From positions 33,367 through 59,638 of IMG/VR virus record IMGVR_UViG_3300029319_000024: a stretch of DNA of 26,272 bases; one strand, written 5' to 3'. This DNA is from a virus. The notes beneath the pieces were generated by a model. The model was given only the letters and a program-made list of their open reading frames with translations. It was not told where the DNA came from and did not search any database. Shown piece after piece: positions 1 through 26,272 of the stretch (position 1 is the stretch's first letter; every line of letters begins with the position of its first letter). The translations under genes and the position numbers were made by a program.

Positions 1-1
1 T

Positions 2-85
2 CATGAAAAGGCTAAAGATATTCTTTGGGAATATATCTCTGATAAAGACATTCAAGAAATAGATGAAAGGTTATCTAAAATATAA
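2..85 (+). CDS. 3' end of a truncated rightward gene, unknown function
   Basis: An open frame runs in from the left edge and stops with TAA. It gives the last 27 residues of a protein, ending in IDERLSKI, charged and probably helical. Its start lies outside the window, so neither length nor family can be judged. A rho-independent terminator follows 18 bases after the stop, which supports a real gene end. I do not recognise the tail and assign no function. Confidence 0.5.
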   Translation, partial: HEKAKDILWEYISDKDIQEIDERLSKI

Positions 86-103
86 AACCAAAAAAAAAAT
101 TTA

Positions 104-128
104 GGGCAGTTTATCTGCCCTTTTTTTT
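104..128 (+). terminator. Rho-independent terminator after the left-edge gene
   Basis: A perfect 6-bp stem (GGGCAG 104-109, CTGCCC 115-120) with loop TTTAT is followed by eight T (121-128). A run of A (90-99) lies upstream, so the hairpin could also work for leftward transcripts that read past the stronger leftward terminator at 263-290. Confidence 0.85.
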
Positions 129-141
129 GCCTTGAAAAATG

Positions 142-212
142 TGCGACCTTCTGCGTTCTTATAAGATTTTGCGACCTTGTGCGTGCGATTTGAAATGTGC
201 GACCTTTGGCGT
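142..212. repeat. Three iteron-like 15-bp direct repeats, exact 28-bp period
   Basis: Copies at 142-156 (TGCGACCTTCTGCGT), 170-184 (TGCGACCTTGTGCGT) and 198-212 (TGCGACCTTTGGCGT) begin exactly 28 bp apart and differ only at two or three internal positions. Bases between them diverge more, although AAATG precedes copies 1 and 3. They lie in non-coding DNA between the terminators of converging transcripts, so coding constraint does not explain them. A shortened related copy lies at 2249-2261. Roles to consider are binding sites for a replication initiator, a regulator or the packaging machinery. Confidence 0.75.
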
Positions 213-262
213 GGATAAAATAGTTTGGGATCTAAAAACCCGATCAATAAAACTCCGGGCAT

Positions 263-290
263 AAAAAAAGGGAGCATTTCAGCTCCCTTT
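263..290 (-). terminator. Terminator of the leftward small-gene operon
   Basis: A 6-bp GC-rich stem (270-275 with 282-287), extended by three A-T pairs, closes a 6-base loop. Read on the minus strand it ends in a run of seven T (complement of 263-269). It lies about 80 bases downstream of the last leftward gene, just after the three-hairpin element. The core stem GGGAGC/GCTCCC is the same as in the terminator after the major capsid gene (11692-11707). Confidence 0.85.
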
Positions 291-298
291 AGTTGTAT

Positions 299-358
299 TT
301 AAGTTTGGAGAACTTAACATCTATAGATATATAGATGACCGAATAATACAACTTCGGT
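299..358 (-). ncRNA. Three abutting perfect hairpins, candidate structured 3' UTR RNA or DNA element
   Basis: Three perfect inverted repeats tile this stretch without gaps: 338-343/353-358 (ACCGAA/TTCGGT, 9-base loop), 318-325/330-337 (CATCTATA/TATAGATG, loop GATA) and 299-305/311-317 (TTAAGTT/AACTTAA, 5-base loop). The loop of the first (345-352) is also complementary to 292-299, giving a possible pseudoknot or alternative fold. The element lies between the stop of the last leftward gene and that operon's terminator, so it would be the 3' untranslated region of the leftward transcript. Function is unknown. It matches no RNA family I can name, and it could act as DNA, for example in an origin with the repeats at 142-212. 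Confidence 0.55.
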
Positions 359-368
359 AATAGATTGT

Positions 369-578
369 CTACTCAAAATCACTAGCCAACCACTCAACGC
401 GGCCGAAGTCATTGACCAGATCAGCAACTGACCTATTCAAATTAAACTTCTTTCTGTTTTCCAAATCACACTTGGCTAGTGCCATATGTAAGTTGTCAAC
501 GGCCTTAGCCAAATCGTCGGCTCTTGTTTCCGGGATTCCCCGATCAATAAGCTCTTGCTTATAGCTTTTTTCTATCAT
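369..578 (-). CDS. Small phage protein, unknown function (69 aa), last gene of leftward operon
   Basis: The start chosen is the internal ATG at 578 (MIEKSYKQ...). It overlaps the upstream stop as ATGA and has GAGG about seven bases upstream. The longer reading from 602 would run deep into the previous gene with no better ribosome site. The product is charged and mostly helical by composition (RADDLAKAVDNLHMAL), with one Cys and no membrane segment or recognisable motif. It is the promoter-distal gene of seven leftward mini-genes. Such early-region genes often encode host-takeover proteins, but nothing here shows that. Confidence 0.7.
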   Translation of the reverse strand: MIEKSYKQELIDRGIPETRADDLAKAVDNLHMALAKCDLENRKKFNLNRSVADLVNDFGRVEWLASDFE

Positions 579-802
579 TCTTTTTCCTCGTAATAAGTCC
601 AATAATATAAATCACTATCTCCGTGATTTTCCCATTCTTTTTGTGCTTGTTTAAAAGTTTCTTTTCCTAATATTTGCTTTACGCATTTTTCAGAACATAC
701 TGTCTCACTATCTCCAACAACATAAAGGCCCTTGTTTTGGTCTAGCTTATCAATAGAAGTATTACAAACTTCGCAATTTACAATCCATGTTTCAACACTC
801 AT
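575..802 (-). CDS. Small putative zinc-binding protein (75 aa)
   Basis: The protein has a CxxC knuckle at residues 10-13 and a second cysteine pair, CSEKC, at 36-40. This spacing suits a single treble-clef or zinc-ribbon fold, which is inferred from cysteine placement only. The remainder is acidic and aromatic (DLYYWTYYEEKE at the C-terminus). Its stop overlaps the next gene by four bases and its start lies three bases after the stop of the preceding gene, showing a tightly packed operon. A nucleic-acid or protein contact role is plausible but not shown. Confidence 0.7.
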   Translation of the reverse strand: MSVETWIVNCEVCNTSIDKLDQNKGLYVVGDSETVCSEKCVKQILGKETFKQAQKEWENHGDSDLYYWTYYEEKE

Positions 803-805
803 AGC

Positions 806-1042
806 TTACCCCCAAATCTCAGGATTGAAGTCATCTTCCTGGAGTTCAGGAAATTTTTTTAATGCTTCTTCTTTACAATAGACATCAAAATCAACGTCAA
901 ATATTCCACCATGTCCAACTCTTTGAATAACTCCATTTGTGAAAATAGTAGCGTGTTTGTGTTCTAATTTATCATTCTCATGTAAACAGTAATCCAGATC
1001 AAGCTCTTGGCCTGTCACATCACAAAAATATTTAATACTCAT
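806..1042 (-). CDS. Small phage protein, unknown function (78 aa)
   Basis: This leftward frame starts MSIKYFCDVTGQEL. Its GGGAG ribosome site lies inside the 3' end of the preceding gene, and only two bases separate that gene's stop from this ATG. The product is acidic, with three Cys (about 7, 19, 56) and several His (HENDKLEHKHA), so metal binding is conceivable. No standard zinc-finger spacing is present. FCDVTGQEL resembles the start of a degenerate zinc-knuckle domain in which the second Cys became Thr; this is a weak resemblance. No signal peptide or membrane segment is visible. Confidence 0.65.
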   Translation of the reverse strand: MSIKYFCDVTGQELDLDYCLHENDKLEHKHATIFTNGVIQRVGHGGIFDVDFDVYCKEEALKKFPELQEDDFNPEIWG

Positions 1043-1044
1043 AA

Positions 1045-1311
1045 TTATTTACTCCCATAATCATATTTTAAAATATCGTATATTAATAAATCCCACTCAT
1101 AGTCATAGCAGTCTTTCCAAAGTTCGTGCTTGTATCTGCCACCGTCTACTAATTCCTGATCAATAAAATAATCATAATCAATCTCTCCGTCATCAGACCA
1201 ATGGCCGTAGGCTTCAAAAGTTCCTACGGCTAACTCAATCTTGAATGAAAACTCATAAGCTTCAGTTCTCCAAAGATAATGATTTTTTAAATCTTCTTTT
1301 GACATACTCAT
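1045..1311 (-). CDS. Small acidic phage protein, unknown function (88 aa)
   Basis: The product is strongly acidic and rich in Tyr and Trp (ELWKDCYDYEWDLLIYDILKYDYG), with no membrane segment or known motif. Its start overlaps the end of the preceding gene by four bases (1308-1311), typical of translational coupling. High Asp/Glu with aromatic residues is also seen in some phage proteins that mimic DNA or bind host polymerase, but that is a compositional resemblance only. The ATG two codons downstream (MSKEDLK) is an equally possible start. Confidence 0.65.
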   Translation of the reverse strand: MSMSKEDLKNHYLWRTEAYEFSFKIELAVGTFEAYGHWSDDGEIDYDYFIDQELVDGGRYKHELWKDCYDYEWDLLIYDILKYDYGSK

Positions 1312-1580
1312 ATCTTCACCCCCAATGATTTAATTTCTCTAGTGCCTTTCGGCAATAAAGCTCTTTTGATTAATACATCATCAACATAAAAGCGATACTC
1401 CCGATCTCCGTTCTCCAGGATTTTATGAGTCGTTCTATGATTTAAGAAGTGGTGAGAGTTAGAGCCACTTGTCCCGATCCTGATTTCTACTTCTCCCCTT
1501 TCTCTTACTCCATAAGATTTGCTAGCCTTATAAATACAGGACGTTATATTATTCCATATTGGATATGATTTACTTGACAT
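1308..1580 (-). CDS. Conserved small phage protein, unknown function (90 aa)
   Basis: The frame starts MSSKSYPIWN and is preceded by GGGAGAACTAAAAG, a strong ribosome site shared almost exactly with two upstream genes of the operon. The basic, beta-rich sequence has the stretch GTSGSNSHHFLNHRTTH and then YRFYVDDVLIKRALL. This looks like short hypothetical proteins I associate with marine phages, but I cannot confirm the family. No catalytic motif, signal peptide or membrane helix is visible. It overlaps the next gene by four bases. Confidence 0.7.
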   Translation of the reverse strand: MSSKSYPIWNNITSCIYKASKSYGVRERGEVEIRIGTSGSNSHHFLNHRTTHKILENGDREYRFYVDDVLIKRALLPKGTREIKSLGVKI

Positions 1581-1583
1581 CTT

Positions 1584-1742
1584 TTAGTTCTCCCTTTTAT
1601 TTTTTCTAATGCTCTTTACTTGCTCTTGGCATTCTTTAGAACATTCTTCTATTGGTTTGTTAGATAAAAAATACTCCATCAAAGGATATTTTTTATTTTG
1701 TTTATTTATTTGCTTTTTGTGATATTCAAATATATCTTTCAT
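1584..1742 (-). CDS. Very small lysine-rich protein, unknown function (52 aa)
   Basis: Read on the minus strand, ATG at 1742 is preceded by GGGAGAACTAAAAA and the frame stays open for 52 codons (MKDIFEYHKK...KNKREN) to TAA at 1584. The stop lies three bases before the next gene's start, and the ribosome site matches those of its neighbours, which supports translation. The product is basic with two Cys (34 and 38, CSKEC). CxxxC alone does not define a zinc site. No function can be given. Confidence 0.6.
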   Translation of the reverse strand: MKDIFEYHKKQINKQNKKYPLMEYFLSNKPIEECSKECQEQVKSIRKNKREN

Positions 1743-1782
1743 TTTTTAGTTCTCCCTGATCAGTAATTCCTGATCATAAAAT

Positions 1783-1800
1783 AGGGGGATTGCTCCCCCT
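1783..1800 (-). terminator. Hairpin between first and second leftward genes: weak terminator or attenuator
   Basis: A perfect 7-bp stem (AGGGGGA 1783-1789, TCCCCCT 1794-1800) has a 4-base loop and lies seven bases after the stop of the first gene. On the minus strand it is followed only by ATTTTAT, a poor U-tract. It may therefore attenuate, letting part of the transcription continue into the six downstream genes, or protect a processed 3' end. Confidence 0.55.
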
Positions 1801-1807
1801 GTTAATA

Positions 1808-2077
1808 TTAATATCCTGCCCTTGACAGCATATCGTTAATTTCCTTTAGTTCTTTCAAAGACAGTTTTTTAAGTGCCTTATCATTAACTAAACTTCCATC
1901 TTGCCACGCTTTTAAGTCGTTGGCTTTATTCCAATTATCAATATAGGACTTTGGATTTTTAATATATGAAACAAATTCTTTTGCTTCTTTATAAGTTCCA
2001 AATTCTTGGATAACTCCGTCATCTTCAACTTGATAAACAGTTATGTTATCTTGAATTACTTTTTTTATTTTACTCAT
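1808..2077 (-). CDS. First gene of leftward operon, unknown function (89 aa)
   Basis: The ATG at 2077 has CGGGAGAACTTAATA upstream, with the ribosome site GGGAG at a normal distance. The product has a basic N-terminus (MSKIKKVI), a short beta-like part (ITVYQVEDDGVIQEF) and then helical, Lys-rich segments ending LSLKELKEINDMLSRAGY. No known domain is recognised. It is promoter-proximal and separated from the other six genes by a strong hairpin, so it is likely the most highly expressed of the set. Roles as a small regulator or host-interaction factor are only possibilities. Confidence 0.7.
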   Translation of the reverse strand: MSKIKKVIQDNITVYQVEDDGVIQEFGTYKEAKEFVSYIKNPKSYIDNWNKANDLKAWQDGSLVNDKALKKLSLKELKEINDMLSRAGY

Positions 2078-2120
2078 TATTAAGTTCTCCCGGCTTCCGC
2101 CTATTAAATAATAATGTCTT

Positions 2121-2151
2121 ATTATAACACTATTTATACACTTATAGACAA
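2121..2151 (-). promoter_or_regulatory. Putative promoter of the leftward operon
   Basis: On the minus strand a perfect TATAAT box (complement of 2121-2126) is preceded by TTGTCT (complement of 2146-2151). The spacing is 19 bp, longer than the ideal 17, so the -35 match is moderate. Initiation would fall near 2114, giving a leader of about 35 bases before the ATG at 2077. The surrounding DNA is very AT-rich. Confidence 0.5.
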
Positions 2152-2165
2152 ATTAAATTAATTAA

Positions 2166-2187
2166 TTGATTGGGTATTTGATTGGGT
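2166..2187. repeat. Two direct repeats TTGATTGGGT, 12-bp period
   Basis: Identical 10-mers lie at 2166-2175 and 2178-2187, just upstream of the putative leftward promoter. Their position between divergent operons suggests paired binding sites for a regulator. With only two copies of a 10-mer, chance cannot be excluded. Confidence 0.4.
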
Positions 2188-2232
2188 CTCTATTGAATCG
2201 GAAGCCGTTTTTTTGTGATCAGGAATCGGACA

Positions 2233-2328
2233 CCCCCACCCCCATATATGCGACCAGGCGTTTTTTCGCGGCAGTATATAAATAACTATCAACAAATATA
2301 ATTACCCCCAAAACCATTTCACCCCCCC
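2233..2328. other. Divergent intergenic region with C-tracts and a fourth TGCGACC motif
   Basis: Non-coding DNA between 2078 and 2388 holds four C-runs (2233-2237, 2239-2243, 2305-2309, 2322-2328), unusual in this AT-rich sequence. A related repeat, TGCGACCAGGCGT at 2249-2261, matches the outer parts of the left-edge repeats with two bases missing. A 9-bp inverted repeat pairs 2091-2099 with 2199-2207. The place, directly upstream of the terminase gene, is where a packaging (pac or cos) site or origin could lie. I see no open reading frame worth calling. Confidence 0.45.
2274..2302 (+). promoter_or_regulatory. Possible promoter of the rightward morphogenesis operon
   Basis: A perfect TATAAT occurs at 2297-2302, with TATATAAATA at 2275-2284 just upstream. 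No good -35 hexamer lies at the correct distance, so this is a weak call that would need either an activator or a phage-specific polymerase. It is the only plausible -10 element in front of the terminase gene, and some promoter is expected here because the leftward operon diverges. Confidence 0.3.
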
Positions 2329-2339
2329 TTGCTTTAATT

Positions 2340-2362
2340 AGGTACCATAATGAGGTACCATA
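2340..2362. repeat. Direct repeat AGGTACCATA, 13-bp period, ahead of terminase
   Basis: Identical 10-mers at 2340-2349 and 2353-2362 each contain the palindrome GGTACC. They flank the ATG at 2350. If the terminase starts at 2389, as preferred here, the repeats lie in its leader and could be operator or translational-control sites. They may equally be a chance pair. Confidence 0.4.
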
Positions 2363-2388
2363 TTTCACATGGAGAGAAACATTTTAAG

Positions 2389-3861
2389 ATGTCTGACAAA
2401 AACACAAAGCTAGAACACGTATCAGACGAGGCTCTAAAAGAGATGGTCATGATCAAAAATCGTATTGATCAGCTAGACACCAGCAAAGAATCAAAAAAAG
2501 ACTTCATAGCCTATGTAAAAAATGTATGGGACGGCTTTATCGAGGGCGAACACCATAGATTGTTTGCCAGAAAGCTAGAAGACGTAGCCAAGGGCAAGAC
2601 CAAACGCCTAATCGTCAACATGCCACCTCGTCATACCAAGTCTGAGTTTGCGTCCGTGTTCTTTCCTAGCTGGATTATGGGCTTGCACCCTGATATGAAG
2701 ATCATGCAAACGACTCACACCGCCGAACTATCTGCAAGGTTTGGTCGTAAGGTTAGAAATCTCATGGATACAGACGAATATAAGCAAATATTCGACAAAG
2801 TTAGACTCTCTGCTGACAGCAAATCAGCAGGTAGATGGGAAACCAATCACGGTGGCGAGTATTTTGCCGCAGGAGTGGGCGGTGCTATTACAGGTAGGGG
2901 TGCGGATCTGCTGATTATTGACGATCCACACTCTGAACAGGACGCTTTGAGCCCAACTGCCCTAGAATCTGCCTACGAATGGTACACTTCTGGGCCGCGA
3001 CAGCGTCTGCAACCTGGCGGAATCATAGTTATTGTCATGACAAGGTGGAGTACGCTTGATCTAACTGAGAAACTTATCAAAAGAATGTCTGAAGACCATG
3101 CAGATCAGTGGGATATACTAGAATTACCTGCCATTTTGGACAACGGCAAGCCTTTATGGCCTGAGTTTTGGAAAATAGAAGAGCTTGAGTCCGTGAAAGC
3201 CTCGATTCCTGTAGCAAAATGGAATGCTCAGTACATGCAGAACCCAACTTCTGAAGAAGGTGCCCTGTTAAAACGAGATTGGTGGCAACAATGGGAGCAT
3301 GACGATCCACCTAATACAACTTACATATTGCAATCTTACGATACCGCCTTTAGTTCTAAAGAAACGGCTGACTACTCTGCGATTACTACGTGGGGAGTGT
3401 TTCGACCGAGTGACGGTGCACCAGAATCTATCATTTTGCTCGATGCCAAACGAGGTCGGTGGGACTTTCCTGAGTTGAAAGCGACAGCTTACGATGAATT
3501 TATGTATTGGCAACCAGACTCAGTGCTGATAGAATCACAAGCAAGTGGTACTCCTTTGACGCATGAGTTGAGAATGATGGGGATCCCAGTTGTGAACTAT
3601 CGTCCAACGAAAGGAAGAGACAAAGTCACTCGAGTGCATTCGGTATCGCCAGTGTTTGAAGCTGGTATGGTCTGGGCTCCAGACACGATCTTCGCAGAAG
3701 AGGTGATAGAAGAATGTGCAGCCTTTCCGTATGGAGAGAACGATGATTTTGTAGATTCGACAACACAGGCTATACTAAGATTTCGTCAGGGCAACTTCGT
3801 AAGACTTGATTCAGATGAGGAAGACGATGAGCCAGTGCCGAAACAGAGAATATACTATTAG
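2389..3861 (+). CDS. terL: Terminase large subunit (DNA packaging ATPase-nuclease)
   Basis: TerL is the motor that pumps DNA into the prohead through the portal and cuts the concatemer. Numbering from the ATG at 2389 (490 aa), the ATPase part has a Walker A-like loop MPPRHTKS at about 78-85 and Walker B LLIIDDPHS at about 174-182. The RNase H-like nuclease part has acidic residues in QSYDTAFS (about 318), LIESQASG (about 382) and NDDFVDS (about 452-457). The start at 2389 follows GGAGAG at long spacing (12 bases) and gives a family-like N-terminus. The ATG at 2350 would add 13 residues and has only AGG upstream, so the start is uncertain. No small terminase is recognisable beside it. Confidence 0.95.
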   Translation: MSDKNTKLEHVSDEALKEMVMIKNRIDQLDTSKESKKDFIAYVKNVWDGFIEGEHHRLFARKLEDVAKGKTKRLIVNMPPRHTKSEFASVFFPSWIMGLHPDMKIMQTTHTAELSARFGRKVRNLMDTDEYKQIFDKVRLSADSKSAGRWETNHGGEYFAAGVGGAITGRGADLLIIDDPHSEQDALSPTALESAYEWYTSGPRQRLQPGGIIVIVMTRWSTLDLTEKLIKRMSEDHADQWDILELPAILDNGKPLWPEFWKIEELESVKASIPVAKWNAQYMQNPTSEEGALLKRDWWQQWEHDDPPNTTYILQSYDTAFSSKETADYSAITTWGVFRPSDGAPESIILLDAKRGRWDFPELKATAYDEFMYWQPDSVLIESQASGTPLTHELRMMGIPVVNYRPTKGRDKVTRVHSVSPVFEAGMVWAPDTIFAEEVIEECAAFPYGENDDFVDSTTQAILRFRQGNFVRLDSDEEDDEPVPKQRIYY

Positions 3862-3869
3862 GAGACATT

Positions 3870-4094
3870 ATGGCAAAAGTAAAACACGTTAGCGTTCCTT
3901 TAAAAAAAGTCATGAAAAAAGTTATACGAAAAAAGGTAGATAACATGGAGAGCAGAATTTACTCAAAAGAAAACAGATTAGATAAAGATGCTCCATACAT
4001 AAGTAACAAAACTTATAACAAAGATTCTAAAGAAATAACTGAAATGAAAAAAGAGTTATTGAAGTTTAAAATAAAACACAACATAAAGGATTAG
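3870..4094 (+). CDS. Small basic protein between terminase and portal (74 aa)
   Basis: The gene is preceded by TAGGAGACATT, a good ribosome site, and ends one base before the portal gene. The product is rich in Lys and helical by composition (VPLKKVMKKVIRKKV near the start), with no Cys, membrane segment or known domain. Its position between terL and portal is where some phages keep small packaging or head-completion factors. Small basic DNA-binding is a reasonable guess, but function is unknown and it does not look like a small terminase. Confidence 0.75.
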   Translation: MAKVKHVSVPLKKVMKKVIRKKVDNMESRIYSKENRLDKDAPYISNKTYNKDSKEITEMKKELLKFKIKHNIKD

Positions 4095-4095
4095 T

Positions 4096-6549
4096 ATGGC
4101 AGATGTAGACAAGGCTATTACCTTTGAAGATCAGGTAGAACTAGGAGTTCGTGATCGTTCAAAGGAAATGGAGATTGAGGTCGAGGAAGAAAATCCTGAT
4201 CTTGAAGAGTTTGAGCAAATGGAAGACGGTACCATTATGTTTGGTGCTCCCACACCGCCTGTAGATGATACTGATTTTTACTCTAACCTAGCAGAACAAC
4301 TAGATTCCTCTGATCTTAGCACCATTAAAAACGACTTAATGACTAATGTTGATTCTGACAAAGACTCAAGATCTGATTGGGAAAAGACTTACAGAGAAGG
4401 TCTTGAACAGTTAGGCATGAAGTACGAAGAAAGATCCCAACCATTTGAAGGTGCTTCTGGAGTGATGCATCCTTTATTGGCAGAATCCGTTACTCAGTTC
4501 CAAGCACAGGCCTACAATGAGTTACTCCCATCTCAAGGGCCTGTCAAAACTCAAGTCTTGGGTATGACAACGGCTGAATCTGAGCAACAAGCATCGAGAG
4601 TTCAGGAGTTTATGAACTATCAGCTTATGCAGGTTATGAAAGAGTATGACTCTGAAACAGACCAAATGTTATTTTATTTACCATTATCAGGTTCTGCGTT
4701 TAGAAAAGTTTATTACGATCAAAACCTAGACAGGGCTGTATCTAAATTCATACCTAGTGAGGACTTAATTGTGCCTTACTCGGCTACTGACTTGCATAGT
4801 GCTACGAGGATTACGCATGTAATTGATATGTCGCTAAACGATATTAAAAAACTACAACAAGTAGGATTTTATCGTGATGTAGATATATCTATGGGTAATA
4901 TCATGGCGGATGACTATGATGAGATTCAAGAAGAAGTAGATGAATTACAAGGTGTCAGCCCTAACTACAACGATACTGATACTTGTAAAGTACACGAAAT
5001 ACATACTGAATTAGATATACCGGGCTTTGAGGATTTAGATTCAGAAGGCGAGCCTACTGAGATCAAACTGCCATACATAGTTACCATTGCTAATGATAAG
5101 GTTTTATCTATTCGTAGAAACTACAAAGAAACAGATCAATTAAAGCAACGTATTAACTACTTTGTGCACTATAAGTTTTTACCAGGTCTAGGATTTTATG
5201 GCTTTGGTTTGACGCACATGATAGGTGGCTTGTCTAAAGCATCTACTTCAATACTAAGACAGTTAATTGATTCAGGTACTTTATCTAACTTACCTGCTGG
5301 ATTTAAAGCTAGAGGCATACGTATTCGTAACGATGATCAGCCATTACAACCTGGTGAGTTTAGAGACATGGATGCTCCTGGCGGAAGTTTGCGAGACGCT
5401 TTCGTACCGTTACCTTTTAAGGAGCCAAGTCAAACCTTACTCTCTCTCCTAGGTATCTTGGTCGACAGTGGAAGGCGTTTCGCCTCGATAGCCGATACAC
5501 AAGTAGGAGACAGTAATCAAAATGCACCTGTAGGTACAACGATTGCGTTGCTAGAGCGTGGTACTAGAGTGATGAGTGCAATTCACAAAAGACTGCACGC
5601 ATCTCAAAGAATTGAGTTTGAAATACTAGCTAAAGTATTTAGTGAGTATTTACCACCTGATTATCCTTATCTTACTGCTAACGGCAACCAACTTATTAAG
5701 TCGCAAGACTTTGATGACAGAGTTGATGTCTTACCAGTTTCAGATCCTAATACCTTCTCTATGAGCCAAAGGGTTATGATGGCTCAAGAAATACTTAGAA
5801 CCGTACAAAGTAATCCTGAGATACATGGCCCAACAGGGTTGCATGAGGCTTATCGAAGAATGTACGGTGCTATGGGTGTGCAGAACATAGAACAGCTTTT
5901 GCCACCACCACCTCAACCACAACCTATGGATCCTGCAAATGAAAATGCAATGTTGATTGCAGGTATGCCTGCTCAAGCTTTTTTAGGTCAAGACCATGAT
6001 GCCCATATCAATTCGCACATGTCCTTGTATGGAACTATGACAGCACAAGCTAATCCTGTAGTGTTATCTTTGATTCAAGCACATATCTATCAACATGTAT
6101 CTTTTAGGGCTGCTGAAATAGTTGATGAGCAAAACGCACAAAACCAAGAGTTCCAACAAATGATGCAACAAATACAACAGTTGCCGCCTGAGGTTGCACA
6201 AGGGTATCAACAGCAGATACAAGAAAAAGTGGCTAAAGATGTTGCTGCGGTGGTATCGCAACTTACTGAACAGATCAATGCTATGTTTATGCCACCACCA
6301 CCTCCTGTTGATCCATTGGTAGAATTAAGAGATAAAGAACTAGATATTAAAGCTGATGATGTGCAACGTAAACGTGAAGAATTTGCACAAAGACAAGAGT
6401 TTGATGCTATGAAGGCTATGGAAAATAATAAACTTGCAGAACAAAGATTGGCAATTCAAAGAGAAATAGCTACAATGAAAGATGATATAGCTAGAGAGCG
6501 TATGGATCAAGCCGCACAATTTAAAGCTATGGATATAATGCGAGGATAA
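4096..6549 (+). CDS. Portal protein, P22-like
   Basis: This protein should form the dodecameric ring at one capsid vertex through which DNA enters and leaves. At 817 aa it is near the length of P22-type portals (about 725 aa) and far larger than lambda- or HK97-type ones. An acidic N-terminus (1-75) leads into SDWEKTYREGLEQLGM and PFEGASGVMHPLLAES (about 93-131), which I recognise from P22-like portals of marine phages. The later part is Gln/Pro-rich with polyproline stretches (about 605 and 735). A charged coiled-coil C-terminus (about 745-817) would suit the internal barrel of P22 portal. It lies directly after terL, as expected. Confidence 0.9.
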   Translation: MADVDKAITFEDQVELGVRDRSKEMEIEVEEENPDLEEFEQMEDGTIMFGAPTPPVDDTDFYSNLAEQLDSSDLSTIKNDLMTNVDSDKDSRSDWEKTYREGLEQLGMKYEERSQPFEGASGVMHPLLAESVTQFQAQAYNELLPSQGPVKTQVLGMTTAESEQQASRVQEFMNYQLMQVMKEYDSETDQMLFYLPLSGSAFRKVYYDQNLDRAVSKFIPSEDLIVPYSATDLHSATRITHVIDMSLNDIKKLQQVGFYRDVDISMGNIMADDYDEIQEEVDELQGVSPNYNDTDTCKVHEIHTELDIPGFEDLDSEGEPTEIKLPYIVTIANDKVLSIRRNYKETDQLKQRINYFVHYKFLPGLGFYGFGLTHMIGGLSKASTSILRQLIDSGTLSNLPAGFKARGIRIRNDDQPLQPGEFRDMDAPGGSLRDAFVPLPFKEPSQTLLSLLGILVDSGRRFASIADTQVGDSNQNAPVGTTIALLERGTRVMSAIHKRLHASQRIEFEILAKVFSEYLPPDYPYLTANGNQLIKSQDFDDRVDVLPVSDPNTFSMSQRVMMAQEILRTVQSNPEIHGPTGLHEAYRRMYGAMGVQNIEQLLPPPPQPQPMDPANENAMLIAGMPAQAFLGQDHDAHINSHMSLYGTMTAQANPVVLSLIQAHIYQHVSFRAAEIVDEQNAQNQEFQQMMQQIQQLPPEVAQGYQQQIQEKVAKDVAAVVSQLTEQINAMFMPPPPPVDPLVELRDKELDIKADDVQRKREEFAQRQEFDAMKAMENNKLAEQRLAIQREIATMKDDIARERMDQAAQFKAMDIMRG

Positions 6550-6552
6550 TTT

Positions 6553-6789
6553 ATGAGTTCAGTTAGACAAAAAGCACAAGCCATACACAAGGCTATGTTA
6601 AAAAAAGAAGAGGAAATACTAAATGGTAATCAACCGATCATCAATGAAGATGCAAATAACGAAACCGAAGTCAAAGAGACTAAAGAAAAAACGGTCAAAA
6701 AAACTTCGACTAAAGCGAAAACTAAAAAGGTAACTAAGTCAGCTCCTAAAAAAAGAGGCAGACCTAAGGGATCTAAAAATAAAAAATAA
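6553..6789 (+). CDS. Small AT-hook protein (78 aa)
   Basis: A helical, charged N-terminus (1-25) and a low-complexity Glu/Thr/Lys linker lead into a canonical AT-hook at residues 67-76, KKRGRPKGSK, whose RGRP core binds the minor groove of AT-rich DNA. The gene lies three bases after the portal stop, with GAGG as ribosome site. In this AT-rich genome the protein could bind phage DNA during packaging or condense it inside the head. This role is inferred from the motif alone. The C-terminal half would be disordered without DNA. Confidence 0.8.
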   Translation: MSSVRQKAQAIHKAMLKKEEEILNGNQPIINEDANNETEVKETKEKTVKKTSTKAKTKKVTKSAPKKRGRPKGSKNKK

Positions 6790-6802
6790 TATAGGAATCA
6801 CT

Positions 6803-6973
6803 ATGACAAAAGTAAAATCAAGCGTAACTATTAAAGATCAAGGAGAAGTTAAATACTCTACTCCTGAAAAAATACCTAATGCTTCTGCTCCACAACCTAA
6901 AGGCTATGGCGGTGGCAAGTCAAGAGGTGGTCGTGCTGCACTTAGAGGAACTAAGTTTAAAGGCGTATTTTAA
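6803..6973 (+). CDS. Small Gly/Arg-tailed protein, unknown function (56 aa)
   Basis: An ATG at 6803, with ATAGGAATCACT upstream (a modest ribosome site), opens a 56-codon frame whose TAA overlaps the next ATG (TAATG). The C-terminus is GYGGGKSRGGRAALRGTKFKGVF-like, a Gly/Arg-rich tail. Such tails (RG-rich, ending FKGVF or similar) occur on several tiny proteins of marine phages. The protein lies between the AT-hook gene and the proline-rich gene and is perhaps another nucleic-acid-binding or virion accessory factor. Tight coupling with its neighbours argues that it is real. Confidence 0.65.
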   Translation: MTKVKSSVTIKDQGEVKYSTPEKIPNASAPQPKGYGGGKSRGGRAALRGTKFKGVF

Positions 6974-7875
6974 TGGGATTATTTAGTACCAAATTAAGAG
7001 ACGCTATTAAAGCTAAAAATCAAAGTCAAGGTCAAGGCTCTATGCCAGCTGTACCTAGACCTAGACCTACCTTAATTCAAGGTGGCCCAGCTTATTTTAC
7101 TCCTGAGGGGTATGTACCTCCTGTGCAACCAGAACAAGCTTTCATGCCTACAGATGTTATGCGTGATCCAATAGCAGATATGTTTGCTGCTCAACCACCA
7201 TTAACTAGAGGGCCTAGCTTGCCCAAACCTCCGATACCTCCTAGAGAAGATCAAATATTTATAGACGATATGCCTCCCTTAAGACAAGAACCTCCTATGA
7301 TAGTAGAGGAGCCTCCAGTTATTGTAGATGAACCTCCTATAACTATTGAGGATATAGATGAAATAAGAAGAGGTAGAGGCGGCCCTCGAGGTATGGGTGG
7401 CCCTCAAATACAAAGAGCAATAGGTATGGGTGGCGATATGATGCCACCTACAATTAAAGTGCCACCTAGAGAGTTACCACCAACTAGAGATTTACTTGAT
7501 TATGGCTATGGCCCAGGAATAATGCCTCCATTGCCAGATGATTTCTTTATAGAGGAAGATTTACCAAAACCACCACCAACTAGCGAAAAAATATTACAAA
7601 AACCAATCATGCCTCCAAGACGTGATGATTTCATGTCTATAGATAGATTGATAGATAGGGATCGACCATTACCAAGACTAGATATAATGCCAATTCGTTT
7701 GCCTGAGCCTATGCCTATTTTACCTAAGCCTATGCCTATGAGACCAAGAATGCCGATGCCCGGACCCATAGCAACGCCTATGCCTATGGCACCAATAAAT
7801 TTACCAAAAATAGAATTACCAAGAACAAACAGAATGAATGTAATAGATAGACCGATGCCTATGATGTTAAGATGA
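6973..7875 (+). CDS. Proline- and methionine-rich disordered protein (300 aa)
   Basis: After a short helical start (MGLFSTKLRDAIKAKNQ) the whole protein is low-complexity. It has PP pairs throughout, repeated acidic phrases such as EEPPVIVDEPPITIED (about 111-126) and a Pro/Met-rich end with many PMP units (about 240-285). No fold, membrane segment or enzyme motif is visible, and it should be largely disordered or polyproline-helical. The gene lies in the head module between portal and co-chaperonin genes and its start overlaps the preceding stop. A linker or internal head protein is possible, but no function can be assigned. Confidence 0.75.
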   Translation: MGLFSTKLRDAIKAKNQSQGQGSMPAVPRPRPTLIQGGPAYFTPEGYVPPVQPEQAFMPTDVMRDPIADMFAAQPPLTRGPSLPKPPIPPREDQIFIDDMPPLRQEPPMIVEEPPVIVDEPPITIEDIDEIRRGRGGPRGMGGPQIQRAIGMGGDMMPPTIKVPPRELPPTRDLLDYGYGPGIMPPLPDDFFIEEDLPKPPPTSEKILQKPIMPPRRDDFMSIDRLIDRDRPLPRLDIMPIRLPEPMPILPKPMPMRPRMPMPGPIATPMPMAPINLPKIELPRTNRMNVIDRPMPMMLR

Positions 7876-7914
7876 GAGGAAGAAGTAGATAGTTTAAAAT
7901 TAGGAGAGAGCTAA

Positions 7915-8109
7915 TTGGACGGAATAAGACTAGCAGAGTATTTTTTAAAAACTTTGCGAGAAAGAGAGAGAAATGCTGTTGACATTATTGCTAGTGGCAA
8001 TATAAAATCAATGGAAGATTACAAATATGTTATGGGAGAGTTATCAGCGATTCGCTCCTTACAACAAGATTTAAGAGAAACGCTGCAAATGGATGACATC
8101 GATGATTGA
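7915..8109 (+). CDS. Small helical protein with TTG start (64 aa)
   Basis: TTG at 7915 follows AGGAGAG (7902-7908) at six bases, an ideal ribosome site, and no upstream ATG competes, so a non-ATG start is well supported. The product is entirely helical by composition (RLAEYFLKTLRERERNAVDII) with an acidic end and is likely a small coiled coil. It overlaps the co-chaperonin gene. Similar short proteins follow portal genes in related marine phages as far as I recall. Its function is unknown; head assembly is the contextual guess. Confidence 0.75.
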   Translation: MDGIRLAEYFLKTLRERERNAVDIIASGNIKSMEDYKYVMGELSAIRSLQQDLRETLQMDDIDD

Positions 8110-8599
8110 AAAAGTCGCAGAAAAAACACAATTTGAAAAACATAAAGAACAAATTGCAAAAGAGAAAGCAGAAGAGTCTTCAGAACTAGATAAAGCTTTC
8201 ATAAATTCACAAGAAAGGGTATTAGATCCTAAATTACTAGATAAATCACTACTTGAAAGAATGCCTGATCCTGTTGGATGGCGGATACTTGTATTGCCAT
8301 ACAGAGGCAAAGGTCAGACTGACGGTGGTATTCAGCTAGTTAAAGAAACCGTAGACAGAGAAGCTTTAGCTACAGTAATCTGCTATGTTTTAAAGGTAGG
8401 CCCTTTAGCTTATAAAGATAATAAATTTGGTCAGCCAAATAAATCTAACACTCCTTGGTGCAAACAAGGTGATTGGATCTTAATTGGCAGATACGCAGGA
8501 ACTCGTTTTAGATTAGAAGATGAAAACGAAGTTCGTATTATTAACGATGATGAAGTGATTGCGACAATCCTTGATCCAGATGACATTAAATCTTTATAG
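8093..8599 (+). CDS. GroES-like (Cpn10) phage co-chaperonin
   Basis: Residues about 58-162 follow the Cpn10 plan: a PVGWRILVLPY strand, a flexible loop ending in GGI (78-80), the mobile-loop-like segment, YVLKVGPLAYKD (98-109), GDWILIGRYAG (126-136) and EVRIINDDEVIATI near the end. These correspond to the GGIVL, VLAVG, VGDIVIF and SESDILAIV regions of GroES. About 55 extra charged helical residues precede the domain. The gene lies just before scaffold and capsid genes, as expected for a factor that, like T4 gp31, partners host GroEL to fold the capsid protein. The start may instead be the ATG at 8102; both overlap the upstream gene. The partner is inferred. Confidence 0.8.
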   Translation: MTSMIEKVAEKTQFEKHKEQIAKEKAEESSELDKAFINSQERVLDPKLLDKSLLERMPDPVGWRILVLPYRGKGQTDGGIQLVKETVDREALATVICYVLKVGPLAYKDNKFGQPNKSNTPWCKQGDWILIGRYAGTRFRLEDENEVRIINDDEVIATILDPDDIKSL

Positions 8600-8608
8600 G
8601 AGTAAAGA

Positions 8609-9622
8609 ATGAGTGAAGAAGCATTAAACATAGATGAACCACAAAGCATAGATGTTGAAATAACAGATGAAAAAATAGAAAAGGCAGCCCTTCCTGAAAA
8701 TAGAAGGGTTGAGGAAGAGGTGCAAGAAAACCCTGTAGAAGTAGAGGTTAGTCAAGAAGTAGCACCTGTATCTGAAGATCAAATACAAGAGGATTTTGAG
8801 GCATCGCCTAAAGTAGAAGAAAAAGTAAAAGATCAATCAGATGTAGAAAAAAGAGCAGCGTTAGCTCAAAACAGAATAAACAAAGCTGTAGCACAAGCTA
8901 AAGAGTTTCAAAGAAGAGAGCTCATGGCTGTTCAATATGCTAACGAACTTAAAGAACAAAACGAACAATTAAGACAGTCGCAAAAAGTTTTTCAATCTAA
9001 TTATGGTGATGAGTTTTCAAATAGAGTTGAATCTCAACTAGCATTATCAAAACAAGCTTTAAAACAAGCTACTGAAGCTGGAGATGCAGAGGCTATAGCA
9101 ACTGCAACTGAAGCATTAAGCATGGCTACTGCTGATAAAGCTAGGCATGAACAATATAAACAACAGCAAAAACAATACGATGCTCAAGAGCAAGCGTATT
9201 TAGAACAAGCTCAACAACAACAGACCTATCAGCAAAATCAACCTGTTGAAAATGAATACAATGAACCATCAGACAAAGCTAGAGAATGGGCAAATAAAAA
9301 TACTTGGTTTGGAAAAGATCAAGTTGCAACCAGTGTTGCTTTTGCAATTCATAAACAATTAGAGAACGAAGGCTTTGACACAGAGAGTGATGAGTATTAT
9401 AGTGAGATAGATAAACGAGTGCGACAAGAGTTGCCTCAAAGATTTAACGTGGAAGCAGACAAAAAACCCGTCCAAACAGTCGCTTCAGCCACACGCAACA
9501 CATCGACTGGACGCAAACAAAATCGTATCGAGTTGACACCGAGCGAACAAGCACTAGCTAAAAAACTTGGAGTGTCATTTAAAGATTACGCAATACAAAA
9601 AGCGAGGTTACAAAAATCATGA
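8609..9622 (+). CDS. Capsid scaffolding protein (putative)
   Basis: The protein has the composition of a phage scaffold: a very acidic, disordered N-terminus (about 1-80), a long Gln/Ala/Lys coiled-coil middle (about 85-215) and a C-terminal helix-turn segment, ELTPSEQALAKKLGVSFKDYA. That C-terminal form is common in scaffold proteins of podoviruses. It lies two genes ahead of the major capsid protein with a TAGGAG ribosome site. It should guide capsid assembly and leave before or during packaging. No protease motif is seen, and no separate prohead protease is recognisable in the window. Its stop overlaps the next start (ATGA). Confidence 0.75.
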   Translation: MSEEALNIDEPQSIDVEITDEKIEKAALPENRRVEEEVQENPVEVEVSQEVAPVSEDQIQEDFEASPKVEEKVKDQSDVEKRAALAQNRINKAVAQAKEFQRRELMAVQYANELKEQNEQLRQSQKVFQSNYGDEFSNRVESQLALSKQALKQATEAGDAEAIATATEALSMATADKARHEQYKQQQKQYDAQEQAYLEQAQQQQTYQQNQPVENEYNEPSDKAREWANKNTWFGKDQVATSVAFAIHKQLENEGFDTESDEYYSEIDKRVRQELPQRFNVEADKKPVQTVASATRNTSTGRKQNRIELTPSEQALAKKLGVSFKDYAIQKARLQKS

Positions 9623-10119
9623 GCAAAGACATAGATAATAAAACTGAAGATAACAGAGCTACTAGAAACTCTGATACTAGAGAAACAAACACTAGGCCAA
9701 AAGCCTGGAAGATGCCTTCAGCGTTAGAATTACCAGAGGAAGCTGTAGAATTAGCTGAATCACAAGGTATTACTTATCGTTGGATCAGAGAGTCTATACT
9801 AGGCCAAGATGACAAAACGAATGTCTCAAAAAGATTTCGTGAAGGATTCGCGGTTGTTAGACCAGAAGAATTACCTGGCTATCATGATTTACCTACTGTC
9901 GATGATGGTCGTCACGCAGGAGTAATTGGAGTTGGTGGGTTGATACTGTGCAAAATAGATAAAGAAATCGCAGATCAAAGAAATGACTTTTTTGAACAAC
10001 AAACCAATAATCAAATGTCTGCTGTCGAGAATGACCTAATGCGTGAAGAGAATCCTGCGATGCCAATCTCGAAAGAGATTAAGTCAAGGGTGACTTTTGG
10101 TGGAGAAAACAAAGCCTAG
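9619..10119 (+). CDS. Conserved phage head-module protein, unknown function (166 aa)
   Basis: An N-terminal disordered, charged region (1-45) leads into a conserved-looking part with YRWIRESILGQDD (about 53-65), VSKRFREGF and DDGRHAGVIGVGGLILCKI (about 96-114). This pattern is familiar from structural-region proteins of marine podoviruses beside the capsid gene. No enzyme motif is visible. It lies between scaffold and the capsid-associated protein, overlapping scaffold by four bases. A minor head protein or assembly factor is the likely role, by context only. Confidence 0.75.
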   Translation: MSKDIDNKTEDNRATRNSDTRETNTRPKAWKMPSALELPEEAVELAESQGITYRWIRESILGQDDKTNVSKRFREGFAVVRPEELPGYHDLPTVDDGRHAGVIGVGGLILCKIDKEIADQRNDFFEQQTNNQMSAVENDLMREENPAMPISKEIKSRVTFGGENKA

Positions 10120-10164
10120 CTTTGTGAACTCTGAAGTTATAATTATTTTATAGGAGAAACAAAA

Positions 10165-10749
10165 ATGGCAAATCAAGATGCTGCTTTTGGAATGAAGCCT
10201 GTAAGAATGATGGGTGGTTCACCTTATACTGGTGGACAAAGTCGTTATAGAATAGCTGCAAACTACGGAACAAGTATCTTCCAAGGAGATATGGTTGCTC
10301 AAGTAACTGGAGGCGGTATTGAAGTACACGCTGACGGTGGCACAGTTCCTGTGGTTGGAGTATTCAATGGATGTTCTTACACCGATCCGACTACAAGCGA
10401 ACAAGTATTTAGTAATTACTATCCTGCAAGCACTAATGCTTCAGATATAATTGCTTTCGTAATCGATGATCCTAATGTGGTCTTCGAGGTACAAGCAGAT
10501 GACACTTTCCCAGTGGCTGATCTGTTTGGAAACTTTGACATTGTTTACACAAGTTCAGGGAGTACCGTCACAGGTATTTCAGGAGCTGAGTTAGATGTCA
10601 CAACAGGTGCAACTACAACAAATTTACCGCTAAAAGCGATTGATATTTCAGAAGATCCTGAAAATTCAGACGTTGCTACGGCAAATACAAACGTTTTAGT
10701 TGTTATTCAAAATCATATCTGCGGCATAAAAGGTGCAGGTCTAGCTTAA
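10165..10749 (+). CDS. Putative capsid decoration/structural protein (194 aa)
   Basis: The sequence starts MANQDAAFGMKPVRMMGGSP and continues with beta-rich, Gly/Thr/Val segments (YRIAANYGTSIFQGDMV; VPVVGVFNGCSY; DDPNVVFEVQAD). I recognise this layout in proteins placed just before the major capsid gene of many marine phages, where they are usually called structural or head-decoration proteins. It has a strong ribosome site (TAGGAGAAAC) and a short gap to the capsid gene. An outer capsid or spike role is inferred from position and beta-rich composition, not from a defined motif. Confidence 0.7.
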   Translation: MANQDAAFGMKPVRMMGGSPYTGGQSRYRIAANYGTSIFQGDMVAQVTGGGIEVHADGGTVPVVGVFNGCSYTDPTTSEQVFSNYYPASTNASDIIAFVIDDPNVVFEVQADDTFPVADLFGNFDIVYTSSGSTVTGISGAELDVTTGATTTNLPLKAIDISEDPENSDVATANTNVLVVIQNHICGIKGAGLA

Positions 10750-10764
10750 TAAGGAGTATAAATT

Positions 10765-11673
10765 ATGGCTATTTCAAGAGCTCAATTAGCGAAAGAATTA
10801 GAGCCTGGGTTGAATGCCTTATTTGGCATGGAATACAACAGGTATGAACAACAACATGCAGAAATCTATGAGACAGAATCATCAGATAGAGCATTTGAAG
10901 AAGAAACCTTAATAGTAGGTTTCGGTAACGCAAAAGTAAAAACTGAAGGACAAGGCGTGGCATTTGACCAAGCTTCTGAAGGTTTTACTGCAAGGTACTC
11001 ACATGAGACTATTGCGTTAGCATTTGCATTAACTGAAGAAGCTATCGAAGATAATCTGTATGATAGATTAGGAGCCAGATACACAAAGGCTTTAGCAAGA
11101 TCAATGGCACACACAAAGCAAGTAAAAGCTGCGTCTGTGCTTAACAACGCATTCTCATCAAGTTACACTGGAGGAGACGGCAAGGCACTTGTTGCTACTG
11201 ATCACCCACTAACAGGTGGTGGTACATTTAGTAACAGACCAAGCACTTACACTGACTTGAATGAGACTTCATTAGAAGATGCACTTATTTCAGTTTCAAC
11301 TTTTGTTGATGACAGAAATATGGTTATTGCTTTACAAGGGCAAAAATTAATCATTCCACCACAATTACAATTTGTGGCTGATAGATTATTACAATCACCC
11401 GGTAGAGTAAGCACATCAGATAATGATATTAATGCTATTAAAAACATGGGCATGGTACCAGAGGGTTATTCTGTAAATAACTTCTTAACTGATACCGATG
11501 CTTGGTATTTAATAACAGATTGTCCTGATGGATTTAAACACTTCGAGAGATCACCTCTTTCAACTTCTATGGAAGGTGACTTTGATACTGGCAATGTCAG
11601 ATTCAAAGCTAGAGAAAGATACTCATTTGGATTCTCAAATCCAAGAGCAGTGTTTGCATCTCAAGGTGCATAA
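10765..11673 (+). CDS. Major capsid protein (HK97 fold)
   Basis: The 302-aa product has the features of HK97-fold capsid subunits of the Mu gpT-like kind. These are an N-terminal helical arm (AISRAQLAKELEPGLNALFG), the ETIALAFALTEEAIEDNLYDRL spine-helix region (about 80-100), a DHPLTGGGTFSN segment (about 147-158), an IIPPQLQFVADRLLQSPG strand-helix and a C-terminal RYSFGFSNPRAVF. There is no long N-terminal delta domain, consistent with a separate scaffold gene. AAGGAGTATAAATT is a strong ribosome site, and a strong terminator follows directly, as expected for the most highly expressed gene of the operon. Confidence 0.9.
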   Translation: MAISRAQLAKELEPGLNALFGMEYNRYEQQHAEIYETESSDRAFEEETLIVGFGNAKVKTEGQGVAFDQASEGFTARYSHETIALAFALTEEAIEDNLYDRLGARYTKALARSMAHTKQVKAASVLNNAFSSSYTGGDGKALVATDHPLTGGGTFSNRPSTYTDLNETSLEDALISVSTFVDDRNMVIALQGQKLIIPPQLQFVADRLLQSPGRVSTSDNDINAIKNMGMVPEGYSVNNFLTDTDAWYLITDCPDGFKHFERSPLSTSMEGDFDTGNVRFKARERYSFGFSNPRAVFASQGA

Positions 11674-11689
11674 TCTTTGTTGATTATTT

Positions 11690-11716
11690 AAGGGAGCTTC
11701 GGCTCCCTTTTTTTTT
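11690..11716 (+). terminator. Strong terminator after the major capsid gene
   Basis: The stem AAGGGAGC (11690-11697) pairs with GCTCCCTT (11702-11709) around a UUCG tetraloop closed by C-G, the especially stable kind. T continues to 11716, giving nine T in total. It lies 17 bases after the capsid stop and would end or reduce the head-gene transcript. Confidence 0.95.
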
Positions 11717-11760
11717 GCACAAAACTAATATACAATCAAATATCTAGGGTTTATTAACTT

Positions 11761-11802
11761 GTTCTACAGACTGACCTAGCAGACTAGCCAAGACAGTAGA
11801 AC
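11761..11802 (+). promoter_or_regulatory. Imperfect stem-loop in the leader of the next transcript
   Basis: GTTCTAC (11761-11767) and GTAGAAC (11796-11802) form a perfect 7-bp inverted repeat. Inside lie two CAGACT copies 13 bp apart (11767, 11780) and an inner CTAG/CTAG pair (11776-11779, 11784-11787). It occupies the 107-base gap between the capsid terminator and the next ribosome site (CGGGAG), so it would be in the 5' leader of the tail-gene transcript or at its promoter. I found no convincing -35/-10 pair nearby. Confidence 0.45.
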
Positions 11803-11823
11803 TTATTTTTCGGGAGAAAAATT

Positions 11824-12330
11824 ATGGCAAAAAGCACTTTTTCAGGCCCAATACAATCTTTAGCAGGATTTATTTCGGCAGGTAATGCAAACGTAGTTAG
11901 CTTAACGGCTGATACCACACTAACAGTAGCTTCTCATGCAGGTAAAATTCTTACTTGTAATGATGCAGATGGTAAATTTACTTTACCTAGTATTGTTGCA
12001 ACAGATCCTGGTGATAACACTGATCCAAATCAGTTGAATAATCTAGGAGCTTCTTTCTTTTTTGTTGTAGAAACTGCAGCTACAGATATGGATATTCTTA
12101 CTGATGGAACTGATAAGTTCGTAGGTGGTCTTTATACTGGCGTAGATGATGCAACAGGTAAAACATTTATATCTGGTGCTTCAAATGATGTTATTACTTT
12201 GAATGGCTCTACCAAAGGCGGATTAGCTGGTAGTATTATCAAAGTAACTGCTATGGCCTCAGCTAAATATGCAGTAGAGGGTATTACACTAGGATCAGGA
12301 ACTTTAGTAACACCATTTGCTGACGCATAA
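11824..12330 (+). CDS. Conserved beta-rich phage structural protein (168 aa)
   Basis: It starts MAKSTFSGPIQSLAGF, a beginning I associate with structural proteins next to the capsid gene in marine podoviruses. The rest is Gly/Thr/Val-rich and beta-like (VVSLTADTTLTVASHAGKILTC), typical of decoration or small tail proteins. No catalytic motif or membrane segment is visible. It is the first gene after the capsid terminator and structured leader and has the ribosome site CGGGAGAAAAATT. A virion role is inferred from context and composition. Confidence 0.7.
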   Translation: MAKSTFSGPIQSLAGFISAGNANVVSLTADTTLTVASHAGKILTCNDADGKFTLPSIVATDPGDNTDPNQLNNLGASFFFVVETAATDMDILTDGTDKFVGGLYTGVDDATGKTFISGASNDVITLNGSTKGGLAGSIIKVTAMASAKYAVEGITLGSGTLVTPFADA

Positions 12331-12340
12331 GGAGTAGCTC

Positions 12341-12742
12341 ATGGCAGATACAGTAACTTCTCAAACTATTCATGATAGTGACAGAGTAGCGATATTAAAG
12401 TTTACTAATGAATCTGACGGAACAGGTGAATCTTCTGTTAAAAAAGTTGATGTTTCAGCTTTAGCTAAAAACAATTTAGGTGAGTCTTGCAGTAGAGTTT
12501 CTATATCACGTATATACTGGGCAACCAGAGGTATGGGTGTAGATATAGAGTTTGATGCGAGCACTAATGTTTTAGCGATACCATTACCAGCAGATAGCAC
12601 AGGAGATGAATACTATGATTTATTTTCTGGCATACCTAATAACGCAGGATCTGGTATAACTGGAGATATTGACTTTACAACAGTGGGTCATTCAAGTGGT
12701 GATGCTTACTCTGTTATTTTAGTTTTGAATAAAAGCTATTAA
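12341..12742 (+). CDS. Conserved small phage structural protein (133 aa)
   Basis: The beta-rich sequence (RVAILKFTNESDGTGESSVKKVDVSAL; RIYWATRGMGVDIEFDAS) resembles a recurring marine-phage protein of about this size that lies just downstream of the capsid gene. Nothing indicates an enzyme. AAGGAGTAGCTC provides the ribosome site ten bases after the previous stop. It probably belongs to the head-tail or capsid surface, but the family's job is not known to me. Confidence 0.7.
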   Translation: MADTVTSQTIHDSDRVAILKFTNESDGTGESSVKKVDVSALAKNNLGESCSRVSISRIYWATRGMGVDIEFDASTNVLAIPLPADSTGDEYYDLFSGIPNNAGSGITGDIDFTTVGHSSGDAYSVILVLNKSY

Positions 12743-12745
12743 TGA

Positions 12746-13048
12746 ATGGTTGTAAAAAGAAGAAAAACTAAAAATATACGTAGGACAGTTGGTAAGGGCG
12801 GTAACTTCCGCCCTACCAAGTCTGGTGCAGGCATGACTAAAAAGGGTGTGCGTGCTTACAGAAAAGCTAATCCTGGTAGTAAACTTAAAACAGCAGTAAC
12901 AGGTAAAGTTAAAAAAGGTAGCAAAGCTGCAAAAAGAAGAAAGGCTTATTGTGCTAGATCAGCAGGACAATTAAGACGTAGCTCTGCTAAAACAAGAAAC
13001 AATCCTAATTCAAGAATTAGGCAAGCAAGAAGAAGATGGAAGTGTTAA
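12746..13048 (+). CDS. Small highly basic protein, DUF5872-like, copy 1 (100 aa)
   Basis: The core, GAGMTKKGVRAYRKANPGSK followed by LKTAVTGKVKKGSKAAKRRK and CAR, matches the domain I know as DUF5872, found in phages and large viruses with no established function. Lys and Arg dominate and the protein ends ARRRWKC. A close paralogue lies at 25551-25817. This copy has about 15 additional residues before the final ARRRWKC. DNA binding or condensation is a reasonable inference from charge. It opens a run of four basic mini-genes. The start at 12746 follows the previous stop by three bases and lacks a clear ribosome site. Confidence 0.8.
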   Translation: MVVKRRKTKNIRRTVGKGGNFRPTKSGAGMTKKGVRAYRKANPGSKLKTAVTGKVKKGSKAAKRRKAYCARSAGQLRRSSAKTRNNPNSRIRQARRRWKC

Positions 13049-13273
13049 ATGGCTAAAGCAAAAAGTGGCGGCAAAATATGTCCAGCTGGTAAAGCTTGGG
13101 CTAAAAGAACTTTTGATACATACCCTTCAGCTTATGCAAATATGGCCGCATCTAAATATTGCAAAGATCCTAACTACGCTAAAGGATCAAAAAAGAAAAC
13201 AAAGAAAATGAAAAACGGTGGACTTGTTGGAATAAGGGGACAAGGCATTGTTATGAAAGAAAGACTTAGATAA
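13049..13273 (+). CDS. Small basic conserved phage protein (74 aa)
   Basis: The N-terminal part has GKICPAGKAWAKRTFDTYPS and AASKYCKDPNYAK, with two Cys, a motif I have seen in small proteins of marine phages. The C-terminal part is Lys-rich and ends with a Gly-rich tail (NGGLVGIRGQGIVMKERLR). The gene follows copy 1 of the DUF5872-like gene directly and overlaps the next gene by one base (TAATG). The first bases share an identical 24-bp junction with the one after the second DUF5872-like gene. Its function is unknown. Confidence 0.75.
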   Translation: MAKAKSGGKICPAGKAWAKRTFDTYPSAYANMAASKYCKDPNYAKGSKKKTKKMKNGGLVGIRGQGIVMKERLR

Positions 13274-13593
13274 TGGGACAATTAGCTGAGTGGAGAAGAC
13301 AAAACTGGGTGCGTATAGGCACAGATGGTTCTATCAAAGGCCCGTGTGGTACAAGTAAAAATAAAAAAAATCCAGATCGTTGTTTACCAAAAGCAAAAGC
13401 ACAAAGCTTAAGCAAAGCAGAAAGAGCAAAAACTGCAAGGAAGAAAAAAGCAGCAGGATCAAAAGGAAAGACTGTTGTTGCTAATACTAAAAAAGCTAGA
13501 GTATCCATGAAAGACGGTGGAGAAGTTAGAAAAATTGCAAGAGGTTGTGGTAAAGTAATGAGCAACAGAAGAAAGAAAACTAAATATTCATAG
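13273..13593 (+). CDS. Small basic conserved protein, DUF6321-like (106 aa)
   Basis: The segment WVRIGTDGSIKGPCGTSKNK followed by NPDRCLPKAKAQSLSKAERA (about 12-54) is a distinctive conserved block in viral proteins of unknown function that I believe is named DUF6321; the name is from memory. The rest is Lys/Ala-rich and ends with DGGEVRKIARGCGKVMSNRR. It overlaps the preceding gene by one base and precedes the repeat protein. Conservation next to other basic mini-proteins suggests a shared, perhaps nucleic-acid-related, virion or early-infection role. That is inference. Confidence 0.75.
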   Translation: MGQLAEWRRQNWVRIGTDGSIKGPCGTSKNKKNPDRCLPKAKAQSLSKAERAKTARKKKAAGSKGKTVVANTKKARVSMKDGGEVRKIARGCGKVMSNRRKKTKYS

Positions 13594-13602
13594 GAGTGAA
13601 TT

Positions 13603-13791
13603 ATGTTTAAAAAAACTAAAGGCTACGCTAAAGGTGGAATGGTTAAAGGCACTAAGTATATGGCTAAAGGTGGTGCAGCTAAAGGCACTAAATATATGTC
13701 AAAGGGTGGTGCTATGAAAGGTACTAAGTACATGTCCAAAGGCGGAGCTATGAAAGGTACTAAATATATGGCTAAAGGTGGAAAGGTATAA
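13603..13791 (+). CDS. Tiny tandem-repeat protein KGTKYM(A/S)KGG (62 aa)
   Basis: After MFKKTKGYAKGGMV the protein is four copies of a 12-residue unit KGTKYM[AS]KGGA[AM] (residues 15-60), ending KV. It is highly basic, Gly-rich and has no acidic residue at all. TAGGAGTGAATT gives a strong ribosome site, so it is translated. The units are nearly identical, pointing to recent repeat expansion or strong constraint. It may bind nucleic acid or membranes; no family is recognised. It closes the first cluster of basic mini-genes. Confidence 0.75.
   Translation: MFKKTKGYAKGGMVKGTKYMAKGGAAKGTKYMSKGGAMKGTKYMSKGGAMKGTKYMAKGGKV
13645..13782 (+). repeat. 36-bp tandem coding repeat, about 3.8 copies
   Basis: Units begin at 13645, 13681, 13717 and 13753, and each encodes KGTKYM[AS]KGG. 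Synonymous and single amino-acid differences (A or S, A or M) exist between copies, so the array is not perfectly homogenised. It is coding, in frame and has no spacers. Confidence 0.85.
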
Positions 13792-13824
13792 TAATCTTTT
13801 TACCAAAACAAAGGAGAGAGCGTT

Positions 13825-14505
13825 TTGTCATATTTGATTTCAAATATACCTCAGTTTAAATGCTGGGTAAGAAAAGAGTTTACAGCTAATCACAGCAATT
13901 ATCACGGAGAGTATCTACATGCTCTAGCTATTGCTGTTAATACTATTCCAGATAGATCATTAAGTTTTCAAGTAGTCTTTACAGGTTGCGAAATAGATAA
14001 TCAAGAAGATGTACCAAATGTCCACGGTGGTGCTATGTGGGCAAGAATGCCGATTCAAGCTTTAGTTGCAGACATACCATTACAAGATTGGCCAACTCCT
14101 ATGGAAGATCATTTAGCACAACCTTGGGACTGTCTTAGTCATCATCATTCTGTTGTTACTATGGATAGAGTTAGTTCATCACCTTGGCTTTGTAAGATAG
14201 GTGGAGACTTCTATACAGGTAAATATTTGTTTACAGTAGATTATACAGAAAATTCAATAGCTGATGATTCTGCTCAACATAAGCAGTCACATGTGTTATA
14301 TTTAACAGACGCTGGTGAATATACTGGTAACTTTGTGGCTTTACCCAATAATAGAGTAAGAGCAACAAACCCTGCTTTATGGCGTGTTGGAGAAGGAGCA
14401 CCAGACTTTATGCCTTCACAATGGATACATTCAGCAGAACAACATGAGAGTTATATGGATCCGAACATAACATTTAACAATCTATATGCTCCAGAGGAAG
14501 ATTAA
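13825..14505 (+). CDS. Conserved phage protein, unknown function, TTG start (226 aa)
   Basis: TTG at 13825 follows AGGAGAG by six bases, the same arrangement as the TTG gene at 7915. The protein is mixed alpha/beta and rich in Trp, His and Pro (HHHSVVT, WPTPMEDHLAQPWDCLSHH, RVRATNPALWRVGEGAPDF). It has no signal peptide or membrane segment. I recognise the general sequence as one that recurs in marine phage tail modules, but I do not know its role. The two His clusters could bind metal. It lies directly before the head-tail adaptor candidate, with no gap. Confidence 0.75.
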   Translation: MSYLISNIPQFKCWVRKEFTANHSNYHGEYLHALAIAVNTIPDRSLSFQVVFTGCEIDNQEDVPNVHGGAMWARMPIQALVADIPLQDWPTPMEDHLAQPWDCLSHHHSVVTMDRVSSSPWLCKIGGDFYTGKYLFTVDYTENSIADDSAQHKQSHVLYLTDAGEYTGNFVALPNNRVRATNPALWRVGEGAPDFMPSQWIHSAEQHESYMDPNITFNNLYAPEED

Positions 14506-15180
14506 ATGGCAACATCAAGTAGTACAAATTTTGAACCAAATGTAACTGAGTTTGTTGAGGAAGCCTTTGAAAGATGTGGGCTAGAACTCAGAACTGGTTA
14601 TGATCTTAAAACAGCAAAACGATCTATAAACCTTATGTTAGCTGAATGGGCTAATAGAGGATTAAATCAGTGGACTATAGAGCAAGCAACTCAAACTGTA
14701 ACTAAAAGCACTAATCAATATACATTAAACTCTAATGTCATTGATATATTAGATTGTTCGTTAAGAAGAGATACTGACGGTACCGATCTTGATCTGCAAA
14801 TGACAAAGATTAGCAGAAGTGAATACTTAAATATACCAACTAAAACCACTGAAGCTAGGCCTACTCAATTCTTTTTAGACAAACAAGTAACCCCAGTATT
14901 AAATATATGGCCAACACCAGAGAACAGCACTGATGTATTAGTCTTTAATAAGTTAGTAAGAATGGACGATGCTGACACAGCTACCAACACTATGGACATG
15001 CCGTTTAGATTTTATCCTTGTTTCGCAGCAGGTCTTGCTTATTATATAGCAATTAAGAAAGCACCAGAAAGAGTAGCTATGTTAAAACAAATGTATGAAG
15101 ACGAGTTTGAAAGAGCTATGTCTCAAGACGAAGATAGTGCTTCTTTTAGAATATCACCTTATTTAAGAAACGGATATTAA
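14506..15180 (+). CDS. Putative head-to-tail adaptor / tail accessory factor (P22 gp4-like)
   Basis: An N-terminal helical region with TEFVEEAFERCGLELRTGYD and SINLMLAEWANRGLNQWTIEQ (about 10-66) is followed by beta-rich segments (VTKSTNQYTL; QFFLDKQVTPVLNIWPTPEN) and a C-terminal helical part (CFAAGLAYYIAIKKAPERVAML). This is the layout of podovirus adaptor proteins that bind under the portal ring, such as P22 gp4. The match is by pattern and gene order, so the exact family is unsure. It starts at the base after the preceding stop. Confidence 0.6.
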   Translation: MATSSSTNFEPNVTEFVEEAFERCGLELRTGYDLKTAKRSINLMLAEWANRGLNQWTIEQATQTVTKSTNQYTLNSNVIDILDCSLRRDTDGTDLDLQMTKISRSEYLNIPTKTTEARPTQFFLDKQVTPVLNIWPTPENSTDVLVFNKLVRMDDADTATNTMDMPFRFYPCFAAGLAYYIAIKKAPERVAMLKQMYEDEFERAMSQDEDSASFRISPYLRNGY

Positions 15181-15181
15181 T

Positions 15182-15514
15182 ATGGCATACGCAACTGGTA
15201 AATATGCAATAGCCCTTTGCGACAGGTGTGGGTTTGAATACAAGTTATCTCAACTAAGAGAGGAATGGAATGGACTAAAAACTTGTAGAGATTGTTTTGA
15301 TCCTAAACATCCACAACTTGAGCCACTACCACATGTTTCTGATCCAGAAGCTTTATATAAACCTAGACCTAACAATGATTTAGAAATAGGAGAAGGAGTA
15401 GTTTATACTAATGATAGCAATACTAATTCATCTATGACTGCTGATCCTATAGGATCTAAAATATTAGGTTATGAAATGACAGCTTCAGTTGGAAGCGTTA
15501 CAATAACAGTATGA
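15182..15514 (+). CDS. Small zinc-ribbon phage protein (110 aa)
   Basis: The cysteines form CxxC at 13-16 (CDRCG) and CxxC at 35-38 (CRDCF), a classic zinc-ribbon spacing, followed by DPKHPQLEP. The C-terminal half is low-complexity, Thr/Ser/Asn-rich, ending in a short beta-like strand. This N-terminal form (KYAIALCDRCGFEYK) is common in marine phages between adaptor genes. It starts two bases after the preceding stop and overlaps the next gene by four bases. A structural role in the connector is plausible; zinc binding is inferred from the cysteines. Confidence 0.75.
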   Translation: MAYATGKYAIALCDRCGFEYKLSQLREEWNGLKTCRDCFDPKHPQLEPLPHVSDPEALYKPRPNNDLEIGEGVVYTNDSNTNSSMTADPIGSKILGYEMTASVGSVTITV

Positions 15515-16185
15515 CATTAGCAGAGTTAAAAACATTAATACAAAATTACACACAAAATACAGAAACTACTTTTGTAGCAACGCTTGATGACTTTATTAAA
15601 AACGCTGAAGAAAGAATATTTGAATTAGTACAGTTTGATTTCTTTCGTAAAAATGTAACAGGTACATTAACATCAGGTAATACTTACCTTACAACTCCTA
15701 CAGATTATCAAACAAGTTTTTCTTTAGCAGTTATAGACGGCAACGGAGATTATCATTATTTAGATAAAAAACATCCATCATTTATGCGTGAATACTCTGT
15801 TGATCCAACTGATTCAACTTTAAGAGGTTTACCAAAATATTATGGAGAATTTGATAAAGAACTATCTACAGCTTCAAACAATGGCTCTACGATTATTGTA
15901 GCTCCAGTACCAGACTCAAACTACAATGTTGAGTTACATTATCTATACAAACCAAATTCTTTAGTTACAGATACTACAGGCACTTGGGTATCTAAAAATG
16001 CTAGAAACGCTTTACTGTATGGAAGTTTAGTTGAAGCTTACATATTTATGAAAGGTGAAAATGATCTATTACAGCAATACGAGCAACGCTTTGCAGGTGA
16101 AATAAATAGATTGAAAAATCTTGCAGAGGCACGTGGAAGAAGAGATGAATATCGTTACGATTCATTAAGAACTAATGTAACTTAA
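15511..16185 (+). CDS. Putative phage adaptor / head-completion protein (224 aa)
   Basis: The N-terminus MTLAELKTLIQNYTQNTETTF, then FIKNAEERIFELVQFDFFRKN (about 29-49), a beta-rich middle with VELHYLYKPNSL and a C-terminal helical NALLYGSLVEAYIFMKGEND resemble the SU10-type phage adaptor and related tail-tube-A-like proteins of podoviruses. That assignment rests on recognition of the helix-beta-helix plan and on position. It overlaps the zinc-ribbon gene (ATGA), implying coupled translation. It would sit in the portal-to-tail connector. Confidence 0.6.
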   Translation: MTLAELKTLIQNYTQNTETTFVATLDDFIKNAEERIFELVQFDFFRKNVTGTLTSGNTYLTTPTDYQTSFSLAVIDGNGDYHYLDKKHPSFMREYSVDPTDSTLRGLPKYYGEFDKELSTASNNGSTIIVAPVPDSNYNVELHYLYKPNSLVTDTTGTWVSKNARNALLYGSLVEAYIFMKGENDLLQQYEQRFAGEINRLKNLAEARGRRDEYRYDSLRTNVT

Positions 16186-16202
16186 GTTTCAAAAGGAGAG
16201 AG

Positions 16203-16934
16203 ATGAAACCTATAAAAAAACTTAATGGTCAAACTATAGCTATTGTTGGTCTTGGCAAAAGTTGGTTTGATTATAATTTAGCAAAATCACACAGCGTTCA
16301 CTTTGATGAAGTGTGGGCTATAAATGCGGTAGCATCAGTAATATTTCATGATCGTGTATTTGCAATGGATCCACCTAGTAGATTTTTAGATACGCAAGAT
16401 GCAGGCGGCCAAACAGATTGTATGAAAGAATTATTAATCAATCATGATAAGCCAATATATACATGTCAACTTGATGAAAGGTGTAAAAATTTAGTTGAAT
16501 ATCCTATTAAACAAATAGTTAAAGAAACCAACTGTCATTATTTAAACAACACAGTAGCTTATGCTATAGCTTTTGCATATTGGAACAATGTGGCTAATAT
16601 AAAATTATTTGGTATGGATTTTTCTTACAAAAATAATTTACACTTTGCAGAGTCAGGCAGAGCTTGTGTTGAATTTTGGTTGGCTAAATGTATGGATAAA
16701 GGAATACAAGTAGAGGTAGCATCTAGTAGTTCTTTACTAGATACAAACATACCAGGACAACAAAGATTGTACGGTTATCATCGTTTAAGTGATCCTTATA
16801 TTCCTGTTGTAGATCAAAAAGGAATTGAATTAAAAAAACTTAGTGAACTTAAAGTAGAAAAAAAACAGATATTACCTCAAATAGCTGATAGGTATGATAG
16901 TCATTTAAAACCACCTGAGCCAAACAAATGGTAG
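16203..16934 (+). CDS. Rossmann-like enzyme, DUF115/sialyltransferase-like (putative)
   Basis: The N-terminus TIAIVGLGKSW (11-21) is a beta-strand and Gly-rich loop of a Rossmann-type nucleotide-binding fold, followed by FDEVWAINAVASVI and DRVFAMDPPSRFL. The second half has NNTVAYAIAFAYWNN, IKLFGMDFSY (133-142) and AESGRACVEFWLAKCMDKGI. This plan recalls DUF115/MptE-like proteins and GT42-type sialyltransferases, which handle nucleotide-linked substrates. The likeness is structural-pattern level, not a firm match. An enzyme inside the tail module suggests glycan modification of virion or host surface, or just a moron gene. AAGGAGAGAG is an excellent ribosome site. Confidence 0.55.
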   Translation: MKPIKKLNGQTIAIVGLGKSWFDYNLAKSHSVHFDEVWAINAVASVIFHDRVFAMDPPSRFLDTQDAGGQTDCMKELLINHDKPIYTCQLDERCKNLVEYPIKQIVKETNCHYLNNTVAYAIAFAYWNNVANIKLFGMDFSYKNNLHFAESGRACVEFWLAKCMDKGIQVEVASSSSLLDTNIPGQQRLYGYHRLSDPYIPVVDQKGIELKKLSELKVEKKQILPQIADRYDSHLKPPEPNKW

Positions 16935-17227
16935 ATGAAATAACACCAGCAGGTATGCCTGGATTAGGGCTTATAGAGGCTAAAACATCTAATTATGGTG
17001 GGCATCCTCCTGAGTTTTGGGCAGAGAGATTAACAGAAAAAATAGTAAGCACAAGTGACAGTGAGGATCCATATATTAAAGAACAAGCAAGAGCATATAG
17101 AGATATGATTTATAAGGTATGTTTGATTTATATAGAAAATGCGTTAAAATCTTACAAAGCAACTTTGATACAAGATTTATCAGGTCAAGGTAGCGAAGAT
17201 ATAGCAAAAATAATTAAAGGTATTTAA
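16928..17227 (+). CDS. Small conserved phage protein, unknown function (99 aa)
   Basis: It overlaps the preceding gene by seven bases. The sequence is mostly helical (GGHPPEFWAERLTEKIV; AYRDMIYKVCLIYIENALKSY), with a Gly/Pro-rich start (TPAGMPGLGL). No membrane segment or motif is recognised. Proteins of this size with PEFWAERLTEKI are familiar in marine phage tail modules, likely as small structural or chaperone-like factors, but the role is unknown. One base separates it from the next gene. Confidence 0.7.
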   Translation: MVDEITPAGMPGLGLIEAKTSNYGGHPPEFWAERLTEKIVSTSDSEDPYIKEQARAYRDMIYKVCLIYIENALKSYKATLIQDLSGQGSEDIAKIIKGI

Positions 17228-17228
17228 T

Positions 17229-17654
17229 ATGGCCATTACATCAACATTAACTACAAGTTTTAAAACAGAACTATTAACTGCAACACATAATTTTGCAACA
17301 AATGGTAACTCTTTTAAACTTGCTTTATATACAAGCTCTGCCACTATGGGAGCTACTACAACTGCTTATTCAACCTCACAAGAAGCAAGTGGTACTAACT
17401 ACACAGCAGGTGGTGCTGCACTAACCAATGTCGCTCCAACAAGCGGTGGTACTACAGGTTTTACTGATTTTGCAGATTTAACTTTTGGTACAGCTACTAT
17501 TACTGCAAGAGGTTGTTTGATCTATAACGACACCAATAGTGATAAATCTGTAGCTACGATCGACTTTGGTGGCGATAAAACATCTACAGCAGGTGATTTC
17601 ACAATAGTTTTTCCAGCAGCAGCAGCAAGCACAGCTATTATAAGAATAGCTTAA
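17229..17654 (+). CDS. Conserved tail-module protein (141 aa)
   Basis: The sequence is Thr/Ala/Ser-rich and beta-like throughout (SFKLALYTSSATMGATTTAYST; ATITARGCLIYND; FTIVFPAAAASTAIIRIA). I recognise it as a recurring phage protein found just before the tail fibre in many marine and environmental phages. Its function is not known to me; a small virion surface protein is the best guess. Low charge and high Thr are typical of phage surface proteins. It lies one base after the preceding stop. Confidence 0.75.
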   Translation: MAITSTLTTSFKTELLTATHNFATNGNSFKLALYTSSATMGATTTAYSTSQEASGTNYTAGGAALTNVAPTSGGTTGFTDFADLTFGTATITARGCLIYNDTNSDKSVATIDFGGDKTSTAGDFTIVFPAAAASTAIIRIA

Positions 17655-17657
17655 CAA

Positions 17658-18416
17658 ATGGCTGGCTGGGGTCGTGCTGGCTGGGGTATTGGCCCTTGGG
17701 GTCAACCCGCAGGCGTATCAGTAGATGTAACAGGTCAATCAGCTACAAGTGCATTAGGCACTATTTCTGTAGTAGCCAAAGCTGACGTTACTCCCTCATC
17801 ACAAGTTGGCACAACAGCAGTAGGCACACTTACTTTTGATTGCGAAGCTAATTTAACTTTAACAGGATTATCAGCTACAAGTGCGTTAGGCACAGTATCA
17901 ATAGTAGCAAAAGCAAATCAAACACTTTCATCTCAAGTTGGAACAAGTGCATTAGGCACCACATCCACAGTTGCTAAAGCAAACATAGTACCAACAGGAC
18001 AATCTGCAACATCAGCCATTGGGGGTGTGGGTGTAAATGGTGATGCTGTTGCTAATGCACCAGGAGCTGTAGGATCTGTCGGTAGTGTTGGTGTAGATGT
18101 AGATGGTGAGGCTAATGTTGTTATATCAGGAGTTTCAGCTACTTCAGCAGTTGGATCAGTAACTGTTCATCATAACGAAATATTTAATGTTGACGGTGTA
18201 AGTAGTACAGGTAGCGTAGGATCTGTAACTTTTAATGCTAAAGCAAATATAGTCTTAACTGGTGTTGCAGCCACAGGAGAAATTGGTCCGATCCTTGTTT
18301 GGGGATTAATAGATGATACACAAACGAAAAATTATGCTAATATAAATACAAATCAAAGTTCATCCTTTGCTGAAATTAATGAAACACAAACACCAAATTG
18401 GGAAGAGGTAGCATAA
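17658..18416 (+). CDS. Repetitive beta-rich tail protein (252 aa)
   Basis: Three parts are visible. The first is a Trp/Gly N-terminus (GWGRAGWGIGPWG, 3-15). The second is a series of imperfect repeats of roughly 25-30 residues built on SATSALGTxSxVAKAN (about 21-225). The third is a C-terminal set of 11-residue repeats of the form I[DN]x[TN]Qxx[NS][YFW] (INTNQSSSFAE, INETQTPNWEE). Composition is Ala/Val/Ser/Thr/Gly with little charge, suited to a fibrous beta structure. It directly precedes the main fibre and may anchor or extend it. No enzyme motif is visible. Confidence 0.7.
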   Translation: MAGWGRAGWGIGPWGQPAGVSVDVTGQSATSALGTISVVAKADVTPSSQVGTTAVGTLTFDCEANLTLTGLSATSALGTVSIVAKANQTLSSQVGTSALGTTSTVAKANIVPTGQSATSAIGGVGVNGDAVANAPGAVGSVGSVGVDVDGEANVVISGVSATSAVGSVTVHHNEIFNVDGVSSTGSVGSVTFNAKANIVLTGVAATGEIGPILVWGLIDDTQTKNYANINTNQSSSFAEINETQTPNWEEVA

Positions 18417-18419
18417 AAT

Positions 18420-20924
18420 ATGGCATCAACATACGTAAATGATTTAAGACTTGAGGAGATGGCGACTGGAGATCAGTCGGGATCATGGGGAACCACAACC
18501 AATACAAACTTAGAATTAATAGCTGAGGCTTTTAGTTATGGTACAGAAGCAATTACAACTAACGCTGACACTCACACAACAACAATAGCAGATGGAGGCA
18601 CTGATCCAGGTAGATCAATATATCTTAAATACACAGGCACACTTGATTCAGCTTGTACTATTACTATTGGGCCAAATACCGTATCAAAACTTTGGTTTAT
18701 AGAAAACGCAACATCAGGCTCACAAAATATAATTATTTCACAAGGTAGTGGTGCTAATGTAACCATACCCGCAGGTCATGTAAAAGCTATTTATTCAGAC
18801 GGAGCAGGATCAGGTGCAGCTATGGTTGATGCTTTTACTGATTTGAATGTAGCAGGTGATTTTTTTGTTGGTGATGATCTAACTCTTTTATCTGACGCAT
18901 CAGTATTAGGTTTTGGTGCTGATACAGACACTACCCTTACACACGTTGCAGATACAGGCATTTTATTAAATAGCACTAGACAATTACAATTTGGTGATTC
19001 TGGTACATATATACACCAATCAGCAGATGGAGTATTAGATTTAGTTTCTGATACTGAAATAGAAATCAACGCTACCACTATTGATATGAATGGTGCAGCA
19101 GATGTATCAGGAGCTTTAACTGCTGGCACAGTTAATGGCGTAGGTATTTCATACAATATTACAAACTTTTCACAAAGTTTACTTATCAGTAATGATGCAG
19201 GTACAGGCACTTTATCTTCTGCTTCTGATAACACAGGTTTAGGTTTTGAAGTATTTGATGATTTAACAAGTGGTGTAGAAAATACAGCAGTTGGTAGTCA
19301 AGCTATGGATGCTAACACCACAGGTGGTTACAACACAGCAGTAGGAGCTGGAGCATTAGGAGCTAATACTACAGCAACTTTTAACACAGCCATAGGCAGA
19401 AACGCTTTATTAGCTAATACCACAGGTGCTTCAAATGTCGCTGTTGGTGGTCAAGCACTAGATGCTAATACGACTGCTTCAAACAATACAGCAGTAGGAA
19501 CATCTGCTCTTGGTGCAAATACTACAGGAGCATCAAACGTATCTGTCGGTACTGATTCATTAGCAGCAAACACCACTGCTTCTAACAACACAGCCGTAGG
19601 TAAAGATGCTTTAAAAGCAAATACAACAGGCGACCAAAATGTAGCTGTCGGTACTTTTGCACTAGATGCTAATACAACAGGCACAAGAGGTACAGCAGTA
19701 GGTGTAGAGGCATTGTCAGCTAATACAGAAGGTGTTAATAATACAGCAATTGGACATACAGCTTTAGCAGTAAATACCGAAGGTGGATATAATGTAGCAG
19801 TTGGATATGCGTCCCTAGATGCTAATACCACAGGAGGTAGTAATACAGCCGTAGGTTATAATACTTTAAGTGCTAATACCACAGCTGATAACAATGTAGC
19901 CATTGGGTCTAACTGCTTAAAATTAAATACCACAGGGCATAGTAATGTTGGTGTCGGAGTAGCTTGTTTAGATGCTAATACAACAGCTATATATAACACC
20001 GCAGTAGGCAGAAATGCTTTAGGTGGAGCAACAACTGGTGGATATAATACTGCTGTTGGAGGGTCAGCTCTAGTTACTTGTTCTACAGGAGCTAGAAATA
20101 CAGCAGTTGGTTATGATGCTCTTGATGCAGTTACAACAGGCGATGACAATACAGGAATAGGTACGATTGCAGGAGCTGCAATAACCACAGGTTCTGATAA
20201 TACAATAGTTGGTGCTTATGCAGCAAACCAAATAACAACAGGTAGTACTAATACAGCTATGGGGTATGATGCTTTAACTCGTTGTACTACAGGTGGTGGT
20301 AACTCTTGTTTTGGTAAAGATGCAGGAGATAATGTAACTACTGGAGGTCAAAATGTATGTATCGGTCAAGATGCAGGTACTACTATTGCCCAAGGAGATT
20401 ATAATATCTGTGTAGGTTCAATAGCTGATGTAAGTAGTGGAACTAATGCAAATAGTATTACAATAGGTCATAACATTACAGCAACAAGTAGTCAATTTGC
20501 TTTTGGTAAAGCAAGTAATGTTGTTAGTAATGATTTTGATACTAATGCTTCTTGGTCAAGAAGTTCGGATATTAATAAAAAGACTAATATAAAAAATACA
20601 GATTTAGGTTTAAATTTTATTAATGAATTAAGACCTGTAACATTTAATTGGAAACCTAATAATGAGTTTCCAAAACATTTTAAAGATTATTCTGAAACAG
20701 AAAACCATATGGACACAGAAAAAAATATGTATGGAATGATTGCACAAGATGTAGAAAAGGCATTAGATAAAGTAGGACATAAAAACTTTGGAGGTTGGTC
20801 AGAAGAAGAAGATGGCTCACAAAGACTTTCACAAGAAATGTTTATTTATCCACTTATTAATGCAGTAAAAGAACTTTCTGCACAAGTAGAAGAATTAAAA
20901 GCTAAATTAAACCAAGGAGAATAA
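18420..20924 (+). CDS. Tail fibre with YadA-head-like repeats and S74 self-cleaving chaperone
   Basis: The 834-aa receptor-binding fibre candidate has a likely virion-attachment N-terminus (1-140, NDLRLEEMATGDQSGSWGTT) and a beta-rich region with a FGDSGTYIHQ segment (about 140-255). It then has 23 17-residue units NTAVGxxALxANTTGxx (271-661), like the YadA/trimeric-autotransporter head, plus a degenerate unit. A C-terminal peptidase S74 intramolecular chaperone follows. The S74 signature is SSDINKKTNI, with Ser716-Asp717 as the expected cleavage site and Lys720/721 as dyad candidates, then GMIAQDVEKAL and a terminal coiled coil. Autocleavage would release about 118 residues after trimerisation. 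Confidence 0.9.
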   Translation: MASTYVNDLRLEEMATGDQSGSWGTTTNTNLELIAEAFSYGTEAITTNADTHTTTIADGGTDPGRSIYLKYTGTLDSACTITIGPNTVSKLWFIENATSGSQNIIISQGSGANVTIPAGHVKAIYSDGAGSGAAMVDAFTDLNVAGDFFVGDDLTLLSDASVLGFGADTDTTLTHVADTGILLNSTRQLQFGDSGTYIHQSADGVLDLVSDTEIEINATTIDMNGAADVSGALTAGTVNGVGISYNITNFSQSLLISNDAGTGTLSSASDNTGLGFEVFDDLTSGVENTAVGSQAMDANTTGGYNTAVGAGALGANTTATFNTAIGRNALLANTTGASNVAVGGQALDANTTASNNTAVGTSALGANTTGASNVSVGTDSLAANTTASNNTAVGKDALKANTTGDQNVAVGTFALDANTTGTRGTAVGVEALSANTEGVNNTAIGHTALAVNTEGGYNVAVGYASLDANTTGGSNTAVGYNTLSANTTADNNVAIGSNCLKLNTTGHSNVGVGVACLDANTTAIYNTAVGRNALGGATTGGYNTAVGGSALVTCSTGARNTAVGYDALDAVTTGDDNTGIGTIAGAAITTGSDNTIVGAYAANQITTGSTNTAMGYDALTRCTTGGGNSCFGKDAGDNVTTGGQNVCIGQDAGTTIAQGDYNICVGSIADVSSGTNANSITIGHNITATSSQFAFGKASNVVSNDFDTNASWSRSSDINKKTNIKNTDLGLNFINELRPVTFNWKPNNEFPKHFKDYSETENHMDTEKNMYGMIAQDVEKALDKVGHKNFGGWSEEEDGSQRLSQEMFIYPLINAVKELSAQVEELKAKLNQGE
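19230..20402 (+). repeat. 51-bp coding tandem repeat, 23 units (fibre head repeats)
   Basis: The fibre residues 271-661 form 23 in-frame units of exactly 17 residues without indels. The core N[TV]A[VI]G is nearly invariant up to unit 17, then drifts (NTGIG, NTIVG, NSCFG, NVCIG). At the DNA level units differ widely in codons, so the array is old and held by protein structure rather than by recent duplication. Cys appears mainly in later units. Confidence 0.9.
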
Positions 20925-20925
20925 T

Positions 20926-21258
20926 ATGGCAGTATCAAAAGCGATAGTTGGTTGTACACCTTATGTAAACTCATCTAATAAAGTAGATAAGTGGACTATA
21001 GAAATGAAATATGAAAACGATAGTGAGGGTGATAGCACTTACTATACTCATACTTTTAACACTACAGTTAAACAACTTGATGATGATGGAAATGCTAACT
21101 TTACATTAAAAGCTAAAGGTAGTTGGACTAATGCTAATTTAGTAGCTATATGTCCTGTATCAGAATGGGATGTAGTTTTTGCTAGTCAAGTAGATAGCGT
21201 TATTACTAACCCACCAGCAGTAAGCACACCAGATAATAATTTTAACGTACCTAGTTAA
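20926..21258 (+). CDS. Small fibre-associated protein, unknown function (110 aa)
   Basis: The gene starts one base after the fibre stop, with AAGGAG within the fibre's last codons as ribosome site. The product is beta-rich, with Lys/Asp/Asn and Trp (DKWTIEMKYENDSEGD; TLKAKGSWTNANLVAICPVSEWD), and ends in a Pro/Asn-rich tail. It resembles a small protein I have seen after tail fibres in marine phages. It may be a fibre chaperone or distal tip; nothing in the sequence settles this. Confidence 0.7.
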   Translation: MAVSKAIVGCTPYVNSSNKVDKWTIEMKYENDSEGDSTYYTHTFNTTVKQLDDDGNANFTLKAKGSWTNANLVAICPVSEWDVVFASQVDSVITNPPAVSTPDNNFNVPS

Positions 21259-21281
21259 ATATGACTAAAGGAGAGTTTTTG

Positions 21282-21968
21282 ATGCATACTATGCCTGCGG
21301 TATATGTGTTAGAAACACAAATGCCACAGCAAATGATTGATGATGTTAATGATTATATGGATGAGTATAGAGAAGATAAAAACAAAGAATCATTAGCAAA
21401 AACTTTAGTAGGACAAATAGATAAAGGAGAACAATTACTGTTAGACCACAATGATAAAAGAATGGTTGAGTATAATAGTTTTATCTGTCAGCTTGGTGCT
21501 GAATATATTAATCATTTTAGTAAGTCAGGGAATCGTCTTAAAGGTGATAAACAAGTTCAAATAGACGAAACTTGGTCAGTGCATAGTTATGACGGTGATT
21601 ACAATCCTATACATGACCACGGCACTAAAACATTAATGGGTATATCTACTACAGCTTGGACTAAAGTACCACCGCAAATAGGTGCTAAAGCTAATGCTAA
21701 TTCTCCAACTTATTCATTGTATAATGAAAGTGGACATTCAGACGGCTGTATAGCGTTTCAATACGGACAAGTTTCAGTTATAGACGCAGAAAGATTAAAA
21801 CCAGCTCAATCATTTGTTATGACTCCAGAAGTAGGAAAACTATTAGTGTTCCCTTCTTGGTTACAACACATGGTCTATCCCTTCAAAGGTGAAGGCGAAA
21901 GACGAACTATCGCATCCAACTTAAATTGTTGGGATGTGCAAACAACTACACCTAAGGAGGTGCAATAA
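21282..21968 (+). CDS. 2-oxoglutarate/Fe(II)-dependent oxygenase (putative)
   Basis: The start is ATG at 21282 (MHTMPAVYVLE), six bases after AGGAGAG; the ATG at 21261 lies upstream of that ribosome site and is unlikely. The protein (228 aa) fits the PF13759-type 2OG-Fe(II) oxygenase pattern, with NPIHDHG (H111 and H113 candidates for iron) followed by a long gap. Next comes FPSWLQHMVYPF (distal H196), then GERRTIASN, whose Arg (about 207) would bind 2-oxoglutarate. This family hydroxylates proteins or small molecules. Its placement beside the fibre suggests a virion or host-metabolism substrate, which is inferred only. Confidence 0.75.
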   Translation: MHTMPAVYVLETQMPQQMIDDVNDYMDEYREDKNKESLAKTLVGQIDKGEQLLLDHNDKRMVEYNSFICQLGAEYINHFSKSGNRLKGDKQVQIDETWSVHSYDGDYNPIHDHGTKTLMGISTTAWTKVPPQIGAKANANSPTYSLYNESGHSDGCIAFQYGQVSVIDAERLKPAQSFVMTPEVGKLLVFPSWLQHMVYPFKGEGERRTIASNLNCWDVQTTTPKEVQ

Positions 21969-22216
21969 TGCAAAAAGAAGAAAACAAAGCTAAAGTCGGT
22001 GATAAGGAAATATTAGAATCTGAAATGACAGATAAACAAAAATATCTGGCAAATCAAATCACTAATTTAAGAAAGAAAAAAGAACAAATACTTTTTGATT
22101 TAGACCAAATAGAAGCGGCTTTAACTGTTTTTCAAAATTCATTTATAGCTTCAACTCAAGAAGAAGCTGAAGAAATTCTCAAAGAAGATAAAGATATTCC
22201 AGAGGAGGAAAAATAA
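21968..22216 (+). CDS. Small coiled-coil protein, unknown function (82 aa)
   Basis: It overlaps the oxygenase stop (TAATG), with AAGGAGG as a near-perfect ribosome site 14 bases upstream of the ATG. The middle is a clear heptad-like helix (QKYLANQITNLRKKKEQILF), followed by an acidic end (EEILKEDKDIPEEE). It has no membrane segment. It may be a small assembly chaperone or a lysis-cassette accessory because it precedes two membrane genes, but this is context only. Confidence 0.7.
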   Translation: MQKEENKAKVGDKEILESEMTDKQKYLANQITNLRKKKEQILFDLDQIEAALTVFQNSFIASTQEEAEEILKEDKDIPEEEK

Positions 22217-22217
22217 A

Positions 22218-22379
22218 ATGATGTGGTTAAATATTATTATGTGGATTACTGCTATAATCTCTATAGCTTCAGTAATAGCGGCAATTACACCAACACCTAA
22301 AGATAACCATTGGTTTAAACCAATTTATAAAGTTATTGACTGGTGTGCTTTAAACATAGGTAAAGCAAAACAAAAATAA
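22218..22379 (+). CDS. Small membrane protein, holin candidate (53 aa)
   Basis: The ATG at 22218 follows AGAGGAGGAA and opens a 53-codon frame that ends TAATG, overlapping the next gene. A single hydrophobic segment (about 3-24, LNIIMWITAIISIASVIAAI) is followed by TPKDNHWFKPIYKVIDWCALNIGKAK, a soluble tail with a basic end. Small one-pass proteins in this place often act in lysis. The TPKD...NIGKAK tail recurs in phages as I recall. A holin role is inferred; a second ATG one codon downstream is equally possible. Confidence 0.65.
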   Translation: MMWLNIIMWITAIISIASVIAAITPTPKDNHWFKPIYKVIDWCALNIGKAKQK

Positions 22380-22561
22380 TGGCTACGGTAAAAGAAGCTT
22401 TAGCAGAACTTAGTGCACACGAAAGAGAGTGTGCTATTCGCTATGAATATATTGAAAAAAGATTAGACGAAGGTTCTGCTAAATTTAAAAGATTAGAAAT
22501 GTTATTATGGGGGGTTTATCCATTTATACTGGGCTCTATAGTTTTCGCTGCTTTTATATAG
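22379..22561 (+). CDS. Small membrane protein, XhlA/holin-like (60 aa)
   Basis: An N-terminal soluble helix (MATVKEALAELSAHERECAI) runs into a coiled-coil-like segment (YEYIEKRLDEGSAKFKRLEML). A C-terminal membrane segment follows (LLWGVYPFILGSIVFAAFI, about 42-60) and ends at the C-terminus. This coil-then-single-TM plan is like XhlA-type holin accessory proteins. It is translationally coupled to the preceding membrane gene. The lysozyme lies three genes downstream, so the lysis genes are spread across the tail module. Confidence 0.7.
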   Translation: MATVKEALAELSAHERECAIRYEYIEKRLDEGSAKFKRLEMLLWGVYPFILGSIVFAAFI

Positions 22562-22570
22562 GAAAAAATA

Positions 22571-24472
22571 ATGCCTTTACAAAAATTTCTTTTTAAACCA
22601 GGAATCAATAAAGAAGCTACCGCTTACGCTAATGAAGGAGGTTGGTTTGATAGTAATTTAGTTCGTTTCCGTAAAGGTCTCCCAGAAAAAATAGGCGGAT
22701 GGGCTAAAGCTTCTTCAAACAGTTTTAAATCTTCAGGAAGGTCTTTACACGCTTGGGTTGATTTAGAAGGAACTAAATATTTAGGGTTAGGAACTACTTG
22801 GAAAAACTATATATTAGAAGGAAATTCTTATAATGATATAACTCCTTTAAGAAGTACTACTAGTGCAGGCGATGTAACATTTTCTGCAACTAATGGAAGT
22901 TCTACTATAACAGTAACGGATTCTTCTCATGGTGCTGTTATAAATGATTTTGTAACATTTAGTGGTGCAGCTACTTTAGGTGGTTTAATAACTGCTGCTG
23001 TACTAAATCAAGAATATCAAATAGTTACAGTACCTAACGCTAATACTTATACTATAACGGCTAAAGATACTGATGGTGCTGAAGTAACCGCTAATTCAAG
23101 TGATAGTGGTAACGGTGGTGGGAGTGTCGTCGGTGCTTATCAAATAAACGTAGGTTTAGATGTTTACGTTCCCTCAACAGGGTGGGGCTCTGATTATTGG
23201 GGCTCAGGTACTTGGGGGAGTGTTGCGGCATTAGAAACAACAAATCAATTACGTTTATGGTCTCAAGATAATTTTGGTGAAGATTTACTTTTTAATGCTA
23301 GAGGAGCAGGAATTTATTATTGGGATACTAGTGCAAAAACATTAGGTACTGATAGAGGTGTTGCTTTATCTGCTATTTCTGGAGCTAATTTAGCACCTAC
23401 TAAAGCTTTACAAGTTTTAGTCAGTGATGTAGACAGACACGTAATTTGTTTAGGAGCAGACCCATTAAATGATGGAGAAACAGCTAGAACAGGTTCAATA
23501 GACCCTATGTTTATTGCATGGTCTGACCAAGAAGATGCAGCAGAATGGGAACCTAAATCGACAAATACGGCAGGGTCTTTTAGACTTTCTGCAGGGTCTT
23601 CTATAGTTGGAGGAGTTAGAGCAAGACAAGAAACATTAATTTGGACAGATACTTCTTTATATTCTATGACTTTTGTAGGACAGCCTTTTACTTTTTCTTT
23701 AAACCTAGTTAACGAAGGAGTTGGATTAGTAGGACCTAATGCTATGGTCAATACTCCTAAAGGTGTTTTTTGGATGGATAAAAAAGGTTTTTATAACTAT
23801 TCAGGACAAATACAACAACTATTATGTACTGTAGATGAATATGTTTTTACAGATTTAAACCAAACACAAAGTTATCAAATATTCGGTTTTGTTAATAAAG
23901 CTTTTAATGAAGTGGGGTGGTTTTATTGTTCAAACGATACTACAGTTATAGATAGATATGTCGTATTTAATTATGAAGAACAAGTATGGTCAATAGGTAA
24001 ATTATCTAGAACATCTTGGATAGACGAAGGTATTTTTAGTGACCCTAAAGCTACTTATTCTAGTTCTAATACAGGGTATTGTTACAACCACGAAACTGGA
24101 CATGACGCAGACGAAACAGCTATGACGGATGTTTATATAGAGTCTAGTGATTTTGACATAGACCCAGCAGGAGAAGATTTTCAACATATTAGTAGGATTA
24201 TTCCTGATGTTAAGTTTAACGGAAACGGTAGTGTGGGAACTGGGGGACAACAAGTAGATATAGTATTAAAGAAAAGAGATTTTCCAGGAGAATCTTTAAC
24301 TACCGTTGTTACTGGAGCTTGTTATTCTAATACTTCTAAAATAGATACTCGTCTTAGAGGTCGTCAAGCAGTTATCCGAGTTCAGTCTAATGATGATGAT
24401 ACTGCTAAATTAGGTATGGGTTTTAGATTAGGTGCAACTCGTTTGGATATTAAACCTGACGGTAAACGTTAA
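22571..24472 (+). CDS. Tail stabilisation/hub protein, P22 gp10-like
   Basis: The N-terminus MPLQKFLFKPGINKEATAYA with FDSNLVRFRKGLPEKIGGW (26-44) and the C-terminus GMGFRLGATRLDIKPDGKR are typical of P22 gp10-like stabilisation proteins in marine phages. At 633 aa it is longer than P22 gp10 (472 aa). The extra length includes a beta-rich Thr/Ser insertion (about 90-190) that could be an added Ig-like or surface domain. The body is beta-rich (propeller-like in P22 gp10). It seals the portal-adaptor channel and holds the tail. The assignment is by recognition of ends and order. Confidence 0.75.
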   Translation: MPLQKFLFKPGINKEATAYANEGGWFDSNLVRFRKGLPEKIGGWAKASSNSFKSSGRSLHAWVDLEGTKYLGLGTTWKNYILEGNSYNDITPLRSTTSAGDVTFSATNGSSTITVTDSSHGAVINDFVTFSGAATLGGLITAAVLNQEYQIVTVPNANTYTITAKDTDGAEVTANSSDSGNGGGSVVGAYQINVGLDVYVPSTGWGSDYWGSGTWGSVAALETTNQLRLWSQDNFGEDLLFNARGAGIYYWDTSAKTLGTDRGVALSAISGANLAPTKALQVLVSDVDRHVICLGADPLNDGETARTGSIDPMFIAWSDQEDAAEWEPKSTNTAGSFRLSAGSSIVGGVRARQETLIWTDTSLYSMTFVGQPFTFSLNLVNEGVGLVGPNAMVNTPKGVFWMDKKGFYNYSGQIQQLLCTVDEYVFTDLNQTQSYQIFGFVNKAFNEVGWFYCSNDTTVIDRYVVFNYEEQVWSIGKLSRTSWIDEGIFSDPKATYSSSNTGYCYNHETGHDADETAMTDVYIESSDFDIDPAGEDFQHISRIIPDVKFNGNGSVGTGGQQVDIVLKKRDFPGESLTTVVTGACYSNTSKIDTRLRGRQAVIRVQSNDDDTAKLGMGFRLGATRLDIKPDGKR

Positions 24473-24798
24473 TGGGTAAGTTATTAGAAACTAAACTTCC
24501 CGTAGCGATAGGAGAAGTATCTTCTGAAACATTTAACCGTTTAGTAAGAGTATTAGAATTAAGTTTAAATACTAAAGATATTAATGCAACCTTAAATGTA
24601 AATGAAACAGAAAGAAATAAAAATAAATTCAACAAAGGAGATATTATTTGGAATCTTTCTACAAACCAACTGCAATTATGGACAGGTGATAAATGGGTAG
24701 ATATATATTCAGGGACCGAAAAGGGAGTTCAGGGAACAACGGCACTGGGGAACGTAAGCGTTTCAACTGGTGGAGCAACAACAATAACAATAACGTAG
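24472..24798 (+). CDS. Small virion-associated protein, unknown function (108 aa)
   Basis: The start overlaps the preceding stop (TAATG). The N-terminus, LPVAIGEVSSETFNRLVRVLEL, is helical. A middle with KGDIIWNLSTNQLQLWTGDKW looks like a beta-hairpin motif found in small phage fibre-attachment proteins. The end is Thr/Gly-rich. It follows the gp10-like gene and precedes lysozyme, suggesting a tail role, perhaps tail-tip or needle-related. No family can be named with confidence. Confidence 0.7.
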   Translation: MGKLLETKLPVAIGEVSSETFNRLVRVLELSLNTKDINATLNVNETERNKNKFNKGDIIWNLSTNQLQLWTGDKWVDIYSGTEKGVQGTTALGNVSVSTGGATTITIT

Positions 24799-24809
24799 AG
24801 GATATTAAT

Positions 24810-25256
24810 ATGGATATGCAAAAATTACAAGAAGAATTAACTTTTGATGAAGGCTGTATAGATAAAATATACTTAGACCATTTAGGTTATCCAACTTTTG
24901 GTATAGGTCATTTAATATTAGAAACAGACCCTGAACACGGACAAGAAGTAGATACTCCTGTTTCTGAAGAAAGAATAACTGAATGTTTTGAAAAAGACAT
25001 ACAAAACGTTATAAATGATTTAGATAGAAACATGACATGGTGGAAAGATTTACCAGAAGATTTACAAAGAGTTATGGCGAATATGTGTTTTAATTTAGGT
25101 ATAACAAGGTTATTAAAGTTTAAAAAGTTTTTGGCTGCGATGGAAGAACATAACTGGGATAAAGCTGCAGTTGAAATGTTAGATAGTCGTTGGGCTATAC
25201 AAGTAGGTCCAAGAGCTATAAGATTAAAAGATAGAGTTTTAAAACAAGGAGAATAA
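24810..25256 (+). CDS. Endolysin, T4-type lysozyme (GH24)
   Basis: The start used is the ATG at 24810 (MDMQKLQEEL), with GAGG eight bases upstream; the longer frame from 24693 overlaps the previous gene and has no family-like N-terminus. The 148-aa product aligns by eye with T4 lysozyme, with DEGCIDKIYLDHLGYPTFGI containing the catalytic triad Glu14-Asp23-Thr29, and with MANMCFNLGITRLLKFKKFL and AAVEMLDSRWAIQ in the C-terminal lobe. It cleaves peptidoglycan at lysis. No signal peptide or SAR segment is present, so it needs a holin; the membrane proteins at 22218-22561 are candidates. Confidence 0.92.
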   Translation: MDMQKLQEELTFDEGCIDKIYLDHLGYPTFGIGHLILETDPEHGQEVDTPVSEERITECFEKDIQNVINDLDRNMTWWKDLPEDLQRVMANMCFNLGITRLLKFKKFLAAMEEHNWDKAAVEMLDSRWAIQVGPRAIRLKDRVLKQGE

Positions 25257-25257
25257 T

Positions 25258-25353
25258 ATGCCAAAAGTAGGAAAGAAAAAATTTTCATACACTAAAAAAG
25301 GAAAAGCAGCAGCTAAAGCCTATAAAAAGAAAATGAAGAAAAAGAAAAAATAG
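25258..25353 (+). CDS. Tiny lysine-rich protein (31 aa)
   Basis: ATG at 25258 is two bases after the lysozyme stop, with AAGGAGAAT as ribosome site, and the frame ends TAG at 25351-25353. The product MPKVGKKKFSYTKKGKAAAK... ends in a poly-Lys stretch. This start, PKVGKKxFxYTxxGKAAA, is one I recognise from many phage genomes. It is nearly all Lys/Ala, so it probably binds nucleic acid or acidic partners. Its function is unknown. Confidence 0.7.
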   Translation: MPKVGKKKFSYTKKGKAAAKAYKKKMKKKKK

Positions 25354-25362
25354 GAGAATAAA

Positions 25363-25551
25363 ATGTCTGCAAAGAAAAAATCAAGTAGTAAGTATCATAC
25401 GACTAAAGATGGCAGACGAGCTAAAAAAGGTTTATGGTATAATATAAATAAAAAGCGTAAAGAAGGCAGAAAAATGCGTAAGAAAGGAGCCAAAGGAGCA
25501 CCTACAGCAGCAGCTTTAAAACGTTCTAGAAAAACAAGTAAAAAGAAGTAA
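25363..25551 (+). CDS. Small basic conserved phage protein (62 aa)
   Basis: The sequence SSKYHTTKDGRRAKKGLWYN followed by INKKRKEGRK is a conserved pattern in small phage proteins, with TKDGRxAKKGLxYxIN as core. The rest is Lys/Arg/Ala-rich and disordered. It overlaps the next gene (TAATG), with TAGGAG as ribosome site. Acidic residues are almost absent. It is a member of the second basic mini-gene cluster; DNA or RNA binding is inferred from charge only. Confidence 0.75.
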   Translation: MSAKKKSSSKYHTTKDGRRAKKGLWYNINKKRKEGRKMRKKGAKGAPTAAALKRSRKTSKKK

Positions 25552-25817
25552 TGCCTAGAAAAAAGAAAAAGTCTATAAGACGTACTACAAAAGGAAAAGG
25601 AGCTAATTACCGACCTACTAAAAAAGGTGCAGGCATGACCAAAAAAGGTGTTGCTGCGTATCGTAAGAAAAATCCTGGAAGTAAATTAAAAACAGCTGTC
25701 ACTGGTAAAGTTAAAAAAGGAAGTAAAGCTGCAAAAAGAAGAAAGTCTTTTTGTGCTAGGTCTAAGGGTTGGAAGGGTGAAAGAGGTAAAGCAGCTCGTA
25801 GAAGGTGGAAGTGTTAA
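25551..25817 (+). CDS. Small highly basic protein, DUF5872-like, copy 2 (88 aa)
   Basis: This is a paralogue of the protein at 12746-13048. The two share the NPGSKLKTAVTGKVKKGSKA core, the preceding GAGMTKKGV, the following AKRRK and a CARS segment, and both end ARRRWKC. This copy is 12 residues shorter, having KGWKGERGKA where copy 1 has a longer Ser/Arg/Asn insert. The DNA at the 3' end and the start of the next gene is identical over 24 bp with the first copy (13037-13060 and 25806-25829). Duplication or intragenomic recombination is likely. Its function is unknown. Confidence 0.8.
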   Translation: MPRKKKKSIRRTTKGKGANYRPTKKGAGMTKKGVAAYRKKNPGSKLKTAVTGKVKKGSKAAKRRKSFCARSKGWKGERGKAARRRWKC

Positions 25818-26198
25818 ATGGCTAAAGCACCAGATTCATTCGTATATAACGCAACACTAGAACGTATAGTTGATGGCGATACATTTGATTGCACTTTAGA
25901 TTTAGGCTTTGATGTAAAGTTACATAAACAACGTGTTAGATTAGCAGGTATAGATACTCCTGAAAGTAGAACTAGAGATTTAGCAGAAAAGAAATTAGGA
26001 CTTGCTGCTAAAGAAAGACTTAAAGAATTATGTATTGGTAAAATACAAGTCAAATCTTTAGGCAAAGGTAAATATGGTAGAATACTTGGTATTCCGTATA
26101 CAGAAGACGGCAGAGATATCTGTGATGTTTTAATAAAAGAAGGTCATGCTGTTGAATATCATGGAGGGAAAAAGGTTAAAGTTTGGGGTGATTATTAA
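25818..26198 (+). CDS. Staphylococcal nuclease-like (thermonuclease family) protein
   Basis: The SNase fold motifs are clear: VDGDTFDCTLDLGF (18-31), RVRLAGIDTPES (39-50) and GKYGRILG (84-91). The key residues of staphylococcal nuclease (Asp21, Arg35, Asp40, Thr41, Glu43, Arg87) have counterparts here at D21, R41, D46, T47, E49 and R88, so a Ca2+-dependent nuclease is expected. At 126 aa it is compact and has no signal peptide, so it acts inside the cell. Host DNA degradation or recycling of nucleotides is plausible. It directly follows copy 2 of the DUF5872-like gene. Confidence 0.9.
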   Translation: MAKAPDSFVYNATLERIVDGDTFDCTLDLGFDVKLHKQRVRLAGIDTPESRTRDLAEKKLGLAAKERLKELCIGKIQVKSLGKGKYGRILGIPYTEDGRDICDVLIKEGHAVEYHGGKKVKVWGDY

Positions 26199-26272
26199 TG
26201 GAATCAGCCGTTACTTTAATTCAAGAAGTTGGATTTCCTATTGCAGCCGCACTTGGTCTTGGTTGGTTTATT
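26198..26272 (+). CDS. 5' end of a small membrane protein (partial)
   Basis: The ATG overlaps the nuclease stop (TAATG) and the frame stays open to the right edge. The 25 residues begin MESAVTLIQEVGFPIAAALGLG, a short amphipathic lead into a hydrophobic segment. The QEVGFPIAAALGLG start is common in small phage membrane proteins. The end lies outside the window. A further lysis or membrane role is possible but cannot be decided from the fragment. Confidence 0.7.
   Translation, partial: MESAVTLIQEVGFPIAAALGLGWFI

Follow-up and report, generated by a model that had tools for sequence, protein, structure and literature searches.

Small RNAs (sRNAs) with an anti-Shine-Dalgarno (anti-SD) loop are known from Alphaproteobacteria, the CcsR or 'cuckoo' RNAs among them. 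NfeR1 is another such RNA (PMC10746234). OppZ and CarZ of Vibrio cholerae are autoregulatory sRNAs derived from 3' UTRs, from which they are cut out by RNase E (PMC7398697). Phage regulatory RNAs include OOP and aQ of lambda, VpdS of VP882, 24B_1 and StxS; each of OOP and aQ is cis-antisense to a single gene, VpdS reportedly acts on RNAs of host and phage alike, and the reviewed phage RNAs are mostly of one or other of these kinds, as far as a limited search of the open-access literature extends (PMC12197685).

The locus described here lies in a window, the whole 26,272-nt stretch of DNA that was analysed, which is part of a 73.9-kb virus record (G000). We read it as a self-targeting phage sRNA gene that represses leftward, early-type operons, and give this reading a probability of about 0.6. 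Like OppZ and CarZ, the predicted RNA is located at an operon's end, shares the operon's terminator and would pair with the translation starts of its own operon; unlike them, it has an apparent promoter of its own, is phage-borne and is also aimed at neighbouring operons, and there is no sequence relation. It resembles the reviewed phage RNAs in being short and in its presumed regulation of phage development, which in those RNAs proceeds mostly through base pairing, but unlike OOP, aQ and VpdS it is predicted to be a trans-type sRNA aimed at several operon leaders of its own phage. With the anti-SD sRNAs of Alphaproteobacteria, such as NfeR1, it has in common SD-complementary hairpin loops and an intrinsic terminator; it differs from them in its loop (CUCCA versus CCUCCUCCC), in the second pairing segment in its linker and in being phage-encoded. 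By analogy, its mode of action would resemble that of trans-acting anti-SD sRNAs and of the feedback sRNAs OppZ and CarZ, and on balance we favour a new family of phage sRNAs, directed at their own leftward operon leaders and without sequence relation to a known family. If this is right, one 75-nt gene can suffice for RNA antisense control to coordinate several of a phage's operons, and uncultured phages provide a predicted regulatory RNA with a concrete, easily tested seed/target pair.

The terminase is 59-62% identical to those of Pelagibacter phages HTVC023P/027P and phage 023Pt_psg01; the element is carried by uncultured marine-type phages, terminase-related to HTVC023P-type pelagiphages. 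None of the genes of the leftward operon that ends at the element (Table 1) has a Pfam match above cut-off. In relatives the next leftward operon starts about 0.4-0.5 kb downstream of the element, in the same direction; in the window's record a gene cassette is present between the two. A third leftward operon encodes a helicase, a Cas4-type exonuclease and ssDNA-binding proteins, and it is because of gene content that we infer the leftward operons to be early-type. Divergent from this third operon is the gene of a 65-aa Cro/CI-like HTH regulator (record positions 21158-21355, plus strand), whose leader (21060-21157) carries the ribosome-binding site (RBS) GGAGAACTATG and a 9-bp inverted repeat, GGTGTGGGT/ACCCACACC; the regulator is conserved in genomes G001 and G003.

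Table 1. Features of the element, its predicted targets and the operon that ends at it (window coordinates).
Feature	Position	Strand	Details
Predicted sRNA, 75 nt	263-337	minus	hairpin 2, hairpin 3, linker, terminator; in 8 further contigs
Putative -35 hexamer TAGACA	366-371	minus	TTGCAA in second group of relatives
Putative -10 hexamer TATTAT	343-348	minus	within hairpin-1 loop; TATCAT in most relatives
Hairpin 1	358-338	minus	ACCGAA-N9-TTCGGT, perfect 6 bp
Hairpin-1 DNA dyad over -10 box	338-358	minus	candidate operator, or pseudoknot S1 in read-through transcripts
Hairpin 2	337-318	minus	CATCTATA-TATC-TATAGATG, perfect 8 bp, loop UAUC; same in 9/9 loci
Hairpin 3	317-299	minus	TTAAGTT-CTCCA-AACTTAA, perfect 7 bp; loop CUCCA = 310-306
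Linker, single-stranded	291-298	minus	AUACAACU, with A at 299 before it; relatives have RAUACA(A)C
Intrinsic terminator	263-290	minus	stem 290-267, T run 269-263; common to sRNA and leftward operon
Leftward operon	369-2077	minus	small genes of unknown function; ends at element
First gene of leftward operon	1808-2077	minus	
Second gene of leftward operon	1584-1742	minus	
Third gene of leftward operon	1308-1580	minus	
Predicted target, GGAGAACUUAA at first-gene RBS	2080-2090	minus	-19.5 kcal/mol, rank 2/102 gene starts
Weaker predicted target, GGAGAAC RBS of second gene	1749-1755	minus	-13.2 kcal/mol
Weaker predicted target, GGAGAAC RBS of third gene	1587-1593	minus	-13.2 kcal/mol

The sequence-only reading had described three perfect, abutting hairpins followed by a terminator and held such tiling to be hard to explain by chance. 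All four structures are in place, and the minus strand from 255 to 365 folds at -32.6 kcal/mol, outside the range of shuffled sequences (mean -16.05, sd 3.46; z -4.78; 0 of 200 shuffles equal). RNAalifold, given nine homologues, returns the same four tiled hairpins; the nested minimum-energy fold of the window sequence alone opens hairpin 1 and favours pairing of its loop. The 8-bp pairing of that loop with the segment beyond hairpin 3, proposed as a pseudoknot or a switch between folds, fared less evenly: its two strands, GUUGUAUU and AAUACAAC, are present in the window, but only 5-6 bp of it (S2) are conserved among relatives, and the case for a switch is weak because the conserved S2 spans no more than this. 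The anticipated compensatory changes are found: two in hairpin 1, which occurs in the states ACCGAA/TTCGGT and AGCCAA/TTGGCT (the latter in three relatives), one in the loop pairing (U-A to C-G) and two in the terminator, where two pairs are changed on both sides and G-U variants also occur. As to the exonuclease-resistant 3' end also suggested, exoribonuclease-resistant RNAs (xrRNAs) block 5'-3' exonuclease by a ring-like pseudoknot fold, and the element has no specific sign of one in sequence or structure; no paper linking these terms came up in the literature search. No Rfam 15 covariance model scored above its gathering cut-off, the best on the element strand being PsrR1 (18.1 bits vs 42).

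The element is present in nine phage contigs, the window's record and eight further. A protein search with the operon's last gene gave three loci, every one with the element; separate DNA patterns (hairpin 3; hairpin 2; a loose hairpin-1/2 motif) recovered the same eight contigs together with unrelated chance matches, and the two independent means of retrieval agree on the contig set. Since the window's last gene is missing upstream, or the contig is cut off, in five of the eight relatives, the element is a module. A covariance model run over 0.8 Mb of relatives brought no further members, its weak matches being plain terminators, and neither a bacterial genome collection nor a distant blastn search of the region against known phages gave a match. 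Hairpins 2 and 3 are invariant at 38 of 38 positions in the nine loci, while the flanks and hairpin 1 vary. Judged from these alignments, the structure of the element is under selection, because hairpins 2-3 are invariant, compensatory changes occur and RNAalifold recovers all four hairpins. The nine loci form one lineage, so that replications across genomes are not independent.

A putative sigma70-type promoter (371-343, minus strand) has the form TAGACA-17-TATTAT, a 10/12 match with a 17-nt spacer, a score equalled at a fixed start by ~0.1% of random genome positions (p about 0.001). A second group of relatives has TTGCAA-17-TATCAT in the same place, its -35 matching at 4/6 with the same spacing (at least 4/6 is reached by chance in about 4-5%), and the homologous block common to both groups starts at the -35 hexamer. 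Transcription would begin at ~337-336, the first bases of hairpin 2; with this start, the invariant part would be the beginning of the RNA and hairpin 1 the -10 region. Hairpin 1 is thus probably not part of the working RNA: as it overlaps the -10 box, it is probably promoter or operator DNA, or belongs to read-through RNA only. The 75-nt segment alone folds at -24.9 kcal/mol (z -6.92, 0 of 200 shuffles). A small RNA released from the operon had been one of three functions put forward for the array; it is the best supported of the three, with the amendment that the RNA probably has its own promoter and does not arise by release from the operon only. The promoter motif would argue against exclusive processing, both routes being possible.

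Within the predicted RNA, CUCCA (the hairpin-3 loop) and RAUACA (the linker) are unpaired, and the only other exposed segments are the hairpin-2 loop and the terminator loop. UUAAGUUCUCC (317-307) is the exact complement of GGAGAACUUAA, the RBS of the operon's first gene, and the linker complements both the hairpin-1 loop and UUGUAUY, a motif of the next leftward operon's leader. In all nine loci UUGUAUY and GGAGAAC follow one another in that leader as pairing with linker and loop requires. GGAGAAC, the complement of which lies in hairpin 3, is the RBS of the leader genes around the element. Near the element are 29 of the 33 GGAGAAC-ATG sites of element-bearing records; the distant ones are all of the form GGAGAACTATG, in three records at the start of the HTH regulator gene. 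Homologues of the third gene carry GGAGAAC in 4 of 4 cases with the element versus 0 of about 50 without it.

Energy ranking replaced longest-match statistics in evaluating these matches; the longest exact match is not significant, 11 nt being reached by about 3-7% of controls. With a 38-nt query segment, picked after the match was seen, the two flanking operon leaders come first and second among 102 gene starts, their duplex energies being -19.6 and -19.5 kcal/mol; of 5000 random genome segments, none equals the value for the leader of the next operon and 4 equal the sum for both leaders. The flanking leaders of four other genomes rank 2 and 4 of 90, 4 and 2 of 62, 1 and 2 of 53, and 4 and 3 of 42, a top-four placing matched by 0-1 of 300 random segments per genome. 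Pairing is also predicted with the third leftward operon's leader (-16.4 in this phage, -22.4 in G003) and with the start of the Cro/CI-like HTH gene (-16.1). When self-folding of the RNAs competes (cofold), 8 of 150 shuffles equal the five-target sum, and the flanking leaders drop to ranks 4 and 9. The accessible seed is complementary to translation starts better than chance, and more weakly so when folding competes.

That the sRNA is transcribed from its promoter, pairs with its targets in the cell and represses them, and when it does so, we infer along the following lines. The weak sigma70-type promoter would give an RNA of ~75 nt, running from hairpin 2 to the terminator at 269-263, with hairpin 2 guarding its 5' end. 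The loop of hairpin 3, weakly closed (-2.4 kcal/mol), would offer CUCCA, with RAUACA(A) as a single-stranded linker; this loop, extended by stem opening to UUAAGUUCUCC, would pair with the GGAGAAC RBS, and the linker with UUGUAUY close to the leader's 5' end, so that the sRNA would cover the first-gene translation starts of both flanking leftward operons. Since its exposed bases match the RBSs of the operons' first genes, it probably lowers those genes. The same loop could reach the leader of the third leftward operon and the small HTH regulator gene. The likely outcome would be that early-type operons are repressed, the sRNA's own by feedback, with an early-to-late shut-off as a possible further effect.

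At the SD match there is no sRNA-target covariation across the loci, because target and sRNA are both invariant there, and none is seen across phages between linker base and leader base. In relatives L104, L105, L106, L111 and L112, which lack the element, several genes have one and the same RBS, GGAGAAG-TA(A)ATATG; these relatives offer no covariation partner for it, a bare terminator standing at the end. A shared RBS motif therefore needs no sRNA, and RBS cassettes appear to be homogenised within these phages without one. A GGC-GNRA-GCC tetraloop hairpin precedes the SD of the first-gene leader by 0-2 nt, in the window (2091-2105, minus strand) and in relatives alike, the GNRA loop being GGAA, GAAA, GUAA or GUGA in different phages; it is a predicted conserved structured ribosome-binding site.

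The element lies directly 3' of the operon's last gene, and it might instead be the operon's 3' UTR, an H-type pseudoknot and terminator shielding the mRNA 3' end or yielding a stable fragment, with base-pairing to targets secondary; this is the leading alternative, and we consider it unlikely. In this pseudoknot S1 would be the hairpin-1 stem, S2 would join loop GUAUY to the RAUAC that follows hairpin 3, and the third loop would contain hairpins 2-3. Two double changes leave S1 paired and one leaves S2 paired, the two stems are sterically compatible, 99.7% of alignment cells are paired, the observed covariation is reached by 0 of 500 shuffles, and the geometry fits (L1 2-3 nt, S2 5-6 bp, L2 1 nt). 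S2 hangs on that single evolutionary change, however, and the pseudoknot leaves unexplained the sequence invariance of hairpins 2 and 3, the promoter-like motif in hairpin 1 and the matches of exposed segments to leaders; moreover, relative to shuffled controls, the RNA that starts at hairpin 2 folds better than the stretch with hairpin 1 (z -6.92 vs -4.78). Its formation would depend on read-through transcription, and it could possibly coexist with the sRNA, masking the linker. The -10 box of the putative promoter carries the same UGUAUY as the target leader. A combination, rather doubtful in our estimate, would make the sRNA a master translational switch that shuts all leftward early-type operons at once, and the pseudoknot a lock that masks the seed in read-through mRNA only; sRNA and mRNA 3' UTR would then be alternative, differently active products of one locus.

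Less probable again is a protein-binding role for the invariant hairpins 2-3, with a translational regulator or RNA chaperone of phage or host as partner and the complementarity to leaders as a by-product of SD-rich sequence. Invariance of stems and loops alike is typical of protein-binding RNA, and CUCC fits any SD, but the match is longer than GGAG, with 11 nt at the first gene and the linker match in the next leader, and in five genomes the flanking leaders come first or close to it in the ranking. An improbable reading of similar standing takes hairpins 1-3 as palindromic DNA sites (operators, an origin or a recombination site) whose RNA folding is incidental: each is a perfect dyad, the -10 box lies within hairpin 1, whose arms change together as in an operator, and a repeat array lies just downstream, but the hairpin-1 dyad has no second copy within the 73.9-kb record, the hairpin 2/3 junction is unique there even with three mismatches allowed, and the terminator follows directly, with G-U pairs, an RNA feature. 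The HTH regulator, considered as reader of the dyad, was rejected: the protein is nearly identical, its helix region included, in phages with different dyads, and it does not covary with the dyad in the genomes compared. An origin or recombination site, the third of the functions put forward, found no positive support, despite the array.

That short-repeat array (ACGCA-n-GGTCGCA) occupies positions 135-235 of the window, 2280-2389 of L081 and 12512-12621 of L094, among others, and in all element-bearing contigs it has the terminator on one side and the next leftward operon's promoter on the other; it may possibly represent iterons or an origin. Contig L005, found by a pseudoknot descriptor scan, also has a similar adjoining array; it was rejected as a sequence-unrelated structural homologue (fold z -0.02, not operon-terminal). 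In the window's record a rightward cassette (record positions 33097-33451, its 3' end at window 1-85) sits in the middle of the array, with its own promoter, a GGAGAACTTAATTATG start and a terminator at window 103-128; it is absent from relatives and includes ten Ns of an assembly gap. Parts of the structural module are present in the record as two diverged copies, 1-3660 / 61074-64727 and 4915-6553 / 55933-57583, with 80% and 68% identity; the record may be a join of two related genomes or contain a duplication.
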